From positions 62,001-126,000 of the forward strand of contig JAJDZZ010000026.1 in NCBI GenBank assembly GCA_022824405.1: a stretch of 64,000 nt of DNA, in the 5' to 3' direction. The DNA comes from Opitutales bacterium (GTDB lineage: Bacteria; Verrucomicrobiota; Verrucomicrobiia; Opitutales; UBA2995). Below the pieces are notes generated by a model. The model worked only from the letters and a program-made list of their open reading frames with translations, made no database searches and was not told the DNA's origin. Positions 1-64,000 of the stretch are shown here, piece by piece (the first letter of the stretch is position 1; every line of letters starts with the position of its first letter). The translations under genes and the position numbers were made by a program.

Positions 1-2
1 CC

Positions 3-2612
3 CTGGACGTTCCGTTGACGGCCACTTCGGCCGATTTCGAATTGGGGGTATTTGAAATTACCGCCATCGAGGTCATGGCCCAGAATGTCGCCCTGTTGGC
101 CGACCGGCAGAAAGCGGCGGCGGTGAGCGATTCCCTGGGCGCCGAGTTCATGAGCCGAGCCGGGGCCAACGATGCGGCCGAGGCCATGTCTAAAATGGTG
201 GGCGCCAACATCGTGGATGGAAAATTCGCCGTCATCCGAGGATTGGGCGACCGCTATTCCAACACGCTGATGAACGGCGCCGTTCTTCCCAGCAACGATC
301 CGGCCAAAAAAACCGTTCAATTGGACATCATTCCTGCCGACCTGTTGGAAAAAATCGTGACCACCAAGACCTTCACCCCGGACAAACCGGGCGATTTTAC
401 GGGAGGTTCGGTGGATATCTCCACCAAATCGTTTCCGGAGGAACTGGTTTTCAATGTTTCATTGGGCCTGGGTTACAACGAGGCCACGCATCGGGAAATA
501 TTGGGCATCCCGGGACGCAATATGGATTTCCTGGGTTCCACCGAGGATGCTTTGCCCGAAAACATACCCGCGACCCCGGGGGAATACGGATTGGCCACCC
601 GCTTTGAATCCTCGGAGGAGGCCAGGACCCTGTTTCGATCCCTCCACTCATCCGGTTGGTATCCGGTTTTGAAAACTGCCTCCCCGGACCTTTCTTTCGC
701 CCTTTCCACGGGGGATTCCATCAATGTCGGATCGGAGGGAAGGTTGGGCTACTATTTCAACGTCACCCGGTCCCATGGCTTTTCCCTGGTGGAGAACAAG
801 CGGGTGGAGAGATGGATCGGCACTCCGGACAACCTTTCCGCCAAGAACGGATTCGACCGAACCGATTCCGACGAGGAAATCAGCTACGGCGTCCTGGCCA
901 ATATCGCCCTTCTACCCAATCCCGACCACGAGATCGCCTACAACTACGTCTTGAATTCCAAGACCAACGACATCGTGCAATTCGGGGATAACGGCTTTGA
1001 AAATGTTACCACCGTCAATGAACCCGGAAATCCGGTGCGGGCGAGAGACCTGCCCGAAGGACGCACCGAGGGGAAAGAGTTTCTTACCACCACCCGTCTC
1101 AAACACACGGCTAAAGAGCTGAGCCTGCACCAGTTGAAGGGCAAACACTTCTTTCCCGGCCTGAACGACGCCGAGTTGAAGTGGACGGCCAGTTTATCGG
1201 ATACCTCGGAAGACAACCCGGATGAGCGGTCCTTCAGCGCCATCAAGTACCTCTATCCGGACGGTTCCTTTGACCGGCTTTTCATTACCGAAAACCCCCG
1301 GTTTCCCTTCAAGTCCTATGACTTCCTCGATGACGAAAAGGAAAACTACACGGTAGATTTCAGTATTCCCTTGAATTTCGAGTCCTTCAACACGGCCCAA
1401 ATCAAAGTGGGCGCTTTCGCATCGGAGGCCACCCGCGATTCACTGGGCCGGTTTTTTTCCGCGCGGGGTTATTTGAGGATTCTCAGCAACGTCCCCGAGT
1501 CGCGAATCAATTTTTTTGAAAACTTCCAGGACAATCAGTGGATCGACCAGACCTTTCCTCTGGGTCCGCCCTTCCGCTACCAAACCCGCGGGCAGCTCGA
1601 ATACAACGAACTGAGCAGGACTTCGGGCAACGCCAAATCCTACACCGGTTCCGAGGATATCGAAGCCTTCTACCTCATGACCGATTTTGAGCTGACCACC
1701 GGCTTGCGCTTTATCATCGGGGCCCGCCACGAAGCGACCGATATGGACGTGGCCACCATCGATGAGTTCGTCAACGCGTCGCTGCGGGGCAGAAACGGCT
1801 CCATCGAAAGTTCCCAGTGGTTGCCCGCCTTCCACGTCGTGCGTCCCTTGGGACGAGACGGAGACGTAAACCTCCGTTTCGCTTACGGGAAAACCCTGGC
1901 CAGGCCCACCTTCCGCGAGTTTTCCCCTTTCCGCCTGGAGGATGCCCAGAGTGGAGAAATCATTTCCGGCAATCCGGATCTGGAAATTACCCTCACGGAT
2001 AATTTCGATGCGCGTTGGGAGTGGTTTTTTGCCGAAGGCGACCTCCTCGCCGCCGGGATCTACTACAAGGATTTCTCCCAGCCCATCGTGCAAACCGTTC
2101 TCAGCGGAGTAAATTCTCGTCCCTTCTATTCCTGGGTTAATACCGAAACCGGTGAGATTGCCGGAGTGGAGTTCGAAGCGAGAAAATCCTTGGCCACCCA
2201 TTGGACGTTAGGGGGAAACCTTACCTTTATCGATTCGGAACTGTCTCCCCTGTCGGAAGGCTCCAGCAGTAATTCGGGCACGGTATTCGAAGCGCAGCCG
2301 GATTGGATAGCCAACCTCAACCTGGGATACGACAACCAGGACACCGGTTGGGCGGCCAATCTGTTTTACAATTACGTGGGGGAAACCCTGCGTTTCATCG
2401 GCGACGAGACCCCCAGTATCTTCGAGGCGGATAAGCAATCCCTGGATGCCAACGTGCAAAAGACGTGGGGAAAATTTACCGCAAAATTCTCCGCCAAAAA
2501 CCTGCTCGATGAGGCCACCGAACTGTTCTACAAGGGAACCGAGGCCCGGCCCTGGTACGAATTCTACAAGACGGGGCTCTCCTTCAGCCTGAGCGGATCC
2601 TACAAATACTGA
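3..2612 (+). CDS. TonB-dependent receptor, 5' end outside the window
   Basis: This is an outer-membrane active-transport receptor for a large or scarce nutrient, powered by TonB-ExbBD. The frame is open to the window edge, so the signal peptide and any N-terminal domain are missing; the TTG at 15 is not a believable start. The visible part begins with a plug domain (roughly residues 15-135, with VIRGLGDRYSNTLMNG and the GGSVDI segment). A long beta-barrel follows and ends in an aromatic residue (GSYKY), the usual barrel-assembly signal. The next gene, about 50 bases downstream on the same strand, encodes a secreted beta-helix protein, a pairing that suggests joint handling of one ligand. The substrate cannot be read from the sequence. 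Confidence 0.9.
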   Translation: MDVPLTATSADFELGVFEITAIEVMAQNVALLADRQKAAAVSDSLGAEFMSRAGANDAAEAMSKMVGANIVDGKFAVIRGLGDRYSNTLMNGAVLPSNDPAKKTVQLDIIPADLLEKIVTTKTFTPDKPGDFTGGSVDISTKSFPEELVFNVSLGLGYNEATHREILGIPGRNMDFLGSTEDALPENIPATPGEYGLATRFESSEEARTLFRSLHSSGWYPVLKTASPDLSFALSTGDSINVGSEGRLGYYFNVTRSHGFSLVENKRVERWIGTPDNLSAKNGFDRTDSDEEISYGVLANIALLPNPDHEIAYNYVLNSKTNDIVQFGDNGFENVTTVNEPGNPVRARDLPEGRTEGKEFLTTTRLKHTAKELSLHQLKGKHFFPGLNDAELKWTASLSDTSEDNPDERSFSAIKYLYPDGSFDRLFITENPRFPFKSYDFLDDEKENYTVDFSIPLNFESFNTAQIKVGAFASEATRDSLGRFFSARGYLRILSNVPESRINFFENFQDNQWIDQTFPLGPPFRYQTRGQLEYNELSRTSGNAKSYTGSEDIEAFYLMTDFELTTGLRFIIGARHEATDMDVATIDEFVNASLRGRNGSIESSQWLPAFHVVRPLGRDGDVNLRFAYGKTLARPTFREFSPFRLEDAQSGEIISGNPDLEITLTDNFDARWEWFFAEGDLLAAGIYYKDFSQPIVQTVLSGVNSRPFYSWVNTETGEIAGVEFEARKSLATHWTLGGNLTFIDSELSPLSEGSSSNSGTVFEAQPDWIANLNLGYDNQDTGWAANLFYNYVGETLRFIGDETPSIFEADKQSLDANVQKTWGKFTAKFSAKNLLDEATELFYKGTEARPWYEFYKTGLSFSLSGSYKY

Positions 2613-2661
2613 CCCCAATTTCTTTAAAAATATGAACTCAAATAACCTAAAACCGATCCTT

Positions 2662-4485
2662 ATGAAAAAACTGATTATACTACTACCAGCATTCGCCTTC
2701 GCTCTGGTCGGGGCCAATGCCGAGGATGTCCCGGTGACTGAGAATATCACCACAGACACCACCTGGAGAGCCAGTGACGCCTACATTCTGGATAAGCCCA
2801 TTTTCGTGACCAATGGCGCCACCCTCACCATTGAACCGGGAACCTATGTTTACGGAACCGAAAATGTCACCGACGACACTTTCGGTTCCCTCGTGATAAC
2901 CCGCGGTTGCAAGATCATGGCCCAAGGCACACCGTCCGAGCCCATTCACTTCACCGCATTGGCAGAACGGGATGGAGTCCCGATGGCAGACGGTGGAACG
3001 CGCGCCATCACCCTGGAGGACAGCGGCTTTTGGGGCGGATTGATCATTCTGGGCAATGCCATTCTCAATACCCCTGGCAATCCGGGTATCGGAGGTTCCA
3101 CCATTGGCACCTTTGAAGTGGAGGGCTTCCCCGCCGGAGGAGATAACGAGAATATTGTCTACGGCGGTAATAACGATGAGGACGATTCCGGAGTTCTTAC
3201 CTTTGTTTCCATCAGGTACGGAGGATATGAGTTTCAACAGGACGAGGAAATCAACGGACTGACCCTGGGCGCCGTGGGTAGCGGAACCACCATCAAATTC
3301 GTCGAGGTTTTCAACAACCAGGACGACGGAGTGGAAATGTTCGGTGGAACCGTGGACATGAAATACATGGTGATGGCCTTCAATGAAGACGAATCCTTCG
3401 ACTGGGATCAGGGCTACCGGGGACGCGGCCAATTCTGGTTCGCCATGCAAAAGGACGTGGGCGCCGGCTCCAATTACGGCGCTGAAATGGACGGCGGCGA
3501 CGGCGACGACAAAACGCTGGAACCCTACGCCATTCCGGTGATTCTCAACGCCACCTACATCGGCTCCGGCGCTAATGGAAACAATCCCCAAAGCAACGCC
3601 GCCTGGAGGATGAAGGACAATACGGGTGGAAAATATTACAACAGTGTCTTCGATGATTATAAGGAATACGCGATTCGCATCGATGACGACACTACCAGGG
3701 CCCAGTACGACGCCGGAAACCTGGCCAGCGGCGGAAACGTATTTGGTAAATTCGGCGACTACGATGGCACGGTGGCTTCCCTGGCCAGAAACATCGACTC
3801 GCCCCAGGAATTGGGAATGCTCAACGGGGAGAACAACAGCAACAAAATTATCGGAAACGCCCTTGTCGTCGACGCCGTCGACCGGGACCAAGGCGCCCTC
3901 GTTAAAGTCGATCCGCGCGTTACCGACGTGACGAGCGCGGTATGGGATACCACGACAATGATTGATATTCCGGAAGGCCACGAAGACTTCTTCACCGAGG
4001 TAGACTTCAAAGGCGCCTTCGGAACTTTCAATTGGGCCAGAGGATGGACCTATCTGGACCAGAAGGGTTACATGGCAACTTCCGCTGAAGATAACAAGCT
4101 CGACGCGGAATTCATCAATGTATCTACGCGCGGTCTGGTTGGGACTGGCCCAGCTGAAGAAATGAACGTGGGTGTCATTGTTGGTGGAAACGTACCGCAA
4201 ACCGTCGTATTCCGCGGACTGGGTCCCAGTCTCACCGCCCTTGGGGTTGCCAATGCCATAGCCGACCCCCGCATCGAAATCCATGTTCCGGGCGTTGGAA
4301 TGGTCGGGCAGAACGACGATTGGCAAGACTCTCCCAACAGGGAATTGATTGAATTGCTACCCTGGCCTGGGTCGCCCTCTGAAGATAATGAGGCTGCGGA
4401 AGTGCTGACGCTGGCTCCCGGTGTTTACACCATGCTCCTGTTCGGCGAAGGCGTCGGCTTGGGCGAAATAAATATCTATCGTTAA
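2662..4485 (+). CDS. Secreted beta-helix-like protein paired with the TonB receptor
   Basis: The product is about 607 aa. I chose the ATG at 2662 because MKKLIILLPAFAFALVGANA is a clean signal peptide; an in-frame ATG at 2632 would add ten polar residues before it. The body starts with GATLTIEPGTYVYG and IMAQGTPSEPIHFTA, the style of secreted right-handed beta-helix proteins, and is Asp/Gly-rich (DGGDGDDKT), which could bind calcium. The last 120 residues carry STRGLVGTG, VVFRGLGPSLTALGV and LAPGVYTMLL. That tail module is frequent on verrucomicrobial exported proteins and is of unknown function. It follows the receptor gene and ends before a strong terminator, so the two probably form one transcript. 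I infer a cell-surface role; no enzyme motif is recognised. Confidence 0.75.
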   Translation: MKKLIILLPAFAFALVGANAEDVPVTENITTDTTWRASDAYILDKPIFVTNGATLTIEPGTYVYGTENVTDDTFGSLVITRGCKIMAQGTPSEPIHFTALAERDGVPMADGGTRAITLEDSGFWGGLIILGNAILNTPGNPGIGGSTIGTFEVEGFPAGGDNENIVYGGNNDEDDSGVLTFVSIRYGGYEFQQDEEINGLTLGAVGSGTTIKFVEVFNNQDDGVEMFGGTVDMKYMVMAFNEDESFDWDQGYRGRGQFWFAMQKDVGAGSNYGAEMDGGDGDDKTLEPYAIPVILNATYIGSGANGNNPQSNAAWRMKDNTGGKYYNSVFDDYKEYAIRIDDDTTRAQYDAGNLASGGNVFGKFGDYDGTVASLARNIDSPQELGMLNGENNSNKIIGNALVVDAVDRDQGALVKVDPRVTDVTSAVWDTTTMIDIPEGHEDFFTEVDFKGAFGTFNWARGWTYLDQKGYMATSAEDNKLDAEFINVSTRGLVGTGPAEEMNVGVIVGGNVPQTVVFRGLGPSLTALGVANAIADPRIEIHVPGVGMVGQNDDWQDSPNRELIELLPWPGSPSEDNEAAEVLTLAPGVYTMLLFGEGVGLGEINIYR

Positions 4486-4511
4486 TTTTTACAAGCCAGC
4501 ATAATACCGGT

Positions 4512-4545
4512 GGCCCGGCGCTTTAACGCGCCGGGCTACTTTTTT
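4512..4545 (+). terminator. Rho-independent terminator after the receptor/beta-helix operon
   Basis: GCCCGGCGC (4513-4521) and GCGCCGGGC (4528-4536) form a perfect 9-bp stem with a 6-base loop. A run of T follows at 4540-4545. It lies 26 bases after the stop of the beta-helix gene. It also shows that the GTG at 4510 cannot be the start of the next gene. Confidence 0.93.
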
Positions 4546-4584
4546 ATCGACCCTTTGGTCCGAATTGAAAAACTGGGGCCCCTT

Positions 4585-5844
4585 ATGCCTGAACCGCGCT
4601 TTCTGACCGCATCGCAATGTGAGGACATCGCCGGACGATTCGGCACGCCGGTCTATGTTTACGACGAGGCCGGCCTGAAGCGCAACGCCCGGAAAGTTCT
4701 GAATTTTCCCAGACCTTTCGGGTTTACCGGACGCTATGCCATGAAAGCGTGCCCGAATGCGGCCATACTGAAGGTATTCCATGGAATGGGGCTGGAAATG
4801 GACGCCAGCAGCGGTTTTGAGGCCCGTCGGGCCATGCGTGCCGGTATTCCGGCTCAGCACATCAGTTTGAGCGCCCAGGAGTTTCCCAAAGATTTTGTCG
4901 ACCTCGTCCGGGCCGGAATCAGTATAAATGCCTGTTCCCTCAAGCAGTTGAGGGCATTGGGAGAGGCTCTGCCCGGAAACCGGGTGGGATTGCGCATCAA
5001 TCCCGGATTGGGATCCGGTAGCAGCCACAAGACCAACGTTGGAGGACCGTCCTCCAGTTTTGGCATCTGGCACGAACTATTGCCCGAGGCGAAGAAAATC
5101 ATAAGCCGGTTCGACCTGGAGATTTTCCGTATACACTCCCATATCGGTTCGGGCAGCGATCCGGCCGTGTGGCAGAAATCCGCTTTGTTGACCTTGCGGC
5201 AGGTGGATGGTTTTCCCGCCGTGACCCACTTGAATCTGGGAGGCGGCTTCAAAGTTGCAAGAATGCGGGAAGAGGTTGCGACAGACCTCTCCGAGGTGGG
5301 CGCTCCCATAAAGGAGGCGCTGGAGGACTTTGCCCGGCGGACGGGGCGTAAACTACACCTGGAAATCGAACCGGGCACCTTCCTGGTGGCAAATGCCGGG
5401 TGTTTGCTGGCCTCCGTAGAGGACAAAACCACCACCGGAGACGAGGGACACGTCTTCCTGAAACTGGATGCGGGAATGTCCGAAATTCTTCGGCCCACCC
5501 TTTACGCGTCTCAACAACCCATGACGGTTTTACCTCTTGCCGGCAAACCGGGCCAAGACATGGAATCGGTCATTGTGGTGGGCCATTGCTGCGAATCGGG
5601 CGATCTTCTGACCCCCGATCCCTCGGACCCCGTCCGTTTGAAGGAACGGTCCCTGGTCCGGGCCGAAACCGGCGATCTCTTTGTCATAGACGGCGCCGGG
5701 GCCTACTGCGCGGCCATGCAGGCCAAGAATTACAATTCCTTCCCCGAGGCTCCCGAGGTCCTGTTGCGGGAATCCGGGGAACTTGCTCTCATCCGAAAAC
5801 GGCAAACCCTCGATCAGATTTTGCAGAACGAGGTTCCCCTGTAG
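4585..5844 (+). CDS. lysA: Diaminopimelate decarboxylase-type PLP enzyme
   Basis: The product is 419 aa and belongs to the alanine-racemase-fold (type III) decarboxylases; it most likely converts meso-diaminopimelate to lysine. The PLP lysine lies in RYAMKACPN (about K54). Other family marks are HIGSG and GGGFKV in the barrel, EPGTFLV, CCESGD, where the cysteine comes from the partner subunit, and GAYCAAM near the end. The ATG at 4585 is preferred because the longer frame from 4510 runs through the terminator hairpin. A carboxynorspermidine decarboxylase is the main alternative, but CCESGD and the overall length favour LysA. It converges with the lipoprotein gene, leaving only 5 bases between stops. 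Confidence 0.85.
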   Translation: MPEPRFLTASQCEDIAGRFGTPVYVYDEAGLKRNARKVLNFPRPFGFTGRYAMKACPNAAILKVFHGMGLEMDASSGFEARRAMRAGIPAQHISLSAQEFPKDFVDLVRAGISINACSLKQLRALGEALPGNRVGLRINPGLGSGSSHKTNVGGPSSSFGIWHELLPEAKKIISRFDLEIFRIHSHIGSGSDPAVWQKSALLTLRQVDGFPAVTHLNLGGGFKVARMREEVATDLSEVGAPIKEALEDFARRTGRKLHLEIEPGTFLVANAGCLLASVEDKTTTGDEGHVFLKLDAGMSEILRPTLYASQQPMTVLPLAGKPGQDMESVIVVGHCCESGDLLTPDPSDPVRLKERSLVRAETGDLFVIDGAGAYCAAMQAKNYNSFPEAPEVLLRESGELALIRKRQTLDQILQNEVPL

Positions 5845-5849
5845 GGGCG

Positions 5850-6275
5850 TTATTGCCAGATCACCAGGTCGGCCTGCCAGTTATGGACCGATAAACCGCG
5901 GTAGTTGCCCACTTTTACCGCCCGCAAATTGACCGCGGCCTGGGCCTTGAAGGGTTTGGAGTGCTTGCGAAAGGTATCCTTGGCCTTGTCCAGATTGGAG
6001 GTTTTGGCGGTTACGACCGCAACCACGACAAAGGGACGGTCTTCCGGAGCCTTGTGGAAATATTCAAATTTGTATTTCCCCACCTGGCTTGCCGATACGT
6101 CCGGAACCGGCTCCACGATCGCTTCCACCGTTTCACCGCATCCGGAAAATAGCATGGCGGAAACCAGGGCCAGCCCGCATCCGACCATTCCCGCTCCGGC
6201 GCCGACTTTCCGGAGCACAGAAGATGATTTATGAAATATGCGGGTGAGAACAGCAATGAGAAGGGGAGTTTTCAT
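5850..6275 (-). CDS. Putative small lipoprotein, function unknown
   Basis: The product is 141 aa. A hydrophobic stretch ends in MLFSGCGE, a near-match to a lipobox, with the cysteine at about residue 47. The long lead-in suggests the true start may be an internal methionine such as MVGCGLALVSA. The mature part is about 95 residues, starts VEPVPDVSASQVGKYKFEYF and contains VVVAVVTAKTSNLDKAKDTF. It ends HNWQADLVIW. I do not recognise the family. It is the last gene of a minus-strand run and converges with lysA. Confidence 0.55.
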   Translation of the reverse strand: MKTPLLIAVLTRIFHKSSSVLRKVGAGAGMVGCGLALVSAMLFSGCGETVEAIVEPVPDVSASQVGKYKFEYFHKAPEDRPFVVVAVVTAKTSNLDKAKDTFRKHSKPFKAQAAVNLRAVKVGNYRGLSVHNWQADLVIWQ

Positions 6276-6316
6276 GGCAGATAAGAAGGCAGGTTACGCA
6301 CGGTAATTCCCCGTTG

Positions 6317-7582
6317 TCAAATCCGGCGGTTCAAATTGTGAGCATCTACGTGGGCTTGCAACAGATCAATGGCGCGTTTGGCTCCATCTTCCCGAGCTAT
6401 GACGTCCCGGACCTCCCGGGCCTTTTCCCGAAATTGGTCTCGGGTTTCCAGCAACCGGACGGCGCCGGGCAGCTTTTCCGGCCAATGGTCGCTGGGCAGG
6501 GCAAATCCCGTGCCGAGCCGCTCCATTTCCGATCCCCAGAAATCCTGGTCGGCAATGTGAGGGACGATAATATGCGGTTTTCCCGCCGACAAGGCCGAAG
6601 CCGTGGTACCGGCGCCGCCATGGTGTATCACACACGAGGCGTGGCCGAATAACTGGTCGTGGGACATTTTTCCCACCACCAGGATGTCGGGTCTTTCCAT
6701 CTCCACGGATAGGCCGGACCAACCGGTTTGGATGATTATCTTTTTTCCCGCCGGCCAATTCCTCTCAAATCTCCTCATGATCGCGTCTTTGTCATCGAAC
6801 GCCACGCTTCCAAAGGTGAGGACCGGCACGGGCTCGCCGCGGCAAAAATTTACTATGCGCTTTTCCTCGGCTTGGCAGGGTTCGGCCTGCCACCTCAGAA
6901 AACCGGTAAATTGGAACCTGCGGTGGATGGAGCCTCGGCCTGCCATGAGGGTTGGAGAGACCGCCACCAGGACCAGGTCGGCGGGTCCCATGATAAAATT
7001 GCGAGCGGCCGGGAGGCGCTTTTCCTTGAGGATGTCTCCGATGGTCTGATTGATCCATATATCCACCACGAAATTTACCAGCCGCCACAGGCCTATGTTC
7101 CAGCGGGCCCGGAGCGATTTGGGAAAACCCGACAGGGTAGGGGCCAGTTCCGGGGGATAATCCCGCGATGGTATGGTGTTGTGGCAGAGCGCTATGGAGG
7201 CATACGGTTTGCCCTTGCGATCGGCCACGGCCCGGTAGTGCGGAAACAAATAGGAACTGCATAAAACGTCGTGGGTTTCCAGCGCTTCCTCGATACGGTC
7301 GATCACCTCCCCCAAAAAGGGGAGGGCGAACCGGTAAATTTCTCTCAACTGTTTGATCGGGTGATGGGCCCGGTGCAATCTTCTCATGCATTCGGTGAAG
7401 ATTTCCTGCTCCCAATCCGGAGGCAGGTAAAAGTAGTCCAGGTTTGCCCGCTTTATTTCCCTTTCGTAAAGCGGGGCGGAAGCAAAGGTTACGGAATGCC
7501 CGGCTTGGGCGAGAGCCCTTCCAAAGGCGATGACCGGATAGATGTCACCGGTCGACCCGTGGGAGGTTAAGAGGACTCGCAT
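6317..7582 (-). CDS. GT1-family glycosyltransferase (YjiC/UGT-like)
   Basis: The product is 421 aa from the ATG at 7582 (MRVLLTSHGSTGDIYP); a longer frame to 7723 adds 47 unrelated residues. The N-terminal acceptor domain opens with the GSTGD loop typical of UGT-like enzymes that glycosylate lipids or small molecules. The C-terminal nucleotide-sugar domain has the signature HHGGAGTTASALSAGKP followed by VPHIADQDFWG, which binds the UDP- or dTDP-sugar. It has no signal peptide, so it is cytosolic or membrane-associated. The acceptor is unknown; sterol- or rhamnolipid-type glycosylation are possibilities from the family only. Confidence 0.85.
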   Translation of the reverse strand: MRVLLTSHGSTGDIYPVIAFGRALAQAGHSVTFASAPLYEREIKRANLDYFYLPPDWEQEIFTECMRRLHRAHHPIKQLREIYRFALPFLGEVIDRIEEALETHDVLCSSYLFPHYRAVADRKGKPYASIALCHNTIPSRDYPPELAPTLSGFPKSLRARWNIGLWRLVNFVVDIWINQTIGDILKEKRLPAARNFIMGPADLVLVAVSPTLMAGRGSIHRRFQFTGFLRWQAEPCQAEEKRIVNFCRGEPVPVLTFGSVAFDDKDAIMRRFERNWPAGKKIIIQTGWSGLSVEMERPDILVVGKMSHDQLFGHASCVIHHGGAGTTASALSAGKPHIIVPHIADQDFWGSEMERLGTGFALPSDHWPEKLPGAVRLLETRDQFREKAREVRDVIAREDGAKRAIDLLQAHVDAHNLNRRI

Positions 7583-7685
7583 AAACGGGGGTTCAGCTTT
7601 GTCCTTTGCTCCTGCCGACTCAACTGATTTTCTGTTACAATTGAATGGCGCTCGGGCAACGAAGAAGTAAAGACCTGACGTCTTT

Positions 7686-7832
7686 CTACCCCCCCGCGGT
7701 GGCGAGAAAAATCCTGATCCCAATCCATAGCAGGGCTACGATAAGGATGGTATAGAGGGTGACCTTCATGACGAAGGGCCCGGATTTTTTTGGCTTGAGT
7801 TGCGAAAGCCGGGTTTTGTCTTCCAAATTCAT
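7686..7832 (-). CDS. Small single-pass membrane protein, 48 aa
   Basis: Reading the minus strand from the ATG at 7832 gives MNLEDKTRLSQLKPKKSG, then a hydrophobic helix (VTLYTILIVALLWIGIRIFL), then ATAGG and TAG. An in-frame ATG at 7862 would add ten residues. The charged N-terminus and single helix look like a genuine small membrane protein, positioned between the helicase and glycosyltransferase genes on the same strand. I know no family for it. Support is limited to frame, topology and position. Confidence 0.5.
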   Translation of the reverse strand: MNLEDKTRLSQLKPKKSGPFVMKVTLYTILIVALLWIGIRIFLATAGG

Positions 7833-7868
7833 CGCTTTTCTGCGGCTTGATCTCAGTGCCATTTAGGA

Positions 7869-9152
7869 CTAGCGTCGCCGTTTGTTGATGTCGATGGGCA
7901 GGGTGTCGGCCGGCACGTATCCCCGGTTTCTGCCCCTTCGAACCGGTCTGGATTGGGGCCTTTCCCGTAGCAGGGTGGTAAAGGCATAGTCGAAATTGTC
8001 CAGCTTGACGCGCTCGATCTCCTGGTCGATAAAGGCTTCGATGGCCTTGACCTCGGCGATTTCATCCGAACTGAACAGGGTCAGGGCATCTCCCTCCGCA
8101 TTTGCTCGCCCGGTTCGACCTATTCTGTGGACGTAGTTCTCGGGGTTTCTGGGCACGTCGAAGTTGACCACGTGCGAGATCCCGGAAATATCCAGCCCGC
8201 GGCCGGCTACGTCGGTGGCTATGAGAATCTCGAATTTCCCCTTCTGAAAGCCCTCCAGGGCAAGCTTCCTTTCGCGTTGGGATCGATCGGAATGGAGGGT
8301 ATGAACGGCGAAGTTCCGCGTCTCCATTTTTCGAGCCAACACTTCCGCGTCCAATTTGGTTTCGGTGAAGATGAGAACACTTTCGTAGTCGGCGTCTTCC
8401 AGCAATCGGATGAGCATGTCGATTTTTTGGCTTCGCGCCACCGGATAGAGCTGATGGGTCACGGTTTCGGCGGCGCTGCGTCGTCGCCCGATATTCACCG
8501 TGTATGGATTCTTCAGGGTCCACCGGGCCAGGTTTTCGATGGCCGAGGGAATGGTGGCGGAAAAGAAAAGGGTCTGCCGTTTACGGGGAGTCAATTTCAC
8601 GATCCTTCTGACATCGGGCAGAAACCCCATGTCCAGCATTCGGTCCACTTCGTCGAGCACTACGATTTGGATATCCCGGAAATGGAGGTTCTTTTGTTGA
8701 AAGTGGTCGAGAAGACGGCCTGGGGTAGCTACGATGACGTCACATCCTTTGGCCAGGGTCTGGCACTGTCGGCCATAGCCCACCCCTCCCTGAATAAGGG
8801 CGCTGCGAAGGTTGGTGAACCTTCCGTATCTTATAAATGACTTGTTGACCTGGTCGGCCAACTCCCGCGTCGGTTCCAGGACGAGACAACGGAATTTACC
8901 GTGTTTGCCCAATTTGGAGATGATGGGCAAAGCAAAAGCGGCAGTTTTGCCCGTGCCGGTCTGGGAAGATCCGATAACGTCCTTCCCTCGCAAAATCCTT
9001 GGAATGGCCTGGCTTTGAATGGAGGTCGGCTCCGAATAGCCACACTCGACTGCGGCGCGGACGACGCTGTATTTCAGGCCCAGTTTGGCAAACGGGTGGT
9101 TTGTCATAGGGCCTGTCTTCCGTTTGGGTCGTCGTGTTTTTGAACCTTGCAT
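7869..9152 (-). CDS. DEAD-box RNA helicase, RhlE-like
   Basis: The product is 427 aa and unwinds RNA duplexes with ATP, probably in ribosome assembly, mRNA decay or cold adaptation. Motifs in order: Q-motif region (PTSIQSQAIP, 42-51), Walker A SQTGTGKT (63-70), PTRELA (94-99), TPGR (143-146), motif II DEVD (167-170), SAT (198-200), then DVAGRGLDI and HRIGRTGR in the second RecA domain. The C-terminus is basic (RPVRRGRNRG). Motif II reads DEVD rather than DEAD. The start could be residue 16 (MTNHPFAKLGL), which would remove a basic leader. It follows the DUF6973-like gene on the same strand. Confidence 0.92.
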   Translation of the reverse strand: MQGSKTRRPKRKTGPMTNHPFAKLGLKYSVVRAAVECGYSEPTSIQSQAIPRILRGKDVIGSSQTGTGKTAAFALPIISKLGKHGKFRCLVLEPTRELADQVNKSFIRYGRFTNLRSALIQGGVGYGRQCQTLAKGCDVIVATPGRLLDHFQQKNLHFRDIQIVVLDEVDRMLDMGFLPDVRRIVKLTPRKRQTLFFSATIPSAIENLARWTLKNPYTVNIGRRRSAAETVTHQLYPVARSQKIDMLIRLLEDADYESVLIFTETKLDAEVLARKMETRNFAVHTLHSDRSQRERKLALEGFQKGKFEILIATDVAGRGLDISGISHVVNFDVPRNPENYVHRIGRTGRANAEGDALTLFSSDEIAEVKAIEAFIDQEIERVKLDNFDYAFTTLLRERPQSRPVRRGRNRGYVPADTLPIDINKRRR

Positions 9153-9257
9153 GGTATGTCGTGGCCTCGGTTTAGGTCTCCAAAGTAGATGAGGGCAAGT
9201 CTGGAAGATAAAGGATCGTTTTGGACGAGTTCAAGCTTTGAAGGCCCGTCGGAAGGC

Positions 9258-9281
9258 AGGAAAAGGACTGACCCTTTTCCT
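9258..9281. other. Hairpin between helicase and anchored-protein genes
   Basis: AGGAAAAGG (9258-9266) pairs perfectly with CCTTTTCCT (9273-9281) across a 6-base loop. It lies just after the stop of the minus-strand gene at 9287. No U-tract follows on that strand, so it could be a processing or pausing hairpin rather than a classical terminator. Confidence 0.4.
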
Positions 9282-9286
9282 GAGGG

Positions 9287-10312
9287 CTACCGCCGGACCC
9301 GTGGATCGGACAGCATTCTGGCAAGCAGTTCATCCTCCCGAAGCCCTTCCTGGGCATAATGGATGCCAACTTGGTTATTCTGCCGGTCTTTGGCCTTCTC
9401 TTCGGCTGTGTTGTAGGATCCGATTTCATGCGCATTGGTTACCACCTGGGCAAATTCGGCCCCGTATTCGAGGGTCAGCAGGTAGCTCCATAATACATGC
9501 CGGTAGGCGTCCTCGGGAAAGTCGATTCCGGACCAGCGTACGGCTCTGGACTTTTCCTCGGCCTGGCGCTGGATTTCAAAAAGTCTGGGAGCTTTTAACG
9601 GATGATTGGCCACCAGATCGAGATCGCCCCGGGAGAGTCGGTCGGCGAATTTCGGCCCCACGTGCTCCAAATCCTCCCGATTCAGCACGATGCGGGAAAT
9701 GCCATCGGATGTCCGGGTCCCAAATCGCTGTTGCAGTTGAAAGGCTCTTTCCCCGATTTTGAATTCAAAATACATCGTGCCGGTGAGATGCATGGGCGCC
9801 GTGCTTTCTCCCCGTTGGAAAATCGCCTTGAAGTCATGGTAGACCCGACGCAGGGAATCCTTTAAATCGAGCACGGAGGCATGCGTTTCGTATTCCATGG
9901 AATGCACCTCGATGTGGCGCATCCTGTAGCGGTCGTTCAACAGGGGCTTGGCCGGACTACCCGAGGCCAACCGGAGATTGCGGGCCATGGTTTCAAGCCT
10001 TCCGTCGGGCAGGCCCCGCCATCGCCATCCCAGGTATTGACCGGTGATCCGCACGGGCCGATCGGACTCGCTCACGCCTACATCGCATTGGAAACCGACC
10101 AGGCCGAATCCGAAAGTCCGATGGAGGTCGAGTTCTTCCAGCCGAAACCCCTGGACCTGTAAATCCCCTTCCCACGGCAGGATCTCATTCTGAAGATGGC
10201 GTAGCCTCTCTCTCAACCCGGACAAGAAGTAATTGTAAAAAATGATGGTTCCCACAACCGCAAGAGCGGTGAAGACTCCGAGAAATGAAAGGAAATTGCG
10301 CCGAAACCCCAT
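9287..10312 (-). CDS. N-terminally anchored protein with a DUF6973-like C-terminal domain
   Basis: The product is 341 aa. One membrane helix (FLSFLGVFTALAVVGTIIFY) follows a short basic N-terminus, so most of the chain is predicted to face the periplasm. Residues 45-240 contain alternating strand-like segments that I do not recognise. The last 80 residues, with AYRHVLWSYLLTLEYG, VTNAHE and DRQNNQVG, resemble the DUF6973 domain, whose His and Asn residues suggest a catalytic or metal-binding role of unknown nature. It sits between hppA and the helicase in the minus-strand run, 102 bases after the pyrophosphatase stop. The domain assignment is from memory of the pattern and is moderate only. 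Confidence 0.6.
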   Translation of the reverse strand: MGFRRNFLSFLGVFTALAVVGTIIFYNYFLSGLRERLRHLQNEILPWEGDLQVQGFRLEELDLHRTFGFGLVGFQCDVGVSESDRPVRITGQYLGWRWRGLPDGRLETMARNLRLASGSPAKPLLNDRYRMRHIEVHSMEYETHASVLDLKDSLRRVYHDFKAIFQRGESTAPMHLTGTMYFEFKIGERAFQLQQRFGTRTSDGISRIVLNREDLEHVGPKFADRLSRGDLDLVANHPLKAPRLFEIQRQAEEKSRAVRWSGIDFPEDAYRHVLWSYLLTLEYGAEFAQVVTNAHEIGSYNTAEEKAKDRQNNQVGIHYAQEGLREDELLARMLSDPRVRR

Positions 10313-10414
10313 AAAAATTCCGGGTAATTTCTAGCGCATCGGATGCCATTTTTCCAGTCTCTTTTCCAAGAAATGAGATTTTGCCTGCTCCGGGCTCCTG
10401 TCCCCGGGGGCGGA

Positions 10415-12631
10415 TCAGGAAAGGTTGTAGGCCACCGTGACCCCCGCCATGACGATGGCCACCATGGACATGAGTTTGATCAGAATGTTCAGACTGGGCC
10501 CCGAGGTGTCCTTGAAGGGATCGCCCACCGTATCGCCGATGACGGCGGCCTTGTGAGCCTCGGAACCTTTACCGCCGAAATTTCCCTCTTCGATATATTT
10601 TTTGGCGTTGTCCCACGCCCCTCCCGAATTGGCCATGAAGATGGCCAGAGAAAACCCGGAGGAAAGGCCGCCGGCCAATAACCCGATCACCGCTGGAACC
10701 CCAAAGAGGATCCCGATCAGGACCGGAACGAAAATCACCAGCAGGGACGGAAAAAGCATCTCCTTTTGGGCGCCGATGGTGGAGATCTCCACACAGCGGG
10801 CGTAGTCCGGTTCGCTTTCCCCTTCCAGGATACCGGCGATTTCGCGGAATTGGCGGCGCACTTCGTTGACCATTTGGGCGGCGGCGCGGCCCACCGCGTT
10901 CATGGTGAGGCCACAGAAAAGAAAAGCCATCATGGCCCCGAGCAGCAACCCGATGATCACTTTGGGGTTGAGCAGGTGCACCTCGAAACTTTGTACCATA
11001 TCAATCAGGGAAAGGCTGCTCACTCCTTCCATGGAGTTGACTTCCGTCCCGTCCGGGAACTGGTAACTGCCGGATTTTTGGATGGTGTTGACGATGCCGA
11101 GGCGGACAGATTCGAAGTAGGAAGCCAGCAGGGCCAACGCCGTCAGCGCGGCCGAACCGATGGCAAATCCTTTGCCGGTGGCGGCGGTGGTATTGCCCAG
11201 GGAATCGAGCGCATCGGTGCGTTTTCGCACCTCCGGTTCGAGGCCGGCCATCTCGGCGTTTCCCCCCGCGTTGTCGACAATCGGTCCGTAGGCGTCGGTG
11301 GCCAGGGTGATACCCAAGGTGGATAACATTCCCACGGCGGCAATACCGATGCCGTAGAGCCCGGCGTTGATGTTGGACAAATCCAGGCCGCCCGAGGCGA
11401 AAAAGAAGGCCAGGGCGGTTCCCACCCCGATGGCAAGCACCGGTATGGCGGTGGAAATAAAGCCCACTCCAAGGCCCGCGATGATCACCGTGGCGGGACC
11501 GGTTTGGGCATTCCGTGAAATCTCCTGGGTGGGCTTGTATTCGGAGGAGGTATAATAAGCCGTCGTCTTTCCGATGATTATACCGGTTACGAGCCCGACC
11601 ACTATGGCCCCCCATACCCCCAGGTAGTTGGGGAAGTTCAACCAGCGCAGGGCCAGGAAAGAAGCTACGACGATCAGGACCGCGGAAATGTTTATGCCTT
11701 TTTCCAGTGAGGCCAGAAGCTCCTTCTGGGTGGCTCCCGCCTTGGTGCGAACAAAAAAGGTTCCCGCAATCGAAAGGATAATCCCAATGGCCGCCACCAG
11801 CATGGGGGCCAGGGCGGCGCCATATTGATGATGCGGATCCGCATTGACGTAGGCGGCGGCCCCCAATGCCCCGGCCGCCAGAATCGAACCGCTGTAGGAT
11901 TCGTAGAGGTCGGCCCCCATCCCGGCCACGTCGCCCACATTGTCCCCGACATTGTCCGCAATGGTGGCGGGGTTGCGGGGATCGTCCTCGGGGATGCCCG
12001 CTTCTACCTTCCCGACCAGGTCCGCTCCGACGTCTGCCGCCTTGGTGAAAATTCCTCCTCCTACCCGGGCAAACAGGGCCTGCAGGGATGCCCCCATACC
12101 GAAGGTCAGCATCGTCGTAGCCATAATCATGGTTTTATAACGGGGGTCGGAAGCCTCGATAAAGGTGTCCAATACCAACCACCAGATACTGATGTAGAGA
12201 AGAGCCAATCCGACCACCGAGAGCCCCATTACGGCCCCGCTGCGAAAGGATATCCTCAATCCCCTGTTGAGCGAAACGGTCGCGGCCTGGGCCGTGCGTC
12301 CGGACGCCCAGGTGGCGGTTTTCATACCGAAATAACCGGCCAGACCGGAGAAAAATCCCCCCATGAGAAAAGCGGCCGGCAACCAGCCGTTCTGCACGCC
12401 CAGGCCGTAGGAAAGGAAGGCAAAAACCAGGGTGATGATGAGAAACACAATCCCAACCACCTTGTATTGTTGCTTAAGGTAGGCCATGGCTCCCTTGCGC
12501 ACGTGGGAGGCGATTTTAATCATTTGGTCGGTTCCCTCCTCCCCTTTCATCATGGACTTGAAAAATATCCATGCAAAAACGAGAGCGATGATGGCCGCAA
12601 TGGGGATAGGCCAGAAGATCAATGAATTCAT
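10415..12631 (-). CDS. hppA: Membrane ion-pumping pyrophosphatase
   Basis: The product is 738 aa with about 16 membrane helices. It hydrolyses pyrophosphate and exports H+ and/or Na+ across the inner membrane. The pyrophosphate/Mg site is clear: [11 protein letters not shown] (200-210), [20 protein letters not shown] (215-234), later [12 protein letters not shown] and [11 protein letters not shown]. The sequence [10 protein letters not shown] (479-488) has alanine where K+-independent enzymes carry lysine, so a K+-requiring form is predicted. Proton and sodium pumps cannot be separated safely by eye. Length and motif order are normal. It is divergent from xylA with a 246-base gap that presumably holds both promoters; I recognise no operator there. 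Confidence 0.96.
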
Positions 12632-12877
12632 GATAGCCGGGTCTTAAATGGGATTTTAGGGCGGATGGGGTGGCCGGGGTACAGCCGGATGTCTGCCTGC
12701 CGGTTGAGACATCGGGGCAAAGTGGACAATAGGGGAGTCTCCCTGTCAATACACTCCTTTGAGTTTTAGACGGTTCTCCACCCTTGACCCGGCAAAGTGT
12801 CACTTTGCATAGTTTGCATTGGGCCAATCCGGTCCCGTTCCTTGTTCCCCATCAATCGACGATCCACAAGTATCTCC

Positions 12878-14188
12878 ATGTCAGAAGCTTTTCCCGATAT
12901 ACCCAAGATCTCCTATGAAGGAGTGAATTCCCGCAATCCGCTGGCCTTCAAACATTACCGTCCCGATGAGGTCGTAGGAGGCAAACCCATGAAGGACCAC
13001 CTTCGGTTCGCCGCCGCTTACTGGCACACCATGCGCAATGAGTTGACCGATCCTTTCGGGGTGGGCACCTCACACAAACCCTGGGACGATCGGAGCAATT
13101 CCCTGGAAAACGCACGGCGCCGGGCCGAGGTCTTTTTTGAGTTTCTCGATAAACTCGGCTTGGACTATTACTGTTTCCATGATCGGGACGTGGCGCCGGA
13201 GGGCGCCACCTTGGCGGAATCCAATCGGAATCTGGAAGCTCTGGTGGAGTCCTTGCAGACCTTGCAGGCCGGGTTGGGCAAGAAATTGCTGTGGGGAACG
13301 GCCTGCCTATTTGCCCATCCCCGCTATATGCACGGGGCCGCGACATCCTGTCAGGCCGACGTGTTCGCCTACGCCGCCTCTCAGGTGAAATCCGCCATGG
13401 ATGCAACCCAGGCCCTGGGCGGGGAAGGATACGTATTCTGGGGTGGCCGAGAGGGTTACACCACGCTCCTGAACACGGACGTGAAGCGCGAACTCGATCA
13501 CTTGGCCGCCCTTCTGCACATGGCCGTAGATTACGCCAGGGAAATTGGCTTCAAAGGGCAGTTCCTCATAGAGCCCAAACCGAAAGAACCGACAACCCAT
13601 CAATACGATTCCGACGCGGCCGCCTGTTTGAATTTCCTGCGCCAATACGACCTGCTGGATCATTTCCAGCTCAACGTCGAGACCAATCATGCCACCCTGG
13701 CCCAACACTCCATGTGGCACGAGCTGACCGTTGCGGCGGGCGCCGGCGCCCTTGGGTCGGTCGATGCAAACACCGGACACCCCCACCTTGGATGGGATAC
13801 GGACCAATTCCCCACCGACATTTACCTGACCACCCAGATCATGTTGGAGATCCTCCGCATGGGAGGGTTTGAAAAAGGCGGATTGAACTTCGATGCCAAA
13901 GTGCGCCGGGAAAGTTTTGAGCCCGTCGACCTGTTCCACGCCCACATCGGGGGAATGGATGCCTTTGCCCGCGGCTTGAAAGCAGCCCATGCCATTATCG
14001 AAGACGGACGCTTGGATGAATTTGTCGAAAATCGTTATTCGAGTTGGGATTCCGGGATAGGCGCCGAAATCGAAAACGGGGCGGTGGGGTTTGCCCAATT
14101 GGAAGCTTACAGCCTGTCCCATCCGGAGCCCACCGTAGAAAGCGGCCGCCAGGAGATGCTGGAAAACCTGATCAACGAATTTATCTGA
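12878..14188 (+). CDS. xylA: Xylose isomerase
   Basis: The product is 436 aa, the usual class II length, and interconverts D-xylose and D-xylulose (or glucose and fructose). I chose the ATG at 12878 ([15 protein letters not shown]); the longer frame from 12797 is not family-like. Active-site segments are visible: CFHDRD with the catalytic histidine, [20 protein letters not shown] and [15 protein letters not shown] for metal ligands, and [17 protein letters not shown]. The xylulokinase gene follows 127 bases downstream, so the pair forms the standard xylose route into the pentose phosphate pathway. No XylR-type regulator is adjacent. Confidence 0.96.
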
Positions 14189-14199
14189 TTCTACGCTGT

Positions 14200-14275
14200 C
14201 ATGAACATGGATTGACAGGATAGGCAGGGTATAATCAATACTCTAAAATCCTGTTCATTCCTGTGAATCAGGTTT
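14200..14275. repeat. Imperfect inverted repeat between xylA and xylB
   Basis: A phrase with TGGATTGACAGGAT near 14207-14225 is mirrored by TCCTGTTCATTCCTGTGAAT near 14251-14270. The same kind of phrase (ATGGATGAACAGAATGGACA) occurs at about 17424-17443, so it belongs to a dispersed family. It could form a hairpin between the two genes. Confidence 0.5.
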
Positions 14276-14315
14276 CTCATTTGCTCGATCCCGATTGGAG
14301 CAACCCCTTTTGAAA

Positions 14316-15851
14316 ATGAACTATCTGATAGGAATCGACGTCGGCACCTCCAGCTTGAAAACCCTTCTCCTGGACGAGTCCGGCTCCGTGGTCGAAAGCG
14401 TCAGCGAGTCCTATCCCTTCCATAACCCGAAACCGCTTTGGTCGGAGCAGGATCCCGCCCATTGGTGGAAGGCTACCTGTTTGTCCATAAAGCGGGTAAT
14501 GGAAGCGGGCAACGTTTCACCCGAAGCGATTGCCGGGGTAGGCCTGACCGGCCAGATGCATGGCCTCGTTTTGCTGGACCGGGAGGATCGCGTGCTGCGT
14601 CCCTGTATTCTTTGGAACGATCAGCGCACGGCCAAACAATGTGCCGAGATCACCCGTAAAGTGGGGGCCGACCGGGTTCTCCAATTGACCGGCAATCCGG
14701 TCTTGCCCGGATTTACCGCGCCCAAGATTGCCTGGGTCCAGGAAAATGAACCCGAGATTTTCTCCCGGGCCGCGCGCTTCCTCCTGCCCAAGGATTACGT
14801 GAGATTCCGGTTGAGCGGAGAGCATTTTTCCGATGTTTCCGATGCCTCGGGCACTTCCCTCCTCAACGTCGGTAAACGGACCTGGTCGGAAGAGATGTGC
14901 CAAGCCATCGGATTGAAGGGGAGTTTCCTGCCGGAATTGACGGAATCCCCCGTAGCCAGCGCCACAGTGTCGGCTGAAGCGGCCAGAGCTACGGGGTTAT
15001 TGGAGGGAACCCCCATTGCCGCCGGCGGCGGGGACCAGGCAGCTCAGGCTGTTGGCTGTGGGATCATTGGCGAAGGCATCGTTTCGGCCACTTTGGGAAC
15101 CTCGGGGGTCGTGTTTGCTCATTCCGACGCATTCCGGGTGGAGCCGAATGGCCGTTTGCATGCTTTCTGCCACGCCGTGCCCCATAAATGGCACCTGATG
15201 GGGGTCATGTTGTCGGCAGCGGGCAGTTTCGAGTGGTATGGGAATACCCTCGGGGCCTGGGAGGAAATGGAGGCCAAGTCCTCCGGATCGAACGTTTTCG
15301 CATGGCTCGACCGACAGGCGGAGAAGGCCCCGGCCGGGAGTGAGGGGCTCTTGTTCCTGCCCTATTTGTCCGGCGAACGGACTCCTCACCCGGATCCCCA
15401 GGCGCGGGGTGTTTTCTTTGGCATGACCCTGCGTCATCGGAAACCTCACCTGACGCGCGCCGTGCTCGAGGGAATCACCTATGGCATGAACGATTCCCTG
15501 CAACTGATGCGAAACCTGGGCCTGGAAATTTCCGAAGTAAGGGCTTCCGGAGGTGGAGCCAAAAGTCCGTTCTGGTTGCAGATGCAGGCGGATATTTACC
15601 GGTCCCGGATCGTCACCACCAACGTGACGGAGGGGGCGGCCTTTGGAGCGGCGGTGTTGGCCGGAGTTGCCTCGGGCCTTTTTGGCGATCTCGCAACGGC
15701 CGTAGCCAAGGTCGTTAAGAAAACCGGAGAGATCGACCCCGGACCCCACCAAGCCGTATATGCGGACTTTTATCCCGAATACCGCGCCCTCTATCCCGCT
15801 CTCAAGGACCGGTTTGCTTCCCTCGGGCAGGTTGTGGAAAAGTATTTTTGA
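14316..15851 (+). CDS. xylB: Xylulokinase
   Basis: The product is 511 aa, a FGGY-family kinase that phosphorylates D-xylulose. The ATG at 14316 (MNYLIGIDVGTSS) puts the phosphate-binding loop at its usual place; an in-frame TTG at 14295 adds seven residues. Other marks are GLTGQMHGLV, LWNDQRT with the catalytic-region Asp, LPKDYVRFRLSGE and GGGDQAAQAVGCG. It follows xylA. Its last 50 bases overlap the 3' end of glyA on the other strand, which is unusual for two well-conserved genes. Confidence 0.95.
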   Translation: MNYLIGIDVGTSSLKTLLLDESGSVVESVSESYPFHNPKPLWSEQDPAHWWKATCLSIKRVMEAGNVSPEAIAGVGLTGQMHGLVLLDREDRVLRPCILWNDQRTAKQCAEITRKVGADRVLQLTGNPVLPGFTAPKIAWVQENEPEIFSRAARFLLPKDYVRFRLSGEHFSDVSDASGTSLLNVGKRTWSEEMCQAIGLKGSFLPELTESPVASATVSAEAARATGLLEGTPIAAGGGDQAAQAVGCGIIGEGIVSATLGTSGVVFAHSDAFRVEPNGRLHAFCHAVPHKWHLMGVMLSAAGSFEWYGNTLGAWEEMEAKSSGSNVFAWLDRQAEKAPAGSEGLLFLPYLSGERTPHPDPQARGVFFGMTLRHRKPHLTRAVLEGITYGMNDSLQLMRNLGLEISEVRASGGGAKSPFWLQMQADIYRSRIVTTNVTEGAAFGAAVLAGVASGLFGDLATAVAKVVKKTGEIDPGPHQAVYADFYPEYRALYPALKDRFASLGQVVEKYF

Positions 15852-17352
15852 GTAATTCGAGATCGAGTTCGGGATAGAGAAGGAAACGACCCAGAAGTTC
15901 CGATACACGGCGGCGGGCCTCTTTGGCTATGGCGGGGGATATCTCGTATTTGACCTTGCTGGGTTTCCCGGCATTTGGGCCCTTGGTCAGCAACTTGGGC
16001 CGGGTATTGGAGAAGATCAGCTCAAAGATGGCGGCGATTTCTTCCATTTCTTCGACCCCCATTCCCAGGCTGGTTATGGCGGGTGTGCCCACCCTCAGTC
16101 CGGAGGTGTACCAGGGGCCATTCGGATCGAAGGGCAAGGCGTTGCGATTCAGGGTGATGCCGCATTCTCGCACCACCTTTTCAGCTTGGCGGCCATTCAG
16201 CCCGAAGGTAGTGACGTCGATCAGGAGAAGGTGGTTGTCGGTGCCCCCGGTGGCTATGCTGAAGCCACGCTCGATCATGGCTTGAGCCAGGGCGCGGGAG
16301 TTCTCCACAATTTTGGCCGCGTAGGCCTTGAATTCGGGCTTATTGGCTTCGGTAAAGGCAACCGCCTTGGCCGCCATGATGTGGGGAAGCGGTCCGCCGA
16401 TAACCAGGGGACAACCCTTGTCCACATGCTCGGCAAATTCCGATTTGCACAGCACTACCCCCCCGCGCGGGCCGCGCAGGGTTTTGTGGGTGGTAGTGGT
16501 GACCACGTCGGAAAATGGCATGGGATTGTAATCCCCGGCAAACACCCCGCCCGCGACCAACCCGGCGAAATGCGCCATATCCACCATCAGAACGGCCCCG
16601 ACCCGGTCGGCGATTTCGCGCATGCGGCGGAAATTTATCTTGCGAGGGTAGGCGCTATAGCCGGTCAGGAGAATGAGGGGTTTGATATCTCTGACCTGTT
16701 TTTCCAGTTCCCGGTAATCGAGTAACCCGGTTTGGCGATCTACCGAGTACGAATAACTGTCGAAAAACTGGGCCGAAACGTTTAGCCGATACCCATGGGT
16801 GAGGTGGCCGCCCGAATAATAGTCCAGGCCCATCATCTTCTGGTTGCCCATGGCGTGGCGAATCCTGTTCCAGTCTTCGCGGGAGATTTTGGCGGGATTG
16901 GTTTCCCCCAGGGATTCCAGCGCCGGGATTCCCACCCGAGCCTGGAGGATGGCCCAGAAGGCTATGAGATTGGCGTCGGCTCCGGAGTGGGGTTGCACGT
17001 AGGCGTGCTCCGCCTCAAAGAGTTGGCAGGCCTGTCGACAGGCCTCACTCTCCAGGTCGTCCACGTTTTGGCACCCGGCATAAAACCGCGATCCGGGAAT
17101 GCCTTCCGCGTATTTATCGGTGAGCAGGTTTCCCATGGCGGCCTGCACCGGTAGCCGGGTGTAATTTTCGCTGGCGATGAGTTTCAGGTGGTTGCGCTGG
17201 TCTTCCAGCTCGCTCACGATGGATCGGGCGATGGTTTGGTTGACCGAGGCTACCTGCTGGAGATTGGCCAGGTAACCGACGAGGGCCGGGTCGGCGGATG
17301 GACCTGCCTTTGCCAGGTAACGTTGCAGTGGAGTTTGGTTATGATCGGGCAT
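15802..17352 (-). CDS. glyA: Serine hydroxymethyltransferase, long form
   Basis: The product is 516 aa from the ATG at 17352 (MPDHNQTPLQ). It interconverts serine and glycine with tetrahydrofolate and supplies one-carbon units. Clear marks are HLKLIASENYT, YAEGIPGSRFY, VQPHSGADAN and VDMAHFAGLVAGG, with the PLP lysine in TTTTHKTLRGPRGG. It is about 100 residues longer than the E. coli enzyme, as in Chlamydiae, with an extended N-terminus and insertions around residues 120-170. The ORF can be read up to 17388, but those residues enter the GGCGCC repeat region. It overlaps xylB by 50 bases tail to tail. Confidence 0.95.
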   Translation of the reverse strand: MPDHNQTPLQRYLAKAGPSADPALVGYLANLQQVASVNQTIARSIVSELEDQRNHLKLIASENYTRLPVQAAMGNLLTDKYAEGIPGSRFYAGCQNVDDLESEACRQACQLFEAEHAYVQPHSGADANLIAFWAILQARVGIPALESLGETNPAKISREDWNRIRHAMGNQKMMGLDYYSGGHLTHGYRLNVSAQFFDSYSYSVDRQTGLLDYRELEKQVRDIKPLILLTGYSAYPRKINFRRMREIADRVGAVLMVDMAHFAGLVAGGVFAGDYNPMPFSDVVTTTTHKTLRGPRGGVVLCKSEFAEHVDKGCPLVIGGPLPHIMAAKAVAFTEANKPEFKAYAAKIVENSRALAQAMIERGFSIATGGTDNHLLLIDVTTFGLNGRQAEKVVRECGITLNRNALPFDPNGPWYTSGLRVGTPAITSLGMGVEEMEEIAAIFELIFSNTRPKLLTKGPNAGKPSKVKYEISPAIAKEARRRVSELLGRFLLYPELDLELLKNTFPQPARGKQTGP

Positions 17353-17371
17353 GGGGAAGGAAGAAGGATGA

Positions 17372-17419
17372 GGCGCCGGAGGCGCCAATTAGGAATTAGA
17401 AATTAGGAATTAGGAATTG
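17372..17419 (+). repeat. GGCGCC palindrome plus AATTAGG tandem phrase (copy A)
   Basis: GGCGCC (17372-17377), three bases, then GGCGCC (17381-17386), followed by AATTAGGAATTAG-type units to 17419. The same module occurs at 23759-23797 (inverted), 32473-32500, 38910-38943 and 39127-39153 (inverted). This copy begins 20 bases before the glyA start on its leader side and is preceded by a purine-rich phrase (GGAAGAAGGATGA). Confidence 0.75.
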
Positions 17420-17490
17420 AAACATGGATGAACAGAATGGACAGGATATTTTTGATAGAGAAGCGGGGCCCTGCCTCCCAATTTAATTTA

Positions 17491-17540
17491 AGGCGGGTTG
17501 GAAAACCCACCCTCCGTTATTGGCGCTTCCGGCGCCGCGC
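17491..17540. repeat. CCCTCCGTTA repeat plus GGCGCC remnant
   Basis: GGCGGGTTGGAAAACCCACC followed by CTCCGTTAT (about 17492-17520) is a third copy of the arm of the inverted repeat at 39021-39090. It contains its own small hairpin (GGGTT/AACCC). A degenerate GGCGC-cttcc-GGCGCC palindrome follows at 17521-17537. The stretch from 17353 to 17549 has no gene and is made of these repeats. Confidence 0.65.
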
Positions 17541-17549
17541 CTCGGATGT

Positions 17550-18815
17550 TCAATCAATTTCCGCGATGGCAGTAAAACCGGGATCGAAGAGTCGGCGAAA
17601 GGTCTTTATGGCAAAGGGGTCGGTCATTCCAGCCAGGTAATCGCAGATCAACCGTGCCATCCGGGGGCGTTCGGATACTCCCCGCAATCGCTTCTCCAAC
17701 TTGGTCGAGATGAAACGAAGGGAATTTCGTTCCCCCGCCTCACAACTTTCCAGGAGCGTCTCAAAAAGACCTCCCAGCATGCGGTCGATCTTGTATTGCA
17801 ACTGCCCGACGCGTTCGCTTCGGAAAACGATACCCATGGAGATGGCCTTATAGAGACGGCATTCCTTCTGCAGGGCCGGGTCGATGGCCAGCCCGAAACG
17901 ATAACGGTGCGTTTTTTCGGCCATGAAATTACTTCGCTCCACCAGGCTGCCCGCACGGATAAACTCCCCGATTTTCCGCTCCAGCATGGGTTCGATACCT
18001 CCCTTTCGTATGGTTTGGATGAGTTTTTCCATCCGCGCGGCGTCCTCCGAATCCAGATCGTTTGCCTCGGCCCATCTTTCCAACTTGTCTATGGTGACGA
18101 AACCCATGCGGATTCCATCCGCCAGATCGTGAAAGCAATAGGCGGTTTCATCGGCCCAATCCATAATTTGACATTCCAGGCTTCGGAAAGCGTTTTTTTC
18201 CTGCGGGGTTTGGCAGGCTCCCGACAAGTCCCCGCCCTCCAGGACGAAGTCCAGGTAGGGTTTCTGGTCATCGTAGAGAAAATGATTATGGGGATGGAGG
18301 CGCTCGGAATAGAGGGACTTGTATTTGAGGATGCCATCGAGCAGGGCACGGGTGGGCCCCATGCCGCTGCGCTTGGAGTTGTGTGAGTAAATGGTCTCGG
18401 TGAGCAGGCGAAGGGTCTGGGCGTTCCCTTCAAATCCGCCATACCGCTTCATGAGCCTGTTGAGCGTTCTTTCCCCCTTGTGTCCGAAAGGGGGATGCCC
18501 GAGATCGTGCGACAGGCAGACTGCCTCGACCAGAACGGAGTCCACGAAGAAGCCGCGGTCGAACCAGGGACTGGTCTTTTTCAGGTAGCCGCAGATCGAT
18601 CGCCCGATTTGGGCCACCTCGATGGAGTGGGTGAGCCGGGTGCGGTAAATATCGTATTGGCCGGATATGAAGACCTGAGTCTTGGCTTGCAGTCTGCGAA
18701 AGGCGGAGGTGTGGATCACCCGGTCGCGGTCGATTTCAAAATGGGTCCGGTAGAGAACCGGTTCTCGCGCGGGCAGGCGTTCCCAGTCGAAATCGCTATA
18801 GAATTCATTCGCCAT
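17550..18815 (-). CDS. dgt: dGTP triphosphohydrolase-like HD-domain protein
   Basis: The product is 421 aa and is predicted to hydrolyse dNTPs to deoxynucleosides and tripolyphosphate, balancing DNA precursors. The HD metal site is visible: RLTHSIEVAQIGRSI supplies the first histidine and LSHDLGHPPFGHKGE the HD pair and following histidine. The N-terminal motif DRDRVIHTSAFRRLQAKTQVF is characteristic of dGTPases. It starts 39 bases after leuA on the same strand, so co-transcription is likely. The family includes enzymes of broader dNTP specificity, so the exact substrate is uncertain. Confidence 0.9.
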   Translation of the reverse strand: MANEFYSDFDWERLPAREPVLYRTHFEIDRDRVIHTSAFRRLQAKTQVFISGQYDIYRTRLTHSIEVAQIGRSICGYLKKTSPWFDRGFFVDSVLVEAVCLSHDLGHPPFGHKGERTLNRLMKRYGGFEGNAQTLRLLTETIYSHNSKRSGMGPTRALLDGILKYKSLYSERLHPHNHFLYDDQKPYLDFVLEGGDLSGACQTPQEKNAFRSLECQIMDWADETAYCFHDLADGIRMGFVTIDKLERWAEANDLDSEDAARMEKLIQTIRKGGIEPMLERKIGEFIRAGSLVERSNFMAEKTHRYRFGLAIDPALQKECRLYKAISMGIVFRSERVGQLQYKIDRMLGGLFETLLESCEAGERNSLRFISTKLEKRLRGVSERPRMARLICDYLAGMTDPFAIKTFRRLFDPGFTAIAEID

Positions 18816-18854
18816 GCACGGTTGCCAAGGGGGTGGAGTGGGGTGGGGGACCGT

Positions 18855-20525
18855 TCATTGCGCGAAACGGTTTATGGCCGCCACCAGGGCTTTGAGAGAA
18901 GCGAGTTCGATATTGTTATCCACCCCGACGCCCCAGAAGGCGCCGTCGTCATAGCCTTGAATCCGGACGTAGGCAGCAGCCTTGGTAGCCGATCCCCGGC
19001 CAATGGAGTGCTCGGAAAAATTCAACAGGGTGAATTGTTTCAAACCGATTTGGTCCAAGGCGTTGCAGAAGGCGTTGATGGGACCGTTTCCCCTGCCTTG
19101 AATCGTTTTCGGTTCATCCTTCCAAAGGAGCGAAATCTCCAGCCGTATTTCACGTGTTTCCTCGTAGCGTCGAACGGTTTTGATACCCTGCAACTTCATG
19201 GGGGAGGAAACCTGACCGTATTCCTTGAGAAAAGCCTGGTGGATTTCCCGTGGGGTAAGTTCCCGGGACAAATTGTCGGCCAGTTCGTAGACCATTTTGC
19301 CCAACTCCGGCACCAATCCTTTCGGGATGACGTATCCGAACTCCTTTTCCAGGACAAAGGCCACTCCGCCTTTTCCGGACTGGCTGTTGATTCTGATAAT
19401 GGCGTGATAGTTGCGCCCGACGTCCTTGGGATCGATTATCAGGTAAGGCACCTGCCACACGGCTCCCTCGGTCGCATCCATCTGGTCCATTCCCTTGCGA
19501 ATGGCATCCTGATGGGAACCGGAAAAAGCCGTGAAAACGAGGTCTCCGCCATAGGGGTGGCGGTCGTGCACCATCATGCGCGTACATCGCTCGTAAACCG
19601 ATCGGATTTGGTTCAAATCGGCGAAGTTCAACTGAGGGTCCAGGCCTTGCGAGTACATGTTCAACGCCACCGTGACGATATCCAGGTTCCCGGTGCGTTC
19701 CCCGTTTCCGAACAGGGTTCCCTCAACCCGATCGGCTCCGGCCATCAAAGCCAACTCCGTGGCCGCCGTTCCCGTACCCCGGTCGTTGTGGGTATGCAAA
19801 CTGATTAGAATCCGGTCCCTCCGGGAAATATGCCGGCAGAACCATTCGATTTGATCGGCGTGAACGTTGGGGGGGAACAATTCCACCGTGGCGGGAAGGT
19901 TCAATATCACTTTCTCCCCGGGGGCGGGACCCCAGGCGTCCATTACCGCTTCACACACTTCCAGTGAAAAATCCAATTCCGTATCGGAGAAGCTTTCGGG
20001 AGAATATTGGAAATCGATTTGGGTTCCCGGAACGGTCGGGACCAGTTCCCTGACCCTCTTTGTCCCTTCCACCGCCATATTTTTTATCTCCTCCCTGGAC
20101 ATGCCGAAGGTGACGCGACGCTGGAGCGGATTGGTCGAGTTGTAGAGGTGAACGATGACCCGCCTGGCTCCTACGAGGGACTCGAATGTTTTGGAAATGA
20201 GATGCTCCCGGGCCTGAACCAGCACTTGCACGGTGACGTCTTCCGGAATCAAGTCGTTGTCGATGAGGTGCCGGAAAAACGCAAACTCCGTTTTACTGGC
20301 CGAGGGAAATCCGATTTCAATCTGTTTGAAACCAATGGAAACCAACAGTTGAAAAATTTCCAGTTTCTCCTGGATATTCATGGGAATGGCCAGCGCCTGA
20401 TTGCCGTCGCGTAAATCGACGCTGCACCAAAGGGGCGCCTTGGCGATGGTCCGGCCGGGCCATTGCCGGTCCGGTAAATCGACCGGTTGGTAAGGTTTAT
20501 ACTTGGTTATGGGTGCATTTTGCAT
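18855..20525 (-). CDS. leuA: 2-isopropylmalate synthase
   Basis: The product is 556 aa and catalyses the first step of leucine synthesis from 2-ketoisovalerate and acetyl-CoA. The HMGL-like barrel carries VDLRDGNQALAIPM near residue 36, QIEIGFPSASKTEF, and the metal-binding LHTHNDRGTGTAATE. A C-terminal LeuA dimer domain (ETREIRLEISLLW to the end) would give leucine feedback control. The length and the start (MQNAPITKYKPYQPVDLPDR) match the long type common outside E. coli. No leader peptide or attenuator is evident upstream. It is followed by dgt. Confidence 0.96.
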   Translation of the reverse strand: MQNAPITKYKPYQPVDLPDRQWPGRTIAKAPLWCSVDLRDGNQALAIPMNIQEKLEIFQLLVSIGFKQIEIGFPSASKTEFAFFRHLIDNDLIPEDVTVQVLVQAREHLISKTFESLVGARRVIVHLYNSTNPLQRRVTFGMSREEIKNMAVEGTKRVRELVPTVPGTQIDFQYSPESFSDTELDFSLEVCEAVMDAWGPAPGEKVILNLPATVELFPPNVHADQIEWFCRHISRRDRILISLHTHNDRGTGTAATELALMAGADRVEGTLFGNGERTGNLDIVTVALNMYSQGLDPQLNFADLNQIRSVYERCTRMMVHDRHPYGGDLVFTAFSGSHQDAIRKGMDQMDATEGAVWQVPYLIIDPKDVGRNYHAIIRINSQSGKGGVAFVLEKEFGYVIPKGLVPELGKMVYELADNLSRELTPREIHQAFLKEYGQVSSPMKLQGIKTVRRYEETREIRLEISLLWKDEPKTIQGRGNGPINAFCNALDQIGLKQFTLLNFSEHSIGRGSATKAAAYVRIQGYDDGAFWGVGVDNNIELASLKALVAAINRFAQ

Positions 20526-20815
20526 GGACCTGAAAAAGGGATGGTTGTCGGCTTAGGGGTGGAACGTTCCCGAATTCATTTTTAGCTACTTGCCGGATTT
20601 CCGGGAACCCGAAGGAATAAATCAGTGTACTCCCCTTAGGGGAGGAGAAGCCTTAGGCCGTGCAAAATGAGACCGAGCGATGGGCAAGTTGCCTTCATAA
20701 TTGAAGCTTTGGCTCGCTTTTTTTCGTAATTGGGGCGTCGAGTCAAGACAACTTTTGGGCAGGTTCAATACGGGTTGCTCCGGAGGGTTCGGGCGACGAG
20801 GCCGGAGGGGTGGGT
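20526..20815. other. Intergenic region between mscS and leuA
   Basis: No gene is visible. Small palindromes occur: CCCCTTAGGGG at about 20633-20643, CCGGATTTCCGG near 20592-20603 and CTTCATAATTGAAG near 20693-20706. They lie in the predicted leuA leader on the minus strand. I recognise no known riboswitch or T-box in them. Confidence 0.4.
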
Positions 20816-22147
20816 CTATTCCTCTCGGGTCGTTTCCAATCCCCCGTTCTTCTCCAAATCCACCGCAAGCGGTAGGCCGGACCGCAAATGCAGGTCGCGC
20901 TGGGGATAGGGAATTTCAATGCCGTGTTCAAGAAAACGGTCCCAAATTTCCTTATATACCATGCTCTTGATGTTGGTCACCCCGTTGGACGGATCTTCGA
21001 TCCAGAACCTCAGTTCCAATTTGATCCCATTGTCCCCGAACTCCTTGAGGTGGCATTTCGGAGCCGGTTCGTTTAATACCCGCGGGCAGGCGTAGGCGGA
21101 ATCGAGGCATAGCTGAATCGCTTTCCGGACATCGCAGGCGTAGGAAACCAGGATGGGAGCGCGCAGGCGAATATTGGTATTGGAAAAGGACCAGTTTTCC
21201 ACCCGGTTGGTGATGAGATCTTCGTTCGGAATGAGGTGCTCCAGGCCGTCCCTGGTGATGACCGATACGTAACGGGCGCTCAGTTTGTTGATCCAGCCAT
21301 AGGTTTGGTGGAGTGAGATGACGTCCCCGGGTTTAATGGATTTATCCAGCAGGAGAATGACTCCGCTGATCAAATTCGAGATGGCCTTTTGCAGGCCGAA
21401 ACCGAGACCCAAACCGATAGCGCCCCCGAAAATGGCCAGGGAGGAAAGGTTAAGGCCCACCGTGGTAAGGCCGATCACAAGGGATATGCCGACCAATCCG
21501 ATTTTAGTGATTTTGGAGAATAATACCTCCAGGGAAGGGCTGACATCGGGCAAGCGATGCAGATGGGTATCGACAAATCCGGATATCCGGAAGCTGATCC
21601 AAAGCAGCAAAATAACCACGGCCGCGCCCTGCAGGAGCCGAAACAGGTTGAAATCGAATTCGCCCAACTGGAACCCGATGGATTTGAGCATATCCGCGGT
21701 CAGGCTGAGCAGACCGGCCATCTGCAAAAGGGTCGCCGTGATAATGAGGAAACCCCCCACACGGCGCCAGAAGATCTCCTCGGTCAAGCAATTCAAAACC
21801 CTCAACAGGAACCAGGCCACCCCCAGGCTGAAGGCTGGAGCCAGAAATATCTCATTAATCCCCTGCTTGGCCAAACCACTCTTTAACACGGCGCTGAGCA
21901 ACACGAAAACGGCAGGCATGGTGACATAGGCGCAAGCCGGTACCAGGGTGTCCCGGACCCATTTCAGGGGCACCTTTCCGAGGCGCCGGTAGAGGGTGCC
22001 TTTGAGAATACCGGACAACAGATAACTGACGGCCAGAATGACGATAAGGGCTCCTATATCCCACTGGAAGTCGCCGGATACCAGGTAGTCCTTGCCGGCC
22101 AGATACCAATTATAAATGGGTTGAGGCATTCCCCAAGTTATGGCCAT
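20816..22147 (-). CDS. MscS-family mechanosensitive channel
   Basis: The product is 443 aa. About five N-terminal hydrophobic helices precede the conserved pore helix and beta domain: TTVGLNLSSLAIFGGAIGLG then GFGLQKAISNLISGVILLLD and KPGDVI. This Gly/Ala-rich pore helix and the following beta segment identify the MscS fold, here with extra helices compared with E. coli MscS. It would release solutes on hypo-osmotic shock at the inner membrane. It is transcribed toward leuA across a 290-base gap and away from the SRP RNA gene. Confidence 0.9.
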   Translation of the reverse strand: MAITWGMPQPIYNWYLAGKDYLVSGDFQWDIGALIVILAVSYLLSGILKGTLYRRLGKVPLKWVRDTLVPACAYVTMPAVFVLLSAVLKSGLAKQGINEIFLAPAFSLGVAWFLLRVLNCLTEEIFWRRVGGFLIITATLLQMAGLLSLTADMLKSIGFQLGEFDFNLFRLLQGAAVVILLLWISFRISGFVDTHLHRLPDVSPSLEVLFSKITKIGLVGISLVIGLTTVGLNLSSLAIFGGAIGLGLGFGLQKAISNLISGVILLLDKSIKPGDVISLHQTYGWINKLSARYVSVITRDGLEHLIPNEDLITNRVENWSFSNTNIRLRAPILVSYACDVRKAIQLCLDSAYACPRVLNEPAPKCHLKEFGDNGIKLELRFWIEDPSNGVTNIKSMVYKEIWDRFLEHGIEIPYPQRDLHLRSGLPLAVDLEKNGGLETTREE

Positions 22148-22245
22148 TAATCGGGGGCTATCCAGCCCGAAAATCGTCCGAGGCGAATAAAAAAATTGCG
22201 AAAGGGATTGAAATGCGGGAACAGGTTTTCCACTCTCTTTCTTCT

Positions 22246-22340
<95 letters not shown>

Positions 22341-22358
22341 CCTCACTTTACTTCCTCT

Positions 22359-23723
22359 ATGGCACCCGGTTACCAGGTCATCGCCCGCCGTTGGCGTCCC
22401 AAGCAGTTTGATGAGGTCGTAGGGCAGGACCACATTATCCGCACCCTGAAAAACGCCATCCGGCAAAAACGAATCGCTCACGCCTATTTGTTCGTCGGGC
22501 CGCGCGGAACGGGGAAGACCACTACCGCCCGCATCTTTGCCAAGGCCCTCAACTGCGAGGGGGGGCCTCGCGTATCCCCCGATGACAATTCGGACATTTG
22601 CCGGGCCATCATGGATGGCAGTTGCATGGATGTCATCGAAATCGACGGAGCTTCCAACAACTCGGTGGAGCAAATCCGTCAACTCCGGGAGGATTGCCAG
22701 TATTCTCCCGCCCAGTGCTCCTTCAAAATATACATTATCGATGAGGTGCACATGCTCTCCGTCGGAGCCTTCAATGCACTTTTGAAAACCCTGGAGGAAC
22801 CCCCCTCCCATGTGAAATTCATTTTTGCCACTACCCAGGCACAAAAAATTTTGCCGACCATCGTGAGCAGGTGTCAGCGTTTCGAGTTCCGGCCCATAAG
22901 CGAAGAAAAGATTTGCGGTCAATTGAGCCTGATCGCAAAAGGCGAAAAGATTGAAATCGAAGACACCGCCCTAAAATCGATCGCCCGGCTGGCCAATGGC
23001 GGAATGCGGGATGCCCAATCCACCCTGGACCAACTCATTTCCTTTTGCGGGACATCCATTACTGAAAAGGACGTGCTCGAAGTTTACGGGTTGGCCTCGC
23101 CCGAGGAAATCCATCGACTCGCCTCTCTTCTGGCCCAGGGCAATTACCCCAAAATCCTCGCCGCGGTGGATCTATTGGCCGATTCGGGCAAGGACCTCTA
23201 CCGGATTCTCATCGATCTTCAGGCCTATTTGCGGGAATTGCTCATCCATGGCATTCGCAGCGGCGGAGAAACCAACCGATTGGGAATGCCCCTGACCGTG
23301 GAGAGCCTGATGCGAATGAACGACGCCCTTCACCGTGGCAAGGAGGATGTGAAGATGGGGTTGTCGCAAACGGTAAATTTCGAAGTGACACTTCTTCGGG
23401 CAGTGGAGGAGAGCCGGACCCGATCCATCGATTCCCTGATCAAGGAGTTATCCGGAATGGCCAGGAAAGCGCCCCCCCGGTCCTCGGATCAAAGAAAAAT
23501 AGTGGGTCCAACCGGTGAACCGGGTTCTCGCCCACCCGGTCCCCAAGCGAAACGGAGGAAGGATACGACGGAATCAACGGCAAATCCAGGCCCTCGCAAC
23601 CATGAAGATCCCGAAGCCGTTGAGAAGGCCGTTGAGACGCTACCGAATGAATTGCGAGGAGCCATGGATGAACTTTTCCGGGGCAAATACACCCACCTCA
23701 GCCCCCTCCCTCCTCAATCCTGA
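22359..23723 (+). CDS. dnaX: DNA polymerase III subunit gamma/tau
   Basis: The product is 454 aa, the clamp-loader ATPase that organises the replicase. The N-terminus [19 protein letters not shown] is diagnostic. Walker A is GPRGTGKT (47-54), Walker [10 protein letters not shown] (126-134), and the sensor region reads [20 protein letters not shown]. The zinc-binding module is altered: of the usual four cysteines C66 and C81 remain, but the middle two read D75 and S78. After residue 370 the chain is low-complexity and short, closer to gamma than to full-length tau. No strong frameshift signal for making a second product was found. No clear Shine-Dalgarno precedes the ATG, which follows the SRP RNA by 18 bases. 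Confidence 0.94.
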
Positions 23724-23758
23724 TCGTGGTCGTGATCATGATTGTGATCTCTCACCCT

Positions 23759-23797
23759 CCATTCCTCATTCCTAATTGGCGCCCTCGGCGCTTTTTT
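23759..23797 (-). repeat. GGCGCC/AATTAGG repeat acting as dnaX terminator (copy C)
   Basis: Read on the plus strand, GGCGCC-ctc-GGCGC (23778-23791) is followed by six T, so it can terminate dnaX. Read on the minus strand it is the same module as at 17372 and 38910: a GCGCC palindrome followed by AATTAGGAATGAGGAATGG. Just before it, 23721-23750 is a run of gatcgtg/gattgtg phrases overlapping the dnaX stop codon. Confidence 0.7.
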
Positions 23798-23811
23798 CGC
23801 GTTTCTTTGCG

Positions 23812-23853
23812 TGCTTCTTGACCTGCGTAGTATTGCGAAGCACGGTTGCGAGA
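23812..23853 (+). repeat. Direct repeat flanking the DUF192 gene, left copy
   Basis: GCTTCTTGACCTGCGTAGTA and the following ttgcgaagcacggttgcgaga match the copy at 24389-24430 with about four differences in 41 bases. The two copies bracket the DUF192 gene. Confidence 0.75.
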
Positions 23854-23866
23854 GGTTATTTCTATC

Positions 23867-24361
23867 ATGAAGGCAACTTGCCCTTGGGTCCTGTTTCTGG
23901 GTATTTTTTCCTCCTGCGCCAACCCCTCGGAGGAGGCTGTTTTACCCTTTTCAGCTTGGTGCCCTATCCGGTTGGGGGGGGAAACCATCAAAGTTCAGGT
24001 GGCCCACCGGTCCCAGGAAGTCAGCCGCGGGCTCATGTACCGCGACAGCCTGGAGCAGGACCGCGGCATGTTGTTCTACTACGACTCCCCTCGGGGTATG
24101 AGCTTTTGGATGCGCAACACCAGCATTGCGTTGGACATCGGGTTTTTCACCGCCGACGGCGTCCTGCGGGAAATTTACCCCATGTACCCCATGGATGAAC
24201 GATCCGTAAAATCCCGTCGGGATGACCTCATCATGGCCATTGAAATGAATCAGGGCTGGTACGCGGAAAATGGGATCGGAGTCGGAACCAAGCTCGATTT
24301 GGGAGCGTTGAAAGGGTGGTTACTTCAACGGGGGGTGGAAGCTTCCAGGATACCTTTTTGA
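23867..24361 (+). CDS. DUF192-family lipoprotein
   Basis: The product is 164 aa from the ATG at 23867 (MKATCPWVLFLGIFSSCAN), which gives a short lipoprotein signal with the cysteine in FSSC. A TTG at 23846 in the repeat is not needed. The mature domain is a typical DUF192: VAHRSQEVSRGLMYRDSLE, GMLFYYDSPRGMSFWMRNTS, LDIGFFTADGVLREIYPM, then EMNQGWYAENGIGVGTKLDL. The family is a small beta-fold of unknown function, often exported. It is bracketed by direct repeats on both sides. Confidence 0.85.
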   Translation: MKATCPWVLFLGIFSSCANPSEEAVLPFSAWCPIRLGGETIKVQVAHRSQEVSRGLMYRDSLEQDRGMLFYYDSPRGMSFWMRNTSIALDIGFFTADGVLREIYPMYPMDERSVKSRRDDLIMAIEMNQGWYAENGIGVGTKLDLGALKGWLLQRGVEASRIPF

Positions 24362-24388
24362 GCCTTTTGCGGTTCCCTCATCTTGGCG

Positions 24389-24430
24389 CGCTTCCTGACC
24401 TGCGCAGCATTGCGAAGCACGGTTGCAAGA
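24389..24430 (+). repeat. Direct repeat flanking the DUF192 gene, right copy
   Basis: GCGCTTCCTGACCTGCGCAG and the following cattgcgaagcacggttgcaaga match the copy at 23812. Further on, 24457-24530 holds phrase-like sequence (cctttcgtgttcttgg, tctctgtgatctcagtgtcc) of the kind scattered elsewhere in the window. There is no gene between 24362 and 24543. Confidence 0.7.
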
Positions 24431-24543
24431 AATTTCCTCAGTGAATGCTTACCACTCTTCGTGCCCTTTCGTGTTCTTGGTGGATCCAATCCTAAAAAAA
24501 TCTCTGTGATCTCAGTGTCCTCTGTGGTAAATACCCTCCCCTC

Positions 24544-25692
24544 ATGGCCAATACCAAAAAGCGCATTAAAATTGCCGATTGCCTATACGCCGACTCCGAG
24601 CGGAATTCCGACCAACTTTATTTGACCGATTTCTGGGCTCCCGATCCCTTTTTGTCCTTGAAGATAGGCCGCAGGAAAATCGGCGTATTGAGCGACCTGG
24701 AGTATGGTCGGGCCCAATCCGAGTCATCCTTTACCGAAATTCTGTCCCTGACCGCGGTGCGGCGATCCACCTCGGAGTGGCTGGGGAAAAAGCGGGTTTG
24801 CTTAGCCGATCAAATTGCCTGGCTGGTCCATGTTTACGCCATCGACCGTTTGCGTCTGCCCGGGGATTTCCCGGCCCGACTGGTGGAGGATTTTCGGCAA
24901 CGCGGGCTGGCCTACAAAATCGAAAGAGGCCCCTTTTTCCCTTCCCGTCAGATCAAATCGGCCGCCGAAGTGGAAAAGATAAGGGAAGGAAACCGTTGTT
25001 CGGCCATAGGCCACCGGGAGGCCAGGCGCCTGCTCGAGTCCAGCGCCATAAAGGGGAAAAAGTTGTATTTTGAAAACCGTCCGCTCACCAGCGAGCGGGT
25101 TCGGCAAGCCATTGAAGTGGCCTGCCTGAAGGCCGGGGGCATTTCCGCCATGACCATTGTGGCGGGGGGAGATCAGGCCTGCGACCCCCACTCCCGCGGA
25201 ACCGGGCCGCTCAGGGCAAACCAGTTGATCGTGGTGGATATTTTCCCCCGCATGAGCGCCCATGGGTATTTTGGCGACATGACCCGAACCTACCTGAAGG
25301 GCCGCGCCTCGGATGCCCAGCGACGCTTGGTCGATACGGTACGGTCGGCGCAAAATCTCGGCCTTTCCCAAATCCGGGCCAGGATCAACGGCAGAACCAT
25401 CCACCGGAGCATAACGAAATTTTTCACAGCCGAAGGATACGAAACCAGTACGGTAAACGGAGTTCCCCAGGGATTCATGCATGGCACGGGCCACTCGCTA
25501 GGGCTGGATATTCACGAATTGCCCCGCATTTCCACCGTCAATTCCCGGCTCAGGGCAGGTCACGTGGTAACGGTGGAGCCCGGCCTATATTACCATGGCC
25601 TGGGAGGTTGCCGGATCGAGGACGTGGTTCTGGTCACCAAAACGGGGTATAGGATGCTATCCGAGGCCCCTTACGAATGGGAGTTGCCGTAG
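24544..25692 (+). CDS. M24-family metallopeptidase (Xaa-Pro aminopeptidase-like)
   Basis: The product is 382 aa. An N-terminal creatinase-like domain (about 1-130) precedes a pita-bread domain with all five metal ligands in place: Asp in VVDIFP, Asp in GDMTRT, His in HGTGHSLGLD, Glu in TVEPGLY and Glu in RIEDVV. It is predicted to be a cytosolic dinuclear-metal peptidase that removes residues before proline. No signal peptide is seen. It converges with the DUF4254 gene, leaving 5 bases. Confidence 0.88.
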   Translation: MANTKKRIKIADCLYADSERNSDQLYLTDFWAPDPFLSLKIGRRKIGVLSDLEYGRAQSESSFTEILSLTAVRRSTSEWLGKKRVCLADQIAWLVHVYAIDRLRLPGDFPARLVEDFRQRGLAYKIERGPFFPSRQIKSAAEVEKIREGNRCSAIGHREARRLLESSAIKGKKLYFENRPLTSERVRQAIEVACLKAGGISAMTIVAGGDQACDPHSRGTGPLRANQLIVVDIFPRMSAHGYFGDMTRTYLKGRASDAQRRLVDTVRSAQNLGLSQIRARINGRTIHRSITKFFTAEGYETSTVNGVPQGFMHGTGHSLGLDIHELPRISTVNSRLRAGHVVTVEPGLYYHGLGGCRIEDVVLVTKTGYRMLSEAPYEWELP

Positions 25693-25697
25693 CTTTC

Positions 25698-26300
25698 TCA
25701 GCCCTCCGGGGCGTAGAGTTCAGGATTCAATTCCGGATCGTTGTACATCTTGAACTGATAGTAGACCCGAAAGCTGCGGCTGCCCTCTTGAACCTCTTGC
25801 AGCAAGGTGTCGAGACAACGGGACAAGTCCCGGCGCTGGCGGGTTAAAATGGCCAGTTTGCGGGAGCATGCTTCGCGGTGATCTTCCGGGGCATCCGTTC
25901 GTTCCACCTGCAATCGCATGTGATAGATTTTCAAAGCGAGGATGGAGAGGCGATCGATCATCATACCTGGCGTTTCCGAGTTGAAGGCGCAACCCGTTTG
26001 GGGCGGGTTGAGCGCCCGGACCAGCCAGACATCCATTTTCTCGATAAAATCGTTTCGTTGCTGGTTGAAGGCGTCGATGGCTCGCTTGGCCCGGTAAACG
26101 TACTCGTATCCCCTGTCCTCCCGCCTGGCTTTGTCCTCGGCCTGCCAGAGTCGAAAGTTCCGCAGGTGGTTTTCCTCGATCCAACCTTTCAAACCACGGT
26201 TTTTGGCTCGGTATTTCCCATCTTTCTTCCACCTCGCGAGACGCTCGTCGTGGAGTTCCACTATTTCCTGGGCTGAAGGGATATCGGGTTTGTCCTGCAT
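25698..26300 (-). CDS. DUF4254-family protein
   Basis: The product is 200 aa from the ATG at 26300 (MQDKPDIPSAQEIVELHDER); an upstream in-frame start at 26390 would overlap argS. The family pattern is clear: NFRLWQAEDKARR, AIDAFNQQRNDFIEKMD, then SETPGMMIDRLSILALKIYH. It is largely helical and of unknown function. It lies 17 bases after argS on the same strand, so the two are probably co-transcribed. In other phyla relatives occur near LPS or glycan genes, but this context gives no firm role. Confidence 0.75.
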   Translation of the reverse strand: MQDKPDIPSAQEIVELHDERLARWKKDGKYRAKNRGLKGWIEENHLRNFRLWQAEDKARREDRGYEYVYRAKRAIDAFNQQRNDFIEKMDVWLVRALNPPQTGCAFNSETPGMMIDRLSILALKIYHMRLQVERTDAPEDHREACSRKLAILTRQRRDLSRCLDTLLQEVQEGSRSFRVYYQFKMYNDPELNPELYAPEG

Positions 26301-26317
26301 GGGCAATTTTTTGGGGG

Positions 26318-28081
26318 TTACATTTTTTCCAAGGGCCGGATGCCGAGAAGGTGTAAACCGGTTTGAAGAACGAGTGAGGTGCGCTGGCAAAGCATGAGCC
26401 GCCTTTGCCGTGGGCCCGGTTCATCGACATTCACCTTGTCGGCATTGTAAAACGTGCTGAATGCGCCGGCCAGTTCATAAAGGTAGGTGCACAGGTGGTG
26501 AGGTTTCAGGTCGGACAAGGCCTGGTCCAGGGCATAGGAAAAAGCGGTGAGCTTTCGGGCCAGCCCTATTTCGGCTTCGGTTTCCGGAGGAGTGGCGTGG
26601 GGGAGGGGGGTATCTTCCGGCACTCCCATTTTGCGGAATATACTCTTGATCCGGGCCACCGCGTAGAGCAGATAAGGGGCGGTGTTGCCTTCCAGGCTGA
26701 GCAGTTTGTTCCAGGAAAATACGTAATCGCCCGTTCTGTTTTGCATGAGGTCGGCATAGCGCACCGCGCCCACCCCTACGGTTTCGGCAATGTCCTGTTT
26801 TTCCCCCGGCGTGAGATGGGGGTTTTTCTCCTCTACGATGCGCATGGCCCTTTCCACCGCTTCGTCGAGCAGGTCATTCAGCAAAATCGGGGCCCCGCTA
26901 CGTGACTTCATCGGTTTGCGGTCATTCCCCAATATGGTGCCGAACCATACGTGGTGAAGTCGGGGCAACTTATAGGACTTTTTCTCGAACCAGGCGGCTA
27001 GAGTGAGAAACAGTTGCTCAAAATAATCCCTTTGCCGGGCATCCGTCACGTAAATGATTTCCTCCGCCTCAAAGGCCTCCGACCGGTAGAGCGCCGTGGC
27101 CAGATCGGTACTGGCGTAATTGCTGGCCCCGTCCGATTTGCGGTAGATGAAAGGTTGTTCCTTGAAGCGGGCATGATGGGGAAAAAAGACCACCCAGGCG
27201 CCCTCGCTTTCCCGGCCCACTCCGGTTTCTTCCAGTTCCCGGTAAACCCGTTCCACCCTGTTGCGGTAAAAACTCTCCCCCAGTTCGTGGTCGAAAGTCA
27301 CTCCCAGCCGCCGGTAGATTTTTTGGAAACCGGACCGGCTGATCCGGTTGATCGCTTCCCAGCAACTCCGGTTTTCCGCATCGTCGTTTTGCAACTTTAC
27401 CAGTTCCTGGCGGGCCTGTTCCAGGGCCTCTGGGCTTTCCTCAGCCATTTGGTTCCCCTTTTTATAAAGCGCTTCCAGGTCCGCCAATGGATTTTCCCGC
27501 TCCGCTTCCAGATCGTAACCGGCGGCCTTGATGGCCAGGATCAATTTTCCAAAGCCCGTCCCCCAGTCGCCGATGTGGTTATCCCCTATGACCCGGGCCC
27601 CGTAAAAGGATAGCATCCGCTTTATGGTTTCTCCAATAACGGTGGAACGAATGTGGCCCACGTGCATTTGCTTGGCCGCGTTGGGGGAACTGTAATCCAC
27701 TACAACCTTCCTTCCCTCGTAATGCCGGGACGCCGCTTCGCGCAATTGTTCCCGGTTTTGAAAGGTCTCGAGCCAACGAAAGAGAAAGGAGGGTTGGAGC
27801 TTGAAATTGAGAAATCCGGGCCCCGCTACCGAGACTTGCGCCACTTCGGGTTCCAATCGACCCGATTCGATCAGCGCCTTCGTCAAGGTTTCGGCCAGGG
27901 ACCTCGGGTTGAGGTTCCTGCTTCGGGCGAAGGGCAGCACCCCATTGGCCTGATAATCGCCGAACCGAGGGTCGGCCTGGCGGATTTCCGCCGAAAAGGT
28001 CTCGTCGAAGGGTTTCAGCTCCGCAGCAGTGACCTGAAGGATTCGCTCCAGGTCCTGGGCAATGTCGAACCGGACCGTCAT
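26318..28081 (-). CDS. argS: Arginyl-tRNA synthetase
   Basis: The product is 587 aa, a class I synthetase that charges tRNA-Arg. The signature after VDYSSPNAAKQMHVGHIRST contains the HVGH version of the HIGH motif at about 140. The KMSKS equivalent is degenerate (DRKPMKSRSG), which is normal for ArgRS. An N-terminal Arg-tRNA domain (1-100) and a C-terminal helical DALR domain ending in MLCQRTSLVLQTGLHLLGI are present. It is followed by the DUF4254 gene. Confidence 0.96.
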   Translation of the reverse strand: MTVRFDIAQDLERILQVTAAELKPFDETFSAEIRQADPRFGDYQANGVLPFARSRNLNPRSLAETLTKALIESGRLEPEVAQVSVAGPGFLNFKLQPSFLFRWLETFQNREQLREAASRHYEGRKVVVDYSSPNAAKQMHVGHIRSTVIGETIKRMLSFYGARVIGDNHIGDWGTGFGKLILAIKAAGYDLEAERENPLADLEALYKKGNQMAEESPEALEQARQELVKLQNDDAENRSCWEAINRISRSGFQKIYRRLGVTFDHELGESFYRNRVERVYRELEETGVGRESEGAWVVFFPHHARFKEQPFIYRKSDGASNYASTDLATALYRSEAFEAEEIIYVTDARQRDYFEQLFLTLAAWFEKKSYKLPRLHHVWFGTILGNDRKPMKSRSGAPILLNDLLDEAVERAMRIVEEKNPHLTPGEKQDIAETVGVGAVRYADLMQNRTGDYVFSWNKLLSLEGNTAPYLLYAVARIKSIFRKMGVPEDTPLPHATPPETEAEIGLARKLTAFSYALDQALSDLKPHHLCTYLYELAGAFSTFYNADKVNVDEPGPRQRRLMLCQRTSLVLQTGLHLLGIRPLEKM

Positions 28082-28247
28082 TCAACCAAGGAATGAAGAC
28101 CCCGATTGAAACTGCAAGATCAGATTTGGCCGACCCCCGGAGGGACGGATCTTGCCCGCCAAAGAGTTTATGCTCGACAGCGACTCCCAGGCAAATTACT
28201 AATGAAATGCTTACACTAAAGCGAGAATCCTGACCTATATCGTTATT

Positions 28248-29606
28248 ATGTACATGCGATCCATGAGAAAAAAAATCCTGACGCCTAAGAAGTTCATAAA
28301 GCCTTCTTACGCCTATCTTGTGGAAAAGAAACGGGATGGAGGAGAATTTTCCCAGGAAGAAATACGTTATATCGTAGACTCTCTGTACGATGGGAAATTG
28401 CCGGACTATCAAATGTCTGCCCTGGCCATGGCCATATATTTTCAGGGAATGTCCGCCCAGGAAACGGCCACCCTGGCCGAAGAGATGATGCTTTCGGGGG
28501 AGGTCATCGACCTCTCCAGGATTACGCGGCCCAAAATCGACAAATATTCCACGGGGGGCGTGGGCGATAAAACCTCCCTGGTGCTGACCCCTCTCGCCGT
28601 GGTATGCGGGGTGGTAATGCCCATGATGGTCAGTCAGGACGAAGAATTTCTCATCAGCAGCCTGGATAAATTGGATGCCATTCCCGGATTCAACGGCGTG
28701 ATGAATCTGGAACAATTTTCCGACCAACTCCATGAGACCGGTTGTGCCATCGTGGATCAGAGTCCCGAAATTGCGCCGGTGGACGGCAGGCTCTATTACC
28801 TGCGCCAGAATACCGCCACCATACCCAGCCTGCCCCTGATTACCGGAAGCGTCCTGAGCAAGAAATTGGCCGAAGGGGCCGAGGGACTCGTCGTGGACGT
28901 GAAATGGGGCAATGGATCCTTCATCAAGGACGTGGAGCAGGCGCGCCAGTTGGCCCGTTCCATTACTCGGGTCGGTCGATCGCTGAATCGGCGCTGCGTA
29001 GCCCTGGTTACGGACATGAACCAACCCCTTGGGGATACGGTGGGAACGTCGCTTGAAATCAAGGAGGCCATCGAGCTTTTGCAAGGCAAAGGGCCGGAGG
29101 ATTTGCAGGAGTTGGTCCTGAAACTGGGAATGGAAATCGTCCGTCTGGCCGGGGTCGCCGGTTCCACCCTTTCGGCCAAGCAAACGGTGCAACGGCATCT
29201 GGCGGATGGATCCGCCCTGGAGAAACTCAAGGATTTGGTGGCGGCGCAAGGAGGAGATCCCAGTTACATCGAAGACACCTCCAAGTTTCCCGTGGCCAAA
29301 CACATTCGCAAACTCCCCGCCCCCAAGCGCGGGTATGTGCATACCATCAACGCCGGCATGATAGCCCGCGGGGTCCAAATGCTGGGGGCCAATCGGAATA
29401 ATCCCAGTAAACACGTGGATCCGGCCGTCGGAGTTTCCGAAATCAAAAAAGTCGGCACCCAGGTCAAACAGGGTGAGCCCTTGATGATGATCCACTACAA
29501 CGACGAGGCCAAACTGGAAAGCTCCCTGGACTATTTCAAACAAGCTTACCGCCTGGCCCCCAAGCGCCCCAACCCGCCTCAACTCATCGTGGAACGGGTG
29601 GCCTGA
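28248..29606 (+). CDS. Divergent thymidine/pyrimidine-nucleoside phosphorylase homologue
   Basis: The product is 452 aa and aligns with DeoA/Pdp along its whole length: an N-terminal helical domain, DKYSTGGVGDKTS (98-110), LPLITGSVLSKKLAEG, VVDVKWGNGSF, and the C-terminal domain ending in the VERVA region. The pyrimidine-side residues equivalent to E. coli R171, S186 and K190 are kept (R186, S201, K205). However, the catalytic-loop histidine of DKHSTGG is tyrosine (Y100). The invariant Gly-rich loop SGRGLGHTGGT is replaced by SQDEEFLISS and is one residue shorter. The reading frame is intact through this part. It may be an inactive or re-purposed paralogue. The start is uncertain: ATGs at 28248, 28254 and 28263 are in frame and none has a clear ribosome site. 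Confidence 0.85.
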   Translation: MYMRSMRKKILTPKKFIKPSYAYLVEKKRDGGEFSQEEIRYIVDSLYDGKLPDYQMSALAMAIYFQGMSAQETATLAEEMMLSGEVIDLSRITRPKIDKYSTGGVGDKTSLVLTPLAVVCGVVMPMMVSQDEEFLISSLDKLDAIPGFNGVMNLEQFSDQLHETGCAIVDQSPEIAPVDGRLYYLRQNTATIPSLPLITGSVLSKKLAEGAEGLVVDVKWGNGSFIKDVEQARQLARSITRVGRSLNRRCVALVTDMNQPLGDTVGTSLEIKEAIELLQGKGPEDLQELVLKLGMEIVRLAGVAGSTLSAKQTVQRHLADGSALEKLKDLVAAQGGDPSYIEDTSKFPVAKHIRKLPAPKRGYVHTINAGMIARGVQMLGANRNNPSKHVDPAVGVSEIKKVGTQVKQGEPLMMIHYNDEAKLESSLDYFKQAYRLAPKRPNPPQLIVERVA

Positions 29607-29626
29607 AGCGCCAACCCGCCTCTCGC

Positions 29627-30184
29627 CTAAACGCGTCCGCCGTAGGACTTCTCGGCCGTGTTGATTTTGACCCGGTCGCCCGTTTTGATAAACAGCGGCA
29701 CCTGTATGACCAGACCGGATTCGGTCTTGGCCGACTTCGTGGCCGCGCTTGCCGTATCCCCGCGCAGGCCTTCCGGCGCTTCGATAATTTCCATTTCCAC
29801 CACGTTGGGCAAATTTACATCGATGGCCTCACCGTTTACGTGGAGGATGTCGTACATGTTTCCCTCAACCAGAAATTCCTTGATGGACGCCACCACTCCC
29901 GTGGGAATCTCAATGGTGTGGTAGGTTTCCAGGTCCATGAAGTAATAGCCGGTGCGGTCCTGGTAGCTGAATTCGAGTTTGTTCACCTGGGTATGCATGA
30001 ACTCCACTGTTTCGTTGGAGCGAAATTTGACGGTGGAACTGCTCCCGGTTCTCAAATTGCGCAAGGTGGCTTGGACCCAGCCCGAGCCGCGTCCCCGCGT
30101 GCGGTGAATCATGTCCAATACCAGGTGGGGGGTTCCCTGGTAGTCCAATACCCTGCCTTTGCGAATTTCTGTGGACGAAGCCAT
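29627..30184 (-). CDS. efp: Translation elongation factor P
   Basis: The product is 185 aa with the three beta domains of EF-P, which helps ribosomes through proline stretches. Domain I tip reads HRTRGRGSGW, placing arginine at residue 32 where the modified lysine sits in E. coli. Later marks are DLETYHTIEIP, EFLVEGNMYDILHVNGEAID, the NVVEMEIIEAPEGLRGDTAS signature and VPLFIKTGDRVKI. The arginine tip resembles the rhamnosylated type that is modified by EarP, but no earP gene is in this window. It is divergent from lpxC with about 110 bases between starts. Confidence 0.95.
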   Translation of the reverse strand: MASSTEIRKGRVLDYQGTPHLVLDMIHRTRGRGSGWVQATLRNLRTGSSSTVKFRSNETVEFMHTQVNKLEFSYQDRTGYYFMDLETYHTIEIPTGVVASIKEFLVEGNMYDILHVNGEAIDVNLPNVVEMEIIEAPEGLRGDTASAATKSAKTESGLVIQVPLFIKTGDRVKINTAEKSYGGRV

Positions 30185-30294
30185 GTAAATAAATATTGGC
30201 TGTTTTGTTAGATTCCCGAGCCGGGATTGTCAACCGCCCAAGGCGGTCAAAATTGGGCTTCCCATTTCAAGTAAACTCTCAAGGATACCCCTCT

Positions 30295-31635
30295 ATGAAA
30301 CAGAGGTCTATTCTACGAGAAGTGACCGCCAAGGGAAAAGCCGTTCATACCGGAGAACAAGTTACCCTCACCATCAAACCTGCTCCAGCCAACCACGGGG
30401 TGGTATTTCGCAGGGTGGACCTCTACGGCAAACCTGAGGTGAAAGCCACTATCGAAAACGTCTCCGCCCTGGTGCGCAGCACCACTATTTCAGACGGTTA
30501 TACCAAGGTGGAGATGATCGAGCATTTGTTGAGCGTCCTGAATGGCCTGGGTATCGACAACATCCTGGTCGAAGTGGATGGAAACGAACTGCCGGTGTTC
30601 GATGGTTCGGCCCAGAAATACCTCAATTTGGTTTTGCAGGCCGAAGTAGTCGCCCTGGATGAGGACCGGGAATTTTTTGTCCTGAAGGAACCCCTCTCCG
30701 TCAGTGAAGGAAACCGCTCTTTAGTGGCATTGCCCTACGACGGCTTTAAGGTTACCTGCACCTCCTCGGACCGGAAAGCTGTCCATACCCAACACCTATC
30801 CATCGATATCGATCCCGATGTTTATTCCACTCAGATCGCCGGGGCGAGGACCTTTACCATCTATGAGGAAATCGAACCTCTCCTCCGCATGGGCAAGATC
30901 AAGGGTGGCAGCCTCGATTGCGCCGTGGTCATCAAGGGCGATAAAATTTTGTCCAAGGAGCCGCTCCGCTTTCCCGATGAAATGGTCCGGCACAAGATTT
31001 TGGATATAATCGGGGACATCTTCCTACTGGGAAAACCCATCAAGGCTCACGTTGTGGCCCTGCTCCCCGGGCATGCTCTCAACGCAAAATTGACCCGCAC
31101 CATCCATCGGAAAATGATGGAAGCGTCCTCCCCCCAGAGAAAGAAGCCGTCTGCTTCGCCCGACCGACAAATCGTTCCCGGCGATCAGACCGAACTGGAT
31201 GTCCGCCAGCTTCTCAACCTGTTACCTCACCGCTATCCCTTCCTCATGGTGGACCGGGTGGTCAAAATCGATGCGGAAAATACCGAGCTCCGGGCCATCA
31301 AAAATATCACCATCAATGAACCGTATTTCAGCGGGCATTATCCGGGCCGGCCCATCATGCCGGGAGTTCTTCAAATCGAAGCCATGGCTCAGGCCGCCGG
31401 CATCCTCATGTTGATTCGTTGCGGGGGCGAGGGGAAGGTTCCCCTTTTCATTAATTGCGATAAGGTCAAACTGCGCAAAGTGGTGACCCCGGGGGATCAA
31501 TTGCTGATCGAGGCCCAAATCACGAAAATCAGGGCCAATAAAATCGGCACGGCGCGGGCGACCTGCAAAGTGGATGGCAAGTTGGTTTCCTCGGCCCAAC
31601 TCATGTTTGCCCTGGTGGAGGAAGACGGCCGATAA
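30295..31635 (+). CDS. lpxC-fabZ: Fused LpxC deacetylase and FabZ dehydratase
   Basis: The product is 446 aa. The N-terminal 290 residues are LpxC (UDP-3-O-acyl-GlcNAc deacetylase), with its zinc histidines in MIEHLLSVLNGLG and VRHKILDIIGD and the HTGE segment near the start. A linker rich in Lys/Pro/Ser leads to FabZ (3-hydroxyacyl-ACP dehydratase), marked by LLPHRYPFLMVDRV and GHYPGRPIMPGVLQIEAMAQ. The fusion couples lipid A and fatty-acid synthesis and is known from Bacteroidetes, Chlorobi and Verrucomicrobia. I chose the ATG at 30295 (MKQRSILREVT); the frame to 30196 is not conserved-looking. lpxA starts two bases after the stop. Confidence 0.95.
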   Translation: MKQRSILREVTAKGKAVHTGEQVTLTIKPAPANHGVVFRRVDLYGKPEVKATIENVSALVRSTTISDGYTKVEMIEHLLSVLNGLGIDNILVEVDGNELPVFDGSAQKYLNLVLQAEVVALDEDREFFVLKEPLSVSEGNRSLVALPYDGFKVTCTSSDRKAVHTQHLSIDIDPDVYSTQIAGARTFTIYEEIEPLLRMGKIKGGSLDCAVVIKGDKILSKEPLRFPDEMVRHKILDIIGDIFLLGKPIKAHVVALLPGHALNAKLTRTIHRKMMEASSPQRKKPSASPDRQIVPGDQTELDVRQLLNLLPHRYPFLMVDRVVKIDAENTELRAIKNITINEPYFSGHYPGRPIMPGVLQIEAMAQAAGILMLIRCGGEGKVPLFINCDKVKLRKVVTPGDQLLIEAQITKIRANKIGTARATCKVDGKLVSSAQLMFALVEEDGR

Positions 31636-31637
31636 TC

Positions 31638-32408
31638 ATGCCTGTTCATCCTACTGCCGTGGTTGCCAGCGGGGCCAGGATAGAGGAGGGCGTCGAAGTT
31701 GGAGCTTACGCATATATCGGTCCTGAAGTCAGAATGGGCCGGGACTGCCGCATCCATCACCACGCCACGGTGGAAGGGCGCACCGAATTGGGGGAGCGGA
31801 ACGAAGTTTTCCCCTTCGCCTGTATCGGGACCAAAACCCAGGACCTGAAATTCAGGGGAGGCGTTCCCGGGCTGCGGGTAGGCCACCGCAACGTGTTTCG
31901 CGAATTTACCTCTATCCACGCCGGAACCGAGGATGGGGGTCTCACCGAAATCGGCCATGACAATGTGTTTCTGGCCTACTCCCACGTGGCGCACGATTGT
32001 AAAATTGGGAACCGCCTCATCATGAGTGGGCAAAATGCGCTGGCCGGTCATTGTATCGTCGGCAACCACGTCAACATTTCCTGGGGATCGGCCGGCCATC
32101 AGTTTTGCCGGTTTGGAGACCACTGTTTTGTCGGCGGCATTTCCAAGGTGGTCAAAGATGTTCCGCCTTACATGTTGGTGGACGGACGGGACCCGGAGGT
32201 AAAGTACTACAACAAAATCGGTTTGGAGCGATGTGGGTTCGGCCCGGAGGATATGGCCGTGGTCAGGTTTCTCTTCAAGACCTTTTACCGAAAAGGCTTG
32301 AACCGTAAGCAGGCCCTGAAGACGGCCCGGAACTCCGGCTTCTCCACCCACCCGAGAGCCAAAATGTTTCTCGACTTTATGGCCGACAGCGAACGCGGGG
32401 TATATTGA
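31638..32408 (+). CDS. lpxA: UDP-N-acetylglucosamine acyltransferase
   Basis: The product is 256 aa, the first enzyme of lipid A synthesis, which moves a 3-hydroxyacyl chain from ACP to UDP-GlcNAc. The left-handed beta-helix hexapeptide repeats are visible from residue 4 to about 180 (VHPTAVVASGARIEEGVEVG and onward). The catalytic histidine lies in SHVAHDCKIG. The C-terminal helical domain contains RCGFGPEDMAVVRFLFKTFY. It follows lpxC-fabZ after two bases and is certainly co-transcribed. Confidence 0.95.
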   Translation: MPVHPTAVVASGARIEEGVEVGAYAYIGPEVRMGRDCRIHHHATVEGRTELGERNEVFPFACIGTKTQDLKFRGGVPGLRVGHRNVFREFTSIHAGTEDGGLTEIGHDNVFLAYSHVAHDCKIGNRLIMSGQNALAGHCIVGNHVNISWGSAGHQFCRFGDHCFVGGISKVVKDVPPYMLVDGRDPEVKYYNKIGLERCGFGPEDMAVVRFLFKTFYRKGLNRKQALKTARNSGFSTHPRAKMFLDFMADSERGVY

Positions 32409-32409
32409 T

Positions 32410-32500
32410 CTTTTCTGCGGCTTGACCCCTTCCTCCGTTCAGTGCCGTGCTTCCTTCTCCCTTCTTCCTTTTCTAATTGGCGCCCCCGGGCGCCAATTAG
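32410..32500. repeat. Repeat cluster after lpxA, with 12-bp stem palindrome (copy D)
   Basis: CTAATTGGCGCC (32473-32484) pairs perfectly with GGCGCCAATTAG (32489-32500) across four bases. This is the symmetric form of the GGCGCC/AATTAG module. Upstream, CTTTTCTGCGGCTTGA at 32410-32425 is identical to 7835-7850 and nearly matches the inner arm of the element at 57042-57281. The palindrome lies between the lpxA and DUF971 stops and may terminate both. Confidence 0.75.
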
Positions 32501-32501
32501 G

Positions 32502-32819
32502 TCAAGGGGCCCATCTCTTCTGTGCCTCGCGCAGCTTTTCCAGGTAATCGTAGGAAAACAATCCGGTCGAATGGCCGTCACTGAAGGCAAAGCGCAGGGC
32601 ATAGTTGCCCATTTGTTCCCAGCCTACCACTTTCACGCCGGGGTGTTTCCGAGGCCCGCTCCCCCCCGAAATATTGCCAAAGATGTCCATCTCCCCTATG
32701 TTCTCGGCGCTGGGTGAAAATTCCCTCAGAAACTCCATGGGGAAATAATCTTCCTCCCCGTTTTCCCAGAGGATGGCGATCTCGTTTCCGATCATCTGAA
32801 TATCTTTTGGGCGTTTCAT
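32502..32819 (-). CDS. DUF971-domain protein
   Basis: The product is 105 aa. The pattern EIAILWENGEEDYFPMEFLR at the start and VGWEQMGNYALRFAFSDGHS then GLFSYDYL near the end is that of DUF971, the small domain also found at the N-terminus of gamma-butyrobetaine hydroxylases. Alone it is thought to act in Fe-S or metal-related functions, but this is not settled. It is complete. The stop lies next to the palindromic repeat and the aldehyde dehydrogenase gene is just upstream on the same strand. Confidence 0.85.
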   Translation of the reverse strand: MKRPKDIQMIGNEIAILWENGEEDYFPMEFLREFSPSAENIGEMDIFGNISGGSGPRKHPGVKVVGWEQMGNYALRFAFSDGHSTGLFSYDYLEKLREAQKRWAP

Positions 32820-32838
32820 GGCTTAAAAGGCGGCTTCC

Positions 32839-34254
32839 TCACCGGGAGTGTATCACCACCGTTTTCATTTCCGTCATCTCCTCTATGGCGTACTTGGGTC
32901 CTTCTTTTCCAAAACCACTCCCTTTCATACCTCCATAGGGCATGGCGTCGGTTCGCCAGAGCGGACCCCAATTGATGTGGATGTTTCCGCTTTTTACCTC
33001 GTGGGCAAATCGCATGGCCGCGTCGATATCCCTGGTAAAAATTCCCGCGCTGAGACCGAACTCGGAATCATTGGCCATTTCAATGGCGTCATCCACGTCT
33101 TTGACTTTTACCACGGCCACGGCAGGGCCGAAAAGTTCCTCCCGGCAGACGCGCATCCCGGGGGAAGCATTGTCGAGCAGGGCAGGTTGCAAATTGGCCC
33201 GGTCGCGGTTTCCCCCGACCACCAGTTCGGCTCCATCCCCGATAGCCTCGTTAATCCAGCTCTCCACCCGGATGGCATCGCTTTCCCGCACCATGGGTCC
33301 CACGTTAACCGCGTCCTCCAGTTGATTTCCCGTCGTCATTGCCTCAACCTTGGGGACCAGGGCGGACATCAATGGCTCGTGGGCCTCCTCCTGCACGATG
33401 AGGCGCTGGGTCGAAATACAAACCTGACCCGCGTTGGCGAAACCCGTCATGGTGGTGGATTGGGCCACGAAATCCATATCCGCATCCGGCAACACGATGA
33501 GGGGAGAATTGGACCCCAACTCCATCGTAACCTTCTTGGCCCCGGCTACCTGGCATATCCTTTCCCCCACTTCGAGACTACCGGTAAAGGTGATTTTCCT
33601 CACCCGCGGATCCGTACAGATGCCCTCGCCGACCGTGGCGCCGCTGCCGGTCAGACAAGAGATGGCCAATGGATGCAAGCCGGCCTCCAAAAGAATCTCC
33701 ACCAGTTTGAGGGCCATTAGAGGGGTGTCGCTGGCCGGTTTCAATACGACGGCATTACCCGCGGCAAGTGCCGGCCCCACTTTGTGGCACACCAGGTTGA
33801 GCGGAAAATTGAACGGGGTGACCGCAGCGATGACCCCACAGGGCTCGCGCAGGGTCAGACCGAACTTTCCCCGCACGTCCTTGCCCCCGTCCAGAGGCAA
33901 TACTTCGCCGCCAAGGCGTTTTGCCTCCTCCCCGCTGATCTCCATGGTCTGGATGGCGCGGTCAACCTCGAAGCGGGCCTCCCCCAGTACTTTTCCTTCC
34001 TCCGAACTGAGGGTCAAAGCCAGGTCCTCCATCCGCTCGCGCAGGAGATCGGCTGCTTTTCTGAGAATCAGGAAGCGCTCATAACCCGTGGTAGCGGCCA
34101 TGATTTCGGCCCCGCTAACGGCCCCTTCCAGAGCGAGGTCCACGTCGCGAGCGCTGGCCGTGGGAACGGTATCGATGACACTGCCATCGAATGGATTAAT
34201 GACTTCGATGGGTTTGTCCCTGTCCTGCCACTCTCCGTTGAGAAAAAATTTCAT
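32839..34254 (-). CDS. NAD(P)-dependent aldehyde dehydrogenase
   Basis: The product is 471 aa. It has TPFNFPLN and KPASDTPL for cofactor binding, FTGSLEVG for the Rossmann turn, the general base in TMELGSNSP and the catalytic cysteine in NAGQVCISTQR. The C-terminal WGPLWRTDAMPYGGMKGSGFG motif resembles glyceraldehyde-3-phosphate, lactaldehyde and phosphonoacetaldehyde dehydrogenases. An arginine-containing segment near it would suit a phosphorylated or acidic aldehyde. The real substrate is unknown. It precedes the DUF971 gene by 19 bases on the same strand, so the two may be co-transcribed. Confidence 0.9.
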   Translation of the reverse strand: MKFFLNGEWQDRDKPIEVINPFDGSVIDTVPTASARDVDLALEGAVSGAEIMAATTGYERFLILRKAADLLRERMEDLALTLSSEEGKVLGEARFEVDRAIQTMEISGEEAKRLGGEVLPLDGGKDVRGKFGLTLREPCGVIAAVTPFNFPLNLVCHKVGPALAAGNAVVLKPASDTPLMALKLVEILLEAGLHPLAISCLTGSGATVGEGICTDPRVRKITFTGSLEVGERICQVAGAKKVTMELGSNSPLIVLPDADMDFVAQSTTMTGFANAGQVCISTQRLIVQEEAHEPLMSALVPKVEAMTTGNQLEDAVNVGPMVRESDAIRVESWINEAIGDGAELVVGGNRDRANLQPALLDNASPGMRVCREELFGPAVAVVKVKDVDDAIEMANDSEFGLSAGIFTRDIDAAMRFAHEVKSGNIHINWGPLWRTDAMPYGGMKGSGFGKEGPKYAIEEMTEMKTVVIHSR

Positions 34255-34503
34255 TAACTTGCTTAGGTTGAATTGGATTCCGGATGATTCCGCCTTGCCT
34301 ACTACATTGCCGGTCCGCCATCAAGATAATCCACAAAGGAGAAGGATGGGGGATTGGAATGGTTCTTGCCCCGGACTTCGAATCGATTTAAAGGATGGAA
34401 TAATCGTGCAATAGGATTATGCGTAAAATGAGGAGGTTTTATCCGACCTCTATCGAGACGCAATTGCCTTTTGGATAAATCGAGCAAATAACTACCTAGG
34501 AGG

Positions 34504-35760
34504 ATGGCAGATTCAAAAGCAGCAAAATTAAGGTCCCTGGTCACCCGGCTGGCGCCGCCTCTTCTCATTCTGGCTGTCGGCTGGTTCGGATACGCCTCCC
34601 TGTCCCTTGAACCGGAAGAAGAGAAGAGAGTCCGGGGGAAGCCGCGTCCGATCAAGACCCAGGTTGTTGAACTCGTGGTGCAGGATTATCCCACCACGAT
34701 CGAGACTCAGGGCAACGTGCGTCCCCACGACCAGATTACGCTTAATTCGGAGGTGGCGGGAAAAATCGTCCGCATCAGCCCTCATTTTGAAGATGGGGCA
34801 ATATTTTCCAAAGGGGAAGTTCTGGTCGAGCTGGATACGGCGGATTTTATGGCTGCTTTGACCTCGGCGGAGGCTCAAGTGGCCAGGACCACGGCCTCCC
34901 ACGCCCTGGAACAGGCCCAAGCCAACCAGGCCAGGGAAAGCTGGGAAAAACTGGCCTTGGACGAGGACCCGGATCCACTGGTTCTGCGCATCCCGCAGTT
35001 ACGTCAGGCCGAGGCCAATATGAAGTCGGCAACGGCCCAGTACGAACGGGCCCGCCGCGACCTGGAACGAACCCAGATCCGCGCTCCCTTCGACGGCCGG
35101 GTGCGGCAACGGACCGTCGGGGTAGGCCAGTCCATTCGCACCTCAACTTCCTTGGGAATCATTTTCGCCTCCGATTACGCGGAGGTGCGGCTGCCAATTT
35201 CAGGAGCCGATTTGCCTTTGTTGGATTTGCCCGAGGTGGGAGGCGATCCGCCGGTGCGCGTCGAAATCAGGGACACCCTGAATCCGGAAAGTGAAACCGT
35301 TTGGGAGGCCAGCATTATCCGCACCGAAGGCGCTTTGGACCCCGCCACCCTCGAGTTGTTCGCCATTGCCAAGGTGGACGATCCCTTTGGCCTGAGAACG
35401 GGCAAACCGCCGTTGCGCATCGGACAACCGGTAACCGCCACCGTGTCCGGCAAAACCCTGCGCAATGTAATGGCCCTGCCCAGGATTGCCGTTAAAAAAC
35501 TGGACCGGATTTACCTGGTCGACGCGAAGAAGTTCACCTTGCACCAGAAAACCATCAATCCGGTTTGGGCGGATGCCCGTCACATTATTATTCAGGATCC
35601 CGGAATTGCCGATGGTTCCCTCGTCGCCACCACCAGGTTGTCCTACGCTCCGGATGGGGCCAGGGTGGAAATTCTTCCCGATATCAACCCTGACGCCCCG
35701 CCGGAAACGACCATGTTGAATGGGCGCCGTCCGGCCAAGGTTGTCGTAGAGGGAAAATAA
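34504..35760 (+). CDS. RND efflux periplasmic adaptor (membrane fusion protein)
   Basis: The product is 418 aa. A membrane anchor (LAPPLLILAVGWFGYASL) is followed by a lipoyl-like half (GNVRPHDQITLNSEVAGKIV), a coiled-coil hairpin rich in Ala, Gln and Glu (residues 120-185), then the second lipoyl half (IRAPFDGRVRQRTVGVGQSI) and beta-barrel. It links the permease to an outer-membrane channel. A perfect AGGAGG lies at 34498-34503 directly touching the ATG, with no spacer. No later in-frame start exists nearby. The permease gene follows after 6 bases. No TolC-like gene is adjacent. Confidence 0.92.
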   Translation: MADSKAAKLRSLVTRLAPPLLILAVGWFGYASLSLEPEEEKRVRGKPRPIKTQVVELVVQDYPTTIETQGNVRPHDQITLNSEVAGKIVRISPHFEDGAIFSKGEVLVELDTADFMAALTSAEAQVARTTASHALEQAQANQARESWEKLALDEDPDPLVLRIPQLRQAEANMKSATAQYERARRDLERTQIRAPFDGRVRQRTVGVGQSIRTSTSLGIIFASDYAEVRLPISGADLPLLDLPEVGGDPPVRVEIRDTLNPESETVWEASIIRTEGALDPATLELFAIAKVDDPFGLRTGKPPLRIGQPVTATVSGKTLRNVMALPRIAVKKLDRIYLVDAKKFTLHQKTINPVWADARHIIIQDPGIADGSLVATTRLSYAPDGARVEILPDINPDAPPETTMLNGRRPAKVVVEGK

Positions 35761-35766
35761 TCCGCT

Positions 35767-38700
35767 ATGATTCGCTGGTTCACCCACAACAGCATCGCGG
35801 CCAACTTTCTCATGGTTGGTATTTTGCTGGGAGGCATTTACACGGCTTTCTTCAAGATTCCTCTGGAGGTCACCCCTTCCCTGACCTGGAACCTGGTGCG
35901 CATGGAAATGCTCTACCGCGGAGCGACGGCCAAGGACGTGGAAAAGGCTATTCTGATCCCGGTGGAAGAAGCTCTGGAAGGCGTGCAGGGAATCGAGGCG
36001 CTTCATGCCAACAGCAGCAGCGGCCGGGCCAGGTTCTATATCATGTCCAAGCCTGGTACCGACCTTCGCGGGTTGATGGAAGATGTCAAAGCCCGGGTGG
36101 ACACCATCACCACCTTTCCCCGAGAAACGGAACCCCCCCGCATCTTTATTCCCGAATCTGCCAACGTGCGGGAAGTCCTCACCATAGCGGTAGTCGGAAA
36201 TTTGAGCGACCATGACCTGTTGAAAGCGGCCAGACGGGTGCAGGATGATTTGCTGGAGATGCCGGGTATAAGCCGCACTCGTCTGCAGGGAGACCGCCCC
36301 CGGCAAATCTCCATCGAGGCGGACGAGGCCAAACTCCGTTCCTACAATCTCAGTTTTCAAAGCCTGGCCGATGCCATCCGGCGATTCTCCGTCGACATGC
36401 CGGCCGGCTCCATTCAAAACCTGGGCGGCCGATTGACCTTGAGGACCAGTGGGCAGGCCTACACGGCGGAAGATTTTGCCAATATTCCCATTCTTTCCTC
36501 CGAAGGCGCCCGCGTCCTCATTGGCGACGTCGCCACCGTTGTGGACGGGTTCGAGGGGGGCACCAAATACGTGGAATTCAACGAAAAGCCGGCTCTTTAC
36601 GTGGAAGTCATGCGAACCGGGCAGGAAAGCGCCATCGATGTTTCGAACAAGGTGCGGGACTATGTGGATAGCGCCCACGAACGGTTCCCCAACGGAGTGG
36701 AACTCTACATCTGGAAAGACCTTTCCGAGAGCATTCGCGGTCGATTGAACACTTTGGTTACCTCCTTGTTGCAGGGAGGCATACTCGTCCTGGTCGTCTT
36801 GGGAATTTTCCTTCGGCCACAAGTCGCATTCTGGGTGGTCCTGGGGATTCCGGTCGCCTTTGCCGGAGGGGTGATCCTCATGCCCATTCTGGGGGTCACG
36901 GCCAATATCATGAGTTTGTTCGGATATATTCTGGTGCTCGGAGTTGTGGTCGATGACGCCATTATTACCGGAGAAAATGTCTATTCCAAACTCAAAACCG
37001 GGGTAAATCCGGTTGAGGCAAGCATTGTGGGGACCAGAGAAGTCACCGTGCCCGTAACCTTCGGGATCATTACTACCGCGGTGGCATTTGTGCCCCTGCT
37101 CTATTTTGATGGGGTATGGGGCGATTTCGCCAAACAAATTCCGCCCATCGTAGCTCCCGTGTTGTTGTTTTCTCTGCTGGAATCCAAACTCATCCTGCCC
37201 TCTCATTTGAAACACATCCGCGTCAAGACCGGCGCCAACCGGTTCTCGCGCTTCCAGACCAAAGTGGCCAACAGCATCGATATATTTGTCCGAAAGGTCT
37301 ATGCCCCCTCCCTCGAGGCCGCCGTGGCCCACCGGTGGACCGTGCTGTCGGTATTTGTCACCATGGGTTTATTGATGACGGGTTATTGCATGGGCGGCCG
37401 CATAGGGTTTACCTCCTTCCCCTCGGTGGATACCTTGCGTCTAACCGCTACCCTCGATCTGCCGGATGACGTTCCCCTGGAAGTAACCGACCGCTACATC
37501 CGGCGCATGGTAGCCGCGGTGGACCAACTGAAAGAAGAATTTGTCGATCCCGGTAACGGGAAACCGCTGGTCAGAAACGTCTCCCTCGTCAGCGGAGCGG
37601 CTTATCCGGGGAAGGGATACCGGCAGTCCGAAGGTTTTGTTCAGGTGGAGGTAATTCCCCCGGAAAGCCGAAGTGAACCGGGCCCTCGCAACAGCATAAT
37701 TGCCAACCGATGGGCCGAAATAATCGGACCTATTCCGGAGGCCAATCGCTTTCGCGTTTATTCCGAATCCACCCTTAAACAGGGCGGGGAGTACAACGAT
37801 GAATATTTGAACCTGGAGTTGCGGGGCCCTTCCTCCCCGGAGAAGGCCCAGGTGGCGTTGGAGATTCGCGAAATGCTGGCCGATTACCAAGGCATCAGCA
37901 CGGCGTGGGCCAGGGTCAACTTCAGGGCTAACGAGTTGGAGCTCTCCTTGAAACCGCGGGCTACCGAACTGGGGCTGACTCAGCAATCCTTGGCTCGCCA
38001 AATCCGCCAGGCCTTTTATGGGGAACAGGCCCAAAGAGTGCAGCAGGATGTCGACGATATCCGGGTCATGGTGCGATTGCCCCGGGAAAAACGCGAGTCC
38101 CTCTACACTTTCGAACGCCTCAAGGTCCGCACTCCCAGGGGCGGGGATGTCCCCTTATCCACCGTAGCCGATGTAAACTTTACCGTTGCCCCCACCAGCG
38201 TGGAGCGAAACGACGGGGCTGAAATCATCCGCATCGGCGCCCAACCCCTCGACGAAACGGTGGATATCGTCGGCATTTCCAAGGAAATCACCCCCAGGAT
38301 CCAAGAGCTTTGCAACGAAGTGGAAGGCCTTTCTTTCCAGTTCGTAGGTTATGTGGCCGAAGCGGAAGATTCTAAACGCCGCACTATCATCGGCTCCTTG
38401 GCTCTCATCTTCGTGCTCTACGGGCTGTTGGCTATTCCGTTCAAATCGATGGTACAGCCCCTTTTCATCCTTATCGCCCTTCCTTTCGGGGTGATTGGCG
38501 CCCTTCTGGGGCATATGATCATGGGTCTCACTCCGTCCTACCTCTCCATCTTTGGAATGTTGGCTCTGGCCGGAGTGGTGGTAAACGACTCGCTGGTAAT
38601 GGTGGATTACATCAACCGGCGCAGAGCCGAAGGACTGCCCCTGCGCGAAGCCGCATTGGAGGCGGGGGCCCGTCGCTTTCGCCCCATCATGCTGACTTCC

Positions 38701-38937
38701 CTGACCACCTTTGTCGGACTTCTGCCCCTGATGATGGAAACGTCTCTCCAGGCTCAATTCCTCATTCCCATGGCGGTATCCCTGGGTTTCGGTGTCGTAT
38801 TCGCCACCGTCATCACCCTTTTCCTCATCCCCTGTTCCCTGTTGGTAGCCGAGGATTGCCTTGGCCTATGCCGCCGCGGCTGGAAGTGGTACATGCGGCC
38901 GTTCGGCAAGGCGCCGATGGCGCCAATTAAGAATTAG
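35767..38937 (+). CDS. RND efflux permease (AcrB/HAE1 family)
   Basis: The product is 1056 aa with 12 membrane helices and two large periplasmic loops. It exports drugs, metabolites or lipids using the proton gradient. The helix-4 proton relay Asp pair is present in LGVVVDDAIITGENVYSK. The second half has GLTPSYLSIFGMLALAGVVV and RFRPIMLTSLTTFVGLLPLM. Its C-terminus GKAPMAPIKN is encoded by the GGCGCC repeat module at 38910-38937, including the stop codon, so the original end has probably been replaced or extended by the repeat. It forms a two-gene operon with the adaptor. Confidence 0.94.
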   Translation: MIRWFTHNSIAANFLMVGILLGGIYTAFFKIPLEVTPSLTWNLVRMEMLYRGATAKDVEKAILIPVEEALEGVQGIEALHANSSSGRARFYIMSKPGTDLRGLMEDVKARVDTITTFPRETEPPRIFIPESANVREVLTIAVVGNLSDHDLLKAARRVQDDLLEMPGISRTRLQGDRPRQISIEADEAKLRSYNLSFQSLADAIRRFSVDMPAGSIQNLGGRLTLRTSGQAYTAEDFANIPILSSEGARVLIGDVATVVDGFEGGTKYVEFNEKPALYVEVMRTGQESAIDVSNKVRDYVDSAHERFPNGVELYIWKDLSESIRGRLNTLVTSLLQGGILVLVVLGIFLRPQVAFWVVLGIPVAFAGGVILMPILGVTANIMSLFGYILVLGVVVDDAIITGENVYSKLKTGVNPVEASIVGTREVTVPVTFGIITTAVAFVPLLYFDGVWGDFAKQIPPIVAPVLLFSLLESKLILPSHLKHIRVKTGANRFSRFQTKVANSIDIFVRKVYAPSLEAAVAHRWTVLSVFVTMGLLMTGYCMGGRIGFTSFPSVDTLRLTATLDLPDDVPLEVTDRYIRRMVAAVDQLKEEFVDPGNGKPLVRNVSLVSGAAYPGKGYRQSEGFVQVEVIPPESRSEPGPRNSIIANRWAEIIGPIPEANRFRVYSESTLKQGGEYNDEYLNLELRGPSSPEKAQVALEIREMLADYQGISTAWARVNFRANELELSLKPRATELGLTQQSLARQIRQAFYGEQAQRVQQDVDDIRVMVRLPREKRESLYTFERLKVRTPRGGDVPLSTVADVNFTVAPTSVERNDGAEIIRIGAQPLDETVDIVGISKEITPRIQELCNEVEGLSFQFVGYVAEAEDSKRRTIIGSLALIFVLYGLLAIPFKSMVQPLFILIALPFGVIGALLGHMIMGLTPSYLSIFGMLALAGVVVNDSLVMVDYINRRRAEGLPLREAALEAGARRFRPIMLTSLTTFVGLLPLMMETSLQAQFLIPMAVSLGFGVVFATVITLFLIPCSLLVAEDCLGLCRRGWKWYMRPFGKAPMAPIKN

Positions 38938-39372
38938 GAATTATGAGATACTGAGAATCCGAGGTACTGAGATGCTGAGAAAGAAAAGATGAACCACGGA
39001 TTGAATTTTCAACTGGAATGTAACGGAGGGCGGGTTTTCCAACCCGCCTTATAAACGCAATAGCGGGTTGGAAAACTCGCCCTCCGTTATTCACTTCCCT
39101 CCCCCTCCAACTCCCAAATCGAAACATTCCTAATTGGCGCGCCCCGGCGCGCCTCTCTGCGTCCCTTCGCGCTCTCTGCGAGAGTCTCTTCTTCTCCTTC
39201 TCCCTTTTTGTGTTTTTTTGCGCTTCCCCCTTTGTGCCTCTGTGCCTTTGTGCCATCTCGCCTCGGCGAGATCCCGCGCGGCATATTGAAACTTGATGTT
39301 TTTCCTGCCAGTCCTATAAATGGCCAACTTTTCGATTTTCGAGGCAGGTCGAATCGTCACCTGAAAAACACC
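38910..39372. repeat. Repeat mosaic between the RND permease and htpG (copies E and F)
   Basis: No gene lies between 38938 and 39372. Contents in order: the GGCGCC-gat-GGCGCC-AATTAAGAATTAGG module (38910-38943) overlapping the permease end; tandem ctgaga-type phrases (38943-38981); the 28-bp inverted repeat at 39021-39090; an inverted copy of the GGCGCC/AATTAGG module (39127-39153); ctctgcg phrases (39153-39186); CTTTGTGCC phrases (39232-39254) and the palindrome ATCTCGCC-tc-GGCGAGAT (39255-39272). The last 100 bases before htpG look unique. Confidence 0.75.
39021..39090. repeat. 28-bp inverted repeat with nested hairpins
   Basis: The left arm TAACGGAGGGCGGGTTTTCC then AACCCGCC (39021-39048) mirrors the right arm at 39063-39090, with two mismatches. 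Each arm also folds on itself (CGGGTT/AACCCG). A third, single arm occurs at 17492-17520. This is a REP-like dispersed palindrome. Confidence 0.8.
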
Positions 39373-41289
39373 ATGAGCATTCAAGTACCGGAAAAACACG
39401 AATTTCAGGCCGAGGTAAAGCAGCTATTGGATATCGTCATCCACTCGCTTTACACCAATAAGGATATTTTCGTTCGCGAGCTGATTTCCAACGCCTCGGA
39501 CGCGTTGGAAAAACAGCGGCACATCCGAATATTGGAAAAGGAGATATTCGACGACCAATTGGAATTGGAGATCAATATAACCACCGACGACACCGCCAAC
39601 ACCGTAACCATACAGGATTTCGGGCTGGGCATGAGCCGCGACGAACTGGTGGAGAACCTGGGAACCATCGCCCATTCCGGTTCAAGGCAGTTTTTGCAAG
39701 CTCTGGCCGAGGGGAGTGAGGCCAAGTCCAACCTGATCGGCCAATTCGGGGTCGGTTTTTATTCCGCCTTCATGGTGGCCGAGGAGGTCAAGGTCTATTC
39801 CCGCTCCTGGAGGAAAGATGAGGAAGGGCACGTCTGGAAAAGCGACGGTTCAGGCTCCTATACGATCGAGACGGTCGAGGGCCAGCGCCGGGGAACCAAG
39901 ATTGTCCTGGCCCTTAGGGAAGACCGGAAATCTTTCGCCAAGTCCGATACCATCAAGCGCATTATCGAAGAATACTCCTCCTTCGTGCAGTTTCCCATCA
40001 ACGTGAACGGAGAACGGGTCAACACCCAGGATGCCATCTGGTTGAAGAACCGGACCGAGGTCGAAGATGAGGAATACAATGAGTTTTACAAATTTGCCTG
40101 CAAGGCCTTCGACGAACCCATGCTTCGCCTGCACTTCAACGCCGATGCCCCCCTGGCCATAAATGCCCTTTTGTTCACCCCCTCCACCAATATCGAAGCC
40201 ATGGGATTCACGCGCTCGGAGTGCGAAGTCGGGCTCTATTGCAAGAAGGTGCTGATCGACCCCGAGCCCAAAGGGTTGTTTCCCGAGTGGTTGCGTTTTC
40301 TCAAAGGGGTGGTCGACAGCGCCGACCTTCCCCTGAACATTTCACGGGAAACCATGCAGGATAGCGCGCTGGTCAGGAAATTGAATACCGTTCTGACCAA
40401 GAGATATCTGCGGCAATTGGCCGAGGAAGCGAAAAAACGCCCGGAGAAATACGAAACTTTCTGGAATACCTTCGGGATCTACCTCAAGGAGGGCGTGACC
40501 GGCGACTTCGCTCACCAGGATGCATTGACCAAGTTGCTGCGTTTTGAATCCTCCCTCACCGAGGCGGGAAAACTCACCAGCCTGGAAAACTATGTCTCCG
40601 GCATGAAGGAGGATCAGAAGGAAATCTACTACCTCTACAGCGAGAACCGGGAGGCCATCGAGTCAGGGCCCTATTTGGAGGCCTTCCGGACCAGAAATCT
40701 GGAAGTTCTTTTTATCTATCATCCCATCGACGAGTTCGTCATGAACCGCCTGCGTGAATTCGATGGAAAACCGCTCGTTTCCGCCGACCAGGACGAAATC
40801 GAACTGGATTCCCTGACCCCGGAAGACGGCGCCGAGGCCTTATCCGGGAAGGATGCGGATGACCTGTGCGGTTGGTTGAAAAACAATTTGGGCGACAAAG
40901 TTGAAAGCGTTCGCCCCAGTGACCGGTTGACCGACAGTCCGGCCCTGGCCTCCAACGCCGATAAGGTCATGACCGCTTCCATGCGCCGGATTATGAAAAA
41001 CATGAACCAGGAGGTCCCGGATATGGCGACCAAGGTAGTTCTGCACATCAATCCGCGTCATTCCCTCATCAGGAACCTTTCCGCTCTTCGACACCAAAAT
41101 GAAGACCTGGCCAAGCTCGTGGCAGAGCAGGTCATGGACAATACCCTGGTAGCGGCAGGGCTGATGGAGGATCCCAAACCCATGCTCAACCGGGTTTACC
41201 ACATCCTGGAAAAAGTATCGGAATCTCGCCCAGGTGAGAAGGCACAAAGGCACAAAGGCACAGAGGCACAAAGTGGAGAAGAGGATTAA
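39373..41289 (+). CDS. htpG: Hsp90-family chaperone HtpG
   Basis: The product is 638 aa from the ATG at 39373 (MSIQVPEKHEFQAEVKQLLD), which matches the family start; the 55 extra residues of the open frame are repeat DNA. The GHKL ATPase site is complete: ELISNASDALEK, IQDFGLGMSRDELVENLGTI, HSGSRQF, GQFGVGFYSAFMVA, then RGTKIVLAL. Middle-domain marks are GVVDSADLPLNISRE and RKLNTVL. The last 16 residues, KAQRHKGTEAQSGEED, are read from tandem GCACAAAGG repeats (41241-41275) and are not part of normal HtpG. Confidence 0.96.
   Translation: MSIQVPEKHEFQAEVKQLLDIVIHSLYTNKDIFVRELISNASDALEKQRHIRILEKEIFDDQLELEINITTDDTANTVTIQDFGLGMSRDELVENLGTIAHSGSRQFLQALAEGSEAKSNLIGQFGVGFYSAFMVAEEVKVYSRSWRKDEEGHVWKSDGSGSYTIETVEGQRRGTKIVLALREDRKSFAKSDTIKRIIEEYSSFVQFPINVNGERVNTQDAIWLKNRTEVEDEEYNEFYKFACKAFDEPMLRLHFNADAPLAINALLFTPSTNIEAMGFTRSECEVGLYCKKVLIDPEPKGLFPEWLRFLKGVVDSADLPLNISRETMQDSALVRKLNTVLTKRYLRQLAEEAKKRPEKYETFWNTFGIYLKEGVTGDFAHQDALTKLLRFESSLTEAGKLTSLENYVSGMKEDQKEIYYLYSENREAIESGPYLEAFRTRNLEVLFIYHPIDEFVMNRLREFDGKPLVSADQDEIELDSLTPEDGAEALSGKDADDLCGWLKNNLGDKVESVRPSDRLTDSPALASNADKVMTASMRRIMKNMNQEVPDMATKVVLHINPRHSLIRNLSALRHQNEDLAKLVAEQVMDNTLVAAGLMEDPKPMLNRVYHILEKVSESRPGEKAQRHKGTEAQSGEED
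41239..41275 (+). repeat. GCACAAAG tandem phrase inside the htpG 3' end
   Basis: Four 8-base units of the form ggcacaaa/g lie in frame in the last codons of htpG. Shorter copies occur at 51092-51110 (symporter 3' end) and 59524-59535, and inverted copies at 39232-39254 and 41661-41670. Confidence 0.75.
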
Positions 41290-41778
41290 TCGTGATCGCG
41301 ATCGAATTTAGAAAAGCCTCTCGCAAAGCACGCCAAGACCGCTAAGACATGTATACAAAAAAACCACGGATTACACGGATAAGCACGGATATTAAATAAA
41401 ACAACGCTTCGCTTGATGCCAACGGCCTGGTGGGGGACAGGAATGTCCCTCCTCCTTGAAATCCTGTTCGCGAAGCGACCCTGTTCCGGCGTAGCCGGAC
41501 CGTGTCCTGCCGTAGTCTTTAGACGAAGCGGGATCAAGCGACTGAAAGAAGTGTTGTTCAACTTCTCTTCCTTTTTGCGCCTTTCCTGTCACACCGTAGA
41601 CCTTCAGCGAAGGCGGATGTGCTTTTTGTGGCTATTCCCTGCGCCTCTTGGGTGCTTCCCGCTTTGTGCCATCTCGCCCTGGCGAGATATACAGTTTTTA
41701 AGATGTTGTTGCCGGTATCACGGTGACACGCCATAATTCCCACTTGCACTTGCAACACGAAACCCAGGAAGTAGAAAC
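41290..41778. repeat. 489-base gene-free repeat mosaic after htpG
   Basis: I see no gene. The stretch begins with atcgtgatcgcgatcg (41289-41304), then cgcaaagcacgccaagaccg phrases (41320-41345), and tandem cacggat units (41363-41390). Next are closely spaced small palindromes (TTCGCGAA; TCCGGC-gta-GCCGGA near 41484-41498; GTCTTTAGAC near 41514-41523). Last is the block CTTTGTGCC-ATCTCGCC-ct-GGCGAGAT (41662-41688), a 27-base copy of 39246-39272 differing only in the central two bases. Confidence 0.65.
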
Positions 41779-42027
41779 ATGACAATGACAACGAATAACG
41801 ATCTGCTGAAGCGCATCACCGCACGACCGGATGTCTTCGGCGGAAAGCCGATTGTCCGCGACATGCGCATCTCGGTGGAACTCATCCTCAGCCTCTTGGA
41901 TCAGGGAGTTTTGCCAGAGGAAATTTTGGACGATTATCCGGACCTTGAGTTGGATGACATCCGCGCTTGCACTGCTTATGCGCACGCGGTGATTGCGGGG
42001 GATGCGCTGACCTCCGTTTCCGTATAA
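41779..42027 (+). CDS. DUF433 antitoxin-like protein
   Basis: The product is 82 aa and contains DVFGGKPIVRDMRISVELIL and LLDQGVLPEEILDDYPDLEL then DDIRACTAYA, the DUF433 winged-helix pattern. DUF433 proteins usually pair with a DUF5615 PIN-like toxin just downstream and repress the pair. AGGAAG about 8 bases before the ATG is a good ribosome site. The expected toxin gene begins 5 bases downstream but is broken. Confidence 0.85.
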   Translation: MTMTTNNDLLKRITARPDVFGGKPIVRDMRISVELILSLLDQGVLPEEILDDYPDLELDDIRACTAYAHAVIAGDALTSVSV

Positions 42028-42032
42028 TCGGC

Positions 42033-42113
42033 GTGAAGTTTTTATCCGACCGATGTGTCGGCCGCCGTCTGGCAAATACCGGGCGCGTGGGAAGGGGCCA
42101 TGGAGAGTTCTGA
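42033..42113 (+). pseudogene. Truncated DUF5615-type toxin remnant
   Basis: From the GTG at 42033 the frame reads (M)KFLSDRCVGRRLANTG and stops after 26 codons at 42113. The opening matches the KFLxDxxVxRRLA start of DUF5615 PIN-like proteins that follow DUF433 genes, but the remaining 70-90 residues are missing. The DNA from 42114 to 42364 does not continue it in any frame that I can recognise. Confidence 0.55.
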
Positions 42114-42364
42114 ATCTTTCCCATCAAGAAATCGGCGCTGGTCCAGACGATATGGGTCGCCTACACCTGCAACGACCGCCACGAGTAGACCGCGGCCAAG
42201 ACCGAGTTGGAAATATGCGGACCTCTGTTGGGCATAGGTCAACTGTCGACCTTTCTGCATGTTGTCATTCTCTCCGCGGTTTCGGAAGTTGGGATGCTTT
42301 GGGCCAAAAGGCCATTTCGATCCGTCAAAGTTTAACTGAAACACAAATTAAGGAGTAGCTTGAA

Positions 42365-45300
42365 ATGAATACTACGAAAGAAAAATGGAACATCTGCGCG
42401 CTGGTTGCGGGGCTGATGCTGGTATTGTCGGCTGGTTTCTCACAAGTTCTGGCGCAGGAAGAGGACGAAGAAATTTTTGAATTGTCGCCGTTTGTGATCA
42501 CGTCGGAGGAGGACGTGGGGTATGCGGCTGTGAATACTCTGGCGGGAAGCCGTTTGAAGACGCCTCTGAGGGACTTGGCAGGATCCATTTCGGTGGTTAC
42601 GGAAGAGTTTCTCGAAGATACTTCGTCGACCAATACGGAGGACTTGTTTCTCTATACGGTGAGCACAGAGGCGAGCGGCCCGGACGGAAATTTTGGCAAT
42701 AACGGGGCGGACAGGCGCAGTCCCACCGGGTCGACCCGGGTGCGGGGCCTGACGGCGCCGGACCGAACCCGGAGTTACTTCCTTTCCGATATAGGATTGG
42801 ATACCTACAATACGGACCGGGTGACGATTGCGAAAGGTCCGAATGCGATTCTGTTCGGTTTGGGCAGCCCGGCCGGTATCGTCAACAACAACTTGAAGCA
42901 GGCGATTTTCGAGGAACGCAATGAGATTAAGCTGCGTTTCGGCAGTTGGGGCGCCCACCGGGAAATCCTGGACGTGAACCGGGTGATTTTCGAAGACTTT
43001 TTGGCCTTGAGAGTTATCGGCCTGAATAACCAGAACCGGTTCAAACAGAAGCCGTCGTTTGAAGATGAGCAGAGGCTCTATGCCACGCTGACGGCGAAAC
43101 TGACCCCAACGACAGTGGTCCGGGCCAATGTGGAGGTGGGATCCCGCAACGCGAGCCGTCCCCGTATTATTACGCCTAGTTCGAATATCCCGGACTGGAT
43201 CAAGAACGGGATGCCTTTGGCGATGGATCCGGTGAGTTCACCCGGTTTCAGTAATTTTGGTGGAAACCGAGCCCCGCAGTATTATTACGACAGCCCGACC
43301 GCTACGACCACCTCGGTCGGTTTCGATCCGCAACCGGCCGAACCCGGTCCGGATGGACTTCTGCGTTCGATGTATACCTGGTCGAATCGTGAGGATGCGA
43401 CGGCTGACGTGAGCAACGCGGTGCTGGCGGACGATGACCGTTACGTTTTCGATTTCAGAAACAATTCCCTGGGTGGCCGCGATAATACCCAGTATAACTC
43501 GTTTGAGGCTTTCAATGCGACACTGGAACAAACCTGGCTGGAAGGTATGGCAGGGGTAGAACTGGTACTGGACGAACAAACGGCAAGATGGGGTTCGATG
43601 GACCGGGTAGGCAGTAATGTGAATGTGGATGCGAGCGCCTTCCTGCCCTATTTCCTGGAGGTGACGGAGGATGGGACGCCCATTAATGTTCCCAATCCGA
43701 ACGCGGGCCGTCCCTATGTGACGATGACGGAAAGTTTTAATCACAGAATTTCGGACCGGGAAGCCTGGCGGTTGACCGCGTTTTACGATCTGGATTTCCG
43801 GGACAGCGAGAATTACGGTTGGCTGGGGCGTCACATATTTACCGGTCTCCTGACAAATCAGGCCAGGGACCTCACAGTTTGGAGTACGCTATACGGAAGC
43901 GCCATTGCCGGTGAAGGAGAGGACATTCTGGAGTCGAACCGGGGCCGGGATTTCACCTCGAGTTCCTGGGACCGGCGCGCCCGTGGAGCCCGTTATCTGG
44001 GGCCCAGGATTGGCGGGATACCTACCAGCGGAACTCTGGCCCAAAGGGTATCGGTGGATACTCCCAGGTTACTGGAATACACCTCGGTTTTTCTGGATAA
44101 AGGGGCGGATCCGCTTTACGACGGACATAATGGCGCTTATCGCGAAGTGACTTTTCCACTTTTGATCGATCCCATCAATTCAGCTTCAATCGACCGGCAG
44201 GAGATCGATTCCGCAGCTGTGACGGCCCAGAGCTATTTCTGGAACGACCACATCGTGGCCACTTACGGTTGGCGCGAGGATGAGGCCAACGCCTACCGGC
44301 ATGATACCCCCGTACGGACCACCGACAATGTGGTCGACGTGAATACATTGAGCTTGCCGGATAGTCCCTATAATACGGCCAAGGACGAGATCTTCACTTA
44401 CGGTATCGTAACCCATCTCCCCAGGGACTGGTTCAAGTGGCTCGGTGGTACCGGGTTCAGTTTCCACTACAGCGAATCGGAAAATTTTGTTCCTTCACCG
44501 GGTCGGATAACGATTTTGGGAGAAACCCATCCGAGTCCGAGGGGAGAAACGGAGGAGTACGGTTTCTCGATCGAGGCGCCCGATAACAAGTTTTACGTCC
44601 GTTTCAACTGGTACGATACAGTTTCACAGAACCAGACGGATGGTTCCCTCGGTGCAGCCAATATCCCCAACTGGGAGCGCCTGTTCTACAACAATGCCCG
44701 CAATTCGCTGCAGTTCAAGGAACCCAGGGACCCCAATGTGCCAAAGGAAGAATACGAAACCTGGGCGCCGGACGATCCGAGATTATACCCCAACAACCTG
44801 TTATGGCCGGAACTCTACGTTCTTCCTCCGCAGGGTATGATCGATACTTTCTGGACCCCCCAGAACGTGGATCCGAGCCCCGGGGGAACTCCCTCCGTTT
44901 CGGATAGACGGAACGACAATGTAACCGGGGTTTCCGACGTCTCATCCACGGGCATGGAAATTGAAGGGGTTTGGAATCCGACAAAGAATTGGACGATGGC
45001 CTTTAACGCAGCCCAATCTAAGGTGATCAAGACCAATGTTCTCAGATCGTATCTCAAGTACTACAATGCGCGGGAGCCGGAATGGATAGCAATGGGGGAC
45101 CTGGTTGCGAGACCGAATACTTACAAGCGGGAAAATGTGCAGACGATTTATGAGCGGACGCGGAATATTCAATGGAGACGCCTGTTGGCTCAAACCGAGA
45201 AGGAAGGCGCCTTACAGCCGGAAATTCGGGAATGGCGTTACAATGTCGTCACCAACTATCGCTTCGACGATGACAGCGCCTTGAAAGGATACGCCATTGG

Positions 45301-45634
45301 AGCGGCTTATCGCTGGCAGGATGAGGTGGCGGTCGGTTTCCGCAACAGGACTGCCCAAGGAGATGAATTCGGCATAGCCGATCTGACAGATGTTGGAATT
45401 GTCGATGTCAATTCGCCCCTCTTCGGTCCTTCCGAATCCAACCTCGACGTGTGGATAACGCATAAGCGCAAGATCTTTGACGGCAAGGTTGATTGGAGAA
45501 TACAGCTCAACATCCGCAATGCCTTGAACAACGACGATTTGATCATCACTTCAATGAGCGCGGACAATGTTCCGGCGCGTATCCGGATCATGAATCCGGT
45601 CAACTATCGCCTAACCAGCACGTTTCTGTTCTGA
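42365..45634 (+). CDS. TonB-dependent receptor, Opitutales type
   Basis: The product is 1089 aa. A signal peptide (LVAGLMLVLSAGFSQVLAQ) ends near residue 30. The segment FELSPFVITSEEDVGY and AVNTLAGSRLKTPLRDLAGS is the N-terminal region typical of Opitutales receptors. The plug domain includes STRVRGLTAPDRTRSYFLSD, DRVTIAKGPNAILFGLGSP and AGIVNNNLK. A long barrel ends in YRLTSTFLF with a terminal aromatic residue. An AAGGAG ribosome site lies at about 42349-42354. It begins the catabolic region and is followed by a terminator, so it is probably its own transcript. The ligand is unknown; sugar-acid or oligosaccharide uptake is inferred from the neighbours. Confidence 0.93.
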   Translation: MNTTKEKWNICALVAGLMLVLSAGFSQVLAQEEDEEIFELSPFVITSEEDVGYAAVNTLAGSRLKTPLRDLAGSISVVTEEFLEDTSSTNTEDLFLYTVSTEASGPDGNFGNNGADRRSPTGSTRVRGLTAPDRTRSYFLSDIGLDTYNTDRVTIAKGPNAILFGLGSPAGIVNNNLKQAIFEERNEIKLRFGSWGAHREILDVNRVIFEDFLALRVIGLNNQNRFKQKPSFEDEQRLYATLTAKLTPTTVVRANVEVGSRNASRPRIITPSSNIPDWIKNGMPLAMDPVSSPGFSNFGGNRAPQYYYDSPTATTTSVGFDPQPAEPGPDGLLRSMYTWSNREDATADVSNAVLADDDRYVFDFRNNSLGGRDNTQYNSFEAFNATLEQTWLEGMAGVELVLDEQTARWGSMDRVGSNVNVDASAFLPYFLEVTEDGTPINVPNPNAGRPYVTMTESFNHRISDREAWRLTAFYDLDFRDSENYGWLGRHIFTGLLTNQARDLTVWSTLYGSAIAGEGEDILESNRGRDFTSSSWDRRARGARYLGPRIGGIPTSGTLAQRVSVDTPRLLEYTSVFLDKGADPLYDGHNGAYREVTFPLLIDPINSASIDRQEIDSAAVTAQSYFWNDHIVATYGWREDEANAYRHDTPVRTTDNVVDVNTLSLPDSPYNTAKDEIFTYGIVTHLPRDWFKWLGGTGFSFHYSESENFVPSPGRITILGETHPSPRGETEEYGFSIEAPDNKFYVRFNWYDTVSQNQTDGSLGAANIPNWERLFYNNARNSLQFKEPRDPNVPKEEYETWAPDDPRLYPNNLLWPELYVLPPQGMIDTFWTPQNVDPSPGGTPSVSDRRNDNVTGVSDVSSTGMEIEGVWNPTKNWTMAFNAAQSKVIKTNVLRSYLKYYNAREPEWIAMGDLVARPNTYKRENVQTIYERTRNIQWRRLLAQTEKEGALQPEIREWRYNVVTNYRFDDDSALKGYAIGAAYRWQDEVAVGFRNRTAQGDEFGIADLTDVGIVDVNSPLFGPSESNLDVWITHKRKIFDGKVDWRIQLNIRNALNNDDLIITSMSADNVPARIRIMNPVNYRLTSTFLF

Positions 45635-45689
45635 GCGAAAATTTTTCATAGTAGTTAATTCTTGGGGATATTGTTTGTTTGTTGTTTGG

Positions 45690-45726
45690 GCAGGCTGTCC
45701 TTCTTAGATGGGCAGCCTGCTTTTTC
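45690..45726 (+). terminator. Rho-independent terminator after the TonB receptor
   Basis: GCAGGCTG (45690-45697) pairs with CAGCCTGC (45713-45720), extended inward by TCC/GGG pairs, and is followed by TTTTT (45721-45725). Confidence 0.9.
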
Positions 45727-45797
45727 TAGCCATCCAAGACAATGGGCCCTTCCGCTAACAAGAATGAGGGAATGTCTCTTCAACGGAAATTCATATA

Positions 45798-47102
45798 GTG
45801 GTGAAATCGCGTCGCCAAATTCTGAAACTGGGTTGTCTGTTGGCCGCATCCTCATTTGTGCCAATTTCGAAGATGGGCGCACAGCAAGTTGAAAGAAGTA
45901 AGCGTGGCACAAGCCCGTTGAAGATCACCAAGGTCGAGCCCGTCATCACGAGTACGCCCATGGTCGATGGGCCGCTGAGCGAGGCGGTGGAGATGCCACC
46001 CTTGGGCACCATGACCGACCGGGTGGGACTTCGTAATCGGTTGAACCACAATTTCCCATCCCGGTCGAAAGGGCATTCTCTGACCACATTGGTAAAAATC
46101 ACCACCGACCAGGGGATTATCGGTTGGGGTGAAGCCCATGCCCCTTTGGCCCCCGCTGTCCATGTTAAGGTGATCACCGATTTGTTTGCTCCCATAATCC
46201 TGGGAGAGGACGCCCGCAATATAGGACCGATTTGGGAAAAGCTCTATTCCAGTCAAAGGATGCGGGGTTATTCCACCGGTTTCTACACCGATTCCATTGC
46301 CGCTATCGATATTGCCTTGTGGGATATACTGGGAAAATTTGCAGGTGTTCCCGTTTACCAGCTACTGGGCGGAAAATACCGGGATAAAATACCGACCTAC
46401 CAGGGCGCCGGCACTCCCGAGGATGCCAGGCAAGCGATGGATGCAGGTTTCACGGCAGTAAAGATGGGGTTCAACAAATCCGCTTCCCAGGGGTTCGATG
46501 CGGTTGCAAGTGTATCGGAAGCGATCGGGGACAAGGGTCAGTTGTTGATCGATTCCCTGGGCGCTTTCAAATTGCATGAGGCTATCGGCGTGGGAAGAAA
46601 ACTGGACGATCTCGGAAACATTGGCTGGTTTGAAGACGCCCTTATGCCGGAAGATACCTCGGGCTATGCGAAACTGGCTGAGGCTTTGGATACAGCCGTG
46701 TGTGTAGGCGAAACCTATGCCAATCGCTTCCAATTCCGCGATCTCTTTTTAAAGCAGGGGGTCGATATAATTAATCCCGACGTGGGTCGTGCGGGGGGAA
46801 TCACGGAATGTAAGAGGATAGCGGATATGGCCGATACCTTTGGAGTCCTCTGGTCGCCCCACGTCAGCAGCGGTATGCCGCCGTACGTGGCTGCGTCCCT
46901 TCATCTGGCGGTAGCGACACCTAACGCCGTCATCATGGAAGCCGGAAACATCCATAAGGCCACCGATGTCCGTTTGTCCCGGGGAAACGTGCTTCTCAAA
47001 GAACCGATCGAGTTTGAACCCGGTTTTGCCACGGTACCGGAGAAACCCGGTCTGGGAATCGAATTCGATGAAAAGGAATTAATGAAAGTAACCGTCAACT
47101 GA
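45798..47102 (+). CDS. Tat-exported enolase-superfamily (mandelate racemase-like) enzyme
   Basis: The product is 434 aa starting at GTG 45798 or 45801. A twin-arginine signal is visible (KSRRQILKLG then CLLAASSFVPIS), so export to the periplasm is predicted, unusual for a superfamily that is mostly cytosolic. The catalytic barrel carries the K of AVKMGFNK, metal ligands D in LLIDSLGAF, E in WFEDALMPED and E in CVGETYAN, and the base H in WSPHVSSGMPP. The family dehydrates or racemises sugar acids. It is followed by an aldolase-type gene and a second, cytosolic superfamily member. The substrate is not readable. Confidence 0.85.
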   Translation: MVKSRRQILKLGCLLAASSFVPISKMGAQQVERSKRGTSPLKITKVEPVITSTPMVDGPLSEAVEMPPLGTMTDRVGLRNRLNHNFPSRSKGHSLTTLVKITTDQGIIGWGEAHAPLAPAVHVKVITDLFAPIILGEDARNIGPIWEKLYSSQRMRGYSTGFYTDSIAAIDIALWDILGKFAGVPVYQLLGGKYRDKIPTYQGAGTPEDARQAMDAGFTAVKMGFNKSASQGFDAVASVSEAIGDKGQLLIDSLGAFKLHEAIGVGRKLDDLGNIGWFEDALMPEDTSGYAKLAEALDTAVCVGETYANRFQFRDLFLKQGVDIINPDVGRAGGITECKRIADMADTFGVLWSPHVSSGMPPYVAASLHLAVATPNAVIMEAGNIHKATDVRLSRGNVLLKEPIEFEPGFATVPEKPGLGIEFDEKELMKVTVN

Positions 47103-47221
47103 GATTCATGAGCGCTCATCAGACGTCCATTTAAATGTTCCGTATTTGAAATCCGGGCACCTGAAACATCGTTTGGTTCGGGTTAAGGATTTTTCAGGGG
47201 ATAATTTTTTTTAGATTTTCA

Positions 47222-48151
47222 ATGAATTCACCCAAACTTCAGGGCATTCTTCCGGTTCTTCCAACCCCCTTCAATGAGGATGGGAGGGTGGACGTGCCCG
47301 CTATGGAAAAAGTGGCGCGGTTTTGCCTGGATGCCGGAGCGAGCGGATTGGTCTTTCCCGGTGTGGCCAGTGAATCCGAGCACCTCTCCAGCGAAGAACA
47401 ATATTTGCTGCAAAAGACGGTTTGCCGGATAGCAAGAGACCGCATTCCGGTTATTTGCGGCGGCGGTAACGGCAGCCCCGAAGAGATCGGCTCCAAGATC
47501 ATGAAAGCTCACGAGTTGGGGGTAGTGGCCGCAATGGTGTTGATACCCAATAGGTTTGAGAAGGATTCCGATGGGGCTTTACGTTTTATCGAATCGGTAA
47601 TTGAAAATGCCCCTGGGGTGGAAGTCATCTTGCAAAACGCTCCAGCACCGGTGGGAGCGGGCCTCACCGCCATCGATCTGGTTCGAATTGTGGAAGCATC
47701 GCCCGCCATTCATTACGTCAAGGAGGAGGTTTTACCGTCCGGTCCGAGGATCACGGCATTGAGACGGTCAGCTCCCGATCACCTTACCGGAGTCATTGGA
47801 GGTGGCGGAGCACGCTATTTGATCGACGAAATGAACCGGGGCGCCATAGCTGCGATGCCAGCCGCAGAAATAACGGATATCCACGTAAGAATGTGGAAAG
47901 CTTATAAGACGGGAGATGAGGCGGGAGCTCGACACCTTTATATGCGGGCGCTGCCGTTGCTCATAATTCAATTACTTTACCGAATGCGCCTGACCAAACT
48001 TGTCCTTACCAAACGAGGCGTCCTCGATAACGCTTATGTTCGTGCTCCGCTGGATGAATTCGATTCCTATGATGAAACTGAAATCAATGCCCAGTTGGAG
48101 TCTCTTTCGAATCTTTTTAAGATAGCTCCGCTGAATCGGGACGACGCATGA
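47222..48151 (+). CDS. Dihydrodipicolinate synthase-family lyase/aldolase
   Basis: The product is 309 aa, a (beta/alpha)8 Schiff-base enzyme. The lysine is K167 in IHYVKEEV. The substrate loop reads GVASESEHLS instead of the DapA GTTGE form. The tyrosine of the usual YNxP motif is replaced by glutamine (LQNAPAPVG, Q138), so it is not a true DapA. In this setting it more likely cleaves or dehydrates a keto-deoxy sugar acid made by the neighbouring dehydratases. Its stop overlaps the next start by 4 bases (ATGA), so the two are translationally coupled. Confidence 0.85.
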   Translation: MNSPKLQGILPVLPTPFNEDGRVDVPAMEKVARFCLDAGASGLVFPGVASESEHLSSEEQYLLQKTVCRIARDRIPVICGGGNGSPEEIGSKIMKAHELGVVAAMVLIPNRFEKDSDGALRFIESVIENAPGVEVILQNAPAPVGAGLTAIDLVRIVEASPAIHYVKEEVLPSGPRITALRRSAPDHLTGVIGGGGARYLIDEMNRGAIAAMPAAEITDIHVRMWKAYKTGDEAGARHLYMRALPLLIIQLLYRMRLTKLVLTKRGVLDNAYVRAPLDEFDSYDETEINAQLESLSNLFKIAPLNRDDA

Positions 48152-49317
48152 GCCGCGTCGCCAAAGTCGAGTCCTTCATTCTGACCGTTGCCCGAGACGA
48201 ACCGTATCTCGGGGTTTTGCGAAGCGGAGAAGCGGTCAATGACAAGGGCTACTTTGTACGGAAGGGAAACAAAACGGTTTATCTGGACCGGGACCGAACG
48301 GTTCTGGTGCGGGTCACAACCGATTCGGGCGCGGTGGGCTGGGGTGAAACCTACGGTTTGGCGGCTCCCCGAGCCACCACTGAAATCATCACCGACCTCC
48401 TGGTCGATTTTGTCGTAGGTCGCGATCCTGCGGAGGCCTCCGAGATCCATGACGATCTGTATGATTTGATGCGCGTGCGAGGCTACACAGGGGGATTTTA
48501 TCTGGATGCCTTGGCCGCGGTGGATTTGGCGCTGTGGGATGTTTCTGCCCGGGAAGCCGGTAAATCCCTGGCCGAGCAATTGGGAGGCCGTTTGCGCAAA
48601 ACCTTACCCTGCTATGTGTCGGGATTGCCAAAACCAACCCTGAAGGAGCGAGTGGAATATGCCAAGGACTGGCAGACAAAGGGCTTCAACACCTTCAAGA
48701 TTGCCGGGGCGGTGGCTGACGACGGGAATGTCAAGGAGGTTGCCGAACTGCGTGCCGCATTGGGGCCGGATGCCCTGATTGCCTGCGACCTGCATTGGGC
48801 ATTCACCCCTGAAGGAGCCATCGCCGAAATCGAGGCAATGGAAGCGTACGGATTGTGGTTTGCCGAGGCTCCCGTCAAGCCTGAAGACATCGAGGGTTTG
48901 GCCAAGGTGGCCCAATCGGTTCGAACCCCGGTCGGTACGGGCGAGGAGTGGCGGACGGTATATGAGGCCCGGCTCCGTTTCGATGCCGATGCCCTGCAGA
49001 TCGTCCAACCGGAAATGGGACATACCGGGGTTACTGAATTTGTGCGGATCTGCCAAGCAGCTCATGCCCGGGGTATAGCGATAATTCCCCATGCCACCGT
49101 TGGAGCAGGCATATTTCTGGCGGCCAGTCTTCAGGCAAGTTTGACCCTCGAAGGTATCCTCGGGCATGAATATCAACCTTCCATATTCAATCGAAACACC
49201 GGATTGATCACCCATGGTATTGAATGTCGGGAGGGTGTGTATCGCGTTGCGGACGGTCCGGGAATAGGAGTCGAACCCACTGAAACAGCCCTATCTCAGA
49301 TGGAGAAAATCGGATAA
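48148..49317 (+). CDS. Mandelate racemase-family sugar-acid dehydratase
   Basis: The product is 389 aa with no signal peptide. The N-terminal capping domain (1-130) contains GYFVRKGNKTVYLDRDRTVL and GAVGWGETYGL. In the barrel, K in NTFKIAG, D and H in CDLHWAF, E in WFAEAPVKPED, E in GTGEEWRT and H in IIPHATVGAG are visible. The Asp-x-His arrangement resembles galactonate and related dehydratases, whose general acid is that histidine. Coupled by ATGA overlap to the aldolase-type gene, it probably makes the keto-deoxy acid that enzyme uses. The symporter gene follows 57 bases later. Confidence 0.88.
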   Translation: MSRVAKVESFILTVARDEPYLGVLRSGEAVNDKGYFVRKGNKTVYLDRDRTVLVRVTTDSGAVGWGETYGLAAPRATTEIITDLLVDFVVGRDPAEASEIHDDLYDLMRVRGYTGGFYLDALAAVDLALWDVSAREAGKSLAEQLGGRLRKTLPCYVSGLPKPTLKERVEYAKDWQTKGFNTFKIAGAVADDGNVKEVAELRAALGPDALIACDLHWAFTPEGAIAEIEAMEAYGLWFAEAPVKPEDIEGLAKVAQSVRTPVGTGEEWRTVYEARLRFDADALQIVQPEMGHTGVTEFVRICQAAHARGIAIIPHATVGAGIFLAASLQASLTLEGILGHEYQPSIFNRNTGLITHGIECREGVYRVADGPGIGVEPTETALSQMEKIG

Positions 49318-49373
49318 ACCTTAAACCTGACCGATAAACGGAGCCCACTCGGGAATGTTGAGCAAACCATGAC

Positions 49374-51125
49374 ATGCAAGGAATAGATTACATCGTTATC
49401 GTTCTGTATATCCTCGGTATCGTGGGCGCCGGAATGGTGTTTGTCGGACGGATGAAGAACTCCAAGGAGATGTTTTCGGCGGGCGGCCAATCGCCCTGGT
49501 GGGTTTCCGGTCTTTCCGGTTTCATGACCATGTTCTCGGCCGGCACCTTCGTGGTTTGGGGAGGTATCGCCTATAAATTCGGGGTGGTAGCCATTTTCAT
49601 AAACTTCGCTTACGGGGTAGCGGCAATGCTCGTAGGGTATTTTATCGCCGGTCTTTGGCGAAAGCTCGGCGTCGATTCCGCCTCGGAATTCCTTCATTTG
49701 CGTTTCGGCGGTTCCATCGTACAATTTTACACCTGGTTCAAGGGTACGGTGGGTCTCTTTACCATGGGTGGGGCGGTCTATGCCCTTTCCAAGATCGTCT
49801 GTGCTTTGATCCCGTTACCTGAAGGTCACCTTCTGGCTGATCCGGCCACGGGACACCTTTCCGTTACCTTCACCTCCGTGACCTTATGCGTCGTCGTCAT
49901 CCTCATTACCTTTGTGGGAGGACTTTGGGCGGTATTGATGACCGACGTATTGCAATTCATCATCCTCACGGTCTCGGTCGTTTTTGTCGTTCCCTTGATT
50001 TTGATCGAGGCTGGCGGATGGGGTACGTTTCTGGCTCAGGCGCCGGAGGGATTCACCTCCCCGGTGGCGGCAGACTTTTCCTGGTGGTTTATTGTTGGTT
50101 GGATGACGGTCAACTTTTGCAACATTGGGGCTGAGTGGACCTTCGTGCAGCGCTACCTCTGTGTGCCGACGGTAAAAGATGCCAAGAAGTCGGCCTACCT
50201 GTTTGGAGTGATGTACCTGGTGTGCCCGGTTTTCTGGATGCTTCCACCCCTGGTGTTCCGGGTATTGAATCCGAATGTGGATACGGAGCAGGCTTACATC
50301 CTGGCCTGCCAATTGGTCCTGCCGGCCGGAATGATGGGTCTGATGGTGGCTGCCATGGCTTCGGCTACGGCCAGTATGGCTACGACCCGTCTCAACGTTT
50401 TCGCCGGGGCCTTTACCACGGAAGTGTATCACCGGGTAGTGAACGAGGCGGCCTCTGATAAACAACTGGTGTTCGTCGGTCGGGTCGTGACAGTGATTCT
50501 TGGCTGTATTGTCATGGCGGGGGCATTGCTCATTCCCAAGTACGGCTACACAAATTTCATTATCGACATCAACACCCTGTTGGCCGGACCCATGCTGATG
50601 CCCACCATTTGGGGGTTGTTTTCCCGCAAAATCGGATTGAAGGCGGTGTGGAGCACCGTCCTGGTCGGATTTGTCGCCGCTTACACCATCAAATTCGGTC
50701 TATCGATTTCAAGGGATGGATTTCTTACGGATGTCGCCATGCTCCGACCCCTGGTCGAGTGGATTGCGGCTCATTCCCGCATCGTAGACCTCACTGCGGG
50801 CCTCATTTTTCCCTTCATTATCCTGGTATTCCTAGAGCTGTTCGAGAAGCACGAACATAAGGGATGGCAAAGAGTCATGGATTCCAAGAAGACCTTCGCC
50901 GAATTGCCCGCGCTTAAATCTTCCACCCTGCCCGGCAGAATGGTGGCCATATGCCTGACCATGCTGGCCATTGTAATGGGGGTATTAGCCGTGATTAATC
51001 GCGAAGAGGCCGGTATTCTGGTCACCCTTGTCATCGTTTTGCTGGCTATCGCCGGTAGTATGGCTGTTTTTTTGCGAAGGGCCGATAAGGCAGGCACAAA
51101 GGCACAAAGCGGGGAGAGGGGATAA
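49374..51125 (+). CDS. Sodium:solute symporter (SSS family)
   Basis: The product is 583 aa with about 13 membrane helices and imports a solute with Na+. The N-terminal half has MKNSKEMFSAGGQSPWWVSG and LSGFMTMFSAGTFVVWGG, the family's first-helix pattern. The middle has FCNIGAEWTFVQRYLCVPTV and MATTRLNVFAG. Downstream of two sugar-acid enzymes, it presumably brings their substrate across the inner membrane. The last 11 residues, AGTKAQSGERG, are encoded by GCACAAAG repeats (51092-51110) and match the tail of HtpG, so they are of repeat origin. Confidence 0.93.
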   Translation: MQGIDYIVIVLYILGIVGAGMVFVGRMKNSKEMFSAGGQSPWWVSGLSGFMTMFSAGTFVVWGGIAYKFGVVAIFINFAYGVAAMLVGYFIAGLWRKLGVDSASEFLHLRFGGSIVQFYTWFKGTVGLFTMGGAVYALSKIVCALIPLPEGHLLADPATGHLSVTFTSVTLCVVVILITFVGGLWAVLMTDVLQFIILTVSVVFVVPLILIEAGGWGTFLAQAPEGFTSPVAADFSWWFIVGWMTVNFCNIGAEWTFVQRYLCVPTVKDAKKSAYLFGVMYLVCPVFWMLPPLVFRVLNPNVDTEQAYILACQLVLPAGMMGLMVAAMASATASMATTRLNVFAGAFTTEVYHRVVNEAASDKQLVFVGRVVTVILGCIVMAGALLIPKYGYTNFIIDINTLLAGPMLMPTIWGLFSRKIGLKAVWSTVLVGFVAAYTIKFGLSISRDGFLTDVAMLRPLVEWIAAHSRIVDLTAGLIFPFIILVFLELFEKHEHKGWQRVMDSKKTFAELPALKSSTLPGRMVAICLTMLAIVMGVLAVINREEAGILVTLVIVLLAIAGSMAVFLRRADKAGTKAQSGERG

Positions 51126-51391
51126 AAAAGGAAGAAGAAAGAAGGAAGAAGGATGAAAAAGGAGAGGAGTTTTCGTAATCAAAATCGTGATCGTGATGGG
51201 GAATATCCTAAAGGCCAATGCAATCGCTCCTGCGAGAAAATTCGGGTTTGGGCAACGATTGACCGGAATATAATTGGAAACTGCTTTACCATTGGCATAC
51301 TCAACTAAATTTCATTTGAAGTGGGGCGAAGGACATTCTGTTTTAGCCTCCCGGTTTTCGGGATAATCTCACCACAGCAGAGGATGGAAAT
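51126..51391. other. Intergenic region with purine-rich and atcgtg phrases
   Basis: No gene is seen. After the symporter stop comes a purine-only stretch (51127-51170, GGAAGAAGAAAG-type) and then aatcgtgatcgtgatgg (51183-51199), both shared with other intergenic regions of the window. The part from 51230 to 51391 looks unique and should hold the promoter of the oxidoreductase gene. Confidence 0.5.
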
Positions 51392-53266
51392 ATGAGCCAA
51401 ACACGCAGAGAATTTATCCACAGGATGAGTATGGCTTCGGCTGCTCTATTAGCTTCGCACCCCCTATTTGGAAAGACGGCCAAATCCGGGGACGGCAAGT
51501 CCGTACTGGTGGAAACGGCCCACTTCAAAAACCTGGGCGGTTGGATGCTCGACAACCAGTTTGAGCTACACCTTGGCTTCAGCTACCTGCTGGCCCACGG
51601 TCTGGGGAAGCCGGTGGAAAACGCCAGCGGGAGGATTCAGTTTCCCTCAGCCGGAACCTATCATGTCTGGGCGCTGACCAAGGATTGGTGTCCCGGGGAT
51701 TGGGATTCACCGGGACAGTTCCAGGTATTGGTGGGTGACAAGCCATTGCCGGAAACCTTTGGAACGCAGGCCGAATGGGGCTGGCAGCCCGGTGGTTCGG
51801 TGGATATACCGGAAGGCCAACTTTCAACTACGGTAGATCTGAAGGATCTCACGGGATTCGAAGGACGTTGTTCCGCCATCTATTTTTCCCAGGACGCCGA
51901 GGACATTCCACCCATCGATAAGAATGTGCTGCCAAAGTGGAGACGTGAAAAAGTCGGTTTGCCCTCCTCCGCAGTCGATCAGGGGCATTACGATCTGGTC
52001 ATCGTCGGCGGTGGCATCGCCGGCTGTGCCGCGGCCATCGCGGCGGACTCCCAGGGGCTGAAGGTTGCCCTTATTCACAATCGACCCGTGTTGGGTGGCA
52101 ATGCCAGCGGAGAGATTCGCGTGCATACGGAGGGTATCCACGGACGGGCAAGCGCTATCCTCGATCTGATCGATACCCCTCATTATCCCAATTCCGATCC
52201 GCTGGCGCTGGAAGCGGACAAAAAGCGTATGGCCAACATGAAGGCTTTGAGCAACGTCGATATTTTTCTCAGTCATATCATGATGTCCTGTGAAATGAAG
52301 GAAGGCCGGATTCATGCCGTCAAGGCGGTGGAAACGGCCAACGGGACTTTCAAACGATTTACCGGAACCCAGTTCCTGGATAGCACCGGAGATGGCTGGC
52401 TCGGTTACATGGCGGGTTGCCAGTTCCGTTATGGTCGCGAATCCAAACATGAGTTCGGCGAAGAGTGGGAAGAGCACGGCGAACTCTGGTCACCGGAAAA
52501 ACCCGATAACCGTGTGATGGGTTCAAGCGTCATGTGGTATACCGGGGCAAGGAACCGGCGGGTAAAATTTCCCGCAGTTCCCTGGGCAAAACCGGTAGCG
52601 AAAAACCACGTGGCCACAGCCGGTGAGTGGCAATGGGAGTATTCCCACAACGATCTTCATCAAATCCACGATGCGGAAACGATCCGCGATCACATGTTCC
52701 GGGCCATCTACGGTTCTTATGCCAATGCCATTAGAAGGCGGGAGAATGCGAATTTGGAGTTGGATTGGATTTCATTCCTGGTGGGGAAGCGCGAGTCACG
52801 CAGGCTGATGGGAGATCACATCTATACCGGGGTGGATGCCAGGGATTCGGTGCAATTTTTCGATGCGGTGGTCACGGAAAAGCGCAAGATCGACGTGCAT
52901 TACCAGGAAAAATTGCTGGGGTTGCCGGTAGACTTTTTGTCTGAGGCCTTATTCCAGAAGATAAAGCATACCTACTATTACATTCCCTATCGCTCGCTCT
53001 ATTCGAAGGACGTTCCCAATCTGCAAATGGCGGGCCGATGTTTCAGTTGTTCGCATATCGGGCTGGGTGGTCCCAGAGTGATGAATACCTGCGGGCAAAT
53101 GGGTGTGGCCACCGGTTTTGCAGCTTCCCTTTGCATCAAGTACAAGGCCGATCCCAGGCAGGTAGGCAAGCAGCACATCGTAGAACTGCGCAGGCTATGC
53201 GGTTATGAAGGAGAGATGAATGCCCTGGTGGATCGCGATGGGTCCACTTTGGCTGAACCATCCTGA
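51392..53266 (+). CDS. Tat-exported FAD-dependent oxidoreductase
   Basis: The product is 624 aa. A twin-arginine signal (TRREFIHRMSMASAALLASH) implies folded export with bound FAD. Residues 38-165 form a beta-rich N-terminal region (ETAHFKNLGGWMLDNQFELH, then AGTYHVWALTKDW) that looks like a carbohydrate-binding or sugar-recognition module. The FAD fold starts at VIVGGGIAGCAAAIAADSQG, with NRPVLGGNASGEIR after it and RCFSCSHIGLGGPRVMNTCG near the end. This is the FAD_oxidored pattern seen in many verrucomicrobial polysaccharide loci. It probably oxidises a sugar in the periplasm. The electron acceptor is unknown; the flavinylated membrane protein encoded just downstream is a candidate. Confidence 0.88.
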   Translation: MSQTRREFIHRMSMASAALLASHPLFGKTAKSGDGKSVLVETAHFKNLGGWMLDNQFELHLGFSYLLAHGLGKPVENASGRIQFPSAGTYHVWALTKDWCPGDWDSPGQFQVLVGDKPLPETFGTQAEWGWQPGGSVDIPEGQLSTTVDLKDLTGFEGRCSAIYFSQDAEDIPPIDKNVLPKWRREKVGLPSSAVDQGHYDLVIVGGGIAGCAAAIAADSQGLKVALIHNRPVLGGNASGEIRVHTEGIHGRASAILDLIDTPHYPNSDPLALEADKKRMANMKALSNVDIFLSHIMMSCEMKEGRIHAVKAVETANGTFKRFTGTQFLDSTGDGWLGYMAGCQFRYGRESKHEFGEEWEEHGELWSPEKPDNRVMGSSVMWYTGARNRRVKFPAVPWAKPVAKNHVATAGEWQWEYSHNDLHQIHDAETIRDHMFRAIYGSYANAIRRRENANLELDWISFLVGKRESRRLMGDHIYTGVDARDSVQFFDAVVTEKRKIDVHYQEKLLGLPVDFLSEALFQKIKHTYYYIPYRSLYSKDVPNLQMAGRCFSCSHIGLGGPRVMNTCGQMGVATGFAASLCIKYKADPRQVGKQHIVELRRLCGYEGEMNALVDRDGSTLAEPS

Positions 53267-53450
53267 TCTTGAACGAATCTTAACCACAAAGGGCGCAGAG
53301 GAAGAAGAGGGAACCACAAAAGGCACAAAAAACACGTAAAATATTCTTTGGGTTACCTGCAGATTTCGCAGATAAAGCGCCGAAGGCGCCCACTGACCAC
53401 TGAACTCTTTCCTCTTTCCTCTTGGCGCAAAGCGCCACTAGCCCTGCAGC
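53267..53450. repeat. Phrase repeats and small GGCGC palindromes
   Basis: The region starts with accacaaagggcgcagagg and accacaaaaggcacaaaaaa phrases (53283-53330). It then has AGCGCC-gaa-GGCGCC (53379-53391) and GGCGC-aaa-GCGCC (53424-53437), both related to the GGCGCC family. There is no gene. The second hairpin lies just before the next start. Confidence 0.6.
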
Positions 53451-54494
53451 ATGAAGCATTACGTAAACTTTGCTTTGTTATTCGCTTTTGGGATCCTTTT
53501 CACCAGTGGAATGTTGCGGTTTTTTCAGCCCTTCAGCCTGGCCACAACTCAGGTACATATCGTATTCGGTTGGCTGGTGATGTTGCTCGTTGCCCTTCAC
53601 CTTTCCTCACGACTTTCCTATTTTTCCCGGAGATTAAGACGCCGAAGGAATAGTGCATCTGCCCGACCTCACCGCCTGATCCTGGTTCCCCTCCTTGCCT
53701 GCGCCTTTTTTCTTGCAGCCAGTCTTCTCGATTTGTGGCCGGTTCCACAGTTGCTCTCCCTTGGACACGAAGTCAAGAGCAGCAGGATCATTTTTCGTCC
53801 CGAGGAAGGGGCTGCCACTCGCACTTTGGAGGGTGGTATGCAGATGAAACGTCAGTCTTCCGGAGAAGCCTCGGTCTTTGTGGAAATCGAATGGGGCTCC
53901 GCATTCGATCCCGTGGCCGAATTCCCTACTCCCTTCACGGGAGCCCGTCCCCAAATTGCCGTTTGGGCCGAATCCTCGACGGGTTCGCTCATAGAGACAT
54001 TTTTCGTTTCCGAAGAAAGCGCTTTTGCCGAATCCATGGAGTGGGCCGGCAATGAGAGGCGAAGAGTGGACGTACTTCCCATTTGGCGGCATCAGTTTAC
54101 CCTTGCCTCCGGGGTAGCGCCCGATGGGGATATCGACACGTTTTCAGGCGCTACTCCCGAGCATAGTTTTTCCATTGAACGGTATATCGATGAAGATCCG
54201 GAAGGCTTCTACCTGAGCGTGGAAGTAAATGCTCCCAACGATTCGAACGATTTCTACCATGCGGACCAACCGGAGGCGAATGAAGGCTACACCTTTCCTG
54301 GGGTGGGGCAGCCCTCCATCTATTACAGCGCCTACGTTGATCCGAGCGAACTCAAGAAATATTATCTGATGGAACTTGTCGGCCATGGCGGCAGCAGCAG
54401 TCAGCAAAGCGGCAATATCTACTACGACTCAAGCCACCTTACCACAGCAGGTGAACTCATTGAAAAAATATTGGTGCGAATCGAAAGGCCTTAG
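53451..54494 (+). CDS. Membrane protein with ApbE flavinylation motif (DUF4405/DUF2271-like)
   Basis: The product is 347 aa. Three hydrophobic helices lie at about 6-27, 34-52 and 77-97; the second has H36 and H50, fourteen residues apart as in b-type heme helices (VHIVFGWLVMLLVALHL). The remaining 250 residues are periplasmic and beta-rich, resembling DUF2271 proteins. They contain D229-T-F-S-G-A-T235, an exact match to the DxxSGAT motif whose final threonine receives FMN from ApbE. The apbE gene overlaps its 3' end. I infer a membrane electron carrier with covalent FMN, possibly taking electrons from periplasmic oxidation. The domain names are from pattern memory; the motif and topology are directly visible. 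Confidence 0.75.
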   Translation: MKHYVNFALLFAFGILFTSGMLRFFQPFSLATTQVHIVFGWLVMLLVALHLSSRLSYFSRRLRRRRNSASARPHRLILVPLLACAFFLAASLLDLWPVPQLLSLGHEVKSSRIIFRPEEGAATRTLEGGMQMKRQSSGEASVFVEIEWGSAFDPVAEFPTPFTGARPQIAVWAESSTGSLIETFFVSEESAFAESMEWAGNERRRVDVLPIWRHQFTLASGVAPDGDIDTFSGATPEHSFSIERYIDEDPEGFYLSVEVNAPNDSNDFYHADQPEANEGYTFPGVGQPSIYYSAYVDPSELKKYYLMELVGHGGSSSQQSGNIYYDSSHLTTAGELIEKILVRIERP

Positions 54495-55506
54495 CAGTTC
54501 TTTCGTGGTTACCATTCTGGTGTTTTTGGTCGCGGCCTGCGGCTCACAGCCCGAGGAGGGATATTTCAAGGGCGATGCCATGGGGACTTTCTATACCATA
54601 GAATTCCGGAGTGAGAAAAAGGTTCCCACGCGAGATTTAAGGGGAGAAATTGAGGAATTACTGGACGCGTTCGATCAGCAGCTTTCCAATTGGCGCGAGG
54701 ACAGTTGGGTCAATCGATTCAACGCGGCTCCGGCAGATGAGTTCATTCCTGTACCCGATTACGCCTTTCAGGTTTTGAACCTGTGCCTCGAGCTGTTCGA
54801 ACGATCGGGCGGATTGCTCGACCCAACCCTGTCCCCATTGGTCGAACTTTGGGGATTTGGGACCAAACGCGGGTCTATCGTGCCCGATCAGGCTGCCATA
54901 GAAAAGGCCTTGAACAGTGTCGGATTCGATAAGCTGGCACTTTGTCCGGATCGGCGCGCCGTAATGAAGCGTCAGGCCGATCTCCAAATCAATTGCTCGG
55001 CCGTGGCCAAGGGTTATGCGGTCGATTTGATTTCCGCAATGCTGCAGAAACGGGGTGTTGACAATTTTATCGTTAACTTGGGGGGCGAAATTGCCGCCCG
55101 AGGAACCCGCATGGATGGAGTTCCTTGGACGGTTGGAGTGAATCGTCCGGATGCAAAGGGCCATGGAAAGGAATTGGCCAGGGTAATCGAACTGTATAAT
55201 CGCAGTCTGGCCACCAGCGGGCATTCCCAAAGGACCTTCCTTTTCGGAGGTCAACGCTACTCCCATATTTTAAATGCAAAAACGGGGTGGCCCGTTAAGA
55301 CCGACATTGCCAGCGCCACCGTGCTGGCATCCAGTTGCGCCTTGGCGGACGGCCTGGCTACCCTTGCCCTGATACTCGATGAGGACAAGATGGCTGAGCT
55401 TCTCGAATTTTATGATGGTGTGGAAGTCTTCCGAACGAAATGGGCCGCGGAGGACTTGGCATTAAACTATGGAAACCCTCAATACTCAAAAAATCAGAAT
55501 CCATGA
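54451..55506 (+). CDS. apbE: FAD:protein FMN transferase (ApbE lipoprotein)
   Basis: The product is 351 aa from the GTG at 54451, which gives a short signal ending in the lipobox LVAAC; the open frame continues to 54376. ApbE attaches FMN to Thr/Ser of exported redox proteins. Family marks are GDAMGTFYTIEF, DGVPWTVGVNRPD, NCSAVAKGYAVD, ATSGHSQR, HILNAKTGWPV and SATVLASSCALADGLATLAL, with the Mg-binding Asp/Thr region intact. It overlaps the flavinylation-motif gene by 44 bases and the sulfatase gene by 4 (ATGA), so the three form one operon. A neighbouring target is therefore likely. Confidence 0.93.
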   Translation: MNSLKKYWCESKGLSSSFVVTILVFLVAACGSQPEEGYFKGDAMGTFYTIEFRSEKKVPTRDLRGEIEELLDAFDQQLSNWREDSWVNRFNAAPADEFIPVPDYAFQVLNLCLELFERSGGLLDPTLSPLVELWGFGTKRGSIVPDQAAIEKALNSVGFDKLALCPDRRAVMKRQADLQINCSAVAKGYAVDLISAMLQKRGVDNFIVNLGGEIAARGTRMDGVPWTVGVNRPDAKGHGKELARVIELYNRSLATSGHSQRTFLFGGQRYSHILNAKTGWPVKTDIASATVLASSCALADGLATLALILDEDKMAELLEFYDGVEVFRTKWAAEDLALNYGNPQYSKNQNP

Positions 55507-57038
55507 TGCGCAGAACAAGGCTTCTTCAAAATTTGGCTATCGCCCTTGCCATTACCTTCACGGGCCAGCTATTTGGACAAAACGACCCAGCTTCCTCCGC
55601 CCGAAACCAAAGCGACACTGAGGAAAGTCGTCCCAATATCCTCTGGTTGGTTATCGACGACATGGGCTGCGAATTTTCCTGCTACGGAGAGGAGGTCATT
55701 GAAACCCCCAATATCGATCGACTTGCCAGGGAAGGTATTCGCTTTACCAACGCCTTTTTGACCTCCCCGGTGTGTTCCACGGCCCGGTCCTCCCTGATTA
55801 CGGGGATGTATCAAACCACAATTGGCGCTCACAACCACCAAAGCGGTCGGGGGAAAAGGAAAATTCACCTTCCGGAAAGGGTAATTCCCATCCCCCATCT
55901 GTTTCAGGAAGCGGGTTATTACACCGCCAACGGAAACCATCCCAAAAGGAGGGAAGACCTGGGCAAAACGGATTACAATTTTCAATGGGAGGCGTCGATG
56001 TATGACGCGCCCTATTATAATGGAAGAGGCGTCGATCAACCCTTCTTTGCCCAGCTTCAACTATTGGGGGGCAAGCATCGACATCCGGAATCCTGGGGGA
56101 ATGGAGGAGCCAAAAGGCTTCTGGGGTGGGTGGTTGATGCCGATAAAGTGAAGCTCCCGCCTTATTACCCCAGAGATCCCATCATACTGGACGACTGGGC
56201 CCAGTACCTGGATACGGTCCGTTACACGGATAAACTGGTGGGTGAGATCCTCCAAAACCTGGAGACTGAAGGCCTCCTTGATGACACGATTATCATTCTG
56301 TTTGCCGACAACGGTATCAGCCATGCTCGCGGCAAGCAGTTCGTTTACGATGAGGGAATCCGAACCCCTTTGATTATCCGCGGACCGGGAATTGAAAGGG
56401 GCCTCGTTCGGCATGATCCGGTGGAACACATCGACCTGGCCTCGACTTCCCTGGCTCTGGCCGGTCTGCCCGTTCCCGATTGGATGCAGGGGGACGACAT
56501 TTTGGCCAAGGATTACAGACCCAAGGAAGCGGTATTTGCGGCCAGAGACCGCTGTGGGGAAACGGTGGACATGACGCGTGCCGTCCGCACCAACAAGTAT
56601 AAGTACATCCGCAACTTTTTCCCGGATCGCCCGCACCTTCAACCGACCAATTACAAGGATTCAAAACCCATATTGATTCGGTTGCGCGAATTGCACGCGG
56701 AAGGAAAGTTGAATGAGCTTCAGGAGAAACTTCTATTTTCGCCTCAGCGGCCGGTAGAAGAACTCTATGATGTCCAGTCGGACCCCTACGAAACCGTTAA
56801 TTTGGCCGACCATCCGGATTTCGAGGGGGTTTTAAAGTCAATGCGACAGCGCCTGAAATCCTGGATGAAGCATACGAATGATCCCGGCCCCGAATCTCCC
56901 GAAGTTTACGCCGTGGAAATGGAATACCAGATCGGGAGAAACCAACGAAATCCCCAAGCTTACGCAGCGGTGAAAAGAAACGTGGATACCTATAACCGTT
57001 GGGCTAAGGAACGGCCCTATATTCCATTGGCAGACTGA
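55503..57038 (+). CDS. Secreted arylsulfatase-type sulfatase
   Basis: The product is 511 aa from the ATG at 55503, coupled to apbE by ATGA. A signal peptide (LAIALAITFTGQLFGQ) predicts export. The metal site has D52-D53 in LWLVIDDMG, and the formylglycine site reads C91-S-T-A-R-S-S, a CxAxR variant of the usual CxPxR. Later ADNG with GKQFVYDEGIRTPLI completes the S1-family pattern. It would remove sulfate esters from a sugar; no anaerobic or FGE maturase gene is in the window. The stop codon lies within the 11-bp duplication that flanks the MITE-like element downstream. Confidence 0.92.
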   Translation: MMRRTRLLQNLAIALAITFTGQLFGQNDPASSARNQSDTEESRPNILWLVIDDMGCEFSCYGEEVIETPNIDRLAREGIRFTNAFLTSPVCSTARSSLITGMYQTTIGAHNHQSGRGKRKIHLPERVIPIPHLFQEAGYYTANGNHPKRREDLGKTDYNFQWEASMYDAPYYNGRGVDQPFFAQLQLLGGKHRHPESWGNGGAKRLLGWVVDADKVKLPPYYPRDPIILDDWAQYLDTVRYTDKLVGEILQNLETEGLLDDTIIILFADNGISHARGKQFVYDEGIRTPLIIRGPGIERGLVRHDPVEHIDLASTSLALAGLPVPDWMQGDDILAKDYRPKEAVFAARDRCGETVDMTRAVRTNKYKYIRNFFPDRPHLQPTNYKDSKPILIRLRELHAEGKLNELQEKLLFSPQRPVEELYDVQSDPYETVNLADHPDFEGVLKSMRQRLKSWMKHTNDPGPESPEVYAVEMEYQIGRNQRNPQAYAAVKRNVDTYNRWAKERPYIPLAD

Positions 57039-57292
57039 CCCGAATGGCGCTTAGTTAAGCGTGTTTGTAGAGGAATTTGCTATGGACGCCAGTCGGGATC
57101 AAGCCGCAAAAAAGTGATGCCTTTTGGAGAAATAGGGTCAGGCCTTGAAAACTGTATTCCGTTGCACTTCATACACTTTTGCAAGGCAACCGACCCTGAA
57201 AGGCATAACTTTTTACGTCTTGACCCCTTCCTTCTCCGAGATGATTGAATATTCCAAACCCCGCTTAACTGAGCGGCATTCCAGACTGACCC
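57031..57292. mobile_element. 240-bp MITE-like inverted-repeat element with 11-bp direct repeats
   Basis: The element runs from 57042 to 57281. Its ends, GAATGGCGCTTAGTTAAGCG and, on the other strand, GAATGCCGCTCAGTTAAGCG, are terminal inverted repeats with two mismatches in 20. The similarity continues inward for about 100 bases per arm (GGGATCAAGCCGCAAAAAAG at 57095-57114 versus GGGGTCAAGACGTAAAAAG on the other strand from 57227), leaving a loop of about 35 bases. CAGACTGACCC occurs immediately outside both ends (57031-57041 and 57282-57292), a target-site duplication. There is no coding capacity. The terminal palindrome also recalls sequences near REP-associated transposases, so the mobilising enzyme is open. 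It fills the 293-base gap between the sulfatase and porin genes. Confidence 0.8.
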
Positions 57293-57331
57293 AATTGTCC
57301 CGGCATGAAACCGATGGATAACGATGGACCG

Positions 57332-58279
57332 CTAATAGAAGTATTTCAGGCTCAGAGAAATCCCCCAGAAGTTCAAATTCTCCGCTGAAATCTCATAACG
57401 GACGGGCAGATTGCCTCCCGGTTCTCCCGGAGGTCCGACCGTAGATCCGTGGCCCCTCAACGGCTTCCACTCGTTGTCGCCGTCTTGGAAATTTTCCAGG
57501 GCATCCCCATAGCGCAATTTAATCCCTACATGAAACCCTTTGCTGAGAGCGTAATCCAGACCTGCCAGCATCTGATAACCCATCAAATTGTCGGACAGTA
57601 TCTCGTTGGCCAAGGACGCCGTGCCGGCCGCGTCGGGGTTTCGTCCCAGTCTTATCAGTTCGTTCCTATCGTTTGTCCTTATGGATGCCGCCGAATAATC
57701 TATCGTCGTATCCGTCAGGCTGACCCCAACCCCCAGAAAGGGTGTCACCTTCGGCATTTTCGCAAGGTGAAAGTCATAGTAGAAGTTTGCAAAAAAGCTA
57801 TTTGCGCGAAAGTCACTGATTTTTTCGCTTCGTTCGACAAACTCCTGCTGTTTAGGGTCGCCAATTACCAATAGAGGTAAACGTTCCCCGCTTTGCGCTC
57901 GGAGGAAGTACTCGGTTTCGATGCGAAAGTTCCGGAAGGCATAGCCGAGATGGGCTCCTCCAAAAAATCCGGAGCCGAGATCGAATCGATTCGGACTTCC
58001 CGGCAAGGCCGTGGGGTTGCATTGGTCCAGCGGGTAGGGCACGTTGGTTCCATCCTCGAAAACGAACCCTTCCAACCATTGATCGCAGTTGGTCGGAATG
58101 CCGATGTTGGTGCGGGTGGACTCGAGATCGCCCGGTAGTGACACTCCTACATCTGTGCCGAAATAGAATCCGCGACGGGCGTCGCTTTGGATTTCGGAAC
58201 CCGCGGAGGTTAAATTCGGCAGCAGCATAAATGTTGCTAAAATCCCCGAAATAAAATCACATGTCTTCTTAATCCTCAC
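57332..58279 (-). CDS. Outer-membrane beta-barrel protein (opacity/porin-like)
   Basis: The product is 315 aa. A signal peptide (ISGILATFMLLPNLTSAGS) is followed by amphipathic strands typical of an 8- to 10-stranded barrel: RGFYFGTDVGVSLPG, FFGGAHLGYAFRNFRIETEY, VTPFLGVGVSLTDTTIDY, KGFHVGIKLRYGD. The chain ends LSLKYFY with a terminal aromatic. A loop holds two cysteines (NCDQWLEG and DQCNP) that could form a disulfide. It may be a small outer-membrane adhesin, channel or structural protein. It is divergent from the next gene and lies beside the mobile element. Confidence 0.8.
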   Translation of the reverse strand: MRIKKTCDFISGILATFMLLPNLTSAGSEIQSDARRGFYFGTDVGVSLPGDLESTRTNIGIPTNCDQWLEGFVFEDGTNVPYPLDQCNPTALPGSPNRFDLGSGFFGGAHLGYAFRNFRIETEYFLRAQSGERLPLLVIGDPKQQEFVERSEKISDFRANSFFANFYYDFHLAKMPKVTPFLGVGVSLTDTTIDYSAASIRTNDRNELIRLGRNPDAAGTASLANEILSDNLMGYQMLAGLDYALSKGFHVGIKLRYGDALENFQDGDNEWKPLRGHGSTVGPPGEPGGNLPVRYEISAENLNFWGISLSLKYFY

Positions 58280-58431
58280 AGCGTTTTCTTTAAAGGAATT
58301 GTCCTGGACTACGGAAAGATCCAGCGGAATTCAATGAGAGTTAACCCTTTTTTCTTTCCCGGCAGAGTCAAGAGCGAATGGTTTCCTCCTTCGCTTCGCT
58401 ACTATTGAGAAAATTTTCCATTTTAGAGGGC

Positions 58432-59523
58432 ATGAGTAAAATCAGCAAAATCGCCTCCCAATTATTCCGGGTTCCGTTGAAGGAGCCCTTGCATGACGCC
58501 AAACACGGCGCCCACACCCATTTCGAATTGGTGACCGTCACTGTGGAAATGGACGAGGGAAGTCGAGGTACCGGGTATACCTATACCGGAGGCAAGGGCG
58601 GACAGTCCATCAAAGCCATGCTTGACAACGATTTTATTCCGGATCTGTTGGGAAGGGATGGTTCGGATGTCGAAGGAATAAACGAATTTTGTGAATGGCA
58701 CATCCATTACGTCGGTCGCGGGGGGATTGCGTCCTTTGCCATATCGGCCATTGACATTGCACTTTGGGATATTCGATGCCGGAGGGCCGGTAAACCGCTT
58801 TGGCAAATGGCCGGTGGGGATGGAAACGATTGCAAAGCCTATGGTGGGGCCATCGATCTCCATTTTCCGCTACCCAAGTTGTTGAACAACATCCAGCGTT
58901 TCCTGGATATTGGGTTCAATGCGGTGAAGATCAAGATCGGCCGGGACAATTTGGAGGAGGACATCGAGCGCATCGGCGCAGTGAGAAGGCACATCGGGGA
59001 TGACATCACATTCATGGTGGATGCCAATTATTCCATGAGTGTGGCAAAGGCGATTGAATGTGCCCGTCGATTTGAACCCTACAATATTTACTGGTTTGAA
59101 GAGCCAACTCTGCCCGACGATTACCTGGGCTATGCCCGAATCGCCGAGGCCACCGGCGTCCCTTTGGCCATGGGGGAAAACCTCCATACCATCCATGAGT
59201 TCGGCTATGCCTTCGAACAAGCCCAACTTTCTTTTATTCAACCGGATGCCTCCAATTGCGGGGGTATTACCGGTTGGCTGAAGGTAGCCGAGATGGCGCG
59301 TCAATACGGACTGCCGGTTTGTTCCCACGGCATGCACGAGTTGCAGGTGAGCCTGGTTTCCGCTCAGCCGAACGGCGGGTGGTTGGAGTACCATAGTTTT
59401 CCCATCGATGAATACACCACCCGGCCGCTACTGATTAATAACCGCCGGGCAGTTGCTCCGGGCCAACCGGGAATCGGAGTGGAGTTTGATTGGGACCTCC
59501 TTGAGCCGTACAAACAGGAATGA
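58432..59523 (+). CDS. Mandelate racemase/galactarate dehydratase-like enzyme
   Basis: The product is 363 aa from the ATG at 58432 ([20 protein letters not shown]), which has GAGGG just upstream; the frame to 58378 is not needed. It is cytosolic. Catalytic residues are visible: K-x-K in [11 protein letters not shown] in [11 protein letters not shown] in [11 protein letters not shown] in MGENLHT and H in CSHGMHELQ. This set, with Lys and His on opposite faces, fits mandelate racemase, talarate/galactarate dehydratase or a close epimerase. A second superfamily member follows 177 bases later. Confidence 0.88.
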
Positions 59524-59700
59524 AAAGGCACAAAGGTTATATGGATGAGGGATGTTTGGCCACAAAAAGCAGATAAATTCAATTTCCGAAATTCTCCTCT
59601 CGGAGTTTTCCGGGTTCTCTATGGTAAATTTTGATTGAATCATGCGAAGGGCATTAAAAGTGAGAGAATTTGGAATCAGGAGCATCCCCTCCTTATTGAG

Positions 59701-60774
59701 ATGAAGATAGTAAACCTCGAGTCTTTCCACCTGAAGGTGCCTTACGACGAGCCCGAGATGAAGGGCGTTTTCTGTGATTTGCTCTATCTGCGGGTCGACA
59801 CCGACAAGGGGCTGTCCGGGTGGGGGCAGGCCTGGAGCATGAAATTGGCCGAAGCTACACGGTTGATCCTCGACCATGCCGTGGCTCCCCTGTGCGTGGG
59901 GCAGGCCGCACTGGAGAATAGGGAGTGGATGGAAAGGCTTTGTAAATCGCACGGCAACACCCGAAGCGGTCCGTTTACCTATGCCGTATCCGCGTTGGAC
60001 GTTGCTTTATGGGACCTGCGGGGGAAGGCTGCGGGCTTGCCCTTGCACCAGATGATCGGTGGAACGGATAAAACCCGTGTCGGGGCCTACGCCAGCCTGA
60101 TATTCTACGGCGATGCGGAGCGCACGGCCGAAAAATGCAAGGAGGCGGTCGACCTGGGATATCGCCACCTGAAACTGCACGAGGAGGCGGTTGAACCGGT
60201 GCGAGCAGCCCGCGAGGCGGTTGGAAGCGGCGTGAGCATTCGCCTCGACCCGGCCGCTACCCGCCCATGGAATGCTGTAGAGGCAAGGGAAGCTGCGCCG
60301 CTATTTGAAGAATTCGACCTGTTCTGGTTGGAGGAACCCATATGGCCGTCGGAGGACTATTATGGCCTGAGAGAACTATCCCGGAGGACGGGGATTCCAC
60401 TAGCAGCGGGAGAAAATTGCCTCAGCGCCCTGGATTTTCGCCAACTGCGGGAAATTGGGGCCGCCACCTACTTGCAGCCCAGTGTCATAAAAGTTGGCGG
60501 CATAAGCGAGACGCTCAAAGTAATCGACTATGCGGAAGGCGTCGGCGCCCTTTACGCGCCGCATTCCTTTTATTACGGCCCTGGTTACCTGGCCTCTTTG
60601 CACTTGGCCGCCAATTGCCCGCAGGATCCTCTAATAGAGCATCCCTACTTCAAGCTGGAGGCCTATCCCTATGGTGAAAAGGCATTGGTCGAGAGGGGTA
60701 GGGTGGAAGTGCCCATGGGCGTCGGATTGGGCTTTGATCCAGAGCCGGAATTTCTCAAGGAATACCTCGTTTAG
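59701..60774 (+). CDS. Enolase-superfamily sugar-acid dehydratase-like enzyme
   Basis: The product is 357 aa from the ATG at 59701 (MKIVNLESFHLKVPYDEPEM). The cap domain is followed by SALDVALWDLRGKAAGLPLH. Barrel residues are K-x-H in RHLKLHEEAV, D in IRLDPAAT, E in WLEEPIWPSE, E in AAGENCLSA and H in YAPHSFYYGPGYLAS. It is the fourth superfamily member within 15 kb and differs from the others at the second-strand motif (KLH rather than KxK). It converges with the LacI-type gene. The substrate is unknown; I infer a different sugar acid from the same polymer or pathway. Confidence 0.87.
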   Translation: MKIVNLESFHLKVPYDEPEMKGVFCDLLYLRVDTDKGLSGWGQAWSMKLAEATRLILDHAVAPLCVGQAALENREWMERLCKSHGNTRSGPFTYAVSALDVALWDLRGKAAGLPLHQMIGGTDKTRVGAYASLIFYGDAERTAEKCKEAVDLGYRHLKLHEEAVEPVRAAREAVGSGVSIRLDPAATRPWNAVEAREAAPLFEEFDLFWLEEPIWPSEDYYGLRELSRRTGIPLAAGENCLSALDFRQLREIGAATYLQPSVIKVGGISETLKVIDYAEGVGALYAPHSFYYGPGYLASLHLAANCPQDPLIEHPYFKLEAYPYGEKALVERGRVEVPMGVGLGFDPEPEFLKEYLV

Positions 60775-60785
60775 GGCCACCTCCT

Positions 60786-60980
60786 TTAGTTTTCTTTCTC
60801 GCCTACGAACAAGCGAAGAAAGCGGGGATGCCGGGTCGGTGATCCGATCGCGGCCGTTACGAAGAGGCCGAAAATTTCGGTTTCCCGAATGATTCCGACC
60901 GAGGACCAGTTGGAGAAGCCGTTCGATCCTTCCACATATAGTTCAGTTCCTTGCTGGCGCGGTATTGGCAGCAAGGCCAT
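60786..60980 (-). pseudogene. 64-aa fragment of a secreted-protein C-terminus
   Basis: On the minus strand a 64-codon frame starts with ATG five bases after the lacI stop. It reads GTELYVEGSNGFSNWSSVGI and then, further on, HPRFLRLFVGEKEN. This resembles the C-terminal SSNLxxWxPV...RFFRLxV module found on large exported verrucomicrobial proteins. It lacks a signal peptide and the rest of such a protein, so I read it as a gene remnant, although translation as a small protein coupled to lacI cannot be excluded. Confidence 0.4.
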
Positions 60981-60984
60981 GGAA

Positions 60985-62058
60985 CTAAGGTTCCCTGGGC
61001 GCTACTTTGAGTTTGGCCGGTCCGGTGGAATCGAGTTCCCGGAACTGGGAAGGAAGGGTGAGGTCATTGAGGGATTTTATGGATTTATTCAATGATTTAA
61101 GCAGAAGGCGCCCCGCTTCTGAACCCATGTCCTCGGGAAATGCGCTGGCGCAGGTAATAGTGGGATTTTCTTCGTTGCAAACGTTCGTCATATCTATGGC
61201 AGCTATGCTCACGTCCTCGGGAATACGGTATCCGTTTTGAAATAAATAGCTGATAGCCCCCCGAGCCATCAAGCCGTTCAGGCAAATCCAAGCCGTGGGA
61301 AGGTCCCCCTCGGATGCTTCCGCAATTTGCTTGGCTGCCTCGAATCCTTCCTTGCGGTCGGCCCCTTTCGATTTGGAGACGAATTTTTCTTCGATGGTGA
61401 GTTGATGCTGCCGGAGGGCTTGGACAACCCCTCGATAGCGGTCGCGGTGTCTGCCCATATACCGGTTGCCCCCCAACCAGGCGAACGTGGAATGCCCGAG
61501 ACCGCAGAGGTGGTCCACGAGCAGGGAGGTGCTCTCCCCTTCGTTGGATAGAATCGAATGGCATTTTCCGGGGGCTCGGGCCGAAATATAAACGATGGGC
61601 AGACCCAGTTTGAGGACCCCTTCCAGAAACGCCGGTTGGACTTCTCCCATGATGGCGATGCCCCTTATCTGATGGAACTCCGTCCGCGCCGCAGAGAGGC
61701 GTTCCAACCTTATATCGTCCTCCGAACCGATAAAGACCGTCTTTATCCCATGCTGGTCCAGGTGGTCGTGCAGGCCTTGGTGGATGTGATTGAAAAAATT
61801 GCTCTTGTTGGCCAACTTTAGGGGGGAGCGCAGTATGTAGCCAATGGTATTGGCTTGGGATGTCCCCCGGATTGAATCCATACGCATTCCCCGGGGAGAG
61901 TAACCGTGGCGAATCGCGTAATCCCATATCCGTTTATTGGCGGTCTTGGAAATTCCCTTTTTTCGGCCGTTCAGCACCATCGAAACGAGGGCCTGGGAAT
62001 AACCGAGTTCCTTGGCAATGTGCATTTGAGATATGCGTCTATGGGCCGGATTCGACAT
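60985..62058 (-). CDS. LacI-family transcriptional regulator
   Basis: The product is 357 aa from the ATG at 62058; a TTG at 62097 would add 13 residues. The N-terminal helix-turn-helix is MHIAKELGYSQALVSMVLNG with the hinge helix after it (KRIWDYAIRHGYSPRG). A periplasmic-binding-protein-like sensor domain follows (TIGYILRSPLKLA, LVDHLCGLGHSTFAWLGGN, ISIAAIDMTNV-type segment). It would repress or activate nearby catabolic genes in response to a sugar or sugar acid. It stands at the right end of the catabolic region, facing the dehydratase genes. I could not identify its operator with confidence. Confidence 0.92.
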   Translation of the reverse strand: MSNPAHRRISQMHIAKELGYSQALVSMVLNGRKKGISKTANKRIWDYAIRHGYSPRGMRMDSIRGTSQANTIGYILRSPLKLANKSNFFNHIHQGLHDHLDQHGIKTVFIGSEDDIRLERLSAARTEFHQIRGIAIMGEVQPAFLEGVLKLGLPIVYISARAPGKCHSILSNEGESTSLLVDHLCGLGHSTFAWLGGNRYMGRHRDRYRGVVQALRQHQLTIEEKFVSKSKGADRKEGFEAAKQIAEASEGDLPTAWICLNGLMARGAISYLFQNGYRIPEDVSIAAIDMTNVCNEENPTITCASAFPEDMGSEAGRLLLKSLNKSIKSLNDLTLPSQFRELDSTGPAKLKVAPREP

Positions 62059-62146
62059 TCCAACGATGGATGAAGGGCATTTTTCTGGCGGTTGCAATTA
62101 ATAATCATTTTGTATTGGAGAAAAGGAGCCATGGAATAATGGAATA

Positions 62147-63508
62147 ATGGTACGGGTCATAACATCGAAAAGGCGTGCTTCGCTACACACATTGGGTTGT
62201 CGGTTGAATCAATCGGAATCCCTGCTCATGGGGGACCAACTGGAGCGGGCCGGTTACCGATTGGTCCCCTTGGGCCAGCCGTGTGATTTGGCCATCGTCA
62301 ACACCTGTACGGTCACCCGATTGGCCGATGCCAAATGCCGCACCGTCATTCGCCGGATTATCCGGGAAAATCCCGCGGCCTTTGTGGCGGTAGTAGGGTG
62401 TTATTCCCAAATCGGTTACAAGGAAATCGCCCAGATTCCCGGGGTCGATCTGATTGTGGGCAATGGCGAGAAATTGAATATTCTGCAATACGTCTCCTTG
62501 GGAAAGAACGAGCATCCCGTCATCGTCAGGGACCGCATCACCAAGGAGGATTTCAGTATAGAGTTTGTCGGTGAGAGGCCTTATCCCAGACGGGCCAATC
62601 TCAAGATACAGGATGGTTGCAGTTTCATTTGCTCCTTTTGCATCATTCCAAAGGCGCGGGGTCCGGCCCGTTCGCGCGATTTGTCCAACCTTCTGGAGGA
62701 GGCCAGGGGCCAAGTGGAACGGGGTGTTCGGGAGTTGGTCCTGAGCGGGGTCAACATAGGAACTTTCCGCAGCGGGGAGGGGGATCTGATTACAGTGGTG
62801 GATGCGTTGAATGCCTTGGATGGCCTGGAGAGGATCCGGATCAGTTCCATTGAGCCGACCACGGTCCCAATCGAGCTGTTGGCAAGGATGAACGATCCCC
62901 AACACGCCCTGCTTCCCTTTCTTCACTTACCCCTTCAATCCGGTTCGGACAAGGTTTTGAGATCGATGCGCCGCAAATATACCGTTGGGGAATATTTAAG
63001 CTTTGCGCGCCGAGCGGTGGAGTTGGTCGGCGACTTGTGCCTAGGGACCGACATCATGGTGGGATACCCGACGGAGGGGGAACGGGAGTTTGAAGAAACC
63101 TTACGGACCTTTGCGGAAAATCCTTTTTCCTACTGCCATGTTTTTTCCTTTTCCGAACGTCAGGGCACCTTGGCGGCGCGAATGAAGAGGCGCCACGAGG
63201 CAGCGGTAAAGCGGATGCGGAGCGCCAAATTGCGGCGATTGAGCGAAAGGAAGCGGTATGGCTTTTACCGATCCCATCTGGGCCGGGTGGCCACCGTCCT
63301 GTTCGAGGATCCCCAGGGGAACTTCTGGCCGGGTTATACGGACAATTACATTCGGGTGGTGGTCAGGTCTGATAAGGACCTGCGCAACCGGATAGGCCGG
63401 GTTTATATGGATCGGTTGGCGGGAAACGTGGTGGAGGGCAGGCTGGTAGAGGTGGTTCCGGATCAAGCGACTGCGAATGGGAGGACTTCGGCACTGTCCG
63501 CCGGGTGA
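62147..63508 (+). CDS. mtaB: MtaB-like tRNA methylthiotransferase (radical SAM)
   Basis: The product is 453 aa. The UPF0004 domain has HTLGCRLNQSES, IVNTCTVTRLADAK and VVGCYSQIG, giving three cysteines for the auxiliary 4Fe-4S cluster. The radical-SAM CxxxCxxC lies in GCSFICSFCIIPKARGP. Then comes HLPLQSGSDKVLRSMRRKYT and a C-terminal TRAM-like part. The sequence fits MtaB, which makes ms2t6A at position 37 of tRNAs reading ANN codons, better than MiaB. The start region has tandem ATGGAATA units (62131-62149); the ATG at 62147 is in frame, and AGGAG lies about 18 bases upstream. Confidence 0.9.
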   Translation: MVRVITSKRRASLHTLGCRLNQSESLLMGDQLERAGYRLVPLGQPCDLAIVNTCTVTRLADAKCRTVIRRIIRENPAAFVAVVGCYSQIGYKEIAQIPGVDLIVGNGEKLNILQYVSLGKNEHPVIVRDRITKEDFSIEFVGERPYPRRANLKIQDGCSFICSFCIIPKARGPARSRDLSNLLEEARGQVERGVRELVLSGVNIGTFRSGEGDLITVVDALNALDGLERIRISSIEPTTVPIELLARMNDPQHALLPFLHLPLQSGSDKVLRSMRRKYTVGEYLSFARRAVELVGDLCLGTDIMVGYPTEGEREFEETLRTFAENPFSYCHVFSFSERQGTLAARMKRRHEAAVKRMRSAKLRRLSERKRYGFYRSHLGRVATVLFEDPQGNFWPGYTDNYIRVVVRSDKDLRNRIGRVYMDRLAGNVVEGRLVEVVPDQATANGRTSALSAG

Positions 63509-63515
63509 ACTGTCC

Positions 63516-64000
63516 ATGGCAGAGAAGCGCGAGATTCTGTTGCTTTGGGACATCGACGGAACCCTGTTATCGGCCGAGGGGGCGGGCCCCCAGGCCTTTG
63601 AGCGGGCGCTTTGGCTGCAGTTCGGAGAACGTATTCCGTTATCCTCCATCGATTGGCCGGGCAGCACCGATTTTGCCATAGCATACGCCTTGCTGGAAAA
63701 AATGGGTTGGGAGGTGAGCCGAAAAAATGCCTGGAAACTTTTGCATAGTTATCTGGAAGAACTGCCCGGGTTGTTGGAATCCACCCGGACCAAGGCCAAT
63801 CCCGGAGTTTTGGAACTACTGGAGGTCTTTGACCGGGAAACCGGTGTTTACCAGGCCTTGTTGACGGGCAATATAAAGCGTGGGTCGCAACTGAAATTGA
63901 GCCATATAGGGGTGGAACATTTTTTTTTGTTTGGGGCCTATGCCGACCACAGCGATCACCGCAACGACCTCGGTTTGCATGCCCTGGATCTTGCCCGGAA
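63516..64000 (+). CDS. HAD-family hydrolase, 3' end outside the window
   Basis: From the ATG at 63516, seven bases after the mtaB-like stop, the frame is open to the window end (161 codons). It begins MAEKREILLLWDIDGTLLSA with the nucleophile DxDGT motif. A helical cap region follows (LWLQFGERIPLSSIDWPGST). Motif II appears as YQALLTGNIKRG, where the threonine follows the strand. The DHSDHRNDLG region would precede motif III. It is a phosphatase-type HAD; phosphoglycolate phosphatase-like activity is possible but not shown. It is likely co-transcribed with the preceding gene. Confidence 0.82.
   Translation, partial: MAEKREILLLWDIDGTLLSAEGAGPQAFERALWLQFGERIPLSSIDWPGSTDFAIAYALLEKMGWEVSRKNAWKLLHSYLEELPGLLESTRTKANPGVLELLEVFDRETGVYQALLTGNIKRGSQLKLSHIGVEHFFLFGAYADHSDHRNDLGLHALDLAR

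Follow-up and report, generated by a model that had tools for sequence, protein, structure and literature searches.

Members of the IS4 subgroup are insertion sequences of about 1.4–1.65 kb, recognised by the end signature -AATR--------WTW---- and by repeats of 10–13 bp (PMC2266710, Table 1). Insertion sequences that target REPs have been reported, among them the IS4-family ISRm22, which inserts into palindromic extragenic repeats (PMC1525189); that autonomous element, assigned to IS4Sa (PMC2266710), reportedly has repeats of 6 bp. Palindromic repeats have been described in several forms: the terminal repeats of TIRYTs carry the tip motif GGGGWSAS (PMC3733652), RAYT subclass 2.1 is listed with the protein motifs NHYH and YIHLNP (PMC6006769), and BIMEs and other REP mosaics are made up of short palindromic units arranged in many orders between genes (PMC2817692). 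The known IS200/IS605 and RAYT transposases do not make target duplications of the kind described below (PMC2817692).

We examined a 240-bp non-coding element that abuts a sulfatase gene within a 64,000-nucleotide stretch of Opitutales DNA; "the window" refers to the whole of that stretch. The element resembles the IS4 subgroup, and E. coli IS4 itself, in its end signature, in duplications within the 10–13-bp range, and in 14–16 of 20 end bases; unlike the subgroup it is 240 bp long and without a transposase gene, prefers GGGTCARNCCT targets, and carries a palindromic repeat. With ISRm22 it shares the IS4 family and insertion into palindromic extragenic repeats, but it is a MITE with 11-bp repeats and itself contains a palindromic extragenic repeat. 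That inner unit is the only part to which the likeness to TIRYT and RAYT subclass 2.1 repeats extends: it has GGGG(T)(C)A tips, is palindromic, and is dispersed singly and in clusters without duplications, whereas the units here are longer and combined as mosaics. As in BIMEs and REP mosaics, short palindromic units stand in many orders between genes, although here they have no GT[AG]G head and are bounded by GGGGTCA. The element is of an already known kind; the unusual part is the reciprocal nesting of a DDE-type element with an apparently HUH-type one. The composite nature of the element, the target rule and the recurrent insertions at stop codons were all missing from the first-pass annotation of this DNA.

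The 240-bp element, its copies and its IS4 relatives

The coordinates of the features are collected in Table 1. The first-pass annotation had described inverted-repeat ends, long pairing arms and 11-bp direct repeats on either side, and each of these was confirmed. The element ends match in inverted orientation at 84% over 25 nt, and the two 20-bp terminal inverted repeats (TIRs) differ at two positions. Folding of the region as a single DNA strand gave -57.3 kcal/mol, compared with -29.5 kcal/mol (sd 3.8) for shuffled sequences (z = -7.4), so the extended arm pairing is real. The 11-bp repeats are exact, and their sequence is present exactly twice in the window, at these two positions only. 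No ORF of 80 aa or longer was found inside the 240 bp, a search of Rfam with the element returned zero family matches, and no terminator-like site was found at the element. The reported absence of a transposase from the window is in keeping with a genome-wide profile search, none of whose Y1_Tnp or DDE_Tnp_1 matches falls there.

Table 1. Positions of the element, its parts and the neighbouring genes (window coordinates)
Feature	Position	Strand	Basis or remark
IS4-subgroup MITE, 240 bp (supported assignment)	57042..57281	.	TIRs, target-site duplication, dispersed copies; second copy (L002) 98% identical
Left TIR GAATGGCGCTTAGTTAAGCG	57042..57061	+	Fits IS4-subgroup end signature; 14/20 bases equal both ends of E. 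coli IS4
Right TIR GAATGCCGCTCAGTTAAGCG	57262..57281	-	16/20 bases equal both ends of E. coli IS4
Left 11-bp duplication copy CAGACTGACCC (reverse complement GGGTCAGTCTG)	57031..57041	+	Exact direct repeat; reversed, fits target consensus GGGTCARNCCT
Right 11-bp duplication copy	57282..57292	+	Exact repeat of CAGACTGACCC
Sulfatase gene	55440..57038	+	ORF (start codon chosen by the ORF tool, uncertain); Pfam Sulfatase 6e-40; homologues stop at this place to within a few codons
Convergent downstream gene, outer-membrane-beta-barrel-like (read from translation)	57332..58279	-	ORF; 87% identical DNA in congener G001
Inner palindromic repeat lying within the MITE, GTCGGGATCA...TGACCCCTTCCT; tip consensus GGGGTCA	about 57092..57232	.	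Occurs without the shell
Core of inner repeat, module M3, itself palindromic GGGTCAGGCCTTG...CAAGGCAACCGACCC	57135..57196	.	Module annotation
Inner-repeat fragment (M2 arm)	7819..7852	-	82% over 34 nt; decayed, without MITE ends
Inner-repeat fragment (M4 arm + tip)	32412..32434	+	87% over 23 nt; decayed, without MITE ends

The sulfatase frame ends with I-P-L-A-D followed by TGA at 57036–57038, within the left copy of the duplication, as had been proposed. Because its homologues end at about the same place, the gene is without visible damage, in keeping with the earlier statement that it was left unbroken. An uninserted 3' end with one copy of the 11-mer would read ...CCATTGGCAGACTGACCCAATTGTCC. 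In the sister genome (G001) a contig end truncates the sulfatase, so that the empty site at this locus is out of view; the upstream neighbour of the convergent gene also differs between G001 and this genome.

A search for copies elsewhere yielded 54 matches, partial or whole, in the element's own genome (G000, 3.39 Mb) and 15 in G001, the sole congener searched; at E ≤ 0.001 there was no match in a further 51 genomes from the family and order. Many copies stand at contig ends, as expected since repeats break assemblies. The best other copy, L002, aligned over query positions 9–251, that is, over the entire 240-bp element. A scan of the two congeners for both full TIRs recovered five complete elements, four of which are flanked by exact repeats of 10–12 bp that differ in sequence: 11 bp at the sulfatase copy (L001, Table 1), 11 bp at L002 (GGGTCAAGCCT), 12 bp at L042 in G001 (CATCACTCCCCC), and 10 bp at L043 in G001 (GGGGTAATGT). 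The fifth, L039, has both TIRs and no duplication, and a short form of 53 bp (L027) has GGGTCAAGCCT on both of its flanks. Repeats of similar length and differing sequence argue for duplication of the target rather than for a conserved tip motif, and we therefore read the 11-bp repeats, as did the first-pass annotation, as a true target-site duplication.

Both element ends fit the IS4-subgroup signature and the four duplications (11, 11, 12 and 10 bp) lie inside the range of that subgroup; the E. coli IS4 ends used for the comparison in Table 1 were taken beside insG in NZ_CP023820. Across the phylum the TIR pattern was found in 34 of 388 genomes, with control matches almost nil, and seven further genomes hold MITE-sized pairs of TIRs (93–261 bp) with exact 10–12-bp repeats. 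When IS4 genes in other genomes were searched for with the E. coli IS4 transposase, six genomes (L196, L197, L199, L201, L205 and L210) proved to have insertion sequences of 1.5–1.9 kb that end in TIRs of this kind and are flanked by 10–11-bp repeats. The four proteins tested (L196, L199, L201 and L210) scored 180–207 bits to NF033592 (cut-off 115), and all four have the YREK motif Y..R...E......K. The suggested identity as a MITE thus gained support from the TIRs, the dispersed copies and the complete IS4 elements that share the TIR elsewhere in the phylum, and assignment of the 240-bp element to the IS4 subgroup is supported by these sequence features. Autonomous relatives, the parent type that the first-pass annotation had pointed to, are present in those other genomes; within the element's own genome, assembled in 92 contigs, no IS4 transposase gene with such TIRs was found, and the two DDE_Tnp_1 genes there were rejected as parents, as no such TIR lies beside either. 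Both of the parent types it had named were relevant, DDE (IS4) fitting the outer element and REP-associated Y1 ends resembling the inner part.

The inner palindromic repeat and its mosaic

The inner repeat occurs without the MITE shell at no fewer than a dozen loci, with constant boundaries (query 62–202), and its M3 core occurs alone at L026 and elsewhere in other combinations. Flanking repeats were absent from the seven standalone copies tested (at most two matching bases), and orthologous G001 sites lack the inner repeat at L016, L017 and L021. Its tips read GGGGTCA...TGACCCC with A, G or T as the next base among the copies, so that the last position of the TIRYT motif GGGGWSAS is not always G or C. 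The boundaries end in GGGGTCA, with no GTAG or GTGG head; the inner unit thus lacks the GT[AG]G foot tetranucleotide of a classical GTAG REP or BIME. Pieces of the inner arm at 7835 and 32410 had been offered as hints of older copies; CTTTTCTGCGGCTTGA is indeed exact at both (five sites with three or fewer mismatches, against 0.66 expected), but what lies there is broken pieces of the inner repeat, and the reading as earlier MITE copies does not hold. The inner unit is REP-like and separately dispersed, and was probably moved by an HUH route. At L017 (G000 contig C85), compared with L083 (G001 contig C384), another repeat insertion lies where a gene ends: the sequence in G001 is CGCCGTTGAGGGC, and an inner-type repeat splits this TGA in G000 and may supply a new stop.

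The element's own genome has one RAYT gene (L032, also L077; contig C22, 26046–27062), flanked on each side by a hairpin of about 120 bp whose 33-bp arms, GGGGTCAAACGTAGAAAATAGAATTTCCC, are near-perfect; NHYH and YIHLNP motifs were read from its translation. The flanking hairpins, GGGGTCAAACGTAGAAAATAG, are similar to the inner unit and not identical to it. Among 30 RAYT loci from the phylum the majority end in (A)AGGGGTCA inverted repeats, and the similarity of tips does not single out the gene of this genome as the cognate of the inner unit. A Y1_Tnp search of G001, which carries the repeat and has 15 matches to the 240-bp element, found none, an uncertain absence in an assembly of about 390 contigs. 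L110, from another Verrucomicrobia MAG and the sole locus with RAYT relatives in named genome contigs, has a RAYT 77% identical to that of L032 and flanked by the same GGGGTCAAACGTAGAA ends. At the RAYT loci L136, L137 and L139 of other genomes the genes are flanked by AAAGGGGTCA tips in tandem array (for example GGGGTCAGAAAGGGGTCAAGAAAGGGGTCAGG), which gives the impression of repeated addition of tips.

At least seven modules recur in varied orders across loci, for example M1-M2-M3-M4-M5 at the sulfatase element, M1-M6 at L027, M7-M1 (reversed) at L059, and M2-M3-M2 (reversed) at L020. Module M6 is a 60-bp palindromic repeat, GGGTCAAGCCTTGAATCGGTTGACTCC...GGCATGACCCC, with about 19 copies in G000 (L057, L060–L074 and others), mostly solitary and with constant borders (GGAGGAAG and GACG). 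The insertions at L002 and L027 are at the identical base of M6, so that the MITE can insert into the tips of GGGTCA repeats. The G001 copies L039, L042 and L043 have the same inner unit within the same shell, and the composite is therefore probably older than the split of the two species. The MITE and the GGGTCA-tipped repeat families nest in each other. At one intergenic site shared by the two congeners (L004 on G000 contig C79; L087 on G001 contig C259), the MITE composite is only in G000; G001 has there an unrelated 128-bp palindromic element, CCCGCATGTCTCACAAA...TTTGTGGGACATGCGGG, and such repeats lie near many other copies.

Target sequence and stop codons

For 59 ends from the MITE and IS lineage, once oriented, the adjoining 11 bp fit GGGTCARNCCT. 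The GGG served to orient the ends and the evidence lies in positions 4–11 only, where the counts were T 41, C 42, A 40, G or A 52, any base, C 36, C 37 and T 31 of 59 ends that are not all independent, some being the two sides of one insertion. AAG precedes many of the targets, as it does in RAYT tips. Reversed, a GGGTCA-type target reads ...TGACCC, and in G000 five ends abut TGACCC. At three of them the TGA is the stop of what is plausibly a real gene, coding for the sulfatase, for a TPR/SH3-like protein (L013) or for a protein like glycoside hydrolases (L053), the latter two functions being readings of translations. One other TGACCC, of 41 in the window, terminates a frame of at least 150 codons. 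These stop-codon counts are small, and selection against insertions within genes contributes to them.

Origin of the composite element

We propose that an IS4-type DDE transposase acted in trans to move a non-autonomous element of 240 bp; since its own genome is without a parent gene, that transposase would now be lost, foreign or unassembled. Insertion would have been into a GGGTCA-type target whose other strand is the sulfatase stop followed by CCC (CAGAC-TGA-CCC), and duplication of the 11 bp would have let the sulfatase keep its stop. The inner repeat, with GGGGTCA tips similar to the ends of RAYT/TIRYT (Y1, HUH) transposase genes, probably arrived by its own single-strand route and would now be carried along. 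Taken as a whole, this account of an IS4-subgroup MITE moved in trans, a target at the sulfatase stop and a separate nested inner repeat is, in our judgement, very probably right.

The whole 240 bp could instead be a RAYT/TIRYT-type (HUH, Y1) repeat or a BIME-like mosaic, with the 11-bp repeats being conserved TGACCC tips, one of them inverted. GGGTCA/TGACCC is the motif found at RAYT gene ends, the RAYT gene of this genome sits between hairpins with such tips, and modules are combined as mosaics at many loci. Complete copies are nonetheless flanked by exact duplications of unrelated sequence (e.g., those of L042 and L043), the outer TIR also encloses true IS4 transposase genes, and duplications are not made by the known transposases of this class; on the first two of these grounds the reading was rejected for the element as a whole, for which we hold it unlikely. 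It is largely refuted for the outer element and is the best account of the inner unit.

That the composite arose by recombination between repeats, the insertion being a product of gene conversion or of assembly rather than of transposition, seems very unlikely: many copies do lie at contig ends and modules are recombined in many orders, but the sulfatase copy has exact 11-bp repeats and sits in the interior of a contig of 229 kb, and conversion of flanks would not yield duplications that differ in sequence. Least credible is a host regulatory hairpin, either a bidirectional terminator or an mRNA stabiliser, with repeats arising by chance. The location between convergent genes and the strong folding would suit it, against which stand the dozens of dispersed copies, the target duplications, and the lack of an Rfam match or a terminator-like site at the element. 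A secondary effect of the element upon transcript ends is possible.

The IS4-subgroup MITE at the sulfatase gene shows how insertion of a mobile element at a stop codon can be harmless, the duplicated target restoring the stop. It is also a clear example of mutual nesting between a DDE-type MITE and a palindromic repeat that is apparently of HUH type. Sites of presence and absence between the congeners, together with the autonomous IS4 relatives, make the GGGTCARNCCT rule directly testable. We give somewhat less than an even chance to the broader proposal that a phylum-wide IS4-type lineage of MITEs and insertion sequences has become specialised for GGGTCA tips of RAYT/TIRYT repeats while bearing one such repeat of its own, with stop codons, since the reversed target reads TGA-CCC, serving as harmless landing sites that are restored by the duplication; if true, two unrelated transposition systems, DDE and HUH, would supply each other's insertion sites.
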